A model generated the notes under the pieces. That model was not told where the DNA came from. It did not search any database and saw nothing but the letters and a program-made list of their open reading frames with translations. 64,000 bases of DNA, taken from the NCBI RefSeq assembly GCF_004331485.1, contig NZ_SJKD01000002.1:62001-126000 (forward strand), written 5' to 3'. Made by a program: the position numbers and the translations under genes. Below are positions 1-64,000 of the stretch, in pieces. The stretch is from Kribbella capetownensis (GTDB lineage Bacteria; Actinomycetota; Actinomycetes; Propionibacteriales; Kribbellaceae). Numbering within the stretch: position 1 is the first letter of the stretch; every line of letters begins with the position of its first letter.

Positions 1-155
1 CCGGTGCGGTCGCGGTCGCCTGGACGCTGCTCAACCCTGCGGTGGATGGCGCAATTGTCGGCATGCGCCGCCCTGATCAGGTCGACCCGCTGATCGTCGC
101 CGCCGATCTGGAACTCGACGAGACCGACCTGGCGATGATTGAGGGCAAGGCATGA
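1..155 (+). CDS. Aldo/keto reductase, C-terminal end (partial)
   Basis: Only the last 50 codons are present; the first complete in-frame codon is at base 3 and the stop is TGA 153-155. The translation has the aldo/keto reductase tail pattern VAWTLLNPAVDGAIVGMRRP followed by a short helix that ends GKA. In the family this block lies near the NADPH adenine/phosphate-binding end of the TIM barrel. The stop overlaps the ATG of the next gene by four bases (ATGA), so the two are probably co-translated. Substrate cannot be guessed from this fragment. Confidence 0.75.
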   Translation, partial: GAVAVAWTLLNPAVDGAIVGMRRPDQVDPLIVAADLELDETDLAMIEGKA

Positions 156-1066
156 CGACAACCGGCAACGATGTTCGCGTCATCGGGTTCGTCGGCCTCG
201 GTCACATGGGCGGCGGGATGGCTGCGCGCCTCCTCGCCGCGGGCTACACCGTCCATGGGATGAGCCGGTCGCGGGCCCGGGTGGAACCGTTGATCGCCGA
301 GGGCCTGCAGTGGCGAGACACCGCGCGTGAGGTCGCGGATGCTGCCGACGTCGTTTTCACCTCCATCCCGGACGACGATGCTCTGAAGGCGGTCGCGTCC
401 GGTCCGGGCGGCATTCTCGCCGGCCTCTCGGCCGGCAAGACGTGGGTGGATATGAGCACCGTGAGCCCGGGCGGGAGTCGCGACCTCGCAGCGCTCGCGG
501 CGGCGAGGAAAGCGACCCTGCTCGACGCACCCGTGTCGGGCAGTGTTCGACAGGTAGAAGCCGGGACGTTGCCCATCATGGTCGGCGGCGATGCGAAGGC
601 GTATGCGCGCGTCGAGCCGATCCTGCGCAATCTTGGCAAGCCGACGCGCGTCGGGTCGAATGGGCACGGTTTGGCGCTCAAGCTTGCGATCAACATCAGC
701 CTGGGCGTTCAGATGCTCGCGCTTGCCGAAGGTCTCCTGCTGGCCGAGCGGTCCGGTGTCGACCGCACGCTCGCGCTGGAGTTGATGACCGGGAGCGCGA
801 TCGGTTCGCCGATGCTCAAGGCGCGCGCACCCCTGATCCTCGACCTCCCGCAGGAGGCATGGTTCGACATCGGGCTTCTGCAGAAAGATCTCGTGCTCGC
901 GCTCGACGCGGCACGTGGCCTCGGGATTCCGATCGGGACGGCCGCTTACGCCGACGAAGTACTGACCATCGCACACGCGCTCGGCTATCAGAGCCGAGAC
1001 ATCGCGGCCGTCTTCGAGGTGCTCGACCGTGTGACCTCACAGCGCGAGCCGACGGGTGCCGACTAG
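152..1066 (+). CDS. NAD(P)-dependent beta-hydroxyacid dehydrogenase family oxidoreductase
   Basis: The protein has 304 residues, the usual length for the 3-hydroxyisobutyrate dehydrogenase family. It opens with a Rossmann dinucleotide site, GFVGLGHMGGGMA at residues 12-24. The family substrate loop DAPVSGSVRQVEAGT lies in the middle, and the expected catalytic lysine (GLALKLAINIS, about K177) is present. The all-helical C-terminal domain that forms the dimer and closes the active site follows. It probably oxidises or reduces a small beta-hydroxyacid or aldehyde acid in the cytoplasm; the substrate is not readable. It is translationally coupled to the aldo/keto reductase upstream. A gap of about 220 bases follows before the next gene. 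Confidence 0.85.
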   Translation: MTTTGNDVRVIGFVGLGHMGGGMAARLLAAGYTVHGMSRSRARVEPLIAEGLQWRDTAREVADAADVVFTSIPDDDALKAVASGPGGILAGLSAGKTWVDMSTVSPGGSRDLAALAAARKATLLDAPVSGSVRQVEAGTLPIMVGGDAKAYARVEPILRNLGKPTRVGSNGHGLALKLAINISLGVQMLALAEGLLLAERSGVDRTLALELMTGSAIGSPMLKARAPLILDLPQEAWFDIGLLQKDLVLALDAARGLGIPIGTAAYADEVLTIAHALGYQSRDIAAVFEVLDRVTSQREPTGAD

Positions 1067-1287
1067 CCTCGTTCCGACATACCCACAAACGATGCCAGAG
1101 GGAAACCATGGGGCAGCCGTCAACCGGCGTAATGTCCGTAACAGAAGGCGCGATGGCGATAGCGATGCGCCCCGCGCCATGCCGCACCTAGCGGGTCCTG
1201 GCTAGGTGGTGGCAACCGCCGCAGCGTTGCACACCGGTGTGCAAAAGCTTGCGGCACCGTGAAACGAGAGTTCAGGAGAACCAGGCG

Positions 1288-2451
1288 ATGACCACACCGC
1301 CCCCCGCACCATCAGACCTCGTCCGCCCGTTCCGTGTGGCGATCCCGGATTCCGAGATTGCGGACCTCAAGCAGCGGTTGACCAGGACTCGCTGGCCCGA
1401 TGCGGAAACCGTCCCCGACTGGTCGCAAGGTGTTCGGGTGGAGAACGCCAAGTCACTCGTCACGTATTGGGAGCGAGAGTATGACTGGCGCCGATTCGAG
1501 TCGGAGCTCAATCGTTTCCCGCAGTTCCTGACCACGATCGACGGACTGGATATCCACTTCATCCACGTCAAGTCCAAGAATCCGGACGCGATGCCCGTGA
1601 TCCTGACGCACGGATGGCCGGGTTCGGTCGTCGAATTCCTCAAGCTGATAGGCCCACTCACCGACCCGGTCGCCTTCGGGGGCGAGGTCGAAGAATCCTT
1701 TGACGTCGTCGTCCCGTCGCTGCCCGGATTCGGGTTCTCTGGAAAGCCGAGCGAAGCCGGCTGGACGGTGTCGCGCATTGCCGCCGCGTGGGTCGAGCTG
1801 ATGAAGCGTCTCGGTTACGAGAACTGGGCGGCTCAGGGCGGTGACTGGGGTTCGGTCGTGACCACAGCCCTCGGCGCCATGCGACCCGAGGGCCTGCTCG
1901 GAATTCACCTGAACACTCCATATGCCTTCCCCGCTCGAATACCCGACGCGCTGTCTCCGGAAGAGCACTACGCACTGGACGGCCTCACCCTCTACACCGG
2001 CGACCTCGGCGGATCGAACCACCTGCAGGGCACGAGGCCGGAGACCGTCGGCTTCGCTCTGGCGGACTCTCCGGCGGGCCAGGCAGCGTGGATCTACGAG
2101 AAGTTCCAATCCAAGACGGACAACCGCGGCCTGGCGGAGGATGCGCTGAGCACCGATGACATGCTGGACGTGATCTCGCTCTACTGGTTCACCAATAGTG
2201 CCGCTTCGTCCGGCCGCATCTACTGGGAGAACCGCTCGGCCAGCATGGCCGGCCCGAAGCTGACGCTGCCGGTCGCGGTGACCGTGTTCCCACGAGACAT
2301 TCCACGCCTGCCGCGAAGCTGGATCGAGGACGCTTACAGCAACTTGATCCACTACGGCGAGGCTGACAAGGGAGGGCACTTCGCAGCTCTCGAGCAGCCC
2401 GAGATCCTGATCAGCGAAATCCGAACCGGCCTCAGGAGCCTCCGGCACTAG
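1288..2451 (+). CDS. Epoxide hydrolase family protein (EHN domain plus alpha/beta hydrolase)
   Basis: The protein has 387 residues. The N-terminal EHN cap segment (PFRVAIPDSEIADLKQRL) is followed by an alpha/beta-hydrolase fold. The oxyanion motif HGWPGS, the nucleophile elbow GGDWGS (Asp about 186) and the catalytic histidine in KGGHFAALEQPE (about H364) are all visible. The expected reaction is trans-addition of water to an epoxide through an Asp-ester intermediate, as in microsomal-type bacterial epoxide hydrolases. I chose ATG 1288 because a good ribosome site (caggagaa) lies just upstream; an in-frame start at 1237 would add 17 residues lacking family similarity. The gene stands alone. 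Physiological substrate is unknown. Confidence 0.85.
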   Translation: MTTPPPAPSDLVRPFRVAIPDSEIADLKQRLTRTRWPDAETVPDWSQGVRVENAKSLVTYWEREYDWRRFESELNRFPQFLTTIDGLDIHFIHVKSKNPDAMPVILTHGWPGSVVEFLKLIGPLTDPVAFGGEVEESFDVVVPSLPGFGFSGKPSEAGWTVSRIAAAWVELMKRLGYENWAAQGGDWGSVVTTALGAMRPEGLLGIHLNTPYAFPARIPDALSPEEHYALDGLTLYTGDLGGSNHLQGTRPETVGFALADSPAGQAAWIYEKFQSKTDNRGLAEDALSTDDMLDVISLYWFTNSAASSGRIYWENRSASMAGPKLTLPVAVTVFPRDIPRLPRSWIEDAYSNLIHYGEADKGGHFAALEQPEILISEIRTGLRSLRH

Positions 2452-2456
2452 ACACC

Positions 2457-2834
2457 ATGAGGCCGCCGAAGTTGTCGGGTCGGTTCCGTCTTCGAGAGCG
2501 GAAACGTAGTGGGTCAACCAGGACGGGCCGAACTGCAGGCCCCGCTCTGGTCACCCCCCTCATGGCCGGCGCGTCGGTTCGGGGAAGGCGCGGCCGGTCT
2601 GCACCGCGGCATGCTCGGCGAGGGCGACGAACTGCGCTTGCGGCGAATCGGCCACCTCAGGTCCCGGTCACGGCGATCGGCTCACGTGGCAGCGACTTCA
2701 CGCGGGATCCATTCCGCCAGGCCACGGGATGCGAGGTGAACACCATCCGCCTCGAGGGCGCAGGCCACTACGTCGCCCAAGAGGCGCCGAATGCACGCGC
2801 CATCCTCGGCACCATCGACAACCTCGCGGAGTAG
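2457..2834 (+). pseudogene. Alpha/beta-hydrolase C-terminal remnant
   Basis: The first two thirds of this 125-codon frame are arginine-rich and look non-coding. The last 45 codons read like the end of an alpha/beta hydrolase (IRLEGAGHYVAQEAPNA, then an ILGTIDNLAE tail), including the usual catalytic-histidine block. No hydrolase core precedes it, so I read it as the 3' end of a deleted or degraded gene. It could be a second copy of an epoxide-hydrolase-type gene, since it directly follows one; this is inference. Confidence 0.45.
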
Positions 2835-2961
2835 ACCGCCACTTGGACCGTCGACGACCTGCTGTGCCCAACAGCCCTGCAATAGCTTCACCCAAAGACC
2901 GCTGACTCACACCGGTTGGGCCACTTCAAGGCGACGCGCCCCGGGGCCAACTCAGGTTGAC

Positions 2962-3300
2962 AAAGCCAGGCCGATCGCCCACCGGCTGGTCACCATTGTG
3001 ATGATGCGCTGCGGACTTCGCATCGGCGACAGGCTGCGCCTGTCGCCCGATTGCATCACCCGCGACGGCGACGGCGCCCCCTACCTGCGCTACGTCAACC
3101 ACAAGATGCGGCGCGAGGCGCTCGTCCCCATCGACGCCGAGCTCGAACGCGAGCTCGGCGAACAGCGACAACGCGTCCGACCCCGCTGGCCCGACGGCGC
3201 ACCAGTCCTGTTCCCGCGGCCCACCGACACCCCGGAAGGCCGGCGGCAAAGCCCGAGCAAGCGCTCGGGCTACTGTCTCGAACGATGGCAGTGGCGTCGC
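2962..3300 (+). pseudogene. Tyrosine recombinase (integrase) remnant
   Basis: An in-frame stretch reads HRLVTIVMMRCGLRIGD, then YLRYVNHKMRREALVPID and DGAPVLFPRP. This resembles the catalytic core around the first active-site arginine and the following beta-hairpin of actinobacterial transposon-type tyrosine recombinases. The N-terminal SAM-like domain, the HxxR box and the tyrosine are missing, and reading frame quality collapses after about 3290. It is therefore a fragment. Together with the hydrolase remnant it marks 2450-3650 as a degraded stretch. Confidence 0.5.
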
Positions 3301-3655
3301 TGTCGGCGTGGTGCTGCGATCCGAAGTACCCACGACCGGTACGCCGAGACGCATGAAGATCTGCGCGCGGTCTGGGCGTAGGTCAGTATCCGGCCCGTCG
3401 ATTCGCCACAGCCTCCACGTCGTGGGGTAGGGACCTCGGCGGGCGCTGGGTCACCCAGGTCGTCTCGGCGACAGCCGAGACCTCGGCGAGAATCGCGCCG
3501 CCGACAACGACCACTCGGTGTCCGGCGAAGTCGGATGCCGCTGGTAATCATGATGATGAACCGCACGCGCCCGCACACATTGGCGGAGGGGCTGCGCGCG
3601 GCTGGGCATGCCTGCGGTGGGCACACCGTCGTCTATCTGGGAGGCGTCAGTGTGG
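3301..3655. other. Degraded intergenic stretch, no supportable gene
   Basis: No frame here has convincing coding character. A short plus-strand segment near 3570-3650 reads HTLAEGLRAAGH then VVYLGG, faintly like a B12-binding or Rossmann remnant, but this is too short to name. Confidence 0.4.
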
Positions 3656-4120
3656 TCAGGTGTAGATGGATTTGTCGAGGGGCGCGGCGGACGGTTGGTC
3701 GTAGCCCTCCGGCCGGTTGCCGCGGTAGCCATTGGTCAGGAGCGGTGAGGAGATGAGGAAGTCGGCGCTCGCGACGTTGCAGGCGATGGTGATGTTCCAG
3801 AGTGTGGCGAGTCGGAGGAGGGCCTTCACATCGGTGTCGTGCGGCTGAGCCTCGAGCGGGTCCCAGAAGAAGATGAGTACGTCTATCTGTCCCTGAGCGA
3901 TCCGCGCTCCGATCTGTTGGTCACCGCCGACGGGTCCACTGAGGAAGCGGGTGATCGGAAGGCCGAGTTCGAACTCGAGCATCGTCCCGGTCGTGCCGGT
4001 CGCGTACAGGTAATGCTCGTGCAGGGTCTCCCGGTTGAACTCGGCCCAGCGCAGCAGCTCGGCCTTCTTGTTGTCATGAGCAACCAGTGCGATATGCCTG
4101 CGACTGTGATGGTGCGCCAT
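3656..4120 (-). CDS. mgsA: Methylglyoxal synthase
   Basis: The protein has 154 residues, the standard size for MgsA, which converts dihydroxyacetone phosphate to methylglyoxal and phosphate in a glycolytic bypass. The family blocks are complete: the phosphate-binding stretch near the N-terminus (VAHDNKK), [17 protein letters not shown] with the catalytic Asp at about residue 67, and [20 protein letters not shown] holding the Asp (87), His (94) and Asp (97) that correspond to the E. coli active site. The C-terminus [11 protein letters not shown]-like block (here [11 protein letters not shown]) is also intact. It lies alone between decayed DNA on both sides, which makes it a candidate for horizontal arrival or for a surviving gene in a decaying region. 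Confidence 0.9.
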
Positions 4121-4130
4121 GATCGCTCCT

Positions 4131-5251
4131 CACTGATCGGCCAACTCCAGCGTGCGGGAGGTTGATGGCGGTCTCGTTACGGCAGATGTCGCCCCGGTGA
4201 ACCCGGCGGCGCGACCTGTGCTGAAGCTCACTGAGATCGGGGCGCTTGCGGGGGGATGCATCTCCTGTCACCTGGTCTTGGATCGTGAGCTGGTGAAGAT
4301 CGCGAGATCGATTAGTGGGATGGCCGAGCAGGGCGCCAGGAGAATGGCCACTGCTCGCGACGCTCCGCTGAGTGCGAAGGAGACCGGGGTGCCGCGGCAC
4401 ACGATCTTTTCCGGCAGCGAGACGTTAACGCCAGGCGCACCTTTCGCGAAGCCGCGGTTGCCGATCGGGTCGGTGTGCCATAAGTCTGGCTCGCCGCGCA
4501 GGCCGATGAAACGTTGAGTGTCGACTCGGCGATAGAACCATTGAGCGCAGAATGCCGACCTGGGGAGTGGGGAAGTGAATCGTTCTCAGTTGTCGCGCCG
4601 ACGTCCCGAGAGTCCCGGCTGGGATGCGGATGTAGTGCGCCGCCTTGGATGGCTTGCCGTCTTGGTCACGCTGTCATGGCCATCAACTGATGACCCGCTG
4701 ATCACTGTGGACGAGGCGTTGAACTCCATCACCAGGATCTCCGACCTGGCTTGCCAGTTGCGCCGGGCAACGACTGAAGCCAGTCTCGAGACACCTGGCC
4801 CGGCTCGAGAATGAGATCGGCGCGGTCGACAAGATGGTGCGGCCCGCATCGTTGCACAGCCGGTCAGAACAGGACGAAGTAGAGCAGCCAGAGATACGAT
4901 GCTGCAACAAAGATGGGGATCGCGGCCATCACCATGGCCGTGCCGGTCAATTCCCAGAGGCTGATCGGGTGGCCGGCGCGCACAGCGATCTTCACCGTAT
5001 TGCTGGTAGCCGCGTCCGATGTGCGGGACGCGTTGGTCGTCGGTGCTGTTGACCGGCGCGCTGCGGGTGCCCGAGCTCTGCGCGTTGTGACCGAACGCCT
5101 CCCGATCCTGAGCACCCACGTTCGCGGGGCGCCGTACATTTCGAGGAGGTCGTGCAGCCCTCAGGCTGACCCGCAGTAACGCCTCTGCGCGCAGTCACTC
5201 ATACGGTCGAATCGGTACGCCGACTGACCCGGTCATCAGCTAGCTTCCAGT
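4131..5251. other. About 1.1 kb without a confident gene
   Basis: Two weak open frames exist. On the plus strand 4575-4814 (79 codons) has a plausible ribosome site (ggggaag) but no recognisable domain. On the minus strand 4864-5139 (91 codons) ends in a hydrophobic segment (ELTGTAMVMAAIPIFVAASYL) that could be a tail anchor, but its N-terminal half is arginine/threonine-rich like shadow sequence. Neither is supported well enough to call as a gene. Confidence 0.4.
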
Positions 5252-5725
5252 ATGAGACCCGTCGCGCTGGCCAAGCACCTGATCGACAGCAATCGATACA
5301 TGGTTCTCGGAACCGTGGACCCAGACGGTCGCCCGCGGGTGTCGCCGGTGTACTTCTCGCCGGATGGTTACTCGGTCGTCTACTGGGTGTCGTCGCTCGA
5401 GTCACATCACTCGCAGAACATTGCCGAGCGGCCCGAGGTCAGCATGGTGGTGTTCGACTCCGTGGCGGAGATCGGCAGTGGGGAGGCGGTCTACTTGATC
5501 GCCCGGGCAGAGGTGGTCCCGGACGACGAGTTGGAGGAATGTCTCGACACTGTTGTCTGGACCCGTTTTCCGGGACTCAGGCAGTTCACCGCGGCGGAAC
5601 TGCGTGATCCAGAGGTGAGGCGGCTGTATCGGGCGCGGATCAGTGAGCACTCCATCCACATCCCCGGCCGGCACTCGGAGTACGGCACGGGCACTGACCG
5701 GCGGATGACGGTGGACCTCGGCTGA
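5252..5725 (+). CDS. PPOX-class (pyridoxamine 5'-phosphate oxidase-like) flavin/F420-binding protein
   Basis: The protein has 157 residues and the split-barrel pattern of the PPOX superfamily: an N-terminal LIDSNRYMVLGTVDPDGRP strand-turn-strand, VSPVYFSPDGYSVVYWVSS, and a following helix NIAERPEVSMVVFDS. Actinobacterial relatives bind F420, FMN or haem and reduce small molecules in the cytoplasm; cofactor choice cannot be decided here. The C-terminal third (HSIHIPGRH) is less conserved. The ATG at 5252 follows a modest ribosome site. It is monocistronic, with more than 500 bases of non-coding sequence after it. Confidence 0.75.
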   Translation: MRPVALAKHLIDSNRYMVLGTVDPDGRPRVSPVYFSPDGYSVVYWVSSLESHHSQNIAERPEVSMVVFDSVAEIGSGEAVYLIARAEVVPDDELEECLDTVVWTRFPGLRQFTAAELRDPEVRRLYRARISEHSIHIPGRHSEYGTGTDRRMTVDLG

Positions 5726-6308
5726 TAGACCACCGGTGGTGGTAGTGTGCACCCCCGTCATCCCTGAGCCGTGCTCGTCTCGTCCAGCGCACTCAGTCCT
5801 TTGGCCACCCGATCGGTGTCCGCCGGCGTCATCGTCGAGCCGCAGGCGCACAGTCGCCGAGAATGGCCCCAAGGTCGACCGGCCTTCAGCCGTCAAGGAC
5901 CGATACTGTGGTGGCGAGCTCCGCTCGATCAGAGGGGTCGTTCACCTGCACATTCTGATCGACTGCCACGCGCAGTCGCCCTCAGGGGTGGTGGCAACGC
6001 CGATAGCGGGTGACGTGATGTCATCATGTTCGGTTGGTGGGCCATGCTGCGCGTTGGGGGAGCAGGTACATGAACCTGAATTGGCCGGGGTGCGGGAGCG
6101 TCGTGGCAGAGGCGCGAACTCGGGGGCTGCGAGCCGCGGCTTGTGCCGTTGACGCCTGCGTACGACTCTGACCAGCACGGTGGGTATGTCGAGAGCCTCA
6201 CGCGTGCACTCGAAGACCACTGGGCCCGGAGTCGTGTGAGAGTTCGCTGTGCGGGGCTGTTCGAGGCGAGTTTCCGGCGGCGTTCCGGGCGTTTCGCTTC
6301 CTAGTTAA
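5726..6308. other. Non-coding stretch before the zinc island
   Basis: About 580 bases without a supportable gene. Short frames on both strands lack codon bias or domain content. The segment probably holds the promoter of the surface-protein operon close to its right end, where a Zur-type box is found. Confidence 0.5.
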
Positions 6309-6323
6309 TGAAAATGATTGTCG
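6309..6323. promoter_or_regulatory. Zur-type box upstream of the surface-anchored repeat operon
   Basis: TGAAAATGATTGTCG fits the 7-1-7 actinobacterial Zur pattern (TGAAAAT-G-ATTTTCA) with two mismatches in the right arm. It lies 22 bases before the GTG chosen for the surface protein, so a bound repressor would block the promoter or early leader. Six stronger matches elsewhere in the window support the assignment. Confidence 0.7.
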
Positions 6324-6344
6324 ATTCAGATAGAGTGTGCGGCT

Positions 6345-8702
6345 GTGACCGCCACTCACGCCAGAGCGCGTCTTCTGTCCGTCCTTGTCTGCCTGTTGCT
6401 GGGTTGTCTGCCGCTGTTGATTCCTTGGGACGCCGGTGCGCAGCCGGCGCGTGAGGTGCTGCGCGCGGTGCACACCGATGTGCTGCACACGACGTACGAC
6501 GGGGCGTCGCTGAAGCTGGCGACGCGGATCGGGACGGGGGAGTACCGCGAGGCGGATCCGGCCGGACTGATCTTCAACCTGGAGGATCGCGGGTCGGCGA
6601 AGGTCGAGTTGCCGGATGTGCCGGCGTTCGCGTTCCTGGGGAAGCCGGGTGATCCGGTGTGGATTGCGCCGGAGTCGCAGGATCCTGAGTTGATCTGGCC
6701 GGGGTGGGACACCGAGACGATTGCGGCTGGGGTGATGAAGGACGATGTCGTCGACCTGACGCTGGTCAGTGCTGACGGCCCGGGTGCGGTGGAGGTGTTC
6801 TTCAACTACGACGAGTTCACCGGCGTCGTGCCGCGGGTCTTCAGCTCGGTGGATCCGGCGTACAAGACGTTGCACCAGCCGACCGGGCGGCATGTGCATG
6901 CGAATTGGTCGTTCGGTGCCCTAGGCACCTACAAGCTCGTGTTCCAGGCAACGGCGACAACGCAGGCCGGTGCGACGGTGAGCTCCGGGCCGGTCGAGTA
7001 CACCTTCGTGGTCGGTTCGTACGAGCCACCGACCACACCCCCCACGACGCCACCGACCACGCCGCCGACCACGCCACCAACGACGCCACCAACGACCGCT
7101 CCGACGACACGGCCTACCAGTTCGCCGACGCCGCCGGCCTGCGTGACCGCGGTCCTGTCCGTTGGCCATGTCGATGTCGCGGCGCGTACCGTCGGGTCCG
7201 CGCTCCGCTTCCAGGTGAAGGACGGGACGCAGGGTACGACGGTCTGGCGGGATCCCGGCACGGTTGCTTTCCAGGTGAAGCCGTCCGCGGACGAGGCCGT
7301 GCCGGCGTCGCCGTCGTATCGATTCCTCGGCGCCGCCGGTACGACGGTCTGGCAGATCCCGCAGACGCAGGCCGAAGATCTGCTGTGGGCCGGCTGGAAC
7401 ACCGAGTCGGTCGACTACAGCACGCTGAACGGTCCGGTGCGATGGTCGCTGGACAAGGTCGCCGGGCCGGGCAAGGTCGCGGTCTACCAGTTCGACCAGT
7501 TCGGTGAACCGCTGATTTCCTTCGACAGCGCGAAGACGTTGCCACAGTCGATCAGTCTCGCGGGACCGACCCATGCCCACGGCAACTGGGCGTTCACCGA
7601 GCTCGGCCTCTACGAGCTGACCTTCACCTACTCGGCGACCACGAAGTCGGGACAGCAATTGAAGGACACCGCCACTCTCCCGGTGGTCGTCGGCTCGGAC
7701 CTCGGGGCCCTCTGCCCGGGCGGCCCGACGCCAACCTCGGAGCCGACCGAAACGCCGACCACGGGGCCGACGGATACGCCAACCACGACGCCTACCGCAT
7801 CGCCTACCTCGTCACAGCAGCCGACGCAGGACCCGACGACGGCACCCACGTCCGCGCCGTCAGGGCAGTCGTCCCCGAGTCTTCGTCCGTGCACCACGAC
7901 CTCGTCTCCCACCCGCACACCGGCGGCCGGCACGACCGGCACGAGCACCGCGTCGACGACCGCGCCCGGTACGACGTTGACCAGTGGGCACGCGGACTAC
8001 GCAGCACGGATCGAAGGCTCGTCCTTGACGTCTCGCCTGAAGGACGGAACAAAGACCGGCGATCCGGTCTGGAGGGATCCGGCCGCGGTCACGATCCGGC
8101 TGAACTCGGCGGCCGGGACCACGGCTCCCGGCGGAGCGTTCTCGTTCCTGGGCGCAACCGGATCGGCCATCTGGCAGATCCCACAGACACAGAAGGCCGA
8201 TGTCGTCTGGCTGGGCTGGAACACCGAGGAGCTCACGGCCGCCCAGGTGTACGGCGGTGGCGTCGACTGGCGACTAGACAAGGTGACTGGACCCGGCCGG
8301 ATGGCGGTGTTCGAGTTCGACTCGTTCGGCCGGCCGAAGATCATCTTCAACTCTGCCGACGGGCTGCCGGACAGGTACCGCATCCCGCTGGGAACGCATG
8401 CCCATGGCAACTGGGCGTTCACCGCGGCCGGCACGTACACCGCCACGTTCACCCACTCGGCCACGCTCGCGGACGGCAAGCAGTCCGCCGACACCACGAC
8501 GTTGAAGTTCGTCGTCGGTCCATCCGGTGGTGCCCGTTCCTTCGCGGACGATTCGAGTCCGGCCCCGACCACCGAGGCGACCACCGACTGCAAGCTGGCC
8601 ATGACCGGCGGATCGATCGGACCGGGCCTGCTCGCCGGGGCAGCAGTCTTCGTTCTGCTCGGAGTCGTGCTGGTGATCGCTACCCGACGAGGTATCCGGT
8701 GA
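6345..8702 (+). CDS. LAxTG-anchored cell-wall protein with three surface-anchored repeats (choice-of-anchor M type)
   Basis: From GTG 6345 the protein has 785 residues. A signal peptide (LLSVLVCLLLGCLPLLIPW) is followed by three copies of the actinobacterial surface-anchored repeat (from memory, TIGR03769/TIGR03773 families), roughly residues 35-220, 263-455 and 548-735. Thr/Pro-rich linkers with PPTT units separate them. Each repeat carries FLG-x2-G, a PQ-x-Q or similar turn, WPGWxTE or similar, and HxHxNW (H183/185, H410/412, H685/687). The C-terminus has LAMTG at 751-755, a hydrophobic helix and an RRGIR tail, a sorting signal suited to class E sortase. The first gene of a translationally coupled operon, it probably displays metal-binding modules on the cell wall for the ABC importer encoded downstream. 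A TTG start at 6318 is possible but overlaps the Zur-type box. Confidence 0.85.
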   Translation: MTATHARARLLSVLVCLLLGCLPLLIPWDAGAQPAREVLRAVHTDVLHTTYDGASLKLATRIGTGEYREADPAGLIFNLEDRGSAKVELPDVPAFAFLGKPGDPVWIAPESQDPELIWPGWDTETIAAGVMKDDVVDLTLVSADGPGAVEVFFNYDEFTGVVPRVFSSVDPAYKTLHQPTGRHVHANWSFGALGTYKLVFQATATTQAGATVSSGPVEYTFVVGSYEPPTTPPTTPPTTPPTTPPTTPPTTAPTTRPTSSPTPPACVTAVLSVGHVDVAARTVGSALRFQVKDGTQGTTVWRDPGTVAFQVKPSADEAVPASPSYRFLGAAGTTVWQIPQTQAEDLLWAGWNTESVDYSTLNGPVRWSLDKVAGPGKVAVYQFDQFGEPLISFDSAKTLPQSISLAGPTHAHGNWAFTELGLYELTFTYSATTKSGQQLKDTATLPVVVGSDLGALCPGGPTPTSEPTETPTTGPTDTPTTTPTASPTSSQQPTQDPTTAPTSAPSGQSSPSLRPCTTTSSPTRTPAAGTTGTSTASTTAPGTTLTSGHADYAARIEGSSLTSRLKDGTKTGDPVWRDPAAVTIRLNSAAGTTAPGGAFSFLGATGSAIWQIPQTQKADVVWLGWNTEELTAAQVYGGGVDWRLDKVTGPGRMAVFEFDSFGRPKIIFNSADGLPDRYRIPLGTHAHGNWAFTAAGTYTATFTHSATLADGKQSADTTTLKFVVGPSGGARSFADDSSPAPTTEATTDCKLAMTGGSIGPGLLAGAAVFVLLGVVLVIATRRGIR

Positions 8703-10246
8703 AGCGCCTCATCGCGGCGATCTGTGCGGGTGCCTTGGCTGTTGCCGGCTGCTCCGTCGGCACTGGGGCGGGCGACAGCGGCCGTCTGAATGTCGTTACG
8801 ACCACGGAGATCCTGGCTGACTTGGTGCAGCAGGTGGGCGGTGATCGAGTGAGTGCGTCCTCGCTGGTTCCGGCCGGCGGCGACCCGCATTCGTACGAAC
8901 CGACGCCGGCCGACGCCAAGCGGGTGGCCAAGGCGGATGTCACGTTCACCAACCACCTGTTGCTCGAACCGCAGTCGTTGATCAAGACGATCGACGCCAA
9001 CGCGGACAAGGATGCTCCCAATGTCTCGCTGGCGGAGGCGGCCGAGTCGTACGGCGCCCACGTCATCCCGCTGGTGGAAAACATGGGCCTGGATGTGCTG
9101 TGGCTCGGGCTACGGGTGCGCGGCACCGGCAAGGCGCGCGGCGCGACTCGGACGTCGTCGGTACGACTGGCGGCGACCAAGCTGGACGGTCCGGGGAAGC
9201 TGGTCGCCTACCTGACCGAGTCCCTGGGCCGGCCGGACCGGTACTTCGACTCGACCGACGGACTCGGGCCGGGCGACAGTACGACGCTCCCACCGGCAGC
9301 GCACACACATCTGAACTGGGCGTTCACCAAGCCCGGCGTCTACCACCTGACGCTGACCGGCAGCCTCGACAACGGTGGCGGCAAACCGCTCCAGCCGCTC
9401 GGTTCCGGCACGTTCACGTTCGCGGTCGGAGTCGAGCCGCACAGCGTCAAGCCGGCCGACGGCGGTACGGCGACAGTCCTCGGCGAAGGTCACACGGACC
9501 TCACGGTCGACCTGGACACGGGCCAGGTCTACGCGTACTCCGACGCGAAGAAGGTGGGCGCCACGCAGAGTCAGGTGCCGGCGAGCAAACTCGTCATCGA
9601 CGTACCGAACAAGGCACTCGTGGCCGTCCCCGACGATCCGCGGTTCGCCTTCCTCGGCAAGCCCGGCTCACGGATCCACCAACTTCCACAGGCTGTGCTC
9701 GGCAAGCATGTGCACGGCGAGATCGATCCCCACCTGTGGCAGGACGTCGCCAACGCCAAGGCCTACGTCCAACTGATCCGCGACACGCTGATCAGCAAGG
9801 ACCCCGACGGCAAGCAGACCTACACCGACAACACCGCCGCATACCTGAACCAGTTGACCGACCTCGACGACTACGTGCGGACGACGCTTGCCACCATCCC
9901 GCCGGATCGGCGCCAACTGGTGACGACCCACGACGCCTTCGGCTACCTGGCCTCGGCATACGGGATGACGGTGGCGGGATTCGTCGTACCCAACCCGGCA
10001 CAGGAGCCGAGCGTCGAGCAGGTCCGCAAGCTGTCCGACACGATCCGCAACCTGAAGGTCGCGGCCGTGTTCACCGAACCGAACCTCGCCCGGCGTGCGT
10101 CCGTGCTCGTCCAGGTCGCTCATGACCAGGGCGTCCAGGTCTGCTCGCTGTACGGCGACGCCTTCGACGACCACGCCCGCACCTACGTCGAGATGATGCG
10201 CCACAACGCCGACGAGCTGAAGCGCTGCCTGGGGGAGACCCGATGA
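8699..10246 (+). CDS. Anchored-repeat ABC transporter, metal-binding lipoprotein with inserted repeat domain
   Basis: The protein has 515 residues and starts at GTG 8699, overlapping the previous stop (GTGA). A lipobox (LAVAGC) marks it as a lipoprotein. Residues 25-128 are the N lobe of a cluster A-I (ZnuA-like) metal-binding protein, with DPHSYEPT supplying a typical ligand histidine. Residues 129-331 are a surface-anchored repeat, and from residue 332 the C lobe resumes with GEIDPHLWQD and THDAFGYLASAYG. From memory this architecture is TIGR03772. Within the insert the repeat halves occur in reversed order (HTHLNW half first, FLG half second), that is, circularly permuted. It should deliver zinc (or manganese) to the permease at 11822. 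Operon context and the Zur-type box argue for zinc. Confidence 0.85.
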   Translation: MKRLIAAICAGALAVAGCSVGTGAGDSGRLNVVTTTEILADLVQQVGGDRVSASSLVPAGGDPHSYEPTPADAKRVAKADVTFTNHLLLEPQSLIKTIDANADKDAPNVSLAEAAESYGAHVIPLVENMGLDVLWLGLRVRGTGKARGATRTSSVRLAATKLDGPGKLVAYLTESLGRPDRYFDSTDGLGPGDSTTLPPAAHTHLNWAFTKPGVYHLTLTGSLDNGGGKPLQPLGSGTFTFAVGVEPHSVKPADGGTATVLGEGHTDLTVDLDTGQVYAYSDAKKVGATQSQVPASKLVIDVPNKALVAVPDDPRFAFLGKPGSRIHQLPQAVLGKHVHGEIDPHLWQDVANAKAYVQLIRDTLISKDPDGKQTYTDNTAAYLNQLTDLDDYVRTTLATIPPDRRQLVTTHDAFGYLASAYGMTVAGFVVPNPAQEPSVEQVRKLSDTIRNLKVAAVFTEPNLARRASVLVQVAHDQGVQVCSLYGDAFDDHARTYVEMMRHNADELKRCLGETR

Positions 10247-11076
10247 GAAGAACCGCAGCGGTGCTGCTCACCACCGCGTTCGTGTCTGCCGGTCTGGCGC
10301 CGGCTGCCGTCGCAGACTCGGTGCCACCGGCAACCGAGCGGCGAGTGATCGCCAACGGGCACGTCGACCTCGGCCCACAGTTCGTGAACGGGGCGTGGAC
10401 CATCCAGCTCCGCGACGACACGGGGGACCTCCCGCTCTGGCGCCCGCTGGAGAACGTGGTACTGCAAGCGACCAGCAAGGCACGGGTCGCCGTACCCGAC
10501 GATCCGTCGTACGCGTTCCTCGGCACACCTGGCGCGCAGGTCTGGGTGATCCCGCAGGTCCAGCAGGCAGGCGTCGTCTGGCCGGGCTGGAACACGCAGG
10601 ATGCCGAGGTCGCGAAGCGGGTCGACCGCGAGGTGACCTGGTCGTTGGAAGGTGTTAGCGGCCCGGGCAAGTTCACACTGTTCCTGAACTCCGACTTCGG
10701 CAAGCCGGCTCCGGTGTTCGACAGCAGCAAACCGTTCCCGCAGGAGACCGGGATCGACGTGAACACGCACGTCCACGGCAACTGGACGTTCGATGCCCAG
10801 GGCACCTACCTGCTGGACATCGCGATGACCGCCAAGCTGATCGACGGCACGAGTGTCACCGACCGGCGAACACTGCGCCTGTACGTCGGTCAGGGTGATG
10901 CGGCGGCTGCGTTCGCCTCCACCACACCCACGCCGACGACCGCTCCGGCAGCTACCGACACACCGGCGGCGAGCACGTCCGAGAACAACGTCTCGATGAC
11001 CTGGCTCATCGGGGCTGCGGGCGTGCTCGTCCTGGCTGCCGTCGGCCTCGGCGTCGCCCGGAAGCGGCGCGCATGA
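10243..11076 (+). CDS. Membrane-anchored surface repeat protein
   Basis: The protein has 277 residues: a signal peptide (AAVLLTTAFVSAGLAPAAVA), one surface-anchored repeat (about residues 34-225, with HVHGNW at 176-181), a Thr/Pro-rich stalk and a C-terminal transmembrane helix followed by ARKRRA. No LAxTG or LPxTG precedes the helix, so it is probably held in the membrane rather than linked by sortase. That would place one repeat close to the permease while the large three-repeat protein reaches outward. Its ATG overlaps the previous stop (ATGA), and its own stop overlaps the ATPase start. Confidence 0.8.
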   Translation: MRRTAAVLLTTAFVSAGLAPAAVADSVPPATERRVIANGHVDLGPQFVNGAWTIQLRDDTGDLPLWRPLENVVLQATSKARVAVPDDPSYAFLGTPGAQVWVIPQVQQAGVVWPGWNTQDAEVAKRVDREVTWSLEGVSGPGKFTLFLNSDFGKPAPVFDSSKPFPQETGIDVNTHVHGNWTFDAQGTYLLDIAMTAKLIDGTSVTDRRTLRLYVGQGDAAAAFASTTPTPTTAPAATDTPAASTSENNVSMTWLIGAAGVLVLAAVGLGVARKRRA

Positions 11077-11825
11077 GTGACGAGGTGTTGCAGGTCTCCG
11101 GCTTGGCCGTCGACCTTGCGGGACGCGAAGTTCTCCACGACGTGAATCTGGTGGTGACGCGGTCGGAACAGGTGGGGCTGATCGGCCCGAACGGTGCCGG
11201 CAAGACCACGCTGCTGCGGTCGCTGCTCGGGCTGATCCCGATCCGGGCCGGCAGCATCACCATTGACGGCCGGACACCGGGCGGAGCACGTGGCACCATC
11301 GGCTACGTTCCGCAGCGGCACGAGTTCGTCTGGGACTATCCCGTGCGGGTGCGGACCGCGGTGATGACCGGCCGGACCCACCGCATCGGCTGGCTGCGCC
11401 GGCCAGGTGCCGCGGATCGGGACGCAGTACGGGAGGCTCTCGAGCGAGTGGACCTCACGGACCTGGCCGACCGGCCGATCGGTGAGCTGTCTGGTGGCCA
11501 GCGGCAACGAGTTCTGGTCGCCCGGGCCCTGGCGTTGCAGCCGCGACTGTTGTTGCTGGACGAGCCGTTCACGGGTCTCGACGTGCCGACTCAGGAGATT
11601 CTGACCCGGTTGTTCCGCGAGCTGACCTCCGAAGGCACTGCGGTCCTGATGACTACGCATGATCTCCCGGCCGCGGCGGACACCTCGCACCGGCTCTGCC
11701 TGCTCAACCGGACCGTTGTCGCGGACGGCTCTCCCGACGAGCTGCGCGATCCCGCGGTGTGGTTGCGCGCGTTCGGCGTTGCCCGGTCCGAGCAACTGCT
11801 GCACAGCCTGGGAGTGGCCCGATGA
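11073..11825 (+). CDS. Anchored-repeat ABC transporter, ATP-binding protein
   Basis: The protein has 250 residues with a complete ABC ATPase motif set: Walker A GPNGAGKTTLL (about residues 38-48), the Q-loop in IGYVPQRHEF, the signature LSGGQRQRVLVARAL, and Walker B LLLLDEPFTGLD followed by the switch histidine in TTHDLPAA. It resembles ZnuC/MntB-type subunits (TIGR03771 from memory) and powers the permease encoded next. Four-base overlaps on both sides show tight translational coupling within the repeat-protein operon. Confidence 0.88.
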   Translation: MSDEVLQVSGLAVDLAGREVLHDVNLVVTRSEQVGLIGPNGAGKTTLLRSLLGLIPIRAGSITIDGRTPGGARGTIGYVPQRHEFVWDYPVRVRTAVMTGRTHRIGWLRRPGAADRDAVREALERVDLTDLADRPIGELSGGQRQRVLVARALALQPRLLLLDEPFTGLDVPTQEILTRLFRELTSEGTAVLMTTHDLPAAADTSHRLCLLNRTVVADGSPDELRDPAVWLRAFGVARSEQLLHSLGVAR

Positions 11826-12688
11826 TCGAGTTCTTCACCGAGCCGTGGACGCACGTGTTCATGCAGCGGGCGTTTCTGGTCGTGCTGATGTCGGGTGTGG
11901 TGTGCGGCGTGATCGGCAGCCATGTCGCGCTGCGGGGGATGGCGTTCATCGGCGATGCAGTGGCGCACTCGGTGTTCCCGGGGATCGCGATCGCGTTCGT
12001 CCTGAAGACCAGCCTGGTGCTGGGCGGCATTGTCGCGGGGCTTGTCACGGCCTTGTCGGTCGCCGTGTTCTCGCAGAATCGCCGGCTCAAGGAGGACACC
12101 GTCATCGGCGTCTTCTTCGCGGCCGCGTTCGGTCTCGGCATCGTGGTGATGAGCACGGCGCCGGGGTACGGCGGTTCGCTGGAGTCGTTTCTGTTCGGCT
12201 CGGTGCTCGGGATCAGCAACTCCGACGTGATCACGGTCGCCGTGGCCGGCGTCGTACTGCTGCTGATCAGCGGCGCACTGCACAAGGAGTTCGTCACCGT
12301 CGGACTCGACCGGGAGACCGCACGAGCCGTCGGGCTGCCGATCTTCTGGCTCGACCTCGCTCTGTACGCCATGGTGACGGTCTCGATCGTGATCTCGATC
12401 CAGGCCGTCGGCAACATTCTCGTCCTCGCCCTGCTGATCACACCGGCCGCGTGTGCGCGGCTGCTGACCGACCGGATCGGCGTGATGATGCTGATCGCGC
12501 CGGCGATCGGCGCCGTCTCCGGCCTGACCGGCCTGTACCTGTCCTACGCGTTCAACCTCGCCGCCGGCGGGTTGATCGTGCTCACCGCGACCGCGGTGTT
12601 CATCGCCTGCTGGGTGTTCGCTCCCCGGCACGGCCTGCTCTCCCGCCGTAGCCCAGCGGCGGCTCGGGTGGAACCCGTCCAACCCTGA
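11822..12688 (+). CDS. Anchored-repeat ABC transporter, metal permease
   Basis: The protein has 288 residues with eight or nine hydrophobic segments typical of the ABC-3 (ZnuB/MntB) family, including GSHVALRGMAFIGDAVAHSV near the N-terminus and the QAVGNILVLALLITPAA loop/helix that contacts the ATPase. I placed the start at ATG 11822, where it overlaps the ATPase stop. It probably dimerises to form the membrane channel for Zn(II) released by the lipoprotein at 8699. It corresponds from memory to TIGR03770. Confidence 0.87.
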   Translation: MIEFFTEPWTHVFMQRAFLVVLMSGVVCGVIGSHVALRGMAFIGDAVAHSVFPGIAIAFVLKTSLVLGGIVAGLVTALSVAVFSQNRRLKEDTVIGVFFAAAFGLGIVVMSTAPGYGGSLESFLFGSVLGISNSDVITVAVAGVVLLLISGALHKEFVTVGLDRETARAVGLPIFWLDLALYAMVTVSIVISIQAVGNILVLALLITPAACARLLTDRIGVMMLIAPAIGAVSGLTGLYLSYAFNLAAGGLIVLTATAVFIACWVFAPRHGLLSRRSPAAARVEPVQP

Positions 12689-12699
12689 AAGGAAATTCT

Positions 12700-13341
12700 A
12701 TGCGCAAGCCTTACCGCGTGGTCCTGCCCACCGTGGCAGTCCTCGCGCTCGCCGGCGTCGCATTGCCGGCCGATGCGGCATCGAAGGTGGTGCTGGACCA
12801 AGGACATGTCGACGTCGTCGGCATCGCCTTCGAGAACGGCGTGTTCGACCTGCACATCCACGACGAGGAGCACGGCGTCGAGTACTCCCCGTCCGAAGTA
12901 CAGCTGGTCGCCAAGCCGGCGGCGGAGATCGCCGTGCCGGACGACCCGTCGTACAGCTTCCTCGGAACGGCGGGCAGCAGTGCCTGGGTTCTGCCACAGG
13001 TCCAAGATCCCGAGCTGCTGTGGCCGGGGATCGGCGCCGAGGAGATCGAGTCCGGCGTGTTCACGAACGACGCGCTGAAGGTCGACGTGGTCGGCGTCAG
13101 CGGACCGGCCGATTTCAGCATTTTCACCACCGATCCATTCGGCGCGCCGACCGTCCTCGCCGACAGCGGCGACGGATTGCCAGACACCATCAACACCTCC
13201 GCGGGAGGACATATGCACGCCAACTGGGCCTTCGAGGCCCCGGGGAACTACCGACTGAAAGTGCGGGTCAGCGGCAAGGTCGCCGCGACCGGCAAGACCG
13301 TTTCCGCGATCGCCACCTACTGCTTCAAGGTCGGCCAGTGA
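12700..13341 (+). CDS. Secreted single surface-anchored repeat protein A
   Basis: The protein has 213 residues: signal peptide (VVLPTVAVLALAGVALPADA) and one surface-anchored repeat covering nearly all the rest, with FLGTAGSSAW, LPQVQ and HMHANW. There is no C-terminal anchor, so it may be free or bound to another repeat protein. A strong ribosome site (gaaaggaaattct) precedes ATG 12700, 12 bases after the permease stop. The role is inferred from the operon: an extracellular metal-binding or tower subunit. Confidence 0.8.
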   Translation: MRKPYRVVLPTVAVLALAGVALPADAASKVVLDQGHVDVVGIAFENGVFDLHIHDEEHGVEYSPSEVQLVAKPAAEIAVPDDPSYSFLGTAGSSAWVLPQVQDPELLWPGIGAEEIESGVFTNDALKVDVVGVSGPADFSIFTTDPFGAPTVLADSGDGLPDTINTSAGGHMHANWAFEAPGNYRLKVRVSGKVAATGKTVSAIATYCFKVGQ

Positions 13342-13979
13342 AGGCCGGGCGGCTCGCCGGCAGCCTGATCGCCGGTGTGGTGGCGGCGGTCCTCACCGTG
13401 GCTCCAGCGCATGCCGTCACCACCATCTCCTCGGGTCACGTGGACGCGGTCGATGTTGACTGGACCGGCTCCGCGCTGACCCTCGACCTCCTCGACAGCA
13501 CGGTGACTCCGCCGGTCGACCGGCAGCCGGCTGACGTCGTACTGAACGCAGTATCGGCCAGCAAGACGACGGTGCCGTCCAACTCGGCGTACTCGTTCCT
13601 AGGTACGCCGGGTTCGCCGGTGTGGATCCTGCCGCAGACCCAGATGAGCGGGATCGTCTGGCCCGGGTTCGACACCGAGGGCGTGCCGAGCGGCGTGCTG
13701 TCCGGGAACACGGTCACTATCAAGCTGGTGTCCGTGAACGGTCCGGCCGACCTGAGCGTCTACACGACCAACTCGTTCGGAACTCCGACCGTGTGGTTCG
13801 ACAGCGGCAACGGCCTGCCGGACAACCGCTCGATCGCGATCAACACCCACGCCCACGCCAACTGGGCCTTCGAAGCGGCCGGCACCTACACCGCCGTCTT
13901 CGAAGTCACCGCGACGACTGCAGGCGGCACGGCAATCTCCACCGGACAGAAGACCTACACGTTCACCGTCCAGCCGTAA
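13338..13979 (+). CDS. Secreted single surface-anchored repeat protein B
   Basis: The protein has 213 residues from GTG 13338, which overlaps the previous stop (GTGA). It has a signal peptide (SLIAGVVAAVLTVAPAHA) and one repeat with FLGTPGSPVW, LPQTQ, WPGFDTE and HAHANW. It is a diverged paralogue of the preceding gene and equally lacks any anchor. It is the last gene of the operon; a strong hairpin follows within ten bases of the stop. Confidence 0.8.
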   Translation: MKAGRLAGSLIAGVVAAVLTVAPAHAVTTISSGHVDAVDVDWTGSALTLDLLDSTVTPPVDRQPADVVLNAVSASKTTVPSNSAYSFLGTPGSPVWILPQTQMSGIVWPGFDTEGVPSGVLSGNTVTIKLVSVNGPADLSVYTTNSFGTPTVWFDSGNGLPDNRSIAINTHAHANWAFEAAGTYTAVFEVTATTAGGTAISTGQKTYTFTVQP

Positions 13980-13986
13980 CCGATCA

Positions 13987-14020
13987 GGTCCCCCAGGCCG
14001 CTCCACCGGCCTGGGGGACC
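13987..14020. terminator. Bidirectional hairpin terminator
   Basis: A perfect 13-bp stem (GGTCCCCCAGGCC / GGCCTGGGGGACC) with an 8-base loop sits between the convergent ends of the repeat operon and the acetyltransferase gene. There is no long T-run, as is common in high-GC actinobacteria. Confidence 0.8.
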
Positions 14021-14027
14021 ACCTGCC

Positions 14028-14561
14028 CTATGCTGTCTGCTTCCGCCGGAGCAAGAAGATCCGGCCGCGCCCGTTCCACTCCTGTGTGACGCCGTCGATC
14101 AGTTGGTACCCCTGACGACGGTAGAACTCGATCGCCGGGTGATTGTCGGCAAGAGTCCGGATCAGCACCGCCGTAGTCGCCGACGGCAGCCCATCGTGCA
14201 GGCGACTCAGTAACGCGCTCGCGATCCCCTGGCGGCGGACGGTCTCGTCGACGCCGAGTTCGGCCAGGTACTCGGTGGTCGCGGGATCGACCGCAAGCTC
14301 GCCGAGCAGGTTGTCCAGCTGCCCGTACGCCGCGATCGGCAGCGAGACGCAGTACCCGACGGGCCGTTCGTCGAGCTCCGCGATCACAGTCTCCCGCGAC
14401 TTCGACACCAGTGGCGGGAACCACTGACTCGCAGCCCGAATCTCACCAGTCCGGTACGAGTACGGCGGACTGTGCTGGATCCGCTCGACCAGGTGCACCA
14501 GGGCCTGGTCGCGCTCGGTCGAGGTGAGCTCGGAAAGCTCTGTCAACTTCAGTCCGGACAT
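14028..14561 (-). CDS. GNAT family N-acetyltransferase
   Basis: The protein has 177 residues, and the start is ATG 14561, preceded by gaggagt. The GNAT acetyl-CoA-binding block is visible as LGVDETVRRQGIASALLSRL (a Q/RxxGxG/A-type loop), followed by LADNHPAIEFYRRQGYQ, a typical motif B. The acceptor substrate is not predictable. It diverges from the methyltransferase at 14635 and the two share an intergenic Zur-type box, so it may belong to the zinc-starvation response. This is inference. Confidence 0.78.
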   Translation of the reverse strand: MSGLKLTELSELTSTERDQALVHLVERIQHSPPYSYRTGEIRAASQWFPPLVSKSRETVIAELDERPVGYCVSLPIAAYGQLDNLLGELAVDPATTEYLAELGVDETVRRQGIASALLSRLHDGLPSATTAVLIRTLADNHPAIEFYRRQGYQLIDGVTQEWNGRGRIFLLRRKQTA

Positions 14562-14599
14562 GACGACTCCTCGTTGTGAATCCGATCGCAACAGTATTC

Positions 14600-14619
14600 T
14601 GAAACGAGTATCGTTTTCA
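14600..14619. promoter_or_regulatory. Zur-type box between acetyltransferase and methyltransferase
   Basis: An inverted repeat TGAAACGAGTATCGTTTTCA lies between two divergent genes, 39 bases from the acetyltransferase start and 16 bases from the methyltransferase start. The right 15 bases (CGAGTATCGTTTTCA) align with the 7-1-7 pattern. One repressor dimer pair could control both directions. Confidence 0.65.
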
Positions 14620-14634
14620 ACAAGGAGGGATGCA

Positions 14635-15372
14635 ATGAGCGAATCGACCGGTGGCTATTTCTACGACCGCACTGCCGAGTATGTCGCCTTGTTGCTGCCA
14701 GGCGCTTGGGCGGGATTACGGCCGGCCTTGGCGGCGGCCCTGGTGGGGCTCGATGCGACGGCAGGCCCCGTGGTCGACGTCGGCGCGGGGAGTGGCGAAG
14801 GTGTTGTCGTGCTGGCCGATGCGCTGCCGGTGGCCGAGATCATCGCAGTCGAGCCGCACGCCGCTCTGCGCACGGCCTTGCTGACCAGGATCTCGGGCGA
14901 CAGCGCCCTGACCGAGCGGGTGACGGTGCTGGCGGATGACGTGTTGTCCGCGCAACTACCCGATCGAATCTCGGGCCTGATTGCGATGAACGTGATCGGA
15001 CACCTCACGCCAGGCGAGCGGAGGGCTTTGTGGGCAGTCCTCGGAGTCAAGCTGACCCCTGGCGGCCGAGCTGTGCTGAACCTTTATCCGCCCTATCAGC
15101 CGGAGGCCGTGCCGGATGCGCCGATGGGCGAGGCTGTGATCGGCCGCCGGCGTTACAGCGGCTCAGCGGCGGCAGAACCGGGCGGTTGCGACTCGGTGAC
15201 CTGGCACATGACCTATCGCGTGGAAGAAGACGGCGACGTCGTGACCGAGTTCACCGCGTCGGATCGGTGGTACGTGCTCACTCCGGCCGAGTTGACCGCG
15301 GAGTTGGCAGAACACGGCCTTCGCGTCAGTGCCGGCGACGCCGCGGCGGGTGTGCAGATCATTACTCGTTGA
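14635..15372 (+). CDS. Class I SAM-dependent methyltransferase
   Basis: The protein has 245 residues. The SAM-binding motif I appears as VVDVGAGSGEGVVVLA, followed by motif post-I (IIAVEPHAALR) and LIAMNVIGHLTPGERR as motif IV/V. The C-terminal half (TASDRWYVLTPAELTAELAEHG) is family-typical. It starts at ATG 14635 with a strong ribosome site (aaggaggga). The substrate is unknown. Its Zur-type promoter box suggests a role in zinc starvation, for instance tailoring a secreted metal ligand or modifying a translation component; neither is shown. Confidence 0.78.
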   Translation: MSESTGGYFYDRTAEYVALLLPGAWAGLRPALAAALVGLDATAGPVVDVGAGSGEGVVVLADALPVAEIIAVEPHAALRTALLTRISGDSALTERVTVLADDVLSAQLPDRISGLIAMNVIGHLTPGERRALWAVLGVKLTPGGRAVLNLYPPYQPEAVPDAPMGEAVIGRRRYSGSAAAEPGGCDSVTWHMTYRVEEDGDVVTEFTASDRWYVLTPAELTAELAEHGLRVSAGDAAAGVQIITR

Positions 15373-15421
15373 GTTATCTGGCCGTCGGGCCCTACCTGAG
15401 GTCGGCCCCGACCGTGGCGAC

Positions 15422-15718
15422 TCAGTGGTCGTCGTAGTGGCCCTCGTGGGCCGCGTGGCGGTGGCCGTCGTGGATGTAGTCGGTGTGGTCGCCGTGCGGG
15501 ACGGCGACGTGGCCGCAGTTGGCACCGTGCTGGTGCTCGTGGCCGGCGTGCTGAGCGTGGTCGGCCGGCTCGCACTCGTCGACGTGCCCGTCGTGGGACT
15601 TGTGCAGGTGGCCGTCGTGGACGTAGTCGGTGTGGTCGCCGTGCGGGACGGCGACGTGCCCGCAGTTGTCGCCGTGCTGGTGCTCATGGGCGACGTGTTC
15701 GGCGTGGGTCGTGGTCAT
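15422..15718 (-). CDS. Histidine-rich small protein, probable zinc buffer or chaperone
   Basis: The protein has 98 residues, of which 27 are histidine and 3 cysteine. It is built from two copies of a 49-residue unit, each with HEHQHGxNCGHVAVPHGDH then HDGHxH; the second copy begins about residue 60. The duplication is visible at DNA level as two matching blocks 147 bases apart (about 15471-15549 and 15618-15696). No signal peptide is seen, so it is likely cytoplasmic. Its ATG overlaps the stop of the ArsR repressor gene upstream (ATGA), which makes it the repressor's likely target. It probably binds excess Zn(II), Co(II) or Ni(II). Confidence 0.8.
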   Translation of the reverse strand: MTTTHAEHVAHEHQHGDNCGHVAVPHGDHTDYVHDGHLHKSHDGHVDECEPADHAQHAGHEHQHGANCGHVAVPHGDHTDYIHDGHRHAAHEGHYDDH

Positions 15719-16020
15719 GCTGGTGCTTCCTCCTGATTGTCTTCCTGCGTATGGCGGATGGCGTCGCTGACGATGTGGGCGACGTGCTCATCGGTGAGGG
15801 AATAGATTCGCTCGCGTCCTTGCGTCTCGACCTGGATGAGCCGCATCGCCCGGAGCAGTCGCAGGTGCTGAGAGACCAACGGCTGCGACTCGCCCGTGGC
15901 AGTGACCAGTGCGTGCACGGCCGCCGGGCCTTTGGTGAGGTGATCGATGATCGCCAGCCGCACGGGTGCGGACAGCGTTCTGAAGAGCTCGCTCGCTGAA
16001 ACGTATCGCCGGTCAGCCAC
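15715..16020 (-). CDS. ArsR/SmtB-family metal-sensing repressor (alpha5 site)
   Basis: The protein has 101 residues with a winged helix (PVRLAIIDHLTKGPAAVHAL, then QPLVSQHLRLLRAMRLI). The C-terminal helix reads DEHVAHIVSDAIRHTQE, which matches the zinc site of SmtB/CzrA in spacing: Asp, His+2, His+13, Glu+16. The Glu in the last position matches SmtB rather than CzrA. It should dissociate from DNA on Zn(II) binding and derepress itself and the His-rich protein. The promoter region contains an AT-rich imperfect palindrome. Confidence 0.85.
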   Translation of the reverse strand: MADRRYVSASELFRTLSAPVRLAIIDHLTKGPAAVHALVTATGESQPLVSQHLRLLRAMRLIQVETQGRERIYSLTDEHVAHIVSDAIRHTQEDNQEEAPA

Positions 16021-16031
16021 GGCAGTGACGT

Positions 16032-16056
16032 TAATACATAGTCATATATTTATGCA
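16032..16056. promoter_or_regulatory. Candidate operator of the SmtB-type repressor
   Basis: An AT-rich stretch containing ATACATAGTCATATAT and then TTTATGCA lies 12-36 bases before the repressor start. It stands out strongly in a 68% GC background and has the imperfect inverted-repeat look of ArsR-family operators. Confidence 0.5.
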
Positions 16057-16126
16057 ACCTGTCCCGCGGGAGTTTCCCGGAGTGCTTGCCGGGTCCCCTT
16101 TCGCGGGTGCTAACGTGATCGCAGAA

Positions 16127-16141
16127 TGGTTTTCATTATCA
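16127..16141. promoter_or_regulatory. Zur-type box upstream of the first znuA-like gene
   Basis: TGGTTTTCATTATCA fits the 7-1-7 pattern (reverse complement TGATAATGAAAACCA). It lies 22 bases before the GTG at 16164, the same spacing as the box before the surface-protein operon. Confidence 0.75.
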
Positions 16142-16163
16142 GTTGGTGAGAGATAGGTGCGCT

Positions 16164-17096
16164 GTGAGGCTGCGTAGTTCGGTTGGAGTCCTGGCTGGTG
16201 CGGCGGCGGTCCTGCTGCTCTCCGCATGCGGTTCGTCCGGCGGAGATGACAACGCCGCCGGTGCGGCCGGCACATCGTCGCCCGCGGCCGCGATTCAGGT
16301 CGTGGCGTCGACGAATGTGTACGGCGACATCGTGAAGCAGATCGCGGGTGACAAGGCCGAGGTGACATCGATCATCTCCGACCCCGATCAGGACCCGCAT
16401 TCCTACGAGGCGAACACGCAGACGCAGCTGGCGCTGTCGAAGGCGAAGGTCGTGATCGAGAACGGCGGCGGCTACGACGATTTCATGGACACGATGCTGA
16501 AGGCGTCCAAGAACACGTCGGCCAAGGTGCTCAATGTGGTGAACATCTCCGGCAAGACCGCCCCCGCCGGCGGAGAGCTCAATGAGCACGTCTGGTACGA
16601 CTTCCCGACCGTCGAGAAGCTGGCCACCCAGCTGGCCGGGACGCTGTCCGAGGTCGACTCCGCGAACAGTTCGACGTACACCGCGAACGCGGCCACCTTC
16701 GCCGACAAGGTGAAGCAGCTCGAGGCCACGGAGGCGTCGATCAAGACGACCTCGAACAGTGCCGGCGCCGCGATCACCGAGCCGGTTCCGTTGTACATGC
16801 TGACCGCGTGCGGACTGGTGAACAAGACACCGGGGGAGTTCAGCGAGGCGATTGAAGAGGGCACCGATGTCCCGGCGGCGGTGTTGCAGGAGACGCTCGG
16901 GTTGTTCAGCTCGAAGCAGGTCAAGTTGCTGGCCTACAACGAGCAGACCTCCGGCCCCGAGACCGAGAAGGTGCTGGCGGCGGCCAAGGCGAACGGAGTG
17001 GCCGTCGTGCCGGTGACGGAGACCCTGCCGGCCGGCAAGGACTACCTGGCCTGGATGACCAGCAACGTCGACGCCATCCGCTCGGCACTGTCCTGA
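16164..17096 (+). CDS. ZnuA-like zinc ABC transporter binding lipoprotein (set 1)
   Basis: The protein has 310 residues and starts at GTG 16164. The lipobox is LLLSAC, after an alanine-rich signal sequence. Cluster A-I motifs are DPDQDPHSYEAN (ligand His), VIENGGGYDDFMD, NEHVWYDFPTVEKLA (second ligand His) and YNEQTSGPETEKVLAAAKA near the C-terminus. The extended His-rich loop of enterobacterial ZnuA is absent. It should capture Zn(II) outside the membrane and pass it to the permease at 17943. It heads a three-gene operon behind a Zur-type box. Confidence 0.87.
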   Translation: MRLRSSVGVLAGAAAVLLLSACGSSGGDDNAAGAAGTSSPAAAIQVVASTNVYGDIVKQIAGDKAEVTSIISDPDQDPHSYEANTQTQLALSKAKVVIENGGGYDDFMDTMLKASKNTSAKVLNVVNISGKTAPAGGELNEHVWYDFPTVEKLATQLAGTLSEVDSANSSTYTANAATFADKVKQLEATEASIKTTSNSAGAAITEPVPLYMLTACGLVNKTPGEFSEAIEEGTDVPAAVLQETLGLFSSKQVKLLAYNEQTSGPETEKVLAAAKANGVAVVPVTETLPAGKDYLAWMTSNVDAIRSALS

Positions 17097-17103
17097 CCCG
17101 TCG

Positions 17104-17940
17104 ATGCTGAATCAGACAACGATGTCGGAGCCTGTCCTGCAGTTCGACGATGCCTCGTTCGGTTACGGGCAGCGTCGGCTCTGGGGCGGCCTCTCGATGG
17201 ATCTGGCGCCGGGGGAGTTTTTGGCGGTCCTCCGCGCCGGCGGATCGGGAAAGACGAGTCTGCTGAAGGCGGTCCTCGGTCTGCAGCCACTGCTGTCCGG
17301 CACTGTTCGAGTCGTCGGTGCGCCACCGCACCAAGGCAGTACGAAGATCGGTTATGTGCCACAGCATCGGCGCATCGACAGCCTCACTCCACTGCGCGCC
17401 CGCGATGTGGTCGGTCAGGGGCTCGATGGTCACCGCTGGGGAATCGGGCGACCTGATCGAGCGCGTCGCCGGCAGATCGACGACATGCTCGCGTCGGTCG
17501 GCGCGGGGGACTACGCCGACCGGCCTATCGGGGTCCTGTCTGGTGGAGAGCAGCAGCGGGTCCGTATCGCCCAGGCGCTGGTGGCCGATCCGAAGCTGCT
17601 GCTGTGTGACGAGCCCCTGTTGTCCTTGGACCTCAGCAGCCAACGCACGGTCTCCGGTCTGGTGGATCGCCGCCGCCGGACGCATGACACCGCGGTCATG
17701 TTCGTCACGCACGACATCAACCCGGCGCTGCCGTACGTCAACCGGGTGCTGTACCTGGCCGGCGGACGCTTCCGGATGGGCACGATCGACGAAGTGATGA
17801 CATCGGCCACGCTCAGCGACCTCTACGAGTCTCCGGTCGAGGTCATCCGTTCCGGCGGTAGGGTCCTGGTGGCAGGCGTTCCCGAGTGGCCGGATCCACA
17901 CCATGCGCATGACAGTGCGCCGAGTCTGCAGGCTGGTTGA
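17104..17940 (+). CDS. ZnuC-like ABC ATPase with unusual Walker A (set 1)
   Basis: The protein has 278 residues. The signature LSGGEQQRVRIAQAL, Walker B LLLCDEPLLSLDLSS and switch VTHDINPALPYVN are normal. The Walker A region reads LRAGGSGKTSLL: the first glycine of the P-loop consensus is arginine, and the usual GPN is replaced by RAG. The GK[T] core is kept. The paralogue at 25905 has a standard GPNGAGKS. The change may lower ATPase activity or mark early decay. A second ATG at 17122 is possible. The start has no strong ribosome site. Confidence 0.82.
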   Translation: MLNQTTMSEPVLQFDDASFGYGQRRLWGGLSMDLAPGEFLAVLRAGGSGKTSLLKAVLGLQPLLSGTVRVVGAPPHQGSTKIGYVPQHRRIDSLTPLRARDVVGQGLDGHRWGIGRPDRARRRQIDDMLASVGAGDYADRPIGVLSGGEQQRVRIAQALVADPKLLLCDEPLLSLDLSSQRTVSGLVDRRRRTHDTAVMFVTHDINPALPYVNRVLYLAGGRFRMGTIDEVMTSATLSDLYESPVEVIRSGGRVLVAGVPEWPDPHHAHDSAPSLQAG

Positions 17941-17942
17941 GG

Positions 17943-18845
17943 ATGTCGATCCTGGCCGCAAGTACAGATGTCGATGTCTGGCATCAGATCTTCAACTTCA
18001 CCGACTACGGTGAGTTGCTGTCCCTGGTCCGCAACTCGATCATCGCCGGCGTGGCGCTCGGCGTCGTCGGCGGACTGATCGGCGTGTTCGTGATGATGCG
18101 CGATCTGCCGTTCGCCGTCCACGGCATCAGCGAGCTGTCGTTCGCGGGGGCCTCCGGGGCGTTGCTGTTGGGCATCAACGTCGTGGCGGGCTCGCTGGCC
18201 GGCTCGATTCTGGCGGCTGTGCTGATCGGAGCGCTCGGGAGCCGAGCGCGCGACCGCAACTCGATCATCGGAGTGCTGATGCCGTTCGGGCTCGGCCTCG
18301 GTGTGCTGTTCCTCGGCCTGTACAAGGGGCGTGCGGCAAACAAGTTCGGCCTGCTGACCGGGCAGATTGTTGCAGTGGATACTCCGCAACTGTCCTGGCT
18401 CATCGTCACCGGCGTGGTCGTCCTGCTGGGACTTCTGATCGTCTGGCGGCCGCTGATGTTCGCCAGCTCCGATCCGGAGCAGGCCGCGGCGCGGGGCGTG
18501 CCGGTGCGGGCTCTGTCCTTGGTTTTCATGCTCCTGCTCGGCCTCGCGGTCGCCATCTCGGTGCAGATCGTGGGGGCGCTGCTGGTGCTCAGCATCGTGG
18601 TCACTCCCGCGGCTGCCGCTCTGCGAGTGGCCGCTGCGCCGTGGCTTGTCCCCGTGCTGAGTGTCGTGTTCGCGACCGTGTCACTCGTCGGCGGCATCCT
18701 GCTGGCCCTCGGCGGCAGTTTGCCGATCAGTCCGTATGTGACCACCATCTCGTTCGTCATCTACGTCGTCTGCCGGCTCGTCGGCGCCCGACAGGGGAAG
18801 CGCAGCTGGATGCCGCTGCGCCTTCTGCGCCCGGCCCGCGGCTGA
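17943..18845 (+). CDS. ZnuB-like metal ABC permease (set 1)
   Basis: The protein has 300 residues and starts at ATG 17943, two bases after the ATPase stop. It contains about eight hydrophobic helices of the ABC-3 family, with LPFAVHGISELSFAGASGAL near the N-terminus and QIVGALLVLSIVVTPAAAAL, the helix and loop that face the ATPase. It forms the zinc channel with the ATPase and lipoprotein immediately upstream. The tail (RQGKRSWMPLRLLRPARG) is basic and probably cytoplasmic. Confidence 0.87.
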   Translation: MSILAASTDVDVWHQIFNFTDYGELLSLVRNSIIAGVALGVVGGLIGVFVMMRDLPFAVHGISELSFAGASGALLLGINVVAGSLAGSILAAVLIGALGSRARDRNSIIGVLMPFGLGLGVLFLGLYKGRAANKFGLLTGQIVAVDTPQLSWLIVTGVVVLLGLLIVWRPLMFASSDPEQAAARGVPVRALSLVFMLLLGLAVAISVQIVGALLVLSIVVTPAAAALRVAAAPWLVPVLSVVFATVSLVGGILLALGGSLPISPYVTTISFVIYVVCRLVGARQGKRSWMPLRLLRPARG

Positions 18846-18882
18846 CCGGCGGGGTTACCCGCCCGAGAGCGGTCGTTGAATA

Positions 18883-19248
18883 TCAGCCCCGGGTGGTCGT
18901 CGCAGATCGGGCATCCTTGTGCGGCAGGTCGCCGTCGAGGTGGTCGGCGTGGAACAGTGCCTGGTCGAGCAGCCCTTTCACGTGGTCGTCGGCGGCCGAG
19001 TAGTACACGAAGGTCCCCTCGCGCCGCCCCTTCACCAGCCCGGCGAGCCGCAGCTTCGCCAGGTGCTGGGAGACCGCGGTGGGTGCGGCGCCGGCGAGCT
19101 CGGCCAGACAGGCCACGGACGACTCGCCCTGTAGCAGCGCCCACAGCACCTTGATCCGGGTCGGATCCGCGAGCAGCCGGAAGGACTCGGCCGCGAGGTG
19201 AACCTGTTCCTCGTTGGGCATCTCGAAGTTGTCGATCGACGAGTGCAT
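18883..19248 (-). CDS. ArsR-family metal-sensing repressor divergent from the metal ATPase
   Basis: The protein has 121 residues. A winged helix (LLADPTRIKVLWALLQGESS, then PTAVSQHLAKLRLAGLV) is followed by a C-terminal helix DDHVKGLLDQALFHADH. This gives Asp, His+2, His+13, His+16, the CzrA/NmtR-type alpha5 site. It also has a His-rich N-terminal patch (MHSS..EQVHLAAE) and a C-terminal HKD, which in NmtR/KmtR relatives add ligands for Ni or Co. It diverges from the P1B-4 ATPase gene, its probable target. Confidence 0.85.
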   Translation of the reverse strand: MHSSIDNFEMPNEEQVHLAAESFRLLADPTRIKVLWALLQGESSVACLAELAGAAPTAVSQHLAKLRLAGLVKGRREGTFVYYSAADDHVKGLLDQALFHADHLDGDLPHKDARSATTTRG

Positions 19249-19272
19249 GCCTGGAGCCTAGCAACACTCTCC

Positions 19273-19296
19273 TGCTTGCGTACATGCATGCTTGCG
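19273..19296. promoter_or_regulatory. Candidate operator between ArsR repressor and P1B-4 ATPase
   Basis: Two direct TGCTTGCG elements (19273-19280 and 19289-19296) flank TACATGCA in the 64-base gap between the divergent genes. The arrangement suggests a repressor site covering both promoters. Confidence 0.45.
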
Positions 19297-19312
19297 CAGA
19301 TACGATGCTCTG

Positions 19313-21340
19313 GTGACGGTTGATCTCGAGGCGACGACCACCGCTGTTGGCCCTCCAGTCGGCCGGCTGCGTGGGCGGTGGTGGCGGCGCAGCACGTGGT
19401 CGTTGCCCGAGGTCCGATGGGCAGCGACCGCGACCGGGCTGTTCCTCGCGGGCCTGGCCGCCCAGCTCGGCGGTGCTCCGCGGTGGGTGTCCTGGCCTCT
19501 CTTTCTCGCCTGTTACGCGTCCGGCGGCTGGGAGCCGGGTGTGGCCGGGCTGCGTGCGCTGCGCGAGAAGCGGCTGGACGTCGATCTGCTGATGGTCGCG
19601 GCGGCGATCGGCGCCGCCGCGATCGGTCAGGTTCTCGACGGCGGGCTGCTGATCGTCATCTTCGCCACCTCCGGCGCGCTGGAGGCGATCGCCACGAAGC
19701 GCACCGAGGACTCGGTCCGTGGACTCCTCGACCTGGCTCCCGACACCGCTGTCCGGATTCGCCCCTCGCATACCGACGTCGACGGCGAGGAAACGGTGCG
19801 GGTGGTCGACCTCGTGGTCGGCGACGTGATCCTGGTGCGGCCAGGCATCCGCATCGGCGCAGACGGGACCGTTGTCGACGGCGCGAGTGAGGTCGATCAG
19901 GCGACCATCACAGGAGAGTCGATGCCGGTCGACAAGCAGCCCGGAGACGAAGTGTTCGCAGGAACCATGAACGGATCGGGCGCACTGCAGGTCCGGGTCG
20001 ACCGGACCGCCGGCGAATCCGTGGTCGCCCGGATCGCTGCGCTGGTCGCCGAAGCCACCCGGACCAAGGCCAAGACACAGCTGTTCGTCGACAAGGTCGA
20101 ACAGCGCTACTCCGTCGGTATGGTGACCGCGACCGTCGCGCTGTTCGTCATCCCGCTGCTACTGCGGCAACCGTTCACACCGACGTTGCTGCGGGCGATG
20201 ACGTTCATGATCGTCGCCTCGCCGTGTGCGGTCGTGCTTGCCACCATGCCGCCCCTGCTCGCGGCGATCGCGAACGCCGGACGCCAGGGCGTGCTGGTGA
20301 AATCCGCCGTGGTGATGGAGCTGCTCGGCCGAACCTCGCAGATCGCTCTCGACAAGACCGGGACGCTCACGCGCGGTACGCCGTACCTAGCCCGCATCCT
20401 CACCCTGCCCGGCTCTGGGCTCAGCGAGGACGAGGCCCTCGGACTCGCGGCCTCGGCCGAGCATCCCAGCGAACACCCGCTGGCTGCGGCGATCGTGGCC
20501 GCTGCCCGCGCGCGGCAGTTGCCGCTCGTCCCGGTCGATGCCTTCGCGGCCACAGCCGGACAAGGCGTGCACGCGACTGTGCGCGGCCGCGAAGTTCGCA
20601 TCGGTTCTCCGGCCGGTGTGCGGAGCAGTAGCACCTCCGCCGCCGCGGAGGCACTGACGGCGCTGCTGCTCGAGGGCGCGACGGTGTTGGTCATGACAGT
20701 GGACGGCGAATCCGCAGCCGCGTTCGGAATGGTCGATCAGCTCCGCCCTGAGGCTCCTGACGCGGTCCGCCGACTGACGCGCCTCACTGAGCGGCCGCCG
20801 ATCCTCCTGACGGGCGACAATCCCACCGCGGCTCGAACCGTGGCCGCGGGCGTCGGGATCCACGATGTGCGCGCCGGACTACGGCCCGATCAGAAGGCAG
20901 AGCATGTACGTCGGATGCAGACCTCAGGCGCGAAGGTCACCGTGATCGGCGACGGCATCAACGACGCGCCGGCCCTGGCGGCCGCGGACACCGGCATCGC
21001 CATGGGTGGCGCCGGGTCCGACCTCACGCTGCAGACGGCGGACGCGATCATCGTCCGGGACAACCTCTCGACGGTGCCCGCGGTGATCGCGCTGTCGCGC
21101 AGGGCCCGGCGCGTCGTCGTGGCGAACTTGATCATCGCGGCGTCTTTCATGACCGTCCTGGCGGTTTGGGATCTGGCCGGACATCTGCCGCTGCCGCTCG
21201 GGGTGGCCGGTCATGAAGGATCCACGGTCATCGTCGGACTCAACGGGCTGAGGCTTCTGCGCAGATCCGCCTGGCCCCGCGCAGGCCGGACCGACCGAAT
21301 GCGCTCGAGAACGTCTCGCCAGGACGCCGGCCGGGTGTAA
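19313..21340 (+). CDS. P1B-4-type heavy-metal translocating P-type ATPase
   Basis: From GTG 19313 the protein has 675 residues. It lacks an N-terminal heavy-metal domain and has fewer N-terminal helices than ZntA, as in the P1B-4 subgroup. The TGES actuator loop (TITGESMPVD), the membrane SPC motif (303-305), phosphorylation site DKTGTLT (D347), a HP-type loop (SAEHPSEHPLAAAI), GDGINDAPAL, and the final-helix signature HEGST (634-638) are all present. SPC plus HEGxT is characteristic of Co(II)/Fe(II)/Zn(II) exporters such as CoaT and CtpD. It is paired with a divergent ArsR sensor and should export excess metal. A TTG at 19292 would overlap the putative operator. Confidence 0.87.
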   Translation: MTVDLEATTTAVGPPVGRLRGRWWRRSTWSLPEVRWAATATGLFLAGLAAQLGGAPRWVSWPLFLACYASGGWEPGVAGLRALREKRLDVDLLMVAAAIGAAAIGQVLDGGLLIVIFATSGALEAIATKRTEDSVRGLLDLAPDTAVRIRPSHTDVDGEETVRVVDLVVGDVILVRPGIRIGADGTVVDGASEVDQATITGESMPVDKQPGDEVFAGTMNGSGALQVRVDRTAGESVVARIAALVAEATRTKAKTQLFVDKVEQRYSVGMVTATVALFVIPLLLRQPFTPTLLRAMTFMIVASPCAVVLATMPPLLAAIANAGRQGVLVKSAVVMELLGRTSQIALDKTGTLTRGTPYLARILTLPGSGLSEDEALGLAASAEHPSEHPLAAAIVAAARARQLPLVPVDAFAATAGQGVHATVRGREVRIGSPAGVRSSSTSAAAEALTALLLEGATVLVMTVDGESAAAFGMVDQLRPEAPDAVRRLTRLTERPPILLTGDNPTAARTVAAGVGIHDVRAGLRPDQKAEHVRRMQTSGAKVTVIGDGINDAPALAAADTGIAMGGAGSDLTLQTADAIIVRDNLSTVPAVIALSRRARRVVVANLIIAASFMTVLAVWDLAGHLPLPLGVAGHEGSTVIVGLNGLRLLRRSAWPRAGRTDRMRSRTSRQDAGRV

Positions 21341-21346
21341 TGGACA

Positions 21347-21361
21347 TGGAAATCATATTCA
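21347..21361. promoter_or_regulatory. Zur-type box upstream of zur
   Basis: TGGAAATCATATTCA fits the 7-1-7 pattern and lies 42 bases before the zur start, implying autoregulation of the zur-GTPase-WD40 operon. Confidence 0.75.
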
Positions 21362-21403
21362 TTTAGTCTGCTGGTACGGCGCCCGTCGACAAGGGAGTCC
21401 ACG

Positions 21404-21907
21404 ATGCGCGAGAACGGGATGCAGCGGCTGGCCACGGCTTCGGGCCGGATCGGTCTGCGCCGGACACGCCAGCGGTCCGCCGTGCTGGCGGCGTTGCAGA
21501 GCTGCGGCGATTTCGTCTCCGCACAGGATCTTCACCGCGTGATCTCGGAAGGAGACACCACCGTCGGCCTGACCACCGTTTACCGGACGCTGCGTGATCT
21601 GGAGAACTCCGGGCGGATCGACATGATCCGGGAACAGGACGGCAGCCGGCTGTTCCGGCACCGGCGGGCAGTCGGCCACAGCCACTATCTGGTCTGCCGT
21701 TGCTGCCTGCGAAGCTGGCCGGTCGACTCCGACATCGTCGAGGTGTGGGCCGACGCGGCGGCCGAGGCAGCCGGTTTCACCAGCGTCGAACACACCGTAG
21801 AACTCACCGGCGTCTGCGCCCGCTGTGCGGCCGCCGTCAGCAAAGGAGAACCACCGTGCCGTCAGGCCTCCGGCCACCAGGCCGATCACCGAACCTCTCC
21901 GCACTGA
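21404..21907 (+). CDS. zur: Fur-family zinc uptake regulator Zur
   Basis: The protein has 167 residues. A winged helix (RRTRQRSAVLAALQSCGDFVS, read in part, then TTVYRTLRDLENSGRIDMI) is followed by a metal-binding and dimer domain. A ligand block HSHYLVCRCCLRSW has one CxxC pair and HTVELTGVCARC has the other, forming the structural zinc site. EQDGSRLFRHRR is typical of actinobacterial Zur. Zinc-loaded Zur should repress the eight boxed promoters in this window. Surrounding genes are almost all metal transport, which favours Zur over Fur. Its 3' end overlaps the next small gene in a different frame. Confidence 0.85.
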   Translation: MRENGMQRLATASGRIGLRRTRQRSAVLAALQSCGDFVSAQDLHRVISEGDTTVGLTTVYRTLRDLENSGRIDMIREQDGSRLFRHRRAVGHSHYLVCRCCLRSWPVDSDIVEVWADAAAEAAGFTSVEHTVELTGVCARCAAAVSKGEPPCRQASGHQADHRTSPH

Positions 21908-22137
21908 AGGAGTCGGTCCGGCAACTGCTCGACCTCGATGACGAGACGGCGGTGATGATTCGCCAGCTCGACTGCACCGAGCCCGGCTGTCCGCCGGTGG
22001 AGACGGTCGTGGCCGTTCTGCCGATGGCGGGCGAGGCGCGCCGCTGGACCCTCCACCGACCGGTCGACCAGATCACTCCGGCCGACCTGCGAGACCTCAT
22101 CCAGACAGAACCTGAACAAGCCCCCGAAGGAGCCTGA
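21856..22137 (+). CDS. Conserved-looking 93-residue protein between zur and the COG0523 GTPase
   Basis: From GTG 21856 (ribosome site caaaggagaa) the frame gives 93 residues and overlaps the end of zur by about 50 bases. It begins with a Pro/Ser-rich tail, then a helix (SALKESVRQLLDLDDETAV) and a motif DCTEPGCPPVET (Cys40, Cys45) followed by a beta-rich segment (VAVLPMAGEARRWTLHRPV) and a final helix. I do not recognise a named family. The position, five to eight bases before the GTPase gene, suggests a partner or client of that zinc GTPase. The two cysteines could bind metal. Confidence 0.7.
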   Translation: MPSGLRPPGRSPNLSALKESVRQLLDLDDETAVMIRQLDCTEPGCPPVETVVAVLPMAGEARRWTLHRPVDQITPADLRDLIQTEPEQAPEGA

Positions 22138-22144
22138 ACCTGTC

Positions 22145-23170
22145 ATGACCGACGACACCACCGCTGCCGAGGCCACGGACGACCGCGTCCCGGTCACCGT
22201 CCTCACCGGCTTCCTGGGTTCGGGCAAGACCACCCTGCTGAACCGGATCCTCACCGAGCAGCACGGCCTGCGCATCGCCGTCATCGAGAACGAGTACGGC
22301 GAGGTCGGTATCGACGACGCCCTCGTGCTGGACGCCGAGGAAGAGATCTTCGAGATGAACAACGGGTGCATCTGCTGCACCGTGCGCGGCGACCTGATCC
22401 GCATCCTCGGTGCGCTGATGCGCCGCCGGGACAAGTTCGACCGGATCCTGATCGAGACGACCGGGCTGGCCGACCCGGCGCCGGTGGCGCAGACGTTCTT
22501 CATGGACGACGAGATCGCCTCCGAGCTCCGGCTGGATGCCATCGTGACCCTGGTCGACGCGGCCCACGTGCTGCCGCATCTGGACGAGGTCAAGCCCGAG
22601 GGTGTGGAGAACGAGGCAGTCGAGCAGATTGCATTCGCCGATCGCATCGTGCTCAACAAGACCGATCTGGTCGACGAGGCCACCATCGAGCAGGTGGTGT
22701 CGCGGATCCGGGCCATCAACACGCCGGTGGAGATCATTCCGACCGCTCATGCCGCGGTCGAGCTGGAGCGCGTCCTCGATGTCGGCGCTTTCGACCTGGA
22801 CCGGGTGCTCGCCGACGATCCGAAGTTCCTCACCGACACCGACCACCAGCACGATCTGAGCGTCACATCGGTGGGCCTCGACGTCGAGGGCGAGGTCGAC
22901 GGGGATCGGATCAACGAGTGGCTCGGCGGGCTGCTGCGCACCAGGGGAGCGGACATCTTCCGCTCGAAGGGAATTCTGGCAGTGGCCGGATCGGATCAGC
23001 AGTACGTCTTCCAGGGCGTTCACATGCTGCTGCTCGCCGAAGGCGGACGCGAATGGCGCGACGCTGAGACTCGCCGCAACCGTCTGGTCTTCATCGGACG
23101 CAACCTCGATCGGGACGAGCTCGAGCGTGGCTTCGCCGACTGCCTCATGACGGCAAAGGTGGCGGTGTGA
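22145..23170 (+). CDS. COG0523/CobW-family zinc-allocating GTPase
   Basis: The protein has 341 residues. The Walker A is LTGFLGSGKTTLL (about 20-32), the conserved ENEYGEVGID follows, and the family metal site GCICC is at 74-78. A Walker B-like ETTGLADPAP, a NKTD guanine-specificity motif and a CobW C-terminal domain (from about residue 240) with DHQHD before it complete the protein. Zur-controlled members (ZagA/YciC, ZNG1) use GTP to pass zinc to priority enzymes such as FolE or methionine aminopeptidase when zinc is scarce. It belongs to the zur operon and its stop overlaps the WD40 gene start. Confidence 0.87.
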   Translation: MTDDTTAAEATDDRVPVTVLTGFLGSGKTTLLNRILTEQHGLRIAVIENEYGEVGIDDALVLDAEEEIFEMNNGCICCTVRGDLIRILGALMRRRDKFDRILIETTGLADPAPVAQTFFMDDEIASELRLDAIVTLVDAAHVLPHLDEVKPEGVENEAVEQIAFADRIVLNKTDLVDEATIEQVVSRIRAINTPVEIIPTAHAAVELERVLDVGAFDLDRVLADDPKFLTDTDHQHDLSVTSVGLDVEGEVDGDRINEWLGGLLRTRGADIFRSKGILAVAGSDQQYVFQGVHMLLLAEGGREWRDAETRRNRLVFIGRNLDRDELERGFADCLMTAKVAV

Positions 23171-24189
23171 ACGCGACGATCACCGCGACCGACTCACTGT
23201 GGCGCCAGGAGGTCGACGACGCGCCGGTCTCGCTGAGCGCGGCAGGGGATCTGGTCGCGATCGCCGGGGCTGCCGGTCCGGCCTGGGTGCTGGATCTCGG
23301 CACGGGCGAGGTTGTCGGTGAGCTGGCGCTGGACGGCGGCTCACTCCGTGCGTCGTTGTCGCCGGACGCGCAGCACGTGGCGGTGACCGGGCCTGGCGGC
23401 TACGCCCTCTGGCGCCGGTCCGATGGTCGCGTCGTGACCGCGGCCACCGGACTCTGGTCGCAGGCCGCGGCCTGGGCCGACGGGAGGGTCGCGGTGGCTT
23501 CCGGTCGCTATGCGCGCGTTCTCGATGCCGATGGCAACGAGTTGTGGGCGACCGAGGCGGCGGCCAGTACGGTCACCGACGTGAAGTGGCTGCGCGGCGG
23601 CCGTCGGCTGGCGGTCGCGGCGTACGGCGCCGTGCGGTGTCACGAGCGGCATCAGGCGTCACCGGTCGCCACCTATCCGTACGTCGGATCGCACCTCGCG
23701 CTGGCCGTCTCGCCCAACGACCGCTGGATCTGCAGCGGCAATCAGGACGCCTCGATCCACATCTGGCGCAGCCGTGATGGTGACGAGCTGACCATGGCGG
23801 GTTACCCCGAAAAGGTGTCCCGGCTGGGGTTCGACGACACCGGCCGATGGCTCGCCGCCGACGGTGCGCCGGATCTGACCGTCTGGGACTTCTCCGGCAA
23901 GGGGCCTAACGGCACCGCGCCGCGCCTGCTGAACGCGCACGAGACGATCACGGCACTGGCGTGGCGGCCCGGCACGCTCGGGCACCTCGCCAGCGGGGGC
24001 GCCGATGGCACGGTCGCACTCTGGCGAGTCACCAACGGACGACCCGAGGCCCGCCAGCGGCCGGTGCGCACGTTCGAGCTGAGCGACGGCGTCGCCGCCC
24101 TGGCCTGGGCCGGCCCGCAGGTGCTCGTCACGGCTGCGCGAGACGGCAGCATCGAGGCTCACCGTCTACCGGACAGGAATCAGCTGTAG
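23167..24189 (+). CDS. WD40-repeat beta-propeller protein of the zur operon
   Basis: The protein has 340 residues from GTG 23167, overlapping the GTPase stop. Repeated GH/SP-WD-like units are visible, for example VSPNDRWICSGNQDASIHIW, LAADGAPDLTVWDF, and LAWRPGTLGHLASGGADGT then VALWRV, giving about six or seven blades. There is no signal peptide or membrane segment, so it is cytoplasmic. WD40 proteins are scaffolds; fusion by overlap to a zinc GTPase suggests it holds the GTPase and its client. Its 3' end overlaps the convergent permease gene by ten bases. The specific partner is unknown. Confidence 0.8.
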   Translation: MNATITATDSLWRQEVDDAPVSLSAAGDLVAIAGAAGPAWVLDLGTGEVVGELALDGGSLRASLSPDAQHVAVTGPGGYALWRRSDGRVVTAATGLWSQAAAWADGRVAVASGRYARVLDADGNELWATEAAASTVTDVKWLRGGRRLAVAAYGAVRCHERHQASPVATYPYVGSHLALAVSPNDRWICSGNQDASIHIWRSRDGDELTMAGYPEKVSRLGFDDTGRWLAADGAPDLTVWDFSGKGPNGTAPRLLNAHETITALAWRPGTLGHLASGGADGTVALWRVTNGRPEARQRPVRTFELSDGVAALAWAGPQVLVTAARDGSIEAHRLPDRNQL

Positions 24190-25019
24190 CCGCTGCCGGT
24201 CCGAATGAACGGAACGAGAAAGGTCGCCGCGTACACGAGAGTGGCGGCGGCCAGGATCGCGAAGCTCGGCGGCATGCTGGGGATGTAGGCGCCGGCCACG
24301 AGGCCGGTCCACATCTCCAGCACTGCCAGTCCGGCCGCCAGCAAGAGTCCTCGATAGGGCCGGTCGGTGAGACGTTGGGCCGCACCCGCCGGGGCAGCCA
24401 GCAGTCCGAGCAACAGCAACGAACCAACTGCTTGGGTCGCCTCGGCCGCGCAGGCCCCGACCACGATCAGGAAACCGAAGCCCAGCAGCCGGACGGGAAC
24501 ACCGCTGGCTGCCGCCACCGCCTCGTCGATGGAGGCGAAGAGCAACGGACGCGCGATCACGACCATCACCAGGCAGATGCCGCCGGCAACAGCTGCGGCC
24601 AAGGCGGCCTGGCCGCCGCTGAGTGCGAAGATCGAGCCGAACAACACCCGCACCCCCGCGCTGCCGTTCGCCGCGCTTCGCGACGTCGTGTAGAGGGTCA
24701 GGAAGAACACCCCGAGCCCCAGGATCCAGGAGAAGAGACTGCCGATCGCGACGTCGTCGACCTTGGCGGTCCGGCCGAGAATGCCGAAGAGCATCGCCAC
24801 CGCGACGGTCAGGCCGAACAGTCCGACCCGCAGGTCGAAGCCGACGGCGAGTGCGGCCAGTGCGCCGGTGAACGCCGTGTGACCGAGTACGTCGCCGGTG
24901 AAGACCTGAGCCCGCAGTACCAGGAAGTATCCGGTCAGGCCGGCAGCCACTGCGATCGCCGTACCGGCCAGCAGCGCATGGTGGAAGAACGGGTGTCCCA
25001 GCGGACCGGCGAGGATCAT
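24180..25019 (-). CDS. ZnuB-like metal ABC permease, second subunit (set 2)
   Basis: The protein has 279 residues and starts at ATG 25019, four bases inside the end of the previous permease (ATGA). It shows ABC-3 family helices, including GYFLVLRAQVFTGDVLGHTA near the N-terminus and EATQAVGSLLLLGLLAAPAG as the ATPase-coupling region. It ends with VPFIRTGSGYS. Together with the product of 25016-25843 it probably forms a heterodimeric channel, unlike the single-permease sets elsewhere in the island. Confidence 0.85.
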   Translation of the reverse strand: MILAGPLGHPFFHHALLAGTAIAVAAGLTGYFLVLRAQVFTGDVLGHTAFTGALAALAVGFDLRVGLFGLTVAVAMLFGILGRTAKVDDVAIGSLFSWILGLGVFFLTLYTTSRSAANGSAGVRVLFGSIFALSGGQAALAAAVAGGICLVMVVIARPLLFASIDEAVAAASGVPVRLLGFGFLIVVGACAAEATQAVGSLLLLGLLAAPAGAAQRLTDRPYRGLLLAAGLAVLEMWTGLVAGAYIPSMPPSFAILAAATLVYAATFLVPFIRTGSGYS

Positions 25020-25843
25020 CCGGCTTCCTCGAGCAATCCGCCCGGACGGCAATCCGTCAGGTCCAGCAGTTGCCGCCCGAACCGGACCAGGCAATAGGTG
25101 CCGAAGGCAAACGTCGAGACGTAGAAGCCGACCGGGTACGGCGAGTAGTACGCCGTCAGCAGGCCGAGCCAGGTCACGACGAGGGCGATCGCGACGGCCA
25201 GCGGAAGGCTGGCGGCCGGGCGTGCGGTGATTGCCTGCGCGGTGGCCGCCGGGAGGACGAGAAGCGCGAAGACCAGCAGCGCGCCGGTGATCTGGGCGGC
25301 CTCCGCGGTGGCTGCGCCGAGCAGGATCAGGAACAGCACAGACAGCAGCCGGACCGGGACCCGACGGGCCGCCGCGAAGTGCGGATCGATCGATGCGAAC
25401 AACAGCGGGCGGCCGATGACGGCCAGGCCGGCGAGCGCTGCGATCGCGACAACGAAGAGAAGTGTCACCTGGCTGTTGGTGATTCCGAGGAAACTGCCGA
25501 ACAGCAACGCGTTGACGCCGTTGAGGAAGCCCTTGTAGAGGGCGACGAAGAGGTAGCCGCAGGCAAGCAGGAACGCCTGTAGCGTGCCGGTGAGTGCGGA
25601 CTCCTCCGACTGCCGGTGCTGTCCGGCGCGGGGGAGCGCCGCGATGACCAGGGCCGCGCCGACGCAGAAGACGAAGTACCCGAGTCCGGCGCTGATGCCG
25701 AGCAGGGTTGCTCCCGAGGCTCCCGGGAATCCCACGACGGACAGCGTATGGCCGGCGAACGTCTGCCGGCGCAGGACCATGAACCAGCCGATGGTCGCGG
25801 CCATGACGGCCACGATCGTGCCGGCGCGGAAGGCATTGACCAT
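25016..25843 (-). CDS. ZnuB-like metal ABC permease, first subunit (set 2)
   Basis: The protein has 275 residues with the ABC-3 pattern: WFMVLRRQTFAGHTLSVVGF near the N-terminus, a central RPLLFASIDPHFAAARRVPV segment and ITGALLVFALLVLPAATAQ. The ATG at 25843 follows no ideal ribosome site. The frame remains open upstream and reads a membrane-edge sequence (WNLIADIQQAWAYPF), so the true start may be a rare ATT near 25918 or an unrecognised codon. It is the third gene of the znu set 2 operon read leftwards from 27706. Confidence 0.83.
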   Translation of the reverse strand: MVNAFRAGTIVAVMAATIGWFMVLRRQTFAGHTLSVVGFPGASGATLLGISAGLGYFVFCVGAALVIAALPRAGQHRQSEESALTGTLQAFLLACGYLFVALYKGFLNGVNALLFGSFLGITNSQVTLLFVVAIAALAGLAVIGRPLLFASIDPHFAAARRVPVRLLSVLFLILLGAATAEAAQITGALLVFALLVLPAATAQAITARPAASLPLAVAIALVVTWLGLLTAYYSPYPVGFYVSTFAFGTYCLVRFGRQLLDLTDCRPGGLLEEAG

Positions 25844-25904
25844 GAACGGGTAGGCCCACGCCTGCTGGATGTCCGCGATCAGGTTCCAGGACCATTCGGG
25901 GCCT

Positions 25905-26756
25905 TCAAGCGGCGGAATGGTGCATCCCTCCCCGCTCGGAGGCGTCGGCGTGCACCGCCGGCGCTGCTGGATCTCCGACGACGACCATCCTGCCGTCGGA
26001 AGCGCGGAGTACGTCGACCCGCGTTCCGTACAGGACCGACAGGGTGTCCGAGGTGATCACGTCGCCGGGTGGACCGGAGACGGCCTTGCCGCCGGCGAGG
26101 TAGATCACGCGGTCAAGGTGGTGGAGGATCGGGTTCACGTCGTGCGCCACCATCATGACCGCGACCTCCTGCTCGCGGCAGATCCGGCCGATGAGTGTGG
26201 CGATCGCGCTCTGGTTGGGCAGGTCGAGACTGTCGAGCGGCTCGTCCAGTAGCAACAACTCCGGGCGCTGGACGAGCGCCTGGGCGATGAGCAGCCGTTG
26301 CTGCTCCCCACCTGAGCACTGGCCGATCGGCCGGTTCGCGTACGCCGACGCGCCGACCAGTTCGATCAGCTCCGCGACCCGGGTGCCGGCCGCCGCGTTG
26401 CGTCCGCCGCGGCCGGGAAGGGGAAGACCCCACCGGTGGCCGTCGAGTCCGAGGCGGACGATGTCGGTTCCGCGGATGCGCAGCCCTGGGTCGAAGCTGC
26501 GGCGCTGTGGAAGGTAGCCGACCCGGCGACCGGCATGCCCCGGCGCCGCATCCAGGACCCGGACCCGTCCCGTTGCTGAGGGCAACAAGCCGAGCAGGAC
26601 CTTGAGCAGGGTCGACTTGCCGGCCCCGTTCGGGCCGAGGACGGCGGCGAACTCGCCGTGCCGGACGGTGAGGTCGACGCCGCCCCAGAGCGTGCGCCCA
26701 CCTACACGTACGGCCGCGTCGCTCAGCTCGATGACCGCCGGTCGTTCGTCGGTCAT
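25905..26756 (-). CDS. ZnuC-like ABC ATPase (set 2)
   Basis: The protein has 283 residues and starts at ATG 26756, overlapping the binding-protein stop. It has a canonical Walker A GPNGAGKSTLL, Q-loop VGYLPQRRSF, a signature CSGGEQQRLLIAQAL with Cys in the first position instead of Leu, Walker B LLLLDEPLDSLDLPN and switch VAHDVNPIL. The C-terminal extension of about 50 residues ends in a His-containing tail (HADASERGGMHHSAA). It drives the two permeases downstream. Confidence 0.87.
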   Translation of the reverse strand: MTDERPAVIELSDAAVRVGGRTLWGGVDLTVRHGEFAAVLGPNGAGKSTLLKVLLGLLPSATGRVRVLDAAPGHAGRRVGYLPQRRSFDPGLRIRGTDIVRLGLDGHRWGLPLPGRGGRNAAAGTRVAELIELVGASAYANRPIGQCSGGEQQRLLIAQALVQRPELLLLDEPLDSLDLPNQSAIATLIGRICREQEVAVMMVAHDVNPILHHLDRVIYLAGGKAVSGPPGDVITSDTLSVLYGTRVDVLRASDGRMVVVGDPAAPAVHADASERGGMHHSAA

Positions 26757-27706
26757 TTCCCGGTCGCCGTCGCTAGTGCCTGCTGGATCGCCTGCAACTG
26801 TTGTACCTGCCAGTCCTGGAAGGACGCGCCGGCTGGTGTCAGTGTCTCGGTCACCGTCGCCACGGGGATGCCCTTCGCCTTGGCCGCGGCGACCTGGGCG
26901 CGCACGTCCGGCGTTGCGTTCTGGCTGTTGAAGACGTAGACCTTGATCTGCCCGGTGGCGATCTGGTGGTCGATGGCCGCCTTGTCGGCCGCAGTCGGGT
27001 CCGAGCCCTCGTTGATGGCGTTGAGGAAGCCGATGGGGGTCAGCACCGGCAGTCCGAGCTGGTCGGCGAGCGGCGACACGATCGACTCGGAGGCACCGAT
27101 CGGCGTACCGGCGTACTTCGCCTTGATGTCGGCGACGAGCCTCTGGTACGGCGCGAGTGTGGTGTTCTCGAAGGTGGCCCGTTGCTGGTCGAAGTACGCC
27201 GCATCCGTCGGGTCGATGGCCTTGTAGTCCTCGGTGATCTTCCCGATCACCGTGTGGACATCGGCGGGGGAGTACCAACGGTGTGGGTTGCCGCCCGGCT
27301 TGATGCCGAGCAGATCGCCGACAGTGAGGTCGGTGCGATTGTTCGCCGGTGCCGCGGCCAGTAGCTTCGAGGCCCAGGCGTCGTACCCGATGCCGTTGAC
27401 GATCGTGTATCGCGCGTCGGCGAACGTGCGCGCGTCCGCGGCGGTCGCCTCGTAGTCGTGCGGATCGGACGCGGGGTTGTTGATGATGCTGGTGACGTTG
27501 ACGTGGCTGCCGCCGAGCTGGGCAGCGATGCTGCCCCAGAAGTTCTCCGCGGCAACCACCTGGACGGTTTGACCGTTGCCTCCGGCGGAGGCGGTCGGGG
27601 GAGCGGTGGAGCAGGCCGCGGTCGACGCGGAGGCAATGGCGGTGAGCGCGCCGATGACGATCCACCGCGCGGTGCGATGGACCCAACGTGCTGGGACAGG
27701 ACGCAT
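26753..27706 (-). CDS. ZnuA-like zinc ABC transporter binding lipoprotein (set 2)
   Basis: The protein has 317 residues; ATG 27706 is chosen because gaggaga lies nine bases upstream. The lipobox is STAAC. Cluster A-I features are NPASDPHDYEAT (ligand His), IVNGIGYDAWASKLL, GGNPHRWYSPADVHTVI (second ligand His), and SESIVSPLADQLG. The C-terminus has VFNSQNATPDVRAQVAAAKA. A decayed copy of this gene type lies at 36493-36940. It heads the leftward operon with one ATPase and two permeases behind a strong Zur-type box. Confidence 0.87.
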   Translation of the reverse strand: MRPVPARWVHRTARWIVIGALTAIASASTAACSTAPPTASAGGNGQTVQVVAAENFWGSIAAQLGGSHVNVTSIINNPASDPHDYEATAADARTFADARYTIVNGIGYDAWASKLLAAAPANNRTDLTVGDLLGIKPGGNPHRWYSPADVHTVIGKITEDYKAIDPTDAAYFDQQRATFENTTLAPYQRLVADIKAKYAGTPIGASESIVSPLADQLGLPVLTPIGFLNAINEGSDPTAADKAAIDHQIATGQIKVYVFNSQNATPDVRAQVAAAKAKGIPVATVTETLTPAGASFQDWQVQQLQAIQQALATATGK

Positions 27707-27766
27707 GATGCTCGTTCTCCTCACAACTGGACGGCCCGGGACATCCCGAGCAGTCCTCAGATTACA

Positions 27767-27781
27767 TGAAAACGATTTTCA
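27767..27781. promoter_or_regulatory. Zur-type box upstream of znu set 2
   Basis: TGAAAACGATTTTCA has perfect complementary six-base arms and is the closest match to the actinobacterial consensus in the window. It lies 61 bases before ATG 27706; ACTATCA follows, possibly extending the site. Confidence 0.85.
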
Positions 27782-27825
27782 CTATCAATAGACCGAACGA
27801 CCGCGGGCCCCGGCTCTGTGCGCGG

Positions 27826-29265
27826 TCACGGCGAGATGGGACGTAGCCGTAGCTCCTGATCGGCGGTGTGGGTGAGGAGCTCACTGTCGTGGGTGATCAG
27901 GATGACGACTGCGCCCTCGCCGGCCAGGTCGCGCATGACCCGGGTGATGGAGTGAAGATGGCGGCGGTCGACACCGGAGCTGGGCTCGTCGAAGACCACG
28001 ATCCGGCGGCCGCTGAGGCGGGCCGCGGCGACGACGAGGCGTTGCTGTTGTCCGCCGGACAGCGAGAGCGGGTGGCGGTCCCGGACAGGGTCGAGGTCGA
28101 GATCGCGCAGGAGTGCCTGCAAGCGCTGCTCCTGCCCGGCATCGCGGGATGCGCCGAGCCGCAGCTCCGCCTCGACGGTGTCGGTGAACAGCTGACGCTG
28201 GACGTCCTGCATGACGATCGATCCGGCCCGTTGGCGTTGCGATCGGGTGAACCGGCGACCGTCCAGAAGGATCTCGCCTTGGTGTCGTTGCAGGCCGGTG
28301 AGGATGCGGGCGAGGGTGCTCTTGCCCGCGCCGTTCGGACCGGTGATCGCGGTGACGACACCGGCGGCCAGGTACGCCGTTTCGATGTCGAGTACACGTC
28401 GGCCGTGGAAGGCGCAGCTGACGGCGTGCAGGGTCACGCCGGTGCCGGACGCCGTCATCGAGGTTGTGTCATGGTCGATGCTGGGACCGAGTCCTTGGGC
28501 CCGCAGCGGCTTGGGGCGTGGTGGCGGGACGGAGCTCCGCAGTCCTTCGGCGCGGAGGGCGTCGTCGTCGAGTGTCGAGAACTGTTCACCCGACCATTGC
28601 CGGTGGACAGCGCCGTCGCGCAGGACGACGACGCGGTCGGCGAGGCCGCGGAGGAAGTGCAGACGATGTTCGGCGATCACGACGGTGGCTCTGTCCGCGC
28701 GCAGCCGGGCGAGGGTGGCGGTGAAGCGTTCGATCGCGGCGGCGGAGAGGTTGGAGGTGGGTTCGTCGAACAGAAGGACGGGCGGACGATGGGTAGCCGC
28801 CGCGGCGCAGGCGACTTGTTGCTGCTGGCCGCCGGACAGGTCCTGCAGTCGTCGGCCCGCGAAGCCGGTCAGACCGTGCTCGTCGATGCCGGCGGCGACG
28901 CGCTCGCGGATCTGTTCGGGTGGTTCGCCGAAGTTCTCCATCGCGAAGGCGAGTTCGGTTTCGGACCTGCCGGTGAAGAACTGGCGACGTGGATGTTGCA
29001 GCACGGTGCCGGTCAGGCGGCCGAGCTGATCCAGCGACAGGTCCGCGACCGCTCGCCCGTCCAGGTGGACGGAGCCGTCGAGCCGGCCTTCGTGGAAATG
29101 CGGCACGAGTCCGTTCATGAGTCTGAGGGCGCTGCTCTTCCCCGATCCGCTGGGGCCACACAGCACGACCGTTTCACCGCGCTGTACGTCGAGCGTCAGG
29201 TCGTCGAGGCTCGGCGTGGTCGCGCCGGCGTACGTCCACCGCACACCTTCGATGTGAATCACCAC
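27826..29265 (-). CDS. ECF-type transporter ATPase with two fused ABC domains
   Basis: The protein has 479 residues and contains two complete nucleotide-binding domains. The first has CGPSGSGKSS (about 36-45), DLSGGQQQQVACAAA and LLFDEPTSNL. The second has TGPNGAGKSTLARIL (about 293), LSLSGGQQQRLVVAAA and IVVFDEPSSGVD. Q-loops of both read LQHPRRQFF and MQDVQRQLF, typical of CbiO-like ECF ATPases. It should energise the S and T components encoded just upstream. Its start overlaps the T-component end. The exporter-fold ABC pair before them makes the whole a five-gene leftward operon. Confidence 0.85.
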   Translation of the reverse strand: MVIHIEGVRWTYAGATTPSLDDLTLDVQRGETVVLCGPSGSGKSSALRLMNGLVPHFHEGRLDGSVHLDGRAVADLSLDQLGRLTGTVLQHPRRQFFTGRSETELAFAMENFGEPPEQIRERVAAGIDEHGLTGFAGRRLQDLSGGQQQQVACAAAATHRPPVLLFDEPTSNLSAAAIERFTATLARLRADRATVVIAEHRLHFLRGLADRVVVLRDGAVHRQWSGEQFSTLDDDALRAEGLRSSVPPPRPKPLRAQGLGPSIDHDTTSMTASGTGVTLHAVSCAFHGRRVLDIETAYLAAGVVTAITGPNGAGKSTLARILTGLQRHQGEILLDGRRFTRSQRQRAGSIVMQDVQRQLFTDTVEAELRLGASRDAGQEQRLQALLRDLDLDPVRDRHPLSLSGGQQQRLVVAAARLSGRRIVVFDEPSSGVDRRHLHSITRVMRDLAGEGAVVILITHDSELLTHTADQELRLRPISP

Positions 29266-29996
29266 AGGACTGTGGCCGTGACCAGTGCCGCTACCAGGCC
29301 GACGGCCGCGAGGTCTGCGACGCCCAGGCGAGGCGGGTGCATGGCCGTGGGGCGTGTGGCGGATCCGAGGCCGCGCAGGAGCGCCGCTGCGGACAGGTCC
29401 TCAGCGACCCGCAGGCTCGAGGCGATGAGCGGAACGGTGAAGCGCTCGATGCTCAGTACCGGGTGCCGGAGCATGCCTGCCCAACCGCCGACACCGCGCA
29501 GACGCATGGCGTCCCTGACGGCGCGAGCCTCGGTAGCGATGGTCGGGAGGAAGCGGAGCATTACGGCCGCGGACGTGGTGATCGCCCGGGGGATCCGGGC
29601 GGCGCGCAGCGCGGCGGTGAGCTCGGTCGGCGTGGTGGTACGCAGCAGGTGCAGGGCGACGCCGCCGACGGCCGCGAAGCGCAGCAGATACGCGGCAAAA
29701 GCAGCGACGAAGCCGATCACGGGGTACGGCAGCGCCATCGGCAGCAGATAGGCGGCGGCCGCGACGGCCGCGGACGTGAGCGGCAGAAGGACGGCGCGCG
29801 CCCAGGCGCCCTCGCTGAGTGCGAGCAGCACACCGAGGACGATGGCCGCAGGAATGAACGGCGTACCGCCAGGCGCCATGACGACCAGACTGCTCGCCAG
29901 GACGAGGATCGCCTTTGTCCGCGGATCCAGACGCCGGGCGCGACCAGCGGGTCGACCCGCCGTGCGCTCAGCCAGGGCGAGCGGGGCTGACGTCAC
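29259..29996 (-). CDS. ECF transporter transmembrane (T) component
   Basis: The protein has 245 residues from GTG 29996, overlapping the S-component stop (GTGA). It is a CbiQ/EcfT-like membrane protein. LDPRTKAILVLASSLVVMA marks the N-terminal segment, and the coupling-helix motif ARG appears in variant form in AALRAARIPRAI and then AVRDAMRLRGVGG. It links the ATPase to the substrate-specific subunit. Confidence 0.82.
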   Translation of the reverse strand: MTSAPLALAERTAGRPAGRARRLDPRTKAILVLASSLVVMAPGGTPFIPAAIVLGVLLALSEGAWARAVLLPLTSAAVAAAAYLLPMALPYPVIGFVAAFAAYLLRFAAVGGVALHLLRTTTPTELTAALRAARIPRAITTSAAVMLRFLPTIATEARAVRDAMRLRGVGGWAGMLRHPVLSIERFTVPLIASSLRVAEDLSAAALLRGLGSATRPTAMHPPRLGVADLAAVGLVAALVTATVLW

Positions 29997-30610
29997 GCAA
30001 GTCCCGCCTTCTCGAAGTGCTTGCGCAGCAGCCGCAGGCCGAGCAGCCCGCCGAGCAGGCCGAAGAAGATCGTGGAGACGTCGAACGCAGCGACTACCGC
30101 GGGGGAGAGCAAGTCCTCCATCTGCCGGGTGTAGTCGGCGCCCATGTTCTGCATCGAAGGGCTGGAGAAGTAGTCGTGACGGGCGTAGAAGATCGGCAAC
30201 ATCGGTCCGACGTACCAGGCTGAGTAGGCGGCGTAGGCGAGCACGCTCAGCCGGCGGGATCGGTAGCGTCCCGACCACAGGATTGCTTCCGCGACGAGGG
30301 CGCAGACGATCGTGACCGCGAAGCTGATCGGCGGATGGCCGCCGAGTAGGAGGAGCCCGCCGGTGATCACCGCGAAGATCGTGACCACGCCGGCATGGTG
30401 CACCCGGGTGAGAAACAGCATGAAGGGGATCCCGCAGGCAACGATGCTCGCGGGCAGCGAGACGAGCACGGCGACCGGGCTGGCGAAGCCGATCATGTTG
30501 ATGGCGTAGAGGACGACAAGATAGAGCGCGGCGAAGATGCCGATGTTGATGAGGTCCTTCGGACTCATCCGGACGTCGAGACGGCGCTCGGTGGAGGTGG
30601 TCGTGGTCAT
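29993..30610 (-). CDS. ECF transporter S component, MptD/Trep_Strep-like
   Basis: The protein has 205 residues with five or six hydrophobic helices, for example DLINIGIFAALYLVVLYAI at the N-terminus. ATG 30610 has a good ribosome site (gaaagga). The sequence style matches from memory the Trep_Strep/MptD family (TIGR02185) of putative ECF S components, which often sit beside exporter-fold ABC proteins in metal or metallophore loci. The ligand is unknown. Zur-type control suggests zinc or a zinc chelate. Confidence 0.75.
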   Translation of the reverse strand: MTTTTSTERRLDVRMSPKDLINIGIFAALYLVVLYAINMIGFASPVAVLVSLPASIVACGIPFMLFLTRVHHAGVVTIFAVITGGLLLLGGHPPISFAVTIVCALVAEAILWSGRYRSRRLSVLAYAAYSAWYVGPMLPIFYARHDYFSSPSMQNMGADYTRQMEDLLSPAVVAAFDVSTIFFGLLGGLLGLRLLRKHFEKAGLA

Positions 30611-30621
30611 CGTGATTCCTT

Positions 30622-32364
30622 TCAGCGGAGTTGCCAACCGCGGGCGCGCACGCGCTCGTTCCAGAAGCGCGCGTACGTACCGCCGGTGGCGAGCAGGGTC
30701 TCGTGGTTGCCGTCCTCGGTGATCCGGCCGCGCTCGATGACGAGGATCCGGTCGGCTGCGACGACGGTGGACAGGCGATGGGCGACGACAATGACGGTGC
30801 GATGGCGGGCGAGCTCACCGATCGCGTCGGCGACCGCGGCCTCGTTCGCCGGATCCAGCGCAGAGGTGGCCTCGTCGAGCAGCACGACGGGCGCGTCCTT
30901 CAGCAGCGCGCGTGCGATCGAGACGCGCTGTTTCTCCCCGCCGGACAGAGTGGAGCCGGCCTCGCCGACGCGGGTGTCCCAGCCGTGTGGCAACCGGCCG
31001 ACGACATCGTCGAGCCGCGCGATGCGAGCCACCCGGTCGAGGTCGGCGTCACTCGCGTCCGGGGCGGCCATCCGCAGGTTGTCCGCGATCGTGCCTTCGA
31101 ACAGGTACACGTCCTGGAACACCTGCGCGGTCAGCCGGGATACGCCGGCACTGCCCAGGTCGCGAACGTCGTGACCGCCGATGCGTACCGAGCCCTCGCT
31201 GACGTCGAAGAACCGGCTGATGAGCCTCAGCAGGGTGCTCTTGCCCGAGCCGGACGGCCCGACGACGGCGGTGAGGCTGCCGGCCGGAATCATCGCGTCG
31301 ATGCCGTCGATGACGGTCGTGCCTTCGTCGTAGCCGAAGCGGACTCCGACCAGCTCGACGTCAGCGCCCGAAGGTCGTGCCGGCAGGACCGGCTCGGGCA
31401 GCGGTGGCACTGCCAGTAGCGTCCGAACCCGACCGATGGCGTCGGCATTGACCTGAACGTGCCCAGCCAGCTCGCCCAGCTGTGAGATCGGCTCCAGCAT
31501 GCGCAGGGTGACGATCAGTACGCCGATCATGACCGCGAGGGCGATCGTGCCGCTCAGAGTCAGGGCGACCGTGAGGGCGATGACAGCGGTGACAACCAGT
31601 TGCAGGGTTCCGAAGAACGCGATCAACGCCCACGCGCCGCGGATCGTGAGCCGCGACTGGGAGCCTTCCTGGCGGACGAGTGACTCCTCGAGGGTGCCGA
31701 GCTCCGGCCGGTCGAGTACGCCGTACGCACGCAGCGTCGCCTGCTGGCGGGCATACTCGACGATTCGCGAGGCGGTCGCGCCGATGTCGTGCTCGTAGGC
31801 GTCGTCGTTGCGGCGCACCACGACCATGAGGAGCCGCAGCGCCAGCCCGCACAGCGTCGCCCCGGCGGCGAAGGCGAGGCCGATCCGCCAGTCGAGGAAG
31901 AAACTGCCGACGATCATGGTGGCCGGCGCGGTCAGCCCGACGACGACGTGGCGCAGCAGGTGTGCCGGGATGTTGGCGACGTCCATGGTGCCTTTGCCGA
32001 GCATCCGCCCGATCGGGCCGGTGCGGTCGCCGCGGAACCAGCCGATCGGAAGCGTCGCGAGATGGTTGCCGATCCGCTCGTGGAAGCTGGTCAGCACATC
32101 CGTCCCGACGAGGTAGCCCAGCGACGTACTCCGGGTCAGCAGCACGTGGTGAGCGGCGACCACGGCAACGATCGCGACCAGCCAGAGCCAGAGCCGGCTC
32201 CAGTCGACCGGTGCCTCGGTCAGCGTCGCGAGGAGCGGCACGACGAAGAGGAAGCCGAGTCCTTGCAGGACGCCCTGTCCCGCCTGGGCCATCAGCATGG
32301 TGCGCAGGTGCCGCCGGCCGCGCTCGTCGAGGAGCTCGAACAGGTAAGGAACCATGGCGATCAT
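30622..32364 (-). CDS. Exporter-fold ABC transporter half, second of pair (YbtQ/IrtB-like)
   Basis: The protein has 580 residues: a six-helix transmembrane domain (residues 1-310) and a nucleotide-binding domain with GPSGSGKSTLLRL, the signature TLSGGEKQRVSIARALL, Walker B VVLLDEATSALD and the H-loop VAHRLSTV. It starts at ATG 32364, directly overlapping the previous stop (TGATG). In other bacteria similar pairs (YbtPQ, IrtAB) use the exporter fold to import metallophores. Here it might import a zinc chelate or export a ligand; the sequence does not decide. Confidence 0.83.
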   Translation of the reverse strand: MIAMVPYLFELLDERGRRHLRTMLMAQAGQGVLQGLGFLFVVPLLATLTEAPVDWSRLWLWLVAIVAVVAAHHVLLTRSTSLGYLVGTDVLTSFHERIGNHLATLPIGWFRGDRTGPIGRMLGKGTMDVANIPAHLLRHVVVGLTAPATMIVGSFFLDWRIGLAFAAGATLCGLALRLLMVVVRRNDDAYEHDIGATASRIVEYARQQATLRAYGVLDRPELGTLEESLVRQEGSQSRLTIRGAWALIAFFGTLQLVVTAVIALTVALTLSGTIALAVMIGVLIVTLRMLEPISQLGELAGHVQVNADAIGRVRTLLAVPPLPEPVLPARPSGADVELVGVRFGYDEGTTVIDGIDAMIPAGSLTAVVGPSGSGKSTLLRLISRFFDVSEGSVRIGGHDVRDLGSAGVSRLTAQVFQDVYLFEGTIADNLRMAAPDASDADLDRVARIARLDDVVGRLPHGWDTRVGEAGSTLSGGEKQRVSIARALLKDAPVVLLDEATSALDPANEAAVADAIGELARHRTVIVVAHRLSTVVAADRILVIERGRITEDGNHETLLATGGTYARFWNERVRARGWQLR

Positions 32365-34130
32365 CAGCGAGCCTCCACCTTGGTCACCGCGCTGGTACGG
32401 GCGTGCTGATCGTGCTGCCACATCCGCGCGTATAAGCCTTGAAGAGCGAGCAGCTCGTCGTGCCGGCCCTGCTCCACCACGCGTCCCGCGTCCAGCACGA
32501 GGATCCGGTCCGCGTTGCGGATGGTGCTCAGCCGGTGCGCGATGACCAGGACCGTGCGATCTCGCGCGACCTCGCTGAGCGCATCCTGGATGCGTGCCTC
32601 GTTCTCGGGGTCGGCACTCGCGGTGGCCTCGTCGAGGACGAGCACCGGACGGTCGGCGAGGATTGCCCGGGCGATGCACACTCGCTGGCATTCACCACCG
32701 GACAACTCCGCGTCCTCCCCGATCACCGACTCCAGACCGCGGGGGAGCTCGTCGAGACGGTTGAGGATCTGTGCCTTGCCGGCCGCAGCGCGGACGGCCG
32801 CGTCATCGGCATCCGGCCGCCCGAGCCGGATGTTGTCCCGGATGCTCATCCGCAGCATTGCCGCGTCCTGGAACACGAAGGCCACGTGCCGGTACAGCTC
32901 GGAGGGGTCAATGGTGCGCAGATCGGCCCCGTGCAGCTCGACCGACCCCTGTTGCGGGTCGTCGAAGCGAGGCAGCAGTTTGGCCAGAGTGGACTTGCCG
33001 GATCCCGACGGGCCGACCAGCGCCGTCACGGTGCCACGTTCGAGCTCGAGGTCGACACCGTCCAGCGCGACTGTTTCGCCGTACGCGAACCGTACTCCGC
33101 GCATCCGGATCACGGGTCCGGGCGCGTCCGCGTCGGGTACGACCGGATGTGTGGCGACGGGCAGCTCAGGCGCGGAGAGCAGGCTGCGGATGTCCCGAGC
33201 CACCGCCAGTGAGGTGACCAGCGGATGCACCGACGTCATGAGCGTCATCAGGCCAGTGGTCGTGACGGTCCCGAACACCAGGAACGAGATGAAACTTGCC
33301 AGCGGCAAGTGACCCGCCGCGGTAAGAACGCCTCCCACAGTCGTCAGGACCACGAGCACGCTCGCCGGGGAGACAAGGATCTCCGCGATCACGCTGGCGC
33401 GGCTCGTCGATCTCGCCCAGTCCAGGAAGAAGCGCGCGAAGTTGCGCGACACTTCCTGGAACCGCCGGCTGGCAACACCTGGCGGCCCGAACGCCTTGAC
33501 GACCCCGATGCCGTTGACGAACTCGACCGCGGCTGCACTCAACCGGGTCAGCCACTCCATGAACACCGGGTACTTCGTCCCCGCGCCGGCCATCGCCCGC
33601 TGGTACACGATCATGCCGACGACCAGCGGAAGGAGGCTGACCAGCGCCATCCGCCAGTCGACGACGAACAGATAGCCGATCGCGACCACTGGAGGAACTG
33701 CGGCCGCTGTCACCTCCACCACGGAGTGGGCGATGAGCTGGTGGAGCGCTGCGACATCATCCTCGACGACCTTCTTCACCGTGCCCGAGTTCCGGTCCGT
33801 GAACCAGCCGAGTGGCAGCCTGCGCAACTTGCCGAGCAGCTCCCTGCGGATGCCGAACGACACCCGGATATCGGCCAGGTGGGCGAGCAGCCCCGCGCCG
33901 AAGGTGCCGAACTGCTTCACGACGAGGGCCATGAGGGCGACAACGATGACCGGCCATACGTCGGTATCGCCACGCAGCAGCCGCCTGCTGATTTCCACTA
34001 CAGCGACCAAGGGCGCCATCCCGGCCAGCGCGCTGACACCGGTCAGCACCGCGCAGCCGATCAAGGTGGCCCGAGCCGCCGACAGCACTGATGGCGCCTC
34101 GTGCGCCGTTGGGACTCTGGATGTGGGCAT
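32364..34130 (-). CDS. Exporter-fold ABC transporter half, first of pair (YbtP/IrtA-like)
   Basis: The protein has 588 residues with a transmembrane domain (about 20-320), including LPLGWFTDRNSGTVKKVVED, an exporter-type coupling segment. The ATPase domain shows GPSGSGKSTLAKLL, LSGGECQRVCIARAIL (Cys in the signature where Lys/Gln is usual), VLVLDEATASADPEN and IAHRLSTI. The siderophore-interaction domain of mycobacterial IrtA is absent. It is the first gene of the exporter-ECF operon, with a perfect Zur-type palindrome 46 bases upstream. Confidence 0.83.
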   Translation of the reverse strand: MPTSRVPTAHEAPSVLSAARATLIGCAVLTGVSALAGMAPLVAVVEISRRLLRGDTDVWPVIVVALMALVVKQFGTFGAGLLAHLADIRVSFGIRRELLGKLRRLPLGWFTDRNSGTVKKVVEDDVAALHQLIAHSVVEVTAAAVPPVVAIGYLFVVDWRMALVSLLPLVVGMIVYQRAMAGAGTKYPVFMEWLTRLSAAAVEFVNGIGVVKAFGPPGVASRRFQEVSRNFARFFLDWARSTSRASVIAEILVSPASVLVVLTTVGGVLTAAGHLPLASFISFLVFGTVTTTGLMTLMTSVHPLVTSLAVARDIRSLLSAPELPVATHPVVPDADAPGPVIRMRGVRFAYGETVALDGVDLELERGTVTALVGPSGSGKSTLAKLLPRFDDPQQGSVELHGADLRTIDPSELYRHVAFVFQDAAMLRMSIRDNIRLGRPDADDAAVRAAAGKAQILNRLDELPRGLESVIGEDAELSGGECQRVCIARAILADRPVLVLDEATASADPENEARIQDALSEVARDRTVLVIAHRLSTIRNADRILVLDAGRVVEQGRHDELLALQGLYARMWQHDQHARTSAVTKVEAR

Positions 34131-34173
34131 CGGGCCACCCTCTCGAGACGTTGGCGGATCTCGAATGGATAGT

Positions 34174-34192
34174 AATGATAATCGTTATCATT
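34174..34192. promoter_or_regulatory. Perfect Zur-type palindrome between the ABC/ECF operon and a decayed zur copy
   Basis: AATGATAATCGTTATCATT has eight-base perfectly complementary arms around TCG; the inner 15 bases are 34176-34190. It lies between divergent genes and probably controls the leftward transport operon. The rightward gene is a broken zur paralogue. Confidence 0.85.
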
Positions 34193-34193
34193 T

Positions 34194-34632
34194 GTCACTA
34201 CGGTCGTCGGCGCCAAGGTGTGCCTCGAAGACCGACGGGCTGCGCCGCTGATGGGCGGCCAGGCGTTGCAGGCCTGCGGGGATTTCGTTTCTGCCCAGGA
34301 GCTTCACCGTGTGATCTCCGACGGAGACACGTCCGTCGGCCTGACGACGTTCTACCGAACGGTCCGCGAACTGGCGCACGCCGGCCGGATCGACGTGATC
34401 CGCGAGCAGGACGGCAGCCGGCTCTACCGGCATCGACCGGCTGCCGGACACGGCCAATGCCTGGTTTGTCGTTGCTGTCTGCGGAGCTGGCCGGTCGACT
34501 CGGAGGTTGTCGAGGTCTGGGCCGACGCAGCCGGGGAGGCGGCCGGTTTACCAGTATCGAACACACCGTCGAACTGACCGGCGTCTGCGCCGCTGCACCG
34601 CCGACGCGACCGGGCCTACTCGTAGGGGTTGA
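34194..34632 (+). pseudogene. Decayed second zur paralogue
   Basis: The central frame (about 34218-34548) is close to the intact Zur: DFVSAQELHRVISDGDTSVG, REQDGSRLYRHRP, then CLVCRCCLRSWPVDSE. The N-terminal DNA-binding helix is scrambled by frame changes. At about 34549 a one-base deletion (GGTTT-ACCAG, versus GGTTTCACCAG in the intact gene) ends the frame early; restoring it recovers IEHTVELTGVCA. A second one-base loss near 34591 removes the final CxxC cysteine. At least two indels therefore separate it from a functional protein. The restored reading would end at about 34632, overlapping the convergent gene. Confidence 0.75.
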
Positions 34633-35416
34633 CCGGCATGGCGACCGGTTTGAGGGTTTCGACAGTGAGTGCGGCGACGTCCCCGTCGGGGCGCTTGGTG
34701 GGTTCGGCCCAGAGTCCGGTGACGGTGACCCATTGGTTCTTCGGAGGTGCGGCCTGGCCGCGGGCCTCGACCATGTACGCCGTACCGTCGGCGACGCAGC
34801 AGGTGATGCCGATGCGGGTCACGTACCAGACGCCGTTCTTAGCAGGTGTGACGAAGCCGGTCAGCTGGTATCTCCGGCCCTTCATGGTGTCCTGTTGCCA
34901 CACTGCCCAGATGGCGTAGTCGGTGACCGGGACTGCGACCGGCGGGGCACCTTGGGAGTTGTCGGCCATCCAGGCGTTGCTCTTCGGGTTGGCCGGTTTC
35001 GACGACACCGGCGACTGGCGTTCGGCGGCGTCGGCGCCGAGCGCAGGCGGGTCGATGACGAGCAGCGCGAAGATCGGGATGAGCAGGAGCCAGGCAGTGC
35101 GCGGCAGGCCGTGGTGTCCATGTCCGTGGTCGGCGTGCGCACTGTGATCGATCTCTTCGTCGCGCCGACCCGCGGGCCAGGGAGCGTCCCGCCACGCGTC
35201 TTCCGGCATGGCCACAGGTTGTTCCTGTTGGGCCGGCTTCTTGCGGCCGTCGACGAGCACGTCGGTGACGGCGAGAGCGATCAGGACCACACCGGCTGCC
35301 AGCAGCATCCAGCGCATGCCGGGCTTGACGTATCTCAGGTAGGTCCCGGAGGTTGCAAGCTCCATCACGGCGGCCCCGATGAACACGATCACGAGTGCGG
35401 CGACACTGCGTCTCAT
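34616..35416 (-). CDS. TIGR03943/DUF1980-type membrane protein with His-rich loop
   Basis: The protein has 266 residues from ATG 35416, overlapping the permease stop (ATGA). Two N-terminal helices and a third at LPRTAWLLLIPIFALLVID surround a charged loop with HSAHADHGHGHHG. The C-terminal extracytoplasmic domain contains GVWYVTRIGITCCVADGTAY, the conserved ITCC block of the DUF1980 family, and ends VNPYE. These proteins occur with ArsP_1-type permeases. The His-rich loop and the Zur-like box suggest zinc handling, but the transported species is not established. Confidence 0.8.
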   Translation of the reverse strand: MRRSVAALVIVFIGAAVMELATSGTYLRYVKPGMRWMLLAAGVVLIALAVTDVLVDGRKKPAQQEQPVAMPEDAWRDAPWPAGRRDEEIDHSAHADHGHGHHGLPRTAWLLLIPIFALLVIDPPALGADAAERQSPVSSKPANPKSNAWMADNSQGAPPVAVPVTDYAIWAVWQQDTMKGRRYQLTGFVTPAKNGVWYVTRIGITCCVADGTAYMVEARGQAAPPKNQWVTVTGLWAEPTKRPDGDVAALTVETLKPVAMPVNPYE

Positions 35417-36432
35417 AGCAACCACCATCCGACGAGCAGACTGGCAGTCAGTGCGACCACGAATGTCGCCGGCGCGAACCGTACGGCGAACTTCGGCCCG
35501 AAGGTCCCGGCCTGCAACGCGATCAGCTTCACGTCGACGATCGGCCCGACGACCATGAACGCGAGCCGTGCGGTGAGCGAGAACTGCGACAGGCTGGCCG
35601 CCACGAACGCGTCCGCCTCGGAGCAGATTGCCAGCAGTACGGCGAGCAGTCCGAGGATCACGACCGACAGCAGCAGATTCCCGGCGACGTGATCGAGCCA
35701 GGTCCGGGGAACGACCACGTTCAGCGTGGCCGCGGCCGCCGCGCCGATCACGAGGAACCCACCCGCGTGCAGGAAGTCGTGCAGCATTGCGGACCGGAAC
35801 ACGTCGAACTTGCCTGCATCGTGCGCGTGGCGGTTCTTCGGCATCTTGAACCAGGACCCGCCCTTCCCGGTCAGCAACCACAACCAGCCGAGCACCATTG
35901 ACACCGCGAGCGAAGTGACTGCCCGGGCGATCACCACCTGCGGCTTGCCGGGGAACGCGACCGCGGTCGACGTGAGCACGACCGGGTTGATCGCGGGCGC
36001 GGACAGCAGGAACGCGATCGCCGCGGCCGGCGTGACACCGCGGCTCATCAAGGCCGCCGAGACAGGGACCGACGCGCACTCGCATCCCGGCAGGACGACG
36101 CCGGACGCGCTGGCGACCGGTACGGCGAGGGCCGGATGCCTGGGAAGCGCCTTCGCGAAGAACGATGCCGGCACGAACGCGGTCAGCGCAGCCGACAGCA
36201 GTACGCCGAGCACGAGAAACGGCATAGCCTGGATTGTGACGCCGACGAACATCGTCGCCCACGTCCGGATCCCACCGGCGGTGAACCAGCCGGTGAAGAG
36301 CCGCCGCCCGAACAACGCCGTACCGACCAGCAGGATCAACGTCGCGGTGAAGGCGACCGAGGACCCCGTGGACTCTTTCGCGGTCCCGTCGGGCTTCTCC
36401 GCGACCTCAGTCGGAGTACTCACGGGCCGCAT
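35413..36432 (-). CDS. ArsP_1/DUF318-type permease
   Basis: From ATG 36432 the protein has 339 residues with about eight to ten hydrophobic helices. The family motif GCECASVPVSAALMSRGVTP lies about residue 125, and SAPAINPVVLTSTAVAFPG follows, as in the YraQ-like permeases. A cytoplasmic loop contains KNRHAHDAGKFDVF. It is translationally coupled to the DUF1980 protein, its usual partner. A degenerate Zur-type box lies 49 bases before the start. Earlier (36447) or later (GTG 36423) starts are possible. Confidence 0.8.
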   Translation of the reverse strand: MRPVSTPTEVAEKPDGTAKESTGSSVAFTATLILLVGTALFGRRLFTGWFTAGGIRTWATMFVGVTIQAMPFLVLGVLLSAALTAFVPASFFAKALPRHPALAVPVASASGVVLPGCECASVPVSAALMSRGVTPAAAIAFLLSAPAINPVVLTSTAVAFPGKPQVVIARAVTSLAVSMVLGWLWLLTGKGGSWFKMPKNRHAHDAGKFDVFRSAMLHDFLHAGGFLVIGAAAAATLNVVVPRTWLDHVAGNLLLSVVILGLLAVLLAICSEADAFVAASLSQFSLTARLAFMVVGPIVDVKLIALQAGTFGPKFAVRFAPATFVVALTASLLVGWWLL

Positions 36433-36480
36433 CTTGACACAACTCACCGCGCCCGCACGACCACTCGGCGCACCACAAGG

Positions 36481-36495
36481 TGAGAATCAGCGTCA
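36481..36495. promoter_or_regulatory. Degenerate Zur-type box upstream of the permease/DUF1980 pair
   Basis: TGAGAATCAGCGTCA keeps the outer TGA/TCA and the AAT-C-A core of the 7-1-7 pattern but has mismatches in the right arm. It lies 49 bases before ATG 36432, a spacing like other boxes in the island. Confidence 0.45.
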
Positions 36496-36940
36496 TTCCG
36501 GCAGATAGTGAACCCAACCCCCCGCAGCTTCTCGGATGGCGGACGCCGGGGTCAACGACCCGTGACCGTCCGGGTACGGACCGGTGAAGTCAGGGTCGGC
36601 GGACAGCCCGGCGTACGGCGAATCAACGGACCGCGATGCTGTCGGCCAGTGGTGCGACGATCGACTCGGAAGGGCCGATCGGCGTCCCCGCGTACTTCGG
36701 CTAACGACGGCGATCAACTGGTTGTACGGGGCAAGCGTCTTCGTCTCGACGGTGGTCGGCAACCGATCGAAGTCCGGTGCGTCCGCGGGATCGAGCGTCT
36801 TGTAGTCGGTGCTGATCTTCTCGATCACCCGGTGGACGTCGGCCGGGGAGCACCAGCGATGCGGGTTCCCGCCGGGCTGGATGCCGGGCAGGTCACCGAC
36901 CTTCAGTTCCTTGGGCGTCGTGCTCGGCGGTTGTGGGACC
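36493..36940 (-). pseudogene. Decayed znuA-like binding protein fragment
   Basis: The minus strand reads LKVGDLPGIQPGGNPHRWCS, PADVHRVIEKISTDYKTLDP, then LAPYNQLIAVVS. This closely parallels the set 2 ZnuA (GGNPHRWYSPADVHTVI, KITEDYKAIDP, LAPYQRLVADI). A frame change near 36700 follows; the other frame there continues GPSESIVAPLADS. The N lobe and signal peptide are missing and the tail is unrelated. It is therefore an internal fragment of a third ZnuA-type gene. Confidence 0.7.
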
Positions 36941-37066
36941 GTCCAGCACGAGGATCACGTGGATCACTTGCACGACGGCCACCGGCACTATCAGCACGGC
37001 GATCACGTGCACGAACACCGGGCAGTGTCGACAGCGGCCGTTCACAAGATCAGGATTTCGGGCTGA
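36940..37066 (+). pseudogene. Fragment of a histidine-rich protein gene
   Basis: The plus strand reads QHEDHVDHLHDGHRHYQHGD and continues HVHEH, ending in a stop at 37066. The pattern resembles the intact His-rich protein at 15422 (HGDHTDYVHDGHLH). Its 5' half is gone: upstream the frame enters the antisense of the znuA fragment. The two remnants meet near 36935-36945, evidence of a recombination or deletion scar. Short expression is not excluded but no start is evident. Confidence 0.6.
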
Positions 37067-37670
37067 CTCGGATCAGGTGGCCGAAGGCGACGGAGCGGTC
37101 CGGGGAGTGGAAGAGGTCCTGGCAGGTGGTGAGAGTGATGGTCGAGGTCGTTGGTGCCTCGTCGGGCTTGCCGGGGACGGGCTGGAGGACCCAGGTTGCG
37201 GAGGGCGTGACGGTGAGGTCGCGCGGCGAGCCGTCGAGGGTGTAGGAGTAGACCGCGTCCGCGGTTTCGACGATCACGTGGTCGCCTTTCCGTAGGTCGA
37301 GCAGTTTGCGGAACGGTGAGCCGTGGGTGACCCGGTGGCCGGCGATGGCGAAGTTGCCTGACTGACTTGGCAGCTGCGTCTGTGGATAGTGGCCGACACC
37401 GCGTGCGAGGTCATCCTGACCTACCCCTTGCACGACAGGTTTCTCCCAGCCGGCGCCGAATTTCGGGATCCGGAGCAGTGCGAATGGTGCCCCGGTCGAC
37501 GGCTTGAGCTGAGTGGGCGTTTTCCACTGCTCACGCAGTGACTTCTCGCCCTCGGCCATGTTGTGGTTCGCGGTAAGTCCGGTGCCGACGTACTGCCAGC
37601 CGACCCACCCGAGCAACGCGAGCCCCGATGCCAGCAGGATGATCCCGAGTCCCCGCAACACTCCACGCAT
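37050..37670 (-). CDS. Class E sortase
   Basis: From ATG 37670 the protein has 206 residues: an N-terminal membrane anchor (GLGIILLASGLALLGWVGW) and a sortase barrel. The catalytic residues are His (AGHRVTHG, about H112), Cys (TLTTCQD, about C183) and Arg (HSPDRSVAFGHL). The layout fits actinobacterial class E sortases, which prefer LAxTG. The only LAxTG protein I find in the window is the three-repeat wall protein at 6345 (LAMTG). A Zur-type box lies 57 bases upstream, so enzyme and substrate appear to be co-regulated. The 3' end slightly overlaps a His-rich gene fragment on the other strand. Confidence 0.87.
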   Translation of the reverse strand: MRGVLRGLGIILLASGLALLGWVGWQYVGTGLTANHNMAEGEKSLREQWKTPTQLKPSTGAPFALLRIPKFGAGWEKPVVQGVGQDDLARGVGHYPQTQLPSQSGNFAIAGHRVTHGSPFRKLLDLRKGDHVIVETADAVYSYTLDGSPRDLTVTPSATWVLQPVPGKPDEAPTTSTITLTTCQDLFHSPDRSVAFGHLIRVSPKS

Positions 37671-37726
37671 ACGTCTCTGTCCTCGCACGTTGTGTCGATG
37701 GCTGACCTGGAGCAGCCGTACGACAA

Positions 37727-37741
37727 CGATAACGGTTGTCA
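37727..37741. promoter_or_regulatory. Zur-type box upstream of the class E sortase
   Basis: CGATAACGGTTGTCA (reverse complement TGACAACCGTTATCG) fits the 7-1-7 pattern and is part of a longer inverted repeat GACAACGATAACGGTTGTC at 37722-37740. Confidence 0.65.
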
Positions 37742-37744
37742 GTT

Positions 37745-38082
37745 TCTATTCTGCTCATCAGATCGGCCAAGCTGCGGAGGGCGGCGGCAGGTGGCAGGCC
37801 GCCGTCGACGAGACCGGGCCGTTGCCGCTGCGTATCGTGGCCGGTCGCTCTCATCCGAATCCGGCCGTCCTGACGACCTGGGTGGTGCCGTCTTGGCTGC
37901 CGCCACGCCCGGTCGTAGTGTCGGACAGCCCGCTGGCGCCGTGGACCAGCGCTGCGGCGGCGCTGTCCTCGATCCTCGCTGCGGCGGTCGGGGGCGCCCT
38001 GGTTCGTCGGCATCGCCGTGCCCGCGCCGTCGTCGTACCCTCCGATTCTGTGGAGCGGGAGCCGTCCGCCGCCGCTGGTTGA
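37745..38082 (+). pseudogene. Fragment of an unrecognised protein, shared with 48640-48860
   Basis: A plus-strand frame reads LPLRIVAGRSHPNPAVLTTW, then VVPSWLPPRPVVVSDSPLAP and WTSAAAALSSILAAAVGGAL before a basic tail. The block TWVVPSxLPPRPVVVS plus PLAPWTS recurs at about 48760-48845. No start codon with a ribosome site is seen, and the frame emerges from the sortase promoter region. I read it as the 3' end of a gene whose 5' part was lost. The family is unknown to me. Confidence 0.5.
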
Positions 38083-38100
38083 CCGTCGTACGGTGGCGGT

Positions 38101-38907
38101 ATGTCGCGGCGGAGTTGGGTCGAGCAGATCATGGGGCTGCCGATCAGCGTGCTCGCGCGCGGGAAGGGTGCCGAGTCCAAGCAGGCGGACGCGGCGGTGC
38201 GGAAGGTTTTCGCGGAGTTGGTCGAGGTCGATCGCGTGTTCTCGCCGTACAAGGCGGACAGTGCGCTGAGTCTGCTGGCGCGGGGGGAGGATGGTTGGGA
38301 TCGTGTTGATCCGGTGGTTCGGGAGGTTGCTGAGCGGTGTGTTGCCGCGCAAGAGCTGACCCGTGGGTTGTTCGACGCTCAGGTGCCTGGCAGCACGTGG
38401 GATCCGTCCGGGCTGGTCAAGGGATGGGCAGTCGAGCGGGCCGGTGAGCGCTTACGGGAGGTCGTTGACGTGGACTGGTGCCTGAATGCGGGCGGTGATG
38501 TGCTCGTGGTGAGTCCGAGCAAGGAGCCGTTCAGGGTCGGCCTCCAGGACCCGCGCGATTCGGGGCTCCTCCTCGTGCTGGTGCCGATCACGACGAGCGC
38601 CGGCGAATGGCTGGAACACCAGCTGACCCCGAACCCGCTCATTCACCGGCACACCGAGCTGGGTGACACGGCCATCTACGCGGCGATCGCGGTCGCGGTC
38701 CTGGCGGTCGTCCTCTGGTGGCGCCAGCGCGAGAGCACCGGGCGGACGCCGGTGAAGCGGACCTTTCTCGCGCCCGCGTCGAGCCTCCTGACCGCCTCGC
38801 TGACCGTGGTCGCCGTCGTGGTCTCGGCGGTCGCCGTGTACGACGTGGTCCGCATCGGCGACTCCGGCGCCAAGGCGAGCTGGAGCAACTGGGCCGCGCA
38901 CCGCTGA
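38101..38907 (+). CDS. Chimeric protein: ApbE N-terminal part fused to membrane-protein tail
   Basis: The 268-residue frame starts as an FAD:protein FMN transferase (ApbE): FSPYKADSALSLLARGE, DPSGLVKGWAVERAGERL and NAGGDVLVVSP, ending at FRVGLQDPRDS (about residue 160). The second half of ApbE, with its metal site, is missing. From about residue 163 it turns into a membrane protein tail with two helices (TAIYAAIAVAVLAVVLWW and a second at LLTASLTVVAVVVSAVAVYD) ending RIGDSGAKASWSNW, which resembles the end of DUF2231-type membrane proteins. The in-frame join looks like a deletion fusion. FMN transfer is unlikely to work. Confidence 0.6.
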   Translation: MSRRSWVEQIMGLPISVLARGKGAESKQADAAVRKVFAELVEVDRVFSPYKADSALSLLARGEDGWDRVDPVVREVAERCVAAQELTRGLFDAQVPGSTWDPSGLVKGWAVERAGERLREVVDVDWCLNAGGDVLVVSPSKEPFRVGLQDPRDSGLLLVLVPITTSAGEWLEHQLTPNPLIHRHTELGDTAIYAAIAVAVLAVVLWWRQRESTGRTPVKRTFLAPASSLLTASLTVVAVVVSAVAVYDVVRIGDSGAKASWSNWAAHR

Positions 38908-39396
38908 GGTGCTCAGACGATCGTCGAGCAGACATACCGTTCAACCAGCTTGAACGGTACTCCCTCGACTGGACAGTCGACAGTAGGAGGAGAACAGCGC
39001 CGATCAGGAGGAGGGACAGGCAACTGGCTGCTGGGGTGCCCAAGGCAACGATAGGGTGGCGGATCGCGAGGGGCATGACGATGGTGATCGAGGCGAGAAC
39101 GTCGCGGCCGGAATGTGGGCATGGTCAGCGTCTGCCGTCTTCATTGCGATTCTTGGTACGCCGGACAACGGTCAGTGGGCGCTCGCGCCCGACAACGCGA
39201 CTCGGTGCACCGGTGGCCGACAGTCCAGGCGACGTACAAATCATGTACGGCATCGACAGCAGACGACACCTGCCCTAGCAGACTCTGGGGTGACTACCCG
39301 GCCATGCCGGTTCGTCGCCCGTCCGGATCGGCAAACGGCGCAGCGGACCAGCAGCAGAACGACGTCTGGGTGAGGTCGCCGGTGACAAGAAGCTGG
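38908..39396. other. Non-coding or decayed stretch
   Basis: No convincing frame. A minus-strand stretch (38940-39076) includes a hydrophobic segment (CLSLLLIGAVLLLLSTV) after AIRHPIVALGTPAAS, possibly the start of a lost membrane protein. Confidence 0.35.
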
Positions 39397-40010
39397 TGGT
39401 CAATCTTGGCGGATGACGATGTCCTGTTGCGTGAGGGGTTGGCCAGTCTGCCGTGGGAGCTGATGCAGCGTGCGCGCGACCTGTTCCACTGCGACTACGC
39501 CGAGTTCGACCGGACCCAGCCGGCCCTGCGACTGTTCGTCGTCGAGCAGGACCTGAGCGAGACGCGGGAGTTTCTCGATCGCGACGTCCAGGACCCGTAC
39601 TTCTGGGCCTCTATCGATCCGACGATGCCGCCAACTACCCCGATCGCACCGGGGACATCGCACACGTGATCAGGCTGAGCGGCTTCGTCTCCGACCGTCA
39701 GCTGCGAGCCAGCCCGCTGTACGTCGAGTACTGCAGTGCGGCGATGTTCCGGGCTGTGTCGGTCAGCTTTCCTGACGAACCCGGATACGTGTCACGGCTG
39801 ATGCTTTGGCGCGGCCCAGGCCGCGACTTCGACGAGCGCGACCGCTTGATGCTGACCCTGCTGCGGCCGCATCTGTACGCCGCCTACCGGACCGCTGAGC
39901 GCCGCCGCCGCTCATCCACGGCCCTGACCTCGCGCCAGCTCGAGCTCTTGCAGTACCCAGGGATACACGAACTCGGGGCAGTCCCGAACGGTGCCGGCTG
40001 GTCGAGGTGA
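39397..40010 (+). pseudogene. LuxR-family regulator remnant with a NarL receiver stub at its 5' end
   Basis: The first codons (SILADDDVLLREGLASL, about 39400-39450) are the start of a NarL-type receiver domain. They run directly into WELMQRARDLFHCDYAEFDR, a LuxR-type sensory domain. A frame change near 39625 is needed to continue (DDAANYPDRTGDIAHVIRLS, MLWRGPGRDFDERDRLMLTL). The helix-turn-helix begins (ALTSRQLELLQ) but is broken after about 39950. The gene is thus joined, frameshifted and truncated. Confidence 0.65.
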
Positions 40011-40880
40011 ATCTCGCAGCGGGGCGCTTCTACCGCAGGGCGTTGCTTCGGGCAACCAATAGTTGGGCTCGTTCGTACCTGAGGCGTGGCGGGGCTGGTG
40101 AACTACTCCCACCCCTCTGCTGGTCAACGACCCGTTGCACGCCGTGGCGATCGAGCAGATCAGCAGACGCACGATGTGCCGCTGGGCGGGAACCCGCTGT
40201 GCAACTCCCCCCTGTCGGCTGCCAAGCCCGAATCCTGGGCCAATACGCCGCGACGGACACGGCGATCGTGCTGGTGGCGGATCACGAGGCCGGGAAACGC
40301 GCGGCGGTCGGGTTCTTGGACGATCTGCGTAGATTCTGCGGGTCATGGCTGTCGAGCTTCCGGCTGATCAGTCCGCGCGCGCGGTGTACATGTCGGCCGA
40401 CGGACTGCAGGACCTGCACAACGCGCTGATGCTCACGCGACCGCTGTCCGACTGCCGCGGAACGCGCGAGCGCTCTCGGTCCTCCTCCGCCTTGCCAGCC
40501 GCGGAGCTGCCCCGACCCGATGGAACTCCGTCACTCTGAGGGCGGTCAAGGCCAGCGCGGTCGACGCCAGACATGGTGCTCAGGTGCGCTCCTGGGCGAC
40601 CTGCCGGGGCCGCGGGCAATGAAATCGCAGGACTCCGATGGCCGAGACGACCACGGGCCGGAACAGTGGCGAAGGGTGGAGCGTAGAAGACGTGACGCAT
40701 CTGTGGGAATTGGCTGAGGGGAAACGCCAACGCGGTTATGAACGTGAGGCTGGACCGCAGCGAGGAAGCGATGCGGGCGCCACGGCCGCGAAGGATCTCG
40801 GCGTGTCCACATCGCTGCGTACTCCCATTCCTCGTCGCGACTGAGCCGGCAACGAACGAGGGGCAGTGGTTCTGTTGCCT
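40011..40880. other. Decayed region, fragments only
   Basis: Short plus-strand pieces such as DTAIVLVADHEAGKRAAVGF (about 40257-40316) and ELPADQSARAVYMSADGLQD (about 40352-40411) look coding-like but have no intact start, stop or domain. I cannot assign a gene. Confidence 0.4.
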
Positions 40881-40899
40881 GCAGGCTCCAGGAGAAGGA

Positions 40900-41321
40900 C
40901 GGGGAGGGTTCGGTGCGTCGCTGGTCGCGTCGAGTTGCACCTCGTCGACGGTGACGGCGACCGTCGTGCGGCGAAGGAGCGCACGAATCCGTACCAGCAA
41001 CTCGGGGACATCGAAGGGCTTGGTGAGGTAGTCGTCCGCGCCGGCCTCGAAGCCACTGACCTTGTGATGTACGCCGCCCAGAGCGGTGAGGATCAGCACC
41101 GGACCATGCACTCCGTGCGCACGCAGAGCCAGGCACACGTCGCGCCCGTCGGCATCGGGCAGGCCGATATCGAGGACCACCGCATGCGCGGCGGGGACGA
41201 GTTGCGCGAGGAGTTCTGCTCCCGTTTCAGTGGCGACGACCGAGTAGCCGTCACCTTCCAAAGCCCGCCGCAACAACTCGCGCAACGCACGATCGTCCTC
41301 GCAGACCGCGACTGTCGCCAT
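40900..41321 (-). pseudogene. OmpR-family response regulator, truncated after the receiver domain
   Basis: From ATG 41321 the frame gives a full receiver domain: VAVCEDDRALRELLRRALEG, phosphoacceptor in VVLDIGLPDADGRD, and YLTKPFDVPELLVRIRALLR. It then starts the wing-domain linker (VTVDEVQLDAT) before similarity stops at about 40945. The frame continues without OmpR-like content. The DNA-binding domain is missing, so it cannot act as a usual regulator. A possible partner kinase is not adjacent. Confidence 0.7.
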
Positions 41322-41501
41322 GCTGAGAACCGTAGCGGCGCGCATTTTGAGGAGCCTGAGCGGCGTCAGTCCGGCAGCAGCATCCGGGCACGTGGCCGAC
41401 ATCACGGAGCTGGAGCCCGCTGTGGCCTTCTCAGCTGGCTCTCAGCGGCTGACACCTACGGTCGACGTCGTATCGTCGCCTCGCATTATCGGAGTATCTG
41501 G

Positions 41502-41957
41502 ATGAATCCGCTGGACCCGAACAGTCTGCTGACGCATCTCGGACCGGCCGCGGTGTTGGTGGTGATGTTCGCCGAGACGGGGTTGCTGATTGGGATCTTC
41601 CTGCCAGGCGACTCTCTGTTGTTCACGGCGGGTCTGCTGACGACTACGGGGGTTCATCTGTCGTTGCCGCTGACGCTCGTGTTCCCTCCGCTGGGTGCGG
41701 TCGCCGGTGCCCAGGTCGGGTATCTGATCGGTCGACGGGCTGGCCCGTCGTTCGTCGATCGTCCGGATCGTCCCCGCCTGGCACGTCTGGCCGAGCGCAG
41801 CCGGCGACAACTCGAGTCGTACGGCGTCGGCCGCGCAGTGGTGCTGGCCCGATTCATCCCTGGTGTCCGCACTGTCATCCCGATCGTCATCGAGGTTCTG
41901 CAGCACCGCCGCCGCGACGAGTCTCGATCAGATGGATCGCCGTCGCGAGAACGCTGA
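41502..41957 (+). pseudogene. DedA-family membrane protein, 3'-truncated
   Basis: From ATG 41502 the frame has 151 codons: GPAAVLVVMFAETGLLIGIF, LPGDSLLFTAGLL, a GAVAGAQVGYLIGRRAGP segment, and the family motif ARFIPGVRTVIPIV. After this (about 41886) DedA proteins continue with two more helices; here the sequence becomes arginine-rich and antisense to the convergent PAP2 gene. The deletion end thus lies right at the PAP2 3' end. Function as a lipid flippase-like DedA is doubtful. Confidence 0.7.
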
Positions 41958-42591
41958 GCCAGGTGAAGGCCATCGTCCATCCGGCCAGGACGTCCGTGGC
42001 CCAGTGATAGCCGAGGTAGATGCGGCTCAGTCCGATGGCGATGCTCAAGCCGATGGCGACCGTCGTGCCGACAATCTTGATGCTCCGGGCGGCTTTGGAG
42101 TACCAGAGCATGCCGGCGAGGAGCAGGAAGAACACTGTTGAGCTCAGTGCGTGTCCCGACGGAAACGAGAATCCGTGATTCACGGTGCCGAGTACCTGTT
42201 CGGCGTCTGGACGGTGCCGGCCGATCAGGACCTTGAGCGAGTAGGTGAGAGTCGCCGCACCGATCATGCCGACCGTCAGGATGACAGCCGGCTTCCACCG
42301 TCGCGTGAGTATGCGCAGGAGTGCCGCCACCACGATGGTCAGCCCAGTGAGGACCGGTACCTCGCCGATGAAGGTGAGGCCCCGGGCAGCGGTGCTCAGC
42401 TGCGGCGTACGACGCTCGATGAAGCTCCTGGTCACCGAGGGGTCGAAGCCTGCGAGGGCGTCGCCCTCTACTGCAGCATCGGCCAGGACCACGAACGCGA
42501 TGATGCCGAGTGTGATCGCGAGTAGTCCCAGGATGGTTCGCCACGGCAAGTGCGCGGCTATGGCCCGGGCGCTCGCTCGGAGGCTGGTCAC
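41887..42591 (-). CDS. PAP2-superfamily phosphatase
   Basis: The protein has 234 residues with about six hydrophobic helices. The three acid-phosphatase motifs are clear: KVLIGRHRP, PSGHALSS and SRIYLGYHWATDVLAG. It is likely to dephosphorylate a lipid phosphate or undecaprenyl pyrophosphate on the outer membrane face. It precedes, on the same strand, an OmpR-type regulator read towards it, so the three genes 44728-41887 may form one transcription unit (kinase, regulator, phosphatase). Confidence 0.85.
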   Translation of the reverse strand: MTSLRASARAIAAHLPWRTILGLLAITLGIIAFVVLADAAVEGDALAGFDPSVTRSFIERRTPQLSTAARGLTFIGEVPVLTGLTIVVAALLRILTRRWKPAVILTVGMIGAATLTYSLKVLIGRHRPDAEQVLGTVNHGFSFPSGHALSSTVFFLLLAGMLWYSKAARSIKIVGTTVAIGLSIAIGLSRIYLGYHWATDVLAGWTMAFTWLSVLATAIHLIETRRGGGAAEPR

Positions 42592-42597
42592 GCAGGA

Positions 42598-43275
42598 TCA
42601 GCCGCCGTCCGGATCGAGGCGGTAGCCCATACCGCGGACTGTCTCGATGGCGTGCCGGCCGAATGGTGCGTCGAGTTTGATCCGCAGATAGCGGATGTAG
42701 ACCTCGACGACGTTTGGGTCACCGTCGAATGCCGGGTCCCAGACGTTCTGGAGGATCTCGGACTTGCTGACCGTGTCTCCGCGGTGCCGCATCAGGAACT
42801 CGAGCAGACCGTACTCGCGTGGTGTCAGAACGATCTCGCGCCCGCTCCGCTCGACCCGCCGCCTGGCCGGATCGAGGATGAGGTCGCCTGCGGTCAGTAC
42901 GACGGGTCGCTCCGGGCCACCACGACGGATGAGCGCGCGCAGCCGGGCGACCAGGATCAGGAAGCTGAACGGCTTGGTCAGGTAGTCGTCCGCGCCTAGG
43001 TCGAATGCGTCGGTCTGGTCGTACTCGCCGTCCTTCGCGGTGAGCATGAGGACCGGGGTCCAGACGTTCCTCGACCTGAGCTCTTCGAGAACTTTGTAGC
43101 CGTTGAGCTTCGGCAGCATGATGTCGAGAACGATGACGTCGTAGGTCTGTTCGGTCGCGGCCCAGAGGCCGTCCTCGCCGTTGTGGATGACCTCGACCAC
43201 GAAGCCGGCGTCGGTCAGGCCGCGCCGGACCGTGTCGGCCAGCCGGACCTCGTCCTCGACGATCAGCACCTTCAT
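42598..43275 (-). CDS. OmpR-family response regulator
   Basis: From ATG 43275 the protein has 225 residues: receiver domain with VEDEVRLADTV, phosphoacceptor in VIVLDIMLPKLNG (Asp about 51) and YLTKPFSFLIL. It has a winged-helix output domain ending GMGYRLDPDGG, with LTPREYGLLEFLMRHRGDTV as the recognition region start. It is encoded after the histidine kinase at 43337 with a gap of about 60 bases, so they form a two-component pair. The nearby PAP2 gene may be a target. Confidence 0.87.
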   Translation of the reverse strand: MKVLIVEDEVRLADTVRRGLTDAGFVVEVIHNGEDGLWAATEQTYDVIVLDIMLPKLNGYKVLEELRSRNVWTPVLMLTAKDGEYDQTDAFDLGADDYLTKPFSFLILVARLRALIRRGGPERPVVLTAGDLILDPARRRVERSGREIVLTPREYGLLEFLMRHRGDTVSKSEILQNVWDPAFDGDPNVVEVYIRYLRIKLDAPFGRHAIETVRGMGYRLDPDGG

Positions 43276-43336
43276 GCTGCTCAGTGTGATCCCCATCTAC
43301 TGAGAATGAGCTGAGCGGATCCGGCCGCGTCACCGG

Positions 43337-44728
43337 TCAATGGATTGGCAGCGTCACGGTGGCGGTGGTTCCGCCTCCGTGCCGGGAAGCGAGGCCGACG
43401 CTGCCGCGGTGTGCCTTGGCTATCTCGAGAACGATGGACAGGCCCAGCCCTGAGCCGCCACTCGCACGGGCCCGGCTGGTGTCGAGGCGGACGAAGCGTT
43501 CGAAGACGCGGTTGCGATCGGCCTCGGGGACGCCGTCTCCGTCGTCTTCGATGGTGAGCACGGCGTGGCCGTCGATCTCTGCCGTGCTGAGCCGGACCGT
43601 GCTGTGTGCGGCCCGGGCTGCGTTGTCGACGAGGTTTCGGATGAGTTGGCTGAGTCGTAGCGGATCTCCGACGAGCCGGACCGGGTGCACGTCGGTGGCG
43701 ACTGCGAGGTCGCGGGCGGCCTCGCGTAGACGCCGTACTTCGGCCTCGACCAGATCGTCGAGATCGACGTCCGTCCGGTGCATCCGCAGGCCGGCGTCAT
43801 CGGCCTTGGCCAGAAGCAGGAGGTCCTCGACCAGCCGTCGCATGCGATCCGTCTCAGCCTCCATCACCTGACGGAGCTCGTGCCAGGCGCGCCCGGTCGT
43901 GTCTGCGTCAATGACTTCCAAGGCAGCTGTGAGCGTGGCCAGTGGCGACCTGAGTTCGTGGCTGGCGTCGGACACGAAGCGGCGCTGTGTCGCCTGACCG
44001 GACTGCAACCTGTCGAGCATCTCGTTCATCGTCACGGCCAGCCGGGCGATCTCGTCCTGGGTCTCGGGAACGGGCACCCGTTCAGTCAAATCGCTGGACT
44101 CGATGCCCTGGACGCGCGAACGGATTCGCTCGACGGGGCCGAGCGCCTGCCCGACCAGGATCCAGCCGGCGACGCCGACAACGATCAGCAGGATCGGGAA
44201 TCCGACGAGGAGGTACTTCGTGACGGTCGTGACCGTCTCACGTTGAGTCTCGACGGACGACGCCACGACCACGATATAGCTCTGCCCGGCATACTCGACA
44301 CCCCGCGCGAGAATCAGATAGTCATGATCGTCGTCGATCAACGGCATCTCCCCGACCTCAGCTCGGGCGATGTCGCCCGGCGTCGGTCGCAGATCGGTGA
44401 GCGCCAGGCCGTCGGCGCGAGCAGACGACGCGGCAACGACCCGCCCTGACCTGTCGAGGACTTGAATCAGCTGGCTGGACCGGGTCGACTCGGCAAGGTC
44501 GTTGCTGAGCGTGGCGACTCCCTCCTCGCTCACCTGGCTGGCGACCTCTGCCGCGCGGCCGTCAGCCGCGTCGGACACGCTCGTGATCAGCGCCCGCTGG
44601 AGCAGGAGCAACAGAACGGCGGCGCCGAGCGCCATCGCCGCTGCGACCACGATGACGGCTGCCGCGGTGGATCTGCTGCGCACGCTCGCGCGACTCAGTC
44701 GCTGACTCGCGTCACGCAGTGCGGACAA
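43337..44728 (-). CDS. Sensor histidine kinase with HAMP domain
   Basis: From TTG 44728, which follows an AGGAGG-like site, the protein has 463 residues. Two membrane helices (AAVIVVAAAMALGAAVLLLL, and LLVGFPILLIVVGVAGWILV) flank an extracytoplasmic sensor of about 140 residues. A HAMP linker follows, then the H-box FVSDASHELRSPLATL, and an ATPase domain with LVDNAARAAHS (N box), DDGDGVPEADR (G1) and ASGGSGLGLSIV (G2). It phosphorylates the regulator at 42598. An upstream GTG/ATG frame to 44836 exists but lacks a ribosome site. Confidence 0.85.
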   Translation of the reverse strand: MSALRDASQRLSRASVRSRSTAAAVIVVAAAMALGAAVLLLLLQRALITSVSDAADGRAAEVASQVSEEGVATLSNDLAESTRSSQLIQVLDRSGRVVAASSARADGLALTDLRPTPGDIARAEVGEMPLIDDDHDYLILARGVEYAGQSYIVVVASSVETQRETVTTVTKYLLVGFPILLIVVGVAGWILVGQALGPVERIRSRVQGIESSDLTERVPVPETQDEIARLAVTMNEMLDRLQSGQATQRRFVSDASHELRSPLATLTAALEVIDADTTGRAWHELRQVMEAETDRMRRLVEDLLLLAKADDAGLRMHRTDVDLDDLVEAEVRRLREAARDLAVATDVHPVRLVGDPLRLSQLIRNLVDNAARAAHSTVRLSTAEIDGHAVLTIEDDGDGVPEADRNRVFERFVRLDTSRARASGGSGLGLSIVLEIAKAHRGSVGLASRHGGGTTATVTLPIH

Positions 44729-44872
44729 TGCGCGTCCTCCTTGCCCTCTGATGAGGTGTCGGCGCGCCCGAGGTTCCACACGACCATCGTCGCAGGTCGG
44801 ACAGTCAGACCGCGGACGGGCCGAGGCGTGTGTCAAGTCTCACCGGCGGGCGCTGAGAACAGGCTGAGAGGG

Positions 44873-45685
44873 TCAACGCAGCGACGCGAACACGTCGTCC
44901 AGCAGGGTGCCGGGGGTGCGCCCGTGCTCGACGTACCACTCGTATCCGAGCATGCGCCGGAAGAGCCACCGCGGGAGGCCGAGCAGCAGACCGAGGGTAC
45001 GGGCGCCGCTGTCGGAGCTCGCCTGGCTGGCGTGCGCTTGGAACGACCCCCGCTTCTGATCCGTGAATGGACGGACGTCGACGCGGTGCGTGATCATCGA
45101 CGTGGGCGAGTACGCCTCGTCGTAGTCGGCGGCTTTCACGGCAGGCAGCACGCCGGGGATCGCCTCGACGATCCGGACGAGACGCCGGATCAGGCGGCGG
45201 TCGATGGTTGCCTCCAGCACCAATGGCGTCCCGGCGCGGTGAGCGGCGTAGGAACCGACGGCATGGACCTGGCGATGATCCGGATGGCCGTACCCGCCGG
45301 AGGGGTCGTAGATCGTCAGCGCGTCGGCCTGCTCCTCACGCAGCAACTCGATCAGGGGCGCAGCGGCGTCCGCCGGCGGATGCCGGCTGAATGCCCCCTC
45401 TCGAGGCTGCCCGGACGACCCCGAGTCCATGAATCCGAACCGCACGACTCGCGCACAACCCAATGCCGCTGCCGACCGGTCGAGCTCATCCCTTCTGGAC
45501 GCCGCAAGCCGCCCAGGAGATCCGTACGACGACGCTGCGGCTCCAGCCGCACCGTCGGTGGCGACGGCCAGCACGACACGATGTCCCTCCGCCGAGAGCC
45601 GCGCCAGGGTTCCGCCCATCAGCAGGGCCTCATCGTCGGGATGCGCGTGGAAGGCCACAAGTGTGAACGGGCCTGGATGCGCCAT
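44873..45685 (-). CDS. PIG-L family deacetylase
   Basis: The protein has 270 residues with the metal-site motif AHPDDE (residues 14-19) and the second motif GHPDHRQVH in the middle. These bind zinc in LmbE/MshB-like N-acetylglucosaminyl deacetylases. The substrate could be a GlcNAc-containing lipid or a mycothiol precursor-like molecule; the C-terminal sequence (YEWYVEHGRTPGTLLDD) is not diagnostic. ATG 45685 follows directly after a short gap from the divergent flippase-like gene. Confidence 0.83.
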   Translation of the reverse strand: MAHPGPFTLVAFHAHPDDEALLMGGTLARLSAEGHRVVLAVATDGAAGAAASSYGSPGRLAASRRDELDRSAAALGCARVVRFGFMDSGSSGQPREGAFSRHPPADAAAPLIELLREEQADALTIYDPSGGYGHPDHRQVHAVGSYAAHRAGTPLVLEATIDRRLIRRLVRIVEAIPGVLPAVKAADYDEAYSPTSMITHRVDVRPFTDQKRGSFQAHASQASSDSGARTLGLLLGLPRWLFRRMLGYEWYVEHGRTPGTLLDDVFASLR

Positions 45686-45796
45686 GGCTCGAGCATCGCA
45701 CCTACGGTGGCTGTCGCCTAGTTGCTCTCAGCACCCTCTCAGCGACTGCCTTCCAGGCTTGATCCCGATCGGTCAGGTCGAGGCTCGGTAGAGGTG

Positions 45797-46816
45797 ATGA
45801 TGAACGGCGCGAGACAGCGACGGGTGATTGTGACCGTGCTGAGCGGAACGCTCACCACGGCGCTGGTGGTGTTCCTGCCACGCGCGGTTGGTGCGACGTG
45901 GAGTGCAGTCGGGGCTGTCCTCGGTCAGCTGTCGTTCGGGTCGGTCGCGGTCCTTGCCGTCGTTTGGATCGCCGGGCTCTGGTCTCATTCGTTCGTTCTG
46001 GCTGCTTCATTGCCAGGGCTGTCGAAGCGCCGGGGACTGACTCTCAGTCTGACCGGCAGCGCCGTTGCCAACGTGCTGCCACTCGGGGGAGCGGCCGGCA
46101 CGGCACTGAACTTCGCGATGATTCGTCGGTGGGGCTTCAGTTCGACGGCGTTCGGCGGCTTCCTCGCGGTCACGACGCTGGTGAACGTCGCTTCGAAGCT
46201 CGGAGTGATCGCGGTCGCCCTGGGGTTGGTGCCGATCCTCCACAGCATGTCTGTGTTCGGGGCCGAGAGTCTCCTGTTCGTCCCCGTCCCTCTCGTGGCG
46301 CTCGTCGCGGTCTGGATACTGGTCGACGAGCGAGTCGCCGTGGGCATCGGCTCGGGGCTGGACAAGGCCATTGGTCTGGTCAGACCGTCGCGGCTCAGGG
46401 AGCGGATTCCTCGGCACCGAACCTCGATGCTGCGGGTACTGCGTGCGGGTTGGCGCGCGATGGCTGCCGGAATGGTCGCCTACCTCGGCCTGCAGTTCGC
46501 GCTCCTGTGGCTCTGTTTCCAGGCGCTCGGCATTCCGCTGAGCCTGCCGGTGCTTTTGACCGGACTCGCCGTGGAACGGCTGCTGACCCTTGTTCCGGTC
46601 ACGCCAGGAGGTGCCGGCGTGGTCGAGGTCGGGACAAGCGCGGCCCTGGTCTCGCTCGGCGGAGATCCGGCCGGTGTAGCTGCCGGGCTCCTGCTCTTTC
46701 GTGGTTTCACGTACCTGATGGAGATTCCGGTCGGTGGAGTGCTCCTCGCGATCTGGTCGTGGCTCCAACGCCGAACGCCGAGTCAGAGCAACCAACTCGA
46801 CTCGGTGGCGGGATGA
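45797..46816 (+). CDS. YbhN/UPF0104-type flippase-like integral membrane protein
   Basis: From ATG 45797 (a second ATG follows at 45800) the protein has 339 residues and about eight hydrophobic helices. Family features are VANVLPLGGAAGTALNFAM in the first half, a basic cytoplasmic loop (RPSRLRERIPRHRTSMLRV), and GLAVERLLTLVPVTPGGAGV followed by VEVG near the end. Relatives are the membrane part of lysylphosphatidylglycerol synthases and putative polyprenyl-sugar flippases. It overlaps a glycosyltransferase gene (ATGA), suggesting a role in lipid-linked sugar metabolism. Confidence 0.83.
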   Translation: MMNGARQRRVIVTVLSGTLTTALVVFLPRAVGATWSAVGAVLGQLSFGSVAVLAVVWIAGLWSHSFVLAASLPGLSKRRGLTLSLTGSAVANVLPLGGAAGTALNFAMIRRWGFSSTAFGGFLAVTTLVNVASKLGVIAVALGLVPILHSMSVFGAESLLFVPVPLVALVAVWILVDERVAVGIGSGLDKAIGLVRPSRLRERIPRHRTSMLRVLRAGWRAMAAGMVAYLGLQFALLWLCFQALGIPLSLPVLLTGLAVERLLTLVPVTPGGAGVVEVGTSAALVSLGGDPAGVAAGLLLFRGFTYLMEIPVGGVLLAIWSWLQRRTPSQSNQLDSVAG

Positions 46817-47892
46817 AAGTCGCTCTGGTCAGTGACTGCTACCTCCCCAGGCTGGGCGGGATCGAGCTTCAGGTACACGATCTCGCTGCAGAGCTGATCC
46901 GCGCCGGGCACGAGGTCACGGTCTTCACGACCACCGACGGATCCTCAGCGGCAGGGGACGTTCCCGTCGTTCGGCTACCCGCCGTCCGCGGGATTCCTCT
47001 GCCTGCGGCGGTTCAGCATCTCCACAGCCACCTCGAGAGCTTCGATGTCGTCCATGCCCACTCGTCGTTGATCTCCCCGCTCGCGTGGCGAGCTGCACGG
47101 ATGGCCGAGAACGCCATCATCACGATGCACTCACTGCCGAGTCCGTCCATGCCATGGCCGGCGACGCAGATCGATCGGTACGTCGGCGGTGCCCGATGGA
47201 CCGCGGTCAGTCAGGCAGTCGCCACGGTCCTTCGGCAGGCGCTGACTGGCCGCTCCGTCGAGGTTCTGCACAACGGGATCGATCCGGCCTTCTGGCGACG
47301 GTCGCGCAGTGCGACCGGGCCGATGACCATCGTGAGTACGATGAGGTTGACCCGGCGCAAGCGTCCGATCGCCTTGCTGCGGACACTCGAGGCTGTCCGC
47401 GATCTCGTACCGGGCCATGTGCCCCTGCGCGCATCGATTGCCGGCTCCGGGCCGCAGGCGAGGGCCGTGGCCGGCGAATCCCGCCGGCGCGGGCTCAGCG
47501 GATGGGTGGATTTCCCGGGAAGGCTGACACGCTACGAGATCCGGGGGCTGTACGCCTCGGCCGACCTGTACCTGGCACCAGCTGAGCTCGAGTCCTTCGG
47601 TATCGCTGCGCTCTAAGCGAGGTGCGCCGGCCTACCCGTGATCGCCATGTCCTCCGGAGGCGTCGGCGAGTTCGTTCGATCAGGGCTCGAGGGCCACCTG
47701 GTCGAGAGCGACTCGCAGATGGCGGCGACGACGGCAGCGCTTTTGGTAGATCCCGTGGCGCTGTCGCGCATGCAGCAACACAATGAGCAGACGGATCCAG
47801 TCATGACCTGGAGCCATGTCACCGATCAGCATCTGGCGGTGTATCGGACTCAGCATGCTCTCAGCGCACTCGCCGTACGGTCGGCATCATGA
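46813..47892 (+). pseudogene. GT4-family glycosyltransferase with a premature stop
   Basis: The frame encodes a GT-B glycosyltransferase: VALVSDCYLPRLGGIELQVH at the N-terminus, FDVVHAHSSLISPLAW, VEVLHNGIDPAFW, and the donor-site ASADLYLAPAELESFGIAAL. Codon 268 (47614-47616) is TAA where the family has the second Glu of the EX7E motif (E-S-F-G-I-x3-E). After it the same frame continues perfectly: ARCAGLPVIAMSSGGVGEFV to a stop at 47892. A single G-to-T change (GAA to TAA) would explain it. The truncated product lacks a donor-binding Glu and the last 90 residues. Confidence 0.8.
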
Positions 47893-48640
47893 CCCTCGAC
47901 GACGCGAGCACCCTGGCGCTGTCCGGTTGAGGGAGGGCGGTCTGTCGCCCCTCCCGGGTACGACGGCCGGCCGACGACGCCGCCCTCGTGGATTTGGTGC
48001 TTGCCGAGCCGAGGATCACGATCCGTGGTGCGGGGAAGAGTTACGGCGATGCGGCCCTTCCGTGCGGCGGCATCGTGCTGGACATGATGTCCCAGGCACG
48101 CATCGTGTCCTTCGACCAGAGCAGCGGAGTCCTCGTCGCAGAGGCCGGCGTGCTCTTGAAGGACATCATCGAGCAGACCCTGCCGCTCGGCTGGAACCTG
48201 CCGGTGATACCGGGCACGGAGCGCATCTCGGTTGGCGGCGCGATCGCTGGCGATGTCCACAGGAAGAACCACCCGGGCGCCGGGAGTTTCGCCCGGCATG
48301 TCCTGTGGCTGGCGTTGTTGCGCTCGGACGGGACGATCACCGAACTGTCGCCTGCCAGGGACGCGGACGGCTTCTGGAGCACCGTAGGTGGGATGGGTCT
48401 GACCGGCGTCATCGTGCGCGCCGCGCTGCAGCTACAACGGGTGGACACCGGCTGGGTGATCCGGAACCGGCTCCGAACGAGATCGCTGGACGAGTCCCTT
48501 GGAGCGATGCAGGACCTTGCGATCCGCCAGGAGGCTGATCCGGCGCAGTTCGCGATCGCCTGGCTGGACGCGCGAGCAAGCGGTGGATCCCTCGGTCGCG
48601 GGATCGTGGATGAGTGCTATCCCGCTTCCAGCCGAGACCT
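47889..48640 (+). pseudogene. DprE1-like FAD-dependent oxidase remnant
   Basis: ATG 47889 overlaps the glycosyltransferase stop. The frame reads DDASTLALSG then TGA at 47928-47930, where the family has the Trp of a GWGR motif. The same frame resumes with GRAVCRPSRVRRP and continues IRGAGKSYGDAAL (FAD-binding loop), VIPGTERISVGGAIAGDVHR and KNHPGAGSF, typical of DprE1/aldonolactone-oxidase-like enzymes. Similarity fades after about 48620 (VDECYPASSRDLP). Nonsense change plus 3' loss make this a pseudogene. DprE1 epimerises decaprenylphosphoryl-ribose with DprE2. Confidence 0.75.
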
Positions 48641-48942
48641 TCCCAACTCTGTCGCACCGTTTCCGGAGCGACGTGATCCGATGGTGCGGACCAGACGGTC
48701 GCTTCCAGGTCCGGATGTTGTCTCGAGAGCAACAATCGCATCCGCGCCCGGGCGTCCTGACGACGACCTGGGTGGTGCCGTCAGCGCTGCCGCCGCGTCC
48801 GGTCGTCGTGTCGAACAACCCACTGGCGCCGTGGACCAGCGGACGACGAGTGGCCTGAGATGCTGAATTCCTTGCCTGGGTACGGCGGCCTGGGAGTGCT
48901 TGCCGACGGCAATCTGTTCGCGACCGCGGGCTGGGGAGTGGG
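48641..48942 (+). pseudogene. Two short gene ends, one shared with 37745-38082
   Basis: At 48640-48858 a frame reads FRSDVIRWCGPDGRFQVRML, then VLTTTWVVPSALPPRPVVVS and NNPLAPWTS, matching the fragment near 37850-37960 in DNA and protein. It is followed at 48861-48946 by LNSLPGYGGLGVLADGNLFA and TAGWGVG with a stop that overlaps the next start. Both are 3' ends without 5' parts. Families are unknown to me. Confidence 0.5.
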
Positions 48943-49068
48943 ATGACGGCGCGGATCCTGCTGATCGAGGACGACGCGGACCTGTCCCGTCTGCCGTCAC
49001 GAAGCACCAGCGCGACAGCAGGACGGTTCGGTATACCTCATTCTCACCCACCACCAACCGTCACCTAA
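48943..49068 (+). pseudogene. Response regulator N-terminal stub
   Basis: ATG 48943 begins MTARILLIEDDADLSRL, the first strand and helix of an OmpR/PhoB receiver domain. The sequence then becomes unrelated (SRSTSATAGRF...) and stops within about 25 codons. The receiver Asp and the output domain are missing. Confidence 0.55.
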
Positions 49069-49454
49069 TTAACGACACGGACCACTAGCGGCCGCCTGTA
49101 CGCCGAGCTGGAGCGGCAACCCCGAACCGGTGCGGCCGGCGCGTGACCCCTGCATCCCGCGTCGGCACTGCCCACCGAATCCTTCCCTCAGTCGACTCAT
49201 CGACGCTAGCCCCTCAATGACACTTGAAGTCAAGAGTGGATCGACCACCCTGCAGCACGTTGGTCCGCTCCTGGCCATTCATAGCTGGTCTCGCGCAGCA
49301 AATCGGTGACCTCGCCTGACTCCTTCCGATACCGGTCGTACATTCGGCGAGTGCTGATCGCTGCCAGCCCTGAATGGCCATTTCCAGGAAGCGCCCGCGA
49401 GGCCCTCTGCCCAGGCTCGGATCACGGCCAGGCTAGGAGGTGAGCAGCGGGGTA
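49069..49454. other. Non-coding stretch
   Basis: No frame with coding character on either strand. It separates the decayed cluster from the RibD-C reductase gene. Confidence 0.5.
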
Positions 49455-50009
49455 CTAGCTGCGCCGGTACCGGAGGTAGACGACTTGCGAGAAGGTCCGC
49501 GTGTTGATGAGCTCAAGGTCGAGCCTCTTCGGCAGTGATGGGAAGTACGGCGTACCGCCTCCGAGCACGACGGGATTCACGAACAGCCGGTACTCATCGA
49601 TGAGGTCCTTTTCGGCAAGGGATGCGGCGAGCCTGGCACCGCCTACGGACACGATGCCGGCGCCGGGTTGACTCTTCAACTCGGCCACCTCGTCGGCGAC
49701 ATCGCTTCGTGCCAGGCGGGCGTTGCCTTCGACCGTGGTCAGGGTGGTTGAGAAGACCACTTTCGGGATGGCCTTCCAGATGCGGGCGAATTCGAGTTCC
49801 CGTGGGTCGGTGTGGGTCTGTTCGGCCGTCTCCCAGCCCAGCATGTCCTCGTAGAGCCCTCGCCCGCACAGGTGCCCGGTGAGCTCTCGAGTCTGGTCGT
49901 TGTGAAAGCCCAGTAGCTCCTCGTCAGGCGCGGCCCAGTCGATGGCGCCGTCCGGTCCAGCGATGTGACCGTCCAGGGACACGGACATGGAGTAGATCAA
50001 CGTTCGCAT
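49455..50009 (-). CDS. Dihydrofolate reductase-like (RibD C-terminal) family protein
   Basis: The protein has 184 residues from ATG 50009. Family marks are MRTLIYSMSVSLDGHIAGPD at the N-terminus, HLCGRGLYEDMLGWE, KVVFSTTL, a glycine-rich NADPH-binding IVSVGGARLAASLAEKDLID, and VNPVVLGGGTPYFPS. Members reduce pteridine- or riboflavin-precursor-like substrates with NADPH; specificity is unknown. It diverges from an AraC regulator with about 75 bases between, so the regulator may control it. Confidence 0.83.
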   Translation of the reverse strand: MRTLIYSMSVSLDGHIAGPDGAIDWAAPDEELLGFHNDQTRELTGHLCGRGLYEDMLGWETAEQTHTDPRELEFARIWKAIPKVVFSTTLTTVEGNARLARSDVADEVAELKSQPGAGIVSVGGARLAASLAEKDLIDEYRLFVNPVVLGGGTPYFPSLPKRLDLELINTRTFSQVVYLRYRRS

Positions 50010-50085
50010 CGGATTCCTTACTCGCGGCGAGGGGCACGTTCTGCGCGTGGTCTGCGCTCGAAACAGACTGTATGGTGCCGGAGGT

Positions 50086-50931
50086 ATGACCGTCTCTGCC
50101 GATTCGGCCAAAGATCGGGTCCGAGCGGCCACCACCGGATTGGTCGAGCTGCGGGAAAATGGTCGGTGGGTGGGCGGCAGCCACCTGTACGACGGTGGTG
50201 AGCAGCTAATCACCGGCTGGCACTTTCACGACGTGCACGAGATCGAATACGCCTGCCGTGGGGTGGTGGAGGTCGAGACGGAAGCCGGTCATTACCTGCT
50301 GCCGCCCCACCAAGCGGCATGGATCCCGGCCGGCCTGCATCATCGGACGACGTTGAACGCTGGTGCGCAGATCCTCGCGGTGCTCTTCGAGCCAAACCTC
50401 GTTCCAAGGGCCGGAGACCGGGTTCGAATCATTGCCGTGTCCACACTGCTTCGCGAGATGATGCTCCACTCGGCGCGATGGCCGATCTCGCGTGCCGAGT
50501 CCGGAGTGGAAGCAAACTCGTTCTTCCAGACCCTCGGGTATCTGGTTGCGGAAGCGCTGGACGACGAGATGCCGTTGAACCTGCCAGTCTCGACCGACCC
50601 GCTTGTCATCGCGGCCACGGACTACACCCGTGATCACCTCGACCAGGTGGCAATCAGTGACGTGACACGCGCGGTCGGGGTCTCCGAACGAACACTGCGC
50701 CGTATCTTCAGCACCCACTTGTCCATGTCATGGCGAAGCTACCTACTACGTGCTCGTGTTCTTCGTGCGATGGGCCTGCTGGCCCAGCCGCACTGTTCCA
50801 TCCTTGACGTCGCGATCGCCGTGGGTTTCGACGATGTCGGGGCGTTCGCTCGATCCTTCGCCAGGCACTGCGGGGAGACCCCCTCTGCCTACAAACGCCG
50901 AATAATCAAGCGAGGTCAAAAGCTCCGCTAA
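50086..50931 (+). CDS. AraC-family transcriptional regulator with cupin sensor
   Basis: From ATG 50086 the protein has 281 residues. An N-terminal cupin contains WHFHDVHEIEYACRGVVEVE and LPPHQAAWIPAGLHHRT, as in the YdeC/YqhC-like AraC group. The C-terminal double helix-turn-helix is clear: AISDVTRAVGVSERTLRRIF and SILDVAIAVGFDDVGAFARS, ending GETPSAYKRR. The ggagg right before the ATG is too close to be optimal, so GTG 50047 may be the start. Target may be the divergent reductase. Confidence 0.85.
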   Translation: MTVSADSAKDRVRAATTGLVELRENGRWVGGSHLYDGGEQLITGWHFHDVHEIEYACRGVVEVETEAGHYLLPPHQAAWIPAGLHHRTTLNAGAQILAVLFEPNLVPRAGDRVRIIAVSTLLREMMLHSARWPISRAESGVEANSFFQTLGYLVAEALDDEMPLNLPVSTDPLVIAATDYTRDHLDQVAISDVTRAVGVSERTLRRIFSTHLSMSWRSYLLRARVLRAMGLLAQPHCSILDVAIAVGFDDVGAFARSFARHCGETPSAYKRRIIKRGQKLR

Positions 50932-51150
50932 CTGCGAACTGCACGAGAGACGCAGCGAGATGAACCGCAGTCCGCGCCTCCTCCGGCGTCTCAGCGCGGG
51001 TCGGGCCCGGGCCGCCGTGCCGTGACGTCTGACCGTCCCACAACATCCGCATCATGTGTAGGACCGTTGCCACGCCGCCAGCCTTGCCGTCGGCAATGGC
51101 GAATTTCCACTTCGCAGGCTTGTTTGCAATGTCGGCGATCATGGTTCCAA
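50919..51150 (-). pseudogene. C-terminal remnant of an unknown gene beside the integrase
   Basis: The minus strand reads ADIANKPAKWKFAIADGKAG then RHGGPGPTRAETPEEARTAV and HLAASLVQFAVSGAFDLA. The last part resembles the C-terminus of abortive-infection-like or similar accessory proteins (basic loop, then an alanine-rich helix). Nothing precedes it but the truncated integrase. It is probably the end of an element-borne gene. Confidence 0.4.
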
Positions 51151-51954
51151 GGGTCTGCTTGGTGTTTGAGGGGAGACCCTCACAGCCATCGCAGCTTCGG
51201 TTGCCTTGATTGCTTCGAGATTGACCTCCGACCAAACACTGGCGAGGGCTTCGCCGATGCGTACGCCGGTGCCGAGCATGAAGGTGACCAGGTCGGGGAG
51301 GTCGGGGAGGTCGGCCTGGACGGCGCGGTCATCGGTGGCCAGGCTCTTGCGGAGGAGGGTGACCTCCTCGCCGGTGAGGGCGCGTGGTGGGTTCCTGGGT
51401 TTGGCTTCGATGGCGTCGACTTCGCGGACAGGATTGACGGAGGTGGCGCCGTAGCGGACGGCGAGTTTCATGGCGCCGGAGATGATGGCGCGGCAGGTCT
51501 TGGCGGTGGGGGCGCCAGAGGTGTCCTTGATCTTGGACAGCACGGTGTCGATGCGTGGGCTGGTGGCTTCGCCGATGCGGAGTTCGCCGAAGGCGGGGCG
51601 GATGTGGTTCTTGAGGGCGCGCCGGTAGGTGTCCAGGGAGGTGGGCGAGCGTTTCCCGTCCGCGACCATGCCTTCGAATCTCTTCTCCCAGAGGTCGAGG
51701 AGGTGGCTGATCTTGTGCATCGCCGAGAGGGCGCCGGACTGGTTGGTCCTAGTGCGGTCCTGGAGCTTCTGCTTCAAGGCGGTCTCGGCACCAGTCTTGC
51801 TGCGGCCGACGGCGGTCACTGGGCGAACGTGACCGTCGTGATCGCGGAACCTGGCCTTCGCCAGATAGGTGCCGGGCCTACCCCTGGCGTCGGTCCTCTC
51901 GACGCGAGTCGAGATGCTTCCCCACGTTCCGATGGGCAGCGGTGGCCTCGACAT
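51139..51954 (-). pseudogene. Tyrosine recombinase (integrase), truncated in the catalytic domain
   Basis: The 271-residue frame has an N-terminal AP2-like arm-binding region (GTYLAKARFRDHDGHVRPVT), a SAM-like core-binding domain (RSPTSLDTYRRALKNHIRP) and the start of the catalytic domain: LTGEEVTLLRKSL and MLGTGVRIGEALASVW, with the first catalytic Arg. It then ends (MAVRVSPQTPSRPLEP) without the HxxR box and tyrosine. It points away from the tRNA-Lys gene 245 bases upstream, the typical place of an integrase at a tRNA attachment site. Confidence 0.7.
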
Positions 51955-52164
51955 ATCAAGCCTCCAACCTGTCTGACGGTTGGACGCTCAACGCTTGCCA
52001 AAGCGCGAATCCGCGGATCCGGCAACGACGCGAACTGATGTGATGTGACGCACAGTCACGATGAGATGAAAGCATGGGAGGTGACCTGGTCGACCAGCCG
52101 GAGTCACACGATGGCGGCTCAGGACGGCAAAGTGGTCAGTTTGTGGTTTGTTCCGGACACCACG

Positions 52165-52194
52165 AAGCCCAGGGCACCGTGGTGGCCTGGGCTT
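52165..52194. terminator. Hairpin next to tRNA-Lys
   Basis: A stem of AAGCCCAGG with CCTGGGCTT and inner CACC/GGTG pairing, followed on the plus strand by TT. It lies four bases past the tRNA 3' end and could terminate the tRNA transcript or a rightward transcript. Confidence 0.55.
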
Positions 52195-52197
52195 TTG

Positions 52198-52270
<73 letters not shown>

Positions 52271-52329
52271 TTGTGGTGCTTTGGAACGATGAGGATCGTA
52301 GCAGGGCGGCGGGGGAGATGCGAAATCGG

Positions 52330-53877
52330 TTAGCGGGTGAGGATGGTCATGGCGGCGTTGTGGCCGCCGAGGCCGGAGACGGCGCCGCCTCGGCGGGCGC
52401 CGGAGCCGCAGAGGAGGAGATTGGCGACGTCGGTTTCGGTGCCCCAGCGACCGGTGTCGGCGTCGTCGGTGGCCCAGGGCCACTGGAGGTCGCCGTGGAA
52501 GATGTGGCCGCCCGGCATGCCGACGGATTCCTCGATGTCGTACGGCGTCTTGGCCTCGATGCACAGGTTGCCGTCGATATCGCGGGCGATGCAGTCCTCG
52601 AGCGGCTCGGCCAGGTAGGAGTCCAGGCCGGCCAGCACGCGGCGAGCCGCCTCGGCCCGGGCCACATCGTTGTCGGAGGCAAACAATCGGGCCGGGAAGT
52701 GGACGCCGAACACGGTCAGCGTGTGGTGGCCGGAGGCAACCAGTTCCGGTGAGAGGATCGACGGGTCGGTGAGCGAGTGGCAGTACACCTCGGACGGCGG
52801 CGTCGACGGCAGCGCACCAGAAGCAGCCGTTTGATAGGCGGACTCCAACTGGCTGTAGTCCTCGTCGATGTGGAACGTCCCGGCGAACGCCCGCGCCGGA
52901 TCGTCACCCGACTTCAACGCCGGCAGCCGCGACAGCAGCAGATTGATCTTGAGTTGCGATCCCTCCGGTCGATCACCGGTAGGACGACCACGCAGCGCAT
53001 CCAAAGTGGCCGGAGCGACGTTCGACAGCACGTAGGAGCAGTCGACCGACCGCTCGCCGTCCCCGCCTAGCCAGGTGACAGACCCGCGTACGCCGTCTGC
53101 CTCGACGGACGTCACCGACGCGTTGGTCACCAGCGACGCACCAGCCCGCCGAGCAGCAGCGGCCAGAGCGTCCGTCACCACGCCCATGCCGCCGACCGGC
53201 ACCCGCCACTCGCCAGTGCCGTTGCCGATCAGGTGGTAGAGGAAGCACCGGTTCTGGATCAGCGACTCGTCGTGCAACCCGGCGAATGTCCCGATCACCG
53301 AGTCCGTCGCTACCACGCCGCGTACGGTGTCGTCCGCGAACCGCCGCTCCACGGACTCACCGAACGGCCGCTCGACCAACTCGTCCCACAGCGCGGCGTC
53401 GACTCGGGAGCGCATCTCGGCCGCCCACTGCAACGGCTCAAGCAGAGTGGGCGCGATGGCGGCGGCCAGTGAGCCCACTGAGCCGTAGAAGGATGTCCAG
53501 GCGTCGTACTCGGAGTCGCTCCCGGTCAGGGCAGCGAACGAGGCGCGAGTCGCCGGACCCTCCGGTCGCTCGACGAGGAGACCGAGGTCGCGGCCGGAGC
53601 GGCGTACCGGGGTGTACGACGCGACCGCGCGGGACCGGAGGTCCAGACCGAGGCCCAGGTCGGCGACGACCTTGTCGGGCAGCAGGCTGACCAGGTACGA
53701 GTACCGCGACAGCTTGGCGTCGACGCCGGGGAACACCTGCTGGCTGACCGCGGCGCCGCCGGTGTGCGGCTGCTGCTCGAGGATCAGCGTGGTCAGGCCG
53801 GCCTGCGCCAGGTAGGTGGCGGCGACGAGGCCGTTGTGCCCGCCACCGACGATCACGACGTCGTAGAAGTCCATCAT
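52330..53877 (-). CDS. Phytoene-dehydrogenase-like FAD oxidoreductase
   Basis: The protein has 515 residues from ATG 53877 (a second ATG is at 53874). The FAD-binding fold begins YDVVIVGGGHNGLVAATYLA (about residues 5-24), then LEQQPHTGGAAVSQ, and the C-terminal FAD loop reads LLLCGSGARRGGAVSGLGGH. This matches the CrtI/PYROXD2-like group found with central-metabolism oxidoreductases, not a full carotenoid cluster. Its start overlaps the end of tenA (ATGA), an unusual coupling. The substrate is unknown. Confidence 0.83.
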   Translation of the reverse strand: MMDFYDVVIVGGGHNGLVAATYLAQAGLTTLILEQQPHTGGAAVSQQVFPGVDAKLSRYSYLVSLLPDKVVADLGLGLDLRSRAVASYTPVRRSGRDLGLLVERPEGPATRASFAALTGSDSEYDAWTSFYGSVGSLAAAIAPTLLEPLQWAAEMRSRVDAALWDELVERPFGESVERRFADDTVRGVVATDSVIGTFAGLHDESLIQNRCFLYHLIGNGTGEWRVPVGGMGVVTDALAAAARRAGASLVTNASVTSVEADGVRGSVTWLGGDGERSVDCSYVLSNVAPATLDALRGRPTGDRPEGSQLKINLLLSRLPALKSGDDPARAFAGTFHIDEDYSQLESAYQTAASGALPSTPPSEVYCHSLTDPSILSPELVASGHHTLTVFGVHFPARLFASDNDVARAEAARRVLAGLDSYLAEPLEDCIARDIDGNLCIEAKTPYDIEESVGMPGGHIFHGDLQWPWATDDADTGRWGTETDVANLLLCGSGARRGGAVSGLGGHNAAMTILTR

Positions 53878-54536
53878 CCGACCGGCCAATCGAGCTTGTG
53901 GTACGCGGCGTCCCAGAACATCCATTCGTAGCGGCAGGTTGTGGCGAAGTGCTGATGACATCGTTCCCGCTCGGAGGCACTGACGTCCAGCCCATCGGTC
54001 ACAGCCAGCACCGACTCGACAACAGCGTCGAACTCGTCCGAGCCGTAGGTCTCGATCCACTGCCGGTACAGCGGGTCCGGCGACGACCGCTTCAGCAGTT
54101 CGCGGCCGACGTCGCGGTAGATCCAGTAGCAGGGCAGTACGGCGGCCACGGCCTCGGCGTACGTCCCCGTCGCGCACACCGCGGTCAGATAAGACATGTA
54201 CGCCGTTGTCGTCGGCCCGGACCCCGCTGCGTCGACATCAGCCGCGGAGATGCCCAGCGAGCCGAGCAGAGAGGTGTGCAGCGACCGCTCGACGGCGATC
54301 GCGTTGGCGGCGTGCAGCGCGAACATGCTGACCGCGTCCTCATCCAACGCGCGGCCGGCGACCAGGCTGAGTGCGCGTGAGTAGGCGCGCAAGTAGTGAC
54401 TGTCCTGGACGATGAAGTAACGGAACGCGTCGTGGTCCAGCGTCCCGTCGGTCAGCCCGGTGATGAACCGATGACGGACGATCTCGTCGTACACGGAAGC
54501 GCCACCGCGGTCCCACAGCTCGCCGGAAAACGTCAT
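53874..54536 (-). CDS. tenA: TenA-family thiaminase II (thiamine salvage)
   Basis: The protein has 220 residues; ATG 54536 has a good ribosome site (gagggagttggg). TenA features are visible: FRYFIVQDSHYLRAYSRALS near the N-terminus, the catalytic Cys in AVLPCYWIYRDVG (about C137), and YEWMFWDAAY near the end with the conserved Glu. It hydrolyses aminopyrimidine breakdown products of thiamine for reuse. Overlap with the FAD oxidoreductase suggests an extra, unknown link. An upstream ATG at 54608 lacks a ribosome site. Confidence 0.85.
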   Translation of the reverse strand: MTFSGELWDRGGASVYDEIVRHRFITGLTDGTLDHDAFRYFIVQDSHYLRAYSRALSLVAGRALDEDAVSMFALHAANAIAVERSLHTSLLGSLGISAADVDAAGSGPTTTAYMSYLTAVCATGTYAEAVAAVLPCYWIYRDVGRELLKRSSPDPLYRQWIETYGSDEFDAVVESVLAVTDGLDVSASERERCHQHFATTCRYEWMFWDAAYHKLDWPVG

Positions 54537-54630
54537 CCCAACTCCCTCGCCGTCGACTGGCACCGACCTTATCCACAGCACGCGATTCGGACACGAGACG
54601 TAGGTCACTCGACGGCTCTACCCTGACGCC

Positions 54631-56352
54631 ATGATGATCCAGGGGGAGCGAGTCGAGGCGCCTCCGGATACGCCGTTGCTGCGGCGGATCCGGGCGTCGG
54701 TGATCGGGGACGACCAGGTGATGCCGGGCCCGTACGGTCCGCGCCGGGTCACGTATGCGGACTACACCGCCTCCGGGCGCGCGCTCACGTTCCTGGAGGA
54801 CTTCATCCGCGAGGAGGTGCTGCCGCGGTACGCGAACACCCACACCGAGTCCAGCGGCACCGGTCTGCAGACCACTCGCCTGCGTGAGGACGCCCGCCGG
54901 ATCATCCTCAACAGCGTCGGCGGTGACGACGAGACCGCGGTGATCTTCTGCGGCACGGGCGCGACCGGCGCGATCGACAAGCTGATCGGCATCCTCGGCC
55001 TGCGCATCCCGGCCGAGCTGGACGACACCTATCACCTGACCGATCACATCCCGCGGGACCAGCGGCCGGTCGTCTTCATCGGGCCGTACGAGCACCACTC
55101 CAACGAGCTGCCGTGGCGTGAGTCGATCGCCGACGTGGTCGTGATCAGCCAGGACCACGACGGCCACATCGACATCCCACAGCTCGAACAGAGACTGATC
55201 GAGTACGCCGCCCGCCCGCTCAAGATCGGGTCGTTCTCCGCGGCCAGCAACGTCACCGGCATCGTCAGCAACACGCAGCGGGTCTCGGCCCTGCTCCATC
55301 AGTACGGCGCTCTGTCGTTCTGGGACTGTGCGGCCGCAGCGCCGTACGTGGAGATCGGCATGTACGCCGGCCGCGAGGTCGATCCGCTGTCGTACAAGGA
55401 CGCGATCTTCCTCAGTCCGCACAAGCTGATCGGCGGTCCTGGGACTCCCGGCGTACTGGTCGCCCGGCGCGAACTGCTCCGCAACCGCGTCCCCGATGTA
55501 CCTGGTGGCGGGACGGTGCGGTACGTGAACCAGTTGGAGCATCGCTACATCGAAGACCCCGTGCATCGGGAGGAGGGCGGCACACCGGCGATCATCGGGT
55601 CGATCCGCGCCGGCCTCGCGTTCCAGCTGAAGCAGGCGGTCGGCATCGACGTGATCCGCGCCCACGAGGACTCGTACCTGCGCCGAGCGGTCGAGGCCTG
55701 GAAGAGCGAGCCGAAGATCCAGATCCTCGGCAATCTGGATGCCGAGCGGTTGTCGATCGTTTCGTTTGTGGTGAAGGCACCTTCCGGGCGGTTCCTGCAC
55801 CACAACTTCGTGGTTGCGCTGCTGAACGACCTGTTCGGCATCCAGTCGCGCGGAGGGTGTTCGTGCGCGGGCCCGTACGGCCACACCCTGCTCGGAATCG
55901 ACCTGGTGCAGTCGCATGAGTTCGAAGAAGAGGTCATGCACGGCTGCGAGGGAATCAAGCCGGGCTGGGTCCGGGTGAACTTCAATTACTTCATCTCGGA
56001 GGCCGTCTTCACCTACGTCGTCGAGGCGGTGAAGCTGGTCGCACGGGACGGCTGGCGGCTGCTCGGTGACTACCGCTTCGACCCCACCAACGGGTTGTGG
56101 CGGCACCATCGCGGCGCGGTCGAGCCACCGCTGCGGTTGTCCGAGGTCGGGTACGACGCCGACGGGACATTGCGCTACCCGCGCCACGACCACACGGCGC
56201 CGGAGTCGGCCCTGCAGGTCTACCTCGCCGAGGCGCGCGACCTGCTGTCCACCTGCCAGGAGGAGAGCATCCATCATGAGGGCACGGTGAACTCCGAGTT
56301 CGACCACTTGAGGTGGTTCGACCTTCCGTCCAGGTGTTTGAGCCACGACTGA
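54631..56352 (+). CDS. Class V aminotransferase / cysteine desulfurase-like protein
   Basis: The protein has 573 residues, long for the family. The PLP site is clear: YTASGRALTFLEDFI as the substrate loop start, TGATGAIDKLIGILG, EHHSNELPWR, SNVTGIVSNTQRVSALLHQY, SFWDCAAAAPYV and the Schiff-base Lys in FLSPHKLIGGPGTPGVL. RGGCSCAGPYGH resembles the SufS/IscS cysteine region. The C-terminal 130 residues (from about 440) extend beyond SufS. It probably splits or transfers a sulfur or amino compound; no Fe-S assembly genes are adjacent, so the role is open. Confidence 0.83.
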   Translation: MMIQGERVEAPPDTPLLRRIRASVIGDDQVMPGPYGPRRVTYADYTASGRALTFLEDFIREEVLPRYANTHTESSGTGLQTTRLREDARRIILNSVGGDDETAVIFCGTGATGAIDKLIGILGLRIPAELDDTYHLTDHIPRDQRPVVFIGPYEHHSNELPWRESIADVVVISQDHDGHIDIPQLEQRLIEYAARPLKIGSFSAASNVTGIVSNTQRVSALLHQYGALSFWDCAAAAPYVEIGMYAGREVDPLSYKDAIFLSPHKLIGGPGTPGVLVARRELLRNRVPDVPGGGTVRYVNQLEHRYIEDPVHREEGGTPAIIGSIRAGLAFQLKQAVGIDVIRAHEDSYLRRAVEAWKSEPKIQILGNLDAERLSIVSFVVKAPSGRFLHHNFVVALLNDLFGIQSRGGCSCAGPYGHTLLGIDLVQSHEFEEEVMHGCEGIKPGWVRVNFNYFISEAVFTYVVEAVKLVARDGWRLLGDYRFDPTNGLWRHHRGAVEPPLRLSEVGYDADGTLRYPRHDHTAPESALQVYLAEARDLLSTCQEESIHHEGTVNSEFDHLRWFDLPSRCLSHD

Positions 56353-56382
56353 GTACCTGGTGAAGCGGCTGACGCCGGGCGG

Positions 56383-57478
56383 CTAGTTCGCGGCTTCCAG
56401 GATTGCCGCGATCTCGTCGTACCCGCGGCTGCGCGCGTGCTGGAGTGGCGTGACGCCGTCGCCGTCGGGCAGCGACGGGTCGGCGCCGGCGGCGAGGAGG
56501 ATGCGGACGATCTCCTGCCACGGCTCGGTGCCCTTGCCGAGGATCACGGCCTCCAGCAAAGCGGTCCAGCCGAGGTCGTTGACGTGGTTCACGTCGATCG
56601 TGGTCTGTACGACGCGGCGGACGTAGTCGACATGGCCGCGTTCGCCGGCCGGGATCACCGAGATGCCGCCGAAGCGGTTGCGGAGCTTGAGGTCCGGGTT
56701 CGCCGGGAGCAGAGTCTCGAGCATCGCCACGCTGCCGGTGACTCCCGTGACGGGACTCCAGCGGTGCGCCCGCTGCCAGCGCCGCGGCGGTCTTGTTCGC
56801 GTCGCCTGCCGTGGCTGCGGCAAGCAGGGCGGAGGCTGCGGAAGCCGGGCGCTCGGTCGTGAGTACGGCGGTCACGGCGGTCTGACCTAGCTTCTGCGCA
56901 TCTTGTACTGGGGTGGTTCCGTCACGCTCGGCCGGGCGGTCTCGGTCGGCGCCCGCGGCGATGAGCAGGCGGACGGTGTCGACGTACTGCTGGGTGCCCT
57001 TGCCGAGGAGCACTGCCTCGTGCAGAGCTGTCCAGCCGAGGCGGTTGACGTGGTCGACGGCTACGCCGGCGCGGAGCAGGCGGGCGACCACGGCGGCGTG
57101 ACCGCGTTCGGCTGCGCGGATCAGTGCTGTGCCGCGGTAGCTGTCGAGGCTGCGGACGTCGGCGCCGTGCTGGAGGGTGAGGTCGAGGAGGTCGAGGTAG
57201 CCCTCGCTCGCCGCGATCAGGAAGGCGCTCTGGACGGTGTCGTCGACCGCGTTGACGTCGGCGCCCGCGGTGATCAGACGGCGGGCCTGGGCGACGTCGT
57301 TCTCCCGGGCGGCGGCGATGAGTTGGGTGTCGAGAGTGTCGTCGGTCGGCACGAGCGAAGTCCTCGGAGTGGTCGGAGTGGGCTGAGCGGTCGGAGTTGG
57401 GGCTGAGGCGGCTGTGCAGCCGGTGGCCGCCGTCACCAGGATGACGGCAGCCACGGCGATCGGGCGACGGCGGGTCAT
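56383..57478 (-). pseudogene. Ankyrin-repeat lipoprotein gene with an internal frameshift
   Basis: From ATG 57478 the frame starts with a lipobox (VTAATGC) and a Thr/Pro linker, then ankyrin repeats: ARRLITAGADVNAVDDTVQS, LTLQHGADVRSLDSYRGTAL, LLRAGVAVDHVNRLGWTALH and LLIAAGADRDRPAERDGTTP. Near 56745 the reading switches frame; the second half (VAMLETLLPANPDLKLRNRF, VNHVNDLGWTALLEAVILGK, LLAAGADPSLPDGDGVTPLQ) continues to a stop at 56383. One indel or a small deletion is enough. A sequencing error cannot be excluded. Start overlaps the end of a lost upstream gene. Confidence 0.65.
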
Positions 57479-57545
57479 CGGCGCGGCGGGGTCAGGGCAA
57501 CCACCTGGTACGGCGGGAGCCCGACCGGCTCGTCGAACTTGCGGG
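57475..57545 (-). pseudogene. Final codons of a lost gene upstream of the ankyrin gene
   Basis: The minus strand reads KFDEPVGLPPYQVVALTPPR with a TGA that overlaps the ankyrin gene ATG. It looks like a natural, coupled gene end. Beyond about 57545 the sequence belongs to a kinase fragment on the plus strand, so the rest of this gene is deleted. Confidence 0.5.
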
Positions 57546-58039
57546 CGACGGCGGCGACTGCGCGCGACGGGTTGGACGAGGTACGCCGAGTGGTCCAGGA
57601 TCTGGCGCCCGCGGAGTTGGCGAGCGGTCCGGGGGAGCCGGCGCTGCCGGATGCACTGCGGCAGACCTGCGAGCGGCTCGCCGTGCACGCGAGTGTGGAG
57701 GTCCGCGTCCAGGTGCACGGGACGGCGGTGCCGCTTGGCGCCGAGATCGAGACCGCGTTGCTACGGACTGCGCGCGGTGCACTGGCTAATGTGCTGGAGC
57801 ATGCAGCTGCGAGCACAGCCGTGGTGACGCTGACCAATCAGCCGGACGCCGTCGTACTCGACGTCCGCGACGACGGCCGTGGACTGCCGGACCGCACTGC
57901 CAGCACAGATCCGGATCGTGGACGAGGTCTGACCGGCATCCGCGCCCGCCTGCGCGAGCTGGGCGGGACTCTGGTGCTGGAGAGCGAGCCAGGTGAGGGT
58001 ACGGCGCTCGCAGCGTCCGTCCCGCTGGTGCGCTCATGA
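57540..58039 (+). pseudogene. NarL-type sensor histidine kinase, 5'-truncated
   Basis: The frame gives TARDGLDEVRRVVQDLAPAE, the region right after the HisKA_3 phosphoacceptor helix, then an HATPase domain: LLRTARGALANVLEHA (N box), LDVRDDGRGLPD (G1) and GLTGIRARLRELGG (G2). Membrane helices and the phosphorylatable histidine are missing. Its end overlaps the response regulator start (ATGA). The truncation point touches the end of another truncated gene on the opposite strand. Confidence 0.72.
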
Positions 58040-58635
58040 TCCGGGTTGCGCTGGTCGACGACCATCCGGTGGTCCGGGCGGGGATGCGGGCACTCGTCGA
58101 GGGGCAGGAGGACCTGTCCGTGGTCGGTGAGGCGTCCGACGCGCACAGTGCCGAGCAGTTGGTCGCCGCGGTCCGGCCGGACGTCGTACTGATGGATCTC
58201 AATCTGGGCTCCGGCCCTGGCGGTGCTGAGGTGACTGCGCGGCTGCGGGCACTGCCGGAACCGCCGCAGGTCCTGGTGCTCACGACGTACGACACCGAGG
58301 CCGACATCATGAGCGCGATCTCCGGCTACCTCCTGAAGGACGCACCGCCCGACGATCTGTTCCGCGCCATTCGTGGCACTGCCCGCGGCGAGGTCATCCT
58401 GGCGCCCGCGATCGCGGCCCGGCTGGTGAAGCGCTCCGGACCGACGCTCACCGAACGCGAGGTCGAGATCCTCGGTCTCCTCGCGACCGGCCGGTCGAAC
58501 CGCGAGCTGGCCCGGCAGTTGTTCGTCAGTGAGGCCACGGTCAAGTCCCACCTGTCGCACATCTACACCAAGCTCGAAGTCGACACCCGCGCCGCCGGCG
58601 CCATCGTGCAACGCATCATTCGACCACCGTCCTGA
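58036..58635 (+). CDS. NarL/FixJ-family response regulator with small internal deletion
   Basis: The protein has 199 residues with VALVDDHPVVRAGMRALVEG, phosphoacceptor in VVLMDLNLGSG (Asp about 55), and a C-terminal LuxR helix-turn-helix (LTEREVEILGLLATGRSNRE, LFVSEATVKSHLSHIYTKL). Before GYLLKDA the family has a helix plus about four residues (xAxEAGAxGYLLKDA); here MSAISGYLLKDA lacks that EAGA. The loop normally packs near the phosphorylation site, so signalling may be altered. Its kinase partner upstream is truncated. Confidence 0.8.
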   Translation: MIRVALVDDHPVVRAGMRALVEGQEDLSVVGEASDAHSAEQLVAAVRPDVVLMDLNLGSGPGGAEVTARLRALPEPPQVLVLTTYDTEADIMSAISGYLLKDAPPDDLFRAIRGTARGEVILAPAIAARLVKRSGPTLTEREVEILGLLATGRSNRELARQLFVSEATVKSHLSHIYTKLEVDTRAAGAIVQRIIRPPS

Positions 58636-58644
58636 GGAAACCGC

Positions 58645-59127
58645 ATGGAGATCGAGAAGAGACTGGCCGAGCTGGGACTCACATTGCCGGAGCCAATGCA
58701 GCTGCCCGGCGTTACGCTGCCCTTCCCCTGGGTCCGCGTGTACGGCGATCGCGCGTACGTCTCCGGTCACGGGCCACTCACCTCCGACGGGAAGCTGCCG
58801 GAACCGCTCGGCAAGGTCGGCGCGGAGGTGACGGAAGAGCAGGCGTACGACGCGGCCGCGTTGACCGCATTGTCGATGCTGGCCTCGTTGCGCCGGGAGT
58901 TGGGCGACCTGGACCGGATCGTTGCCTGGCTACGGGTCTTCGGGATGGTGAACGTCGCGCCGGGATTCCATCGGATGCCGGCGGTGATCAACGGCTTCTC
59001 GGACGTGATCCTGCAGTTGTGGGGTGTGGAGGCGGGGCAGCACGCGCGCTCGGCGGTCGGCCAGGCCGCCCTTCCCTTCGACATCCCGGTCGAGATCGAG
59101 GCCGAGGTCGTCATCACACCACGCTGA
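58645..59127 (+). CDS. RidA/YjgF-family protein
   Basis: The protein has 160 residues, typical of the RidA subgroup of about 150-160 residues. Visible features are PFPWVRVYGDRAYVSGHGPL at the N-terminus, the helix EQAYDAAALTALSMLASLRR and FGMVNVAPGFHRMPAVINGF followed by ARSAVGQAALPFDIPVEIEA. The central Arg of the classic RidA active site (in ARxAVG) is kept. It probably deaminates reactive imines or enamines. A strong hairpin follows. Confidence 0.83.
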   Translation: MEIEKRLAELGLTLPEPMQLPGVTLPFPWVRVYGDRAYVSGHGPLTSDGKLPEPLGKVGAEVTEEQAYDAAALTALSMLASLRRELGDLDRIVAWLRVFGMVNVAPGFHRMPAVINGFSDVILQLWGVEAGQHARSAVGQAALPFDIPVEIEAEVVITPR

Positions 59128-59160
59128 CAGGCCCGGCCGCTGTGCAGCCGGGCCTGTCAG
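59124..59160. terminator. Bidirectional hairpin terminator
   Basis: A perfect 14-bp stem (CTGACAGGCCCGGC / GCCGGGCCTGTCAG) with a 9-base loop begins inside the RidA stop codon region and serves the convergent RidA and membrane-protein genes. Confidence 0.85.
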
Positions 59161-59961
59161 CTACCTGCCCTTGCGGTTGGCCGACGGCTTGTCGGTGGTC
59201 GAGGGCTTGACGGCGGTGGCGGCCGGGAACTTCCAGGTCTTGCTCCGGGCCATGGTGGCGAGTTGGGCGGCGGTGAACAGCGGCTTCGCGCGGGTGTGCT
59301 TGATCCCCTTCTCGGCCGGCCCGTTGTAGTTCACGAGACCGATGTAGCGGCCGTCGGGGTAGGACAGCTCGACGCGGTTGAGGAAGACGCCGTACTGCTC
59401 GTTGCGGGCGTCGGAGTACTCCGGCTCGTCGGAGGAGGAGTACATGCTCGAGCCGTCGGGGTTGGTGGTGCAGCCGGGGCCGCCGCCGAAGCAGGGGTTC
59501 GCCGTGCCGTCCGCGGACAGCATGACCTCGACGAGGGACGCGCCGTTGCCGTCGTCGACGAGGTACGACGCCCCGATGAAGCCACCCTTCGCGCTCCCGT
59601 GGACCGTCGGTTCTGACAGCGTGCGGCCTGGCGCCGCGATCAGGCGCTTGAGGGTCGCGAGAGCCTGCTGCGGTGTGCCCGCGGCCGGCTTGGCGAGCGG
59701 AGTCGGGGTCACGATCGGGACCGGCGTACCCGAGACGGAGGCCTCGGACGGCGTACCCAGCAACTGGATCCCGCCCGCGACGAGTCCGGCGGTGGCCAGT
59801 ACGGCGCCCGCTCCGGTCACGGAGAGCAGCGTCGTACGCCGGCGGCGTAGCCGGAGTCCCTGCTGGACGGTCCGGTCGAGGAGGTCGGTGCTGACCGGCT
59901 CGAGGTTCTCGGTGGCCCGGTCCATCAGGCTGGGCAGCGTGTCGTTCAGGTTGTTCATCAT
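59161..59961 (-). CDS. Membrane partner of the SigE70-type sigma factor (anti-sigma-like)
   Basis: The protein has 266 residues. An N-terminal cytoplasmic part (LPSLMDRATENLEPVSTDLL) with an arginine cluster (RLRRRRT) is followed by one membrane helix (about 46-70) and an extracytoplasmic domain with CFGGGPGC. There is no zinc-binding HCC motif of classic anti-sigma factors. It lies 13 bases after the sigma gene, as in many actinobacterial SigE70 pairs, and probably tethers or controls the sigma factor. Confidence 0.72.
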   Translation of the reverse strand: MMNNLNDTLPSLMDRATENLEPVSTDLLDRTVQQGLRLRRRRTTLLSVTGAGAVLATAGLVAGGIQLLGTPSEASVSGTPVPIVTPTPLAKPAAGTPQQALATLKRLIAAPGRTLSEPTVHGSAKGGFIGASYLVDDGNGASLVEVMLSADGTANPCFGGGPGCTTNPDGSSMYSSSDEPEYSDARNEQYGVFLNRVELSYPDGRYIGLVNYNGPAEKGIKHTRAKPLFTAAQLATMARSKTWKFPAATAVKPSTTDKPSANRKGR

Positions 59962-59974
59962 GTTCCTCTGGGTT

Positions 59975-60463
59975 TCAGTGGGCGATCAGCTGTACGGCGT
60001 TGTCACCCAGCACCACGCGCAGGCGGTCCAGTGCCCGGGCCGTCCGCGTAGTGATCGCGCTGGCGTTCTTTCCGAGATCGAGCGCGACCTGCTCAACGCT
60101 GCGATCTTCGAAGTACCGCAGCACCAGCACAGCCCGATCCAACGGCGCCAACTCGCCCAGCGCCTCCCGCAATGCCATCCGGAGCTCGACATCGCCGACC
60201 CGCGCCACCTGCTCAGGCAGCTCAGCAGTAGGCCGCTCCGACCAACTCCGTCGCCGCCGCTGCGAAATGAACGTCCGAGCCATCGCAGTCCGCGCATAAG
60301 CCCCCGGATTGTCGATCCGGGCCCACGTCTTCAGCATGTTCGCGAGCGTGTCCTGGACAAGATCCTCAGCATGATGCCGGTCGCCAGTCAGTAACCAAGC
60401 CGTCCGGTACAACCGAGGTATCCCCGCCCGAGCAAACTCCTCGAAGTCTCCGGTACCCGCCAT
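59975..60463 (-). CDS. SigE70-type ECF RNA polymerase sigma factor
   Basis: From ATG 60463 the protein has 162 residues. Region 2 reads IPRLYRTAWLLTGDRHHAED then LVQDTLANMLKTWARI, and region 4 LGELAPLDRAVLVLRYFEDR with SVEQVALDLGKNASAITTRT, the helix-turn-helix for the -35 element. This matches SigE-family (SigE70) ECF factors. It forms a short operon with the membrane protein at 59161. ATG at 60496 would add 11 residues of unknown origin. Confidence 0.85.
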   Translation of the reverse strand: MAGTGDFEEFARAGIPRLYRTAWLLTGDRHHAEDLVQDTLANMLKTWARIDNPGAYARTAMARTFISQRRRRSWSERPTAELPEQVARVGDVELRMALREALGELAPLDRAVLVLRYFEDRSVEQVALDLGKNASAITTRTARALDRLRVVLGDNAVQLIAH

Positions 60464-60753
60464 CCCCAGCCTCTCGTCGACGCCTACACCCCACAAGACG
60501 CACCGACAGGGCAGTCAGATCACACCCGACTCAGAAAACCTTCGACAGCACCCAAACGCAGAACGCCAGCAGCCCCACCACGAACGTCACAACCAGCACG
60601 ACGCCATACCCAAACCACGCCGACCCCGAGATTTTCACAGCCCCATCCCACCAGCCCAGACACAAACAGACAAACCACATCAGCCACAGCCGAAAGCCGA
60701 CAAACCACCCCAGCCACACAAACCCGACCGACCACCCCAGCCAGCGCAGATAG

Positions 60754-60890
60754 CCGACCGACAACCCCGGCCCCCGCGGAAACCCGACCGACAACCCGGC
60801 CCCGCGGAAACCCGACCGACAACCCCGGCCCCCGCGGAAACCCGACCGACAACCCCGGCCCCCGCGGAAACCCGACCGACAACCCCGGCC
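60754..60890. repeat. 30-bp tandem repeat, about 4.6 copies
   Basis: Units beginning CCCGACCGACAACCCC and ending CCCCGCGGAAA recur at 60754-60782, 60783-60810 (a 28-base variant), 60811-60840, 60841-60870 and partially 60871-60890. Diverged related copies appear to start around 60680. Reading it as protein gives the periodic GLSVGFPRGP, which is unlikely to be a gene. There are no spacers, so it is not a CRISPR array. Confidence 0.9.
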
Positions 60891-60961
60891 GAGGTAAGGG
60901 GGTGTGGGTGGCGAAGCCCCCACCCCGCGGCAAGCGAAGCGCAGCCGCACAAAATGCCGAC

Positions 60962-60998
60962 GGCGACCCGCCTGCGCTCTCCGCAGGCATGGGTCGCC
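60962..60998. terminator. Hairpin downstream of tRNA-His
   Basis: GGCGACCC and CCTGCG pair with CGCAGG and GGGTCGCC to form a two-part stem of 14 bp just after the tRNA-His 3' end, a likely terminator. Confidence 0.65.
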
Positions 60999-61008
60999 AT
61001 CGACGTCG

Positions 61009-61081
61009 GGTGAGTGACGGGACTCGAACCCGCGACCACCTGGACCACAACCAGGTGCTCTACCAGCTGAGCTACACCCAC
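61009..61081 (-). tRNA. tRNA-His (anticodon GTG)
   Basis: A cloverleaf of 73 bases: acceptor GTGGGTG/CACTCAC, D arm TAGCTCAGCTGGTAGAGC, anticodon loop TTGTGGT with GTG, T arm GGTTCGAGTCCC. The discriminator is C and the base before position 1 is G (61082), as required for the G-1:C73 pair of tRNA-His. No CCA is encoded. It is followed on the same strand side by orn upstream, a common actinobacterial neighbourhood. Confidence 0.95.
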
Positions 61082-61160
61082 CATTGCCGTCCGCGTGCGA
61101 CGGCTGAGCAATCATAGCGACGATGTCCGGGGACATGAAATCGGCCCCGGACGGCCCTGT

Positions 61161-61781
61161 TCAGGAGGCGGGCTGGGAGTCTCCGACGGGGTCGTTGATG
61201 ACGCTGGCGGCGGCCCGGGCGGTGTCGGAGTCGGGTCCGGGCTGGGGCACGAACACGGTCCGGCGGTAGTACCGGAGCTCTTCGATGCTCTCGGTGATGT
61301 CGGCCAGGGCGCGGTGGTTGCCGGTCTTGGCGGGGGTGGCGTAGTACACCCGCGGGTACCAGCGGCGGACGAGTTCCTTGATGGAGCTGACGTCGACGTT
61401 GCGGTAGTGCAGGTGGGCTTCGACCTTGGGCATGTCGCGGACGAGGAAGGTCCGGTCGGTGCCGACGGAGTTGCCGGCCAGGGCGGCCTTGCGCGGTTCT
61501 TTGACGTAGCCGGAGATGAAGTCGAGGACCTGCTGTTCGGCGTCGGCGAGCGGGATACCGGTGGCGAGTTCGTCGAGCAGGCCGGAGCCGGTGTGCATGT
61601 CGCGGACGAAGTCGCCCATCTGCTCGAGGGCGGCTGGTGGTGGTGCGATCACCAGGTCGATGCCGTCACCGAGCACGTTGAGCTCGTAGTCGGTGACGAG
61701 TACTGCGACCTCGATCAGGGCGTCTGCCGCCAGGTCGAGGCCGGTCATCTCGCAGTCGATCCACACCAGCCGGTCGTTCAT
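61161..61781 (-). CDS. orn: Oligoribonuclease
   Basis: The protein has 206 residues from ATG 61781 (an ATG at 61787 adds two residues). DEDDh exonuclease motifs are WIDCEMTGLDL (Exo I), AGNSVGTDRTFLVRDM (Exo II) and NHRALADITESIEELRYYRR (Exo III, with the His). Orn degrades nanoRNAs and pGpG of two to five residues. Its tail (ASVINDPVGDSQPAS) is poorly conserved. Confidence 0.92.
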   Translation of the reverse strand: MNDRLVWIDCEMTGLDLAADALIEVAVLVTDYELNVLGDGIDLVIAPPPAALEQMGDFVRDMHTGSGLLDELATGIPLADAEQQVLDFISGYVKEPRKAALAGNSVGTDRTFLVRDMPKVEAHLHYRNVDVSSIKELVRRWYPRVYYATPAKTGNHRALADITESIEELRYYRRTVFVPQPGPDSDTARAAASVINDPVGDSQPAS

Positions 61782-61863
61782 GGGCACCCACCTTACGGCG
61801 AGCCGCCGACACGTTGGCGCCCGGATGCTCGAACTCCCGGCGTGGCGTGGACCTGGAGGGCGG

Positions 61864-62772
61864 TCAGCGGGGGGCGTGACCGAGGTGGATGCTGCGCACG
61901 GACAGGACGAAGAGGTCGGTACGACGGCCGAGGTACTGGTCGCCGTCCGGGTCCAGGAGCCGTTCCCAGCTGGCGAGATCCTCCGGATTCAACCACTCAC
62001 CGTCGCCGGGGCTCACATGACCGTGGCCATGCCCATGGCCATGCCCGTGTGTGGGCTCGGCGTCGAGGGTGAGTCGCTCGACCCGGTGCCGGAACTGGGT
62101 GACGACGCGGTCGCGCTCCTCGTCGGACAATGGAGCCGGCGTCTCGGTCATGATGCTGCGCGTCGTGACGTCGGTGAAGCCCGCGCGGGTCAGCGCGTCG
62201 GTCCAGCCGTACGGCATCGGCACTGTGCCCGGGAGCGACTCACGCATCGCCTTGAACCAGCGGTCCTGGGCGTGATCGAGCCGCAGTTCGAGTCCGGGCT
62301 CGCCCACACCGAGGTCCCACGGCAGGCTGCGGGCCGGCAGTCCGCTCTCCGCGAGCGCCAGCCGACCGCCGGGTGCCAGAAGCGACGCCAGCGCGTCGAC
62401 CGCCGCCTGCTGGTCGGCTGCGTGATGCACTGCGCCGGCAGCCCAGATCAGGTCCGCCGGTGCATCGATTGCCTTACGCAACGGCTCGGCGCCGTCATCC
62501 ATAGACGCCAGCTCACACCTGACTGCGCCTGCGGTGTGCTCCCGGGCCTGCTCCAGTACGTCGGGGTCCGAGTCGATCGCCACCACGGTCGCACCGGCCG
62601 TCAGAGCCTCTGCCAGTGCCTTGGCCATCCCGCCGCCGCCACAGCCGACGTCTACCGCCACCTGGTCGGTCTCGCGGACCAGACTGGTCGCCACCGTCCT
62701 GTTCCAGCCCGCTTCCCCCTCTGCCGAAGCCCGCAACCGTCCAGCCTGCTCTGCCCAATCAATCTGCACCAT
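61864..62772 (-). CDS. Class I SAM methyltransferase with a histidine-glycine tract
   Basis: From ATG 62772 the protein has 302 residues. SAM-binding motif I is VAVDVGCGGGGMAKALAEAL, followed by VVAIDSDPDVLEQARE and WAAGAVHHAADQQAAVDALA. About residue 240 there is EPTHGHGHGHGHGHVSPGDG, a metal-affine tract made by repeated CAT/GGC codons. The ggagg lies only one base before ATG 62772; GTG 62805 or ATG 62829 are alternatives. The substrate is unknown; the His/Gly tract suggests metal binding. Confidence 0.75.
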   Translation of the reverse strand: MVQIDWAEQAGRLRASAEGEAGWNRTVATSLVRETDQVAVDVGCGGGGMAKALAEALTAGATVVAIDSDPDVLEQAREHTAGAVRCELASMDDGAEPLRKAIDAPADLIWAAGAVHHAADQQAAVDALASLLAPGGRLALAESGLPARSLPWDLGVGEPGLELRLDHAQDRWFKAMRESLPGTVPMPYGWTDALTRAGFTDVTTRSIMTETPAPLSDEERDRVVTQFRHRVERLTLDAEPTHGHGHGHGHGHVSPGDGEWLNPEDLASWERLLDPDGDQYLGRRTDLFVLSVRSIHLGHAPR

Positions 62773-62906
62773 GCCTCCAGTCTCGGCCGCCGACCGTTGC
62801 TTCACCTCATCCTTTTGCCAATCCGGCAACTAGATCAGGGCTGGCACGGTTGCGGCGTACCTCTGCAGGGTGCTGTCCTGTTGGGGATTCTGGGGAGGTG
62901 AGGCGG

Positions 62907-64000
62907 GTGGAGTCTGGGACCGTGGGGCGGCCGCGGCTGGTGGCGTTGCTGGATGAGGGGGTTCAGCGACGGCTGCTGACCGTGGTGGCGGACGCCGGGT
63001 TCGGGAAGTCGACGCTGTTGGGCTCATGGGCGGCCGGACGAGCCTGTGCCTGGCACACCGTGCGCGCCGAGGACGGTTCGCTGTCCGCCATGGTGTCCGG
63101 CCTCGTCGGTGCGCTCCGGCGGCAAGTGCCCGAACTGGACACCATCCCGGCCGAGCTGCAGAGCCCTCGCGGACCGGACGCCGACGCCGAGCAGCAGACC
63201 AGAGCCCTCGCGTACGCTGCTCTGCTCGCCGACGCCTTGGACGCGAACCTCAGCAACGACCTGGTACTGGTCCTCGACGACCTGCACGAGCTGGACCCGG
63301 CCGCACCCGCGACCAAGCTCGTCGAGGGTCTGATCCGCACCGCTCCGCCGAACCTGCACGTGGTTGTTGCCTCCCGCACCCCGATGCCCTTCGGGATCGA
63401 CCGGCTCCGCGGCCGCGGCCAGGTGCTGGAGATTGACGCCACCGCTCTCGCGTTCACAGTCGCCGAGACCCTCGCCGTACTGGAGAACGTTCTCGGCGAT
63501 GGCACTGAGGATCTTGCCGAACCACTCCAGTCTGCGGTCCACGGCTGGCCGGCCGCCGTACGTCTCGCCGTGGAAGCACTGCGGACCGCACCCGCCGACC
63601 AGCGCGCCACCCGATTGCGCCGGGCTCTGCGCTCGGACGGCCCGCTCTACGACTACCTAGCCGAGGAGGTCTTCGCGGCCGAGCCTCCTGCGGTACGACG
63701 CCTGGTCGCCGGCGTGGCTGTATTACCAAGGTTCGGTGCGGAGCTGTGCAAGGCGATCGGACTCACCGACAGCGCGGAAACGCTGCAGCAGCTCCGCACG
63801 CGCGGACTGCTCGTGTCTGCCGGTGAGGACGACGGCTACGAGCTCAATCCGCTGGTGAAGAACTTCGCCACCGACAGACTGGTCGTCGACGATCAGGAGC
63901 TGACCGAGCTGTCGCTGCGAGCGGGGCAGTGGTTCGAGTCGGTGGGCGAGCATCGCGACGCCCTGGCGTGCTACCAGGCCGTCGACGCGGCGAGGGCGGC
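62907..64000 (+). CDS. MalT/LuxR-type ATP-dependent transcriptional regulator (partial, runs off the end)
   Basis: An open frame begins at GTG 62907 (ggggagg eight bases upstream; GTG 62898 also in frame) and stays open to base 64000, giving about 364 residues. It starts GRPRLVALLDEGVQRRLLTV, then Walker A ADAGFGKSTLL (about residue 34), Walker B LVLVLDDLHEL, the ASRTPMPFGIDRLRGRG loop, GWPAAVRLAVEAL, and winged/arm elements with LNPLVKNFATDRL. This is the STAND-type ATPase of MalT/LAL regulators. The TPR region begins near the end (AGQWFESVGEHRDALACYQA). The LuxR DNA-binding domain should lie beyond the window. Confidence 0.8.
   Translation, partial: MESGTVGRPRLVALLDEGVQRRLLTVVADAGFGKSTLLGSWAAGRACAWHTVRAEDGSLSAMVSGLVGALRRQVPELDTIPAELQSPRGPDADAEQQTRALAYAALLADALDANLSNDLVLVLDDLHELDPAAPATKLVEGLIRTAPPNLHVVVASRTPMPFGIDRLRGRGQVLEIDATALAFTVAETLAVLENVLGDGTEDLAEPLQSAVHGWPAAVRLAVEALRTAPADQRATRLRRALRSDGPLYDYLAEEVFAAEPPAVRRLVAGVAVLPRFGAELCKAIGLTDSAETLQQLRTRGLLVSAGEDDGYELNPLVKNFATDRLVVDDQELTELSLRAGQWFESVGEHRDALACYQAVDAARA

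Follow-up and report, generated by a model that had tools for sequence, protein, structure and literature searches.

The predicted substrate-binding lipoprotein of an anchored-repeat zinc importer in Kribbella capetownensis contains an insert that is almost certainly one complete choice-of-anchor M repeat in true circular permutation. Its gene lies in a 64,000-nucleotide stretch of DNA, which was analyzed as a whole and is called the window below. As a whole, the observations are best explained by the permuted repeat serving, in a flexible loop, as a likely zinc-loading domain, a reading to which we assign a probability of roughly 0.6. The question bears on the route of zinc across the thick Gram-positive wall and on its hand-over to a membrane lipoprotein, and a permuted domain in the loading loop suggests how wall zinc could reach the importer. 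Since the repeat-homologous domain in this loop is conserved, the hand-over step becomes directly testable. The insert also represents a clear natural circular permutation that is fixed across many actinobacterial families. The reversal of its motifs has already been published; no description of a complete, circularly permuted domain in the loading loop turned up in the papers searched.

The locus and its binding protein

The lipoprotein gene belongs to a run of seven genes, which encode in order a three-repeat wall protein, the lipoprotein, a single-repeat membrane protein, an ATPase, a permease and two secreted single-repeat proteins. Most adjacent genes of the run overlap by four bases. The features of the locus are as follows.

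6309..6323, forward strand: Zur-box-like site TGAAAATGATTGTCG, 21 bases 5' of the first gene
6345..8702, forward strand: wall protein with three normal-order repeats and a LAxTG-type C-terminal signal; start GTG 6345 inferred from the signal peptide
8699..10246, forward strand: predicted zinc-type substrate-binding lipoprotein of TIGR03772 with the permuted repeat
10243..11076, forward strand: single-repeat membrane-anchored protein of the ZnuE type (profile match, repeat tree and neighborhood)
11073..11825, forward strand: TIGR03771 ATPase (profile match)
11822..12688, forward strand: TIGR03770 permease; start ATG 11822 inferred, as it overlaps the stop codon of the gene before it
12700..13341, forward strand: secreted single-repeat protein without anchor (profile match)
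13338..13979, forward strand: second anchorless secreted protein with a single repeat; start GTG 13338 inferred

The lipoprotein of 515 residues matched the TIGR03772 model (NCBIfam anch_rpt_subst) over model positions 1-486 of 486 with 657.6 bits against a cut-off of 350.45, and it is an ordinary member of this known family. The Pfam model PF01297 (ZnuA) gave 249.9 bits and the AztC model NF040870 228.3 bits, which is below its cut-off of 350. Among named genomes, the closest homologs are Kribbella proteins. Its neighbors also scored above their cut-offs, with 341.5 bits for the TIGR03771 ATPase, 369.4 bits for the TIGR03770 permease and 465.6 bits for the TIGR03773-type wall protein. The first repeat of this wall protein (6456-7016) has APESQ instead of PQxQ at the position corresponding to the break point, and its HTD motif lacks the preceding Gly.

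In the predicted model of the lipoprotein the bilobed ZnuA/TroA fold is intact; it matched MntC with a Z score of 30 and 2.0 Å over 255 residues, and AztC similarly. The putative binding site consists of three histidines and one acidic residue, which are invariant in 24 aligned family members and whose roles were assigned by homology.

8888..8890, forward strand: ligand H64 (DPHSYEP)
9731..9733, forward strand: ligand H345 (DPHLW)
9929..9931, forward strand: ligand H411 (THDAF)
10157..10159, forward strand: ligand D487 (YGD)

Its sequence marks the lipoprotein as the binding component of an anchored-repeat zinc ABC importer, with the predicted fold of cluster A-I zinc/manganese substrate-binding proteins.

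Order and origin of the repeat halves

The initial annotation had proposed that the insert is a surface repeat with its halves swapped and a break at the PQ/LW junction. This was borne out by profile searches, profile rotation, hhalign, predicted structures and a tree that points to a single origin. The limits given for the landmark motifs were also correct (LDVLW 131-135, HTHLNW 202-207, FAVG 241-244, GHTD 264-267 and LPQ 329-331). The parts of the insert and the adjoining hinge are listed below.

9083..9691, forward strand: permuted repeat insert, residues 129-331 (profile, rotation, hhalign)
9089..9430, forward strand: first part, residues 131-244 (LDVLW...HTHLNW...FAVG), which corresponds to the C-terminal half of a free repeat
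9302..9310, forward strand: HTH, predicted zinc ligands, residues 202-204 (invariant, 81/81)
9431..9475, forward strand: linker bridging the native termini of the repeat (C to N), residues 245-259
9476..9691, forward strand: second part, residues 260-331 (VLGEGHTD...FLGKPG...LPQ), which corresponds to the N-terminal half of a free repeat
9491..9499, forward strand: HTD, predicted zinc ligands, residues 265-267 (invariant, 81/81)
9692..9721, forward strand: conserved hinge AVLGKHVHGE, residues 332-341 (low model confidence)

The NF038134 (choice-of-anchor M) and TIGR03769 repeat models matched the lipoprotein with 106.2 bits (cut-off 55) and 43.3 bits (cut-off 30.9), respectively. The order of the free repeats, GHxD...PQ...LW...HxHxNW, is absent from the insert, and the halves are crossed in all 81 lipoproteins compared, which were taken from a genome collection and the window. 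Whether TIGR03772 members share this order had been left as a check, and all 81 homologs examined do; the 24 aligned members of the first set have the swapped order as well. No un-permuted plain insertion was found when it was sought in the 81 proteins. At the level of sequence the insert is a permuted homolog rather than a collinear member of the NF038134/TIGR03769 repeat family.

A profile built from 384 complete free repeats matched every one of the 81 lipoproteins first with a stretch ending at column 183 and then with columns 1-73. In 24 of them the first stretch begins early (column 60 or before), which seems to reflect over-extension into host sequence, and the order is unchanged. With the TIGR03772 model, the free repeats of the window were found as crossed pairs, e.g. 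model positions 224-308 followed by 104-220. When the free-repeat profile was rotated column by column, unbroken matches scored on average 71 bits without rotation and 115 bits at the optimum, which lay at columns 73-76, just after lPQ. Comparison of the insert family with the unrotated free family by hhalign gave two crossed matches of 108 and 73 columns, and with rotation at column 74 a single match of 179 columns was obtained (Prob 100, E 5.6e-42). A reversed control profile gave no match.

Structures were predicted with AlphaFold2 for a free repeat (mean pLDDT 98) and for the lipoprotein (mean pLDDT 85), the least confident regions of the latter being the linkers that flank the insert (about 54-56). 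The models were compared by their lists of secondary structure elements, in which the lipoprotein is numbered as the protein minus 30. The lists agree between the two models and are crossed as the permutation predicts. Nine elements, from E78 to E181 of the free repeat, correspond to E105 to E213 of the insert, after which seven elements, E5 to E69, correspond to E235 to E299. The single helix of the domain, H54-59 of the free repeat and H284-289 of the insert, and the strand carrying the HxH motif (E142-144 and E171-174) are modeled at equivalent places. No relative of known structure was found for the repeat by sequence search (nothing below E 0.89), Foldseek with the free-repeat model gave no match at E 0.001, and VIA-align with this model reached a best Z score of 6.8 with common beta-sandwich matches, which we took as no informative relative.

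The linker between the native ends, measured from VG to GHxD, is 13-19 residues long in 80 of the 81 family members. The new ends lie in an 8-residue loop and the native ends need the 13-19-residue linker, and it is plausible that the permuted ends suit the ZnuA-like fold.

The lipoprotein is present in 44 of 392 genomes of the order to which the source organism belongs. For a quick tree of the repeats, the halves of each insert were first returned to the free-repeat order. All 23 inserts in this tree formed one clade with a support of 99 and a long stem, so a single old event of insertion and permutation is likely. The permuted insert most likely arose once and was kept across Actinomycetota. 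Its source may have been a fragment of a tandem array that began midway through one repeat and ended midway through its successor, which would yield the swapped order directly. In 78 of the 81 loci a single-repeat gene directly follows the lipoprotein gene, and in two more it is fused to it. The lipoprotein and the next single-repeat membrane protein form one polypeptide in Allorhizocola and Catelliglobosispora; the fused frames extend, stop to stop, over 9335-11884 in locus L104 and 9461-11848 in locus L108.

The loading loop and the role of the insert

The segment of the lipoprotein that has no counterpart in AztC comprises residues 117-338 and lies opposite residues 112-131, approximately, of AztC, in a numbering that was derived in this analysis by setting H138 as the His of DPHAW. 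The D-loop of AztC is flexible (residues 117-133) and, with its His residues, is required for zinc transfer from AztD (PMC7463823). The insert occupies the place of this D-loop, beside and before the metal ligand H345. The Z-loop of AztC was considered as insertion site and rejected, as it comprises residues 222-229, and it is the D-loop that corresponds. In several relatives that lack the insert, a His-rich loop is found at this position. The first two metal-binding histidines are 281 residues apart in the window protein and 266-297 in the family, as compared to 61-68 in relatives without a long loop. One binding protein without the insert (L019) has a long His-rich loop ending in GHVHGEFDPHVW, which is the same end as in the permuted-insert family.

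From the hinge that follows the insert into the H345 motif, the lipoprotein reads HVHGE(I)DPHLW. None of the 81 lipoproteins departs from the HxH and HxD motifs of the insert or from HVHG of the hinge. This set was gathered by a regular expression containing HVHG, but its 80 loci had been found by other motifs, and each of them held such a protein. Due to this invariance in inserts that sit on a long branch, HxH, HxD and the hinge appear to be under constraint.

In the mechanism that we propose, a repeat has been placed whole and permuted into the flexible loop preceding H345, its old ends being joined by a linker of about 16 residues and its new ends being opened at the PQ/LW loop. The insert has kept its HxH and HxD motifs and is tethered by the conserved flexible HVHG hinge. 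It would take zinc from the repeat proteins of wall and membrane, or directly, and hand it through the hinge to the site of three His and one Asp, which would then deliver zinc to the permease. Zinc binding by the insert, zinc transfer and the docking partner are predictions, and for the loading function taken by itself the chances are about even. As HxH and HxD are retained within the insert, it could simply serve the lipoprotein as a zinc-loading domain of its own. A more specific version is a covalent relay, in which a built-in arm would connect the wall and membrane repeats via the HVH hinge to the main site and the permutation would have set the new ends of the donor at the loading loop; we advance this version tentatively.

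The homologs of Corynebacterium diphtheriae are Zur-regulated and affect zinc-limited growth, for which the His residues of HxD and HxH are needed (PMC6711530; PMC12445094). Of the free repeats of this organism, ZnuE, ZnuF and ZnuG react to zinc in vitro, ZnuE is required when zinc is low, and the motif His residues are important for growth (PMC12445094). These data on zinc and growth, together with the adjoining or fused single-repeat gene, favor a zinc-loading domain that is fed by repeat proteins. In the same study zinc binding in vitro by the free-repeat motif itself was unproved (PMC12445094). Because His-to-Ala mutants of ZnuE were still zinc-responsive in vitro, and the loss of znuA had a modest effect compared with the greater importance of znuE, zinc may be received mainly by something other than the binding protein (PMC12445094).

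Alternatively, the insert could be a docking module that contacts the free repeats of the ZnuE type or of the wall and keeps the binding protein near, with zinc passing directly from these repeats to the main site. The presence of a single-repeat gene next to the lipoprotein gene or fused to it in 80 of 81 loci lends indirect support to such a coupling, which the initial annotation had suggested, and the repeat type of the next gene forms its own clade in the quick tree, apart from one mislabeled row. However, the invariance of all putative zinc residues of the insert would be needless for pure docking, and self-association of free repeats is not known. We consider this explanation unlikely. 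An improbable reading is that the insert gates or senses zinc in the manner of the His-rich loop in ZnuA, binding it only when it is plentiful and then slowing or blocking loading. The insert shares its loop position with such His-rich loops and with the D-loop, and in C. diphtheriae the free repeats can depress the growth of cells that lack the transporter (PMC12445094). Against this, the Zur-box-like site before the operon suggests expression when zinc is scarce, so a gate that closes at high zinc would be of little use. Two separate half-domains pairing in trans with complementary halves of other repeats, which the two HMMER stretches obtained with the unrotated profile might suggest, are very improbable, and this reading was rejected on the one continuous match of the rotated profile; moreover a short linker of fairly constant length joins the halves, which were both modeled confidently and together have the full set of strands of a complete repeat.

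The preferred reading of the insert as a zinc-loading domain can be compared to known systems. C. diphtheriae ZnuA (DIP0438, earlier TroA) is annotated as a member of the TIGR03772 family, like the lipoprotein described here (PMC6711530). In it, too, HxH precedes HxD, and its locus shares the gene order A-E-C-B with the window (PMC12445094). Peng et al. (2025) described the motif of this ZnuA as being in reverse orientation with shorter spacing and did not call it a circular permutation (PMC12445094). The published reversal of motif order is explained by the insert being circularly permuted. That account covers short motifs only, and neither the whole permuted domain nor its position in the loading loop. 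A literature search, with most subscription papers and all preprints outside its range, did not find the permutation of a complete domain in the loading loop.

AztC of Paracoccus denitrificans is a zinc-binding protein of the same fold, and transfer from AztD needs the same loop and its His residues (PMC7463823, PMC6689063). AztD is a separate beta-propeller protein, whereas in the lipoprotein the loop itself houses a domain of the repeat type. In AdcA of Streptococcus, a ZinT-like helper domain sits at the C end of the ZnuA-like domain. This helper is fused and unrelated in kind, whereas the helper proposed here is loop-inserted and permuted; the ZnuA-like plus ZinT-like architecture has in common with our proposal a covalently attached zinc-binding helper (PMC6689063). 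The Pht proteins of Streptococcus pneumoniae are surface proteins with zinc-binding repeats that have been proposed as zinc donors to a lipoprotein (PMC12445094); unlike the system described here, they have a different motif and the lipoprotein has no insertion.

Zur-box-like sites and other putative zinc genes

Eight Zur-box-like matches were observed in the window, against 0.12 expected by chance. Across the family 52 sites occurred in 42 of 80 loci and none in shuffles. Other Kribbella loci with enough upstream DNA have a Zur-box-like site at the same place.

The window contains two further ZnuA-type binding proteins. One is encoded together with ABC genes at 26753-27724 (reverse strand), with a Zur-box-like site (27767-27781, 1 mismatch) about 43 bases 5' of its start. 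In the other (16143-17096, forward strand), which has an ATPase and a permease behind it, NEHVWYD replaces DPHxW. A very His-rich protein of 98 residues without family match adjoins an ArsR-type metalloregulator (15422-15718 and 15715-16020, both reverse strand) and is possibly a zinc buffer. A heavy-metal P-type ATPase is encoded at 19292-21340 (forward strand), with a weak Zur-box-like site just behind it (21347-21361), and a further weak site of this kind lies at 34176-34190.
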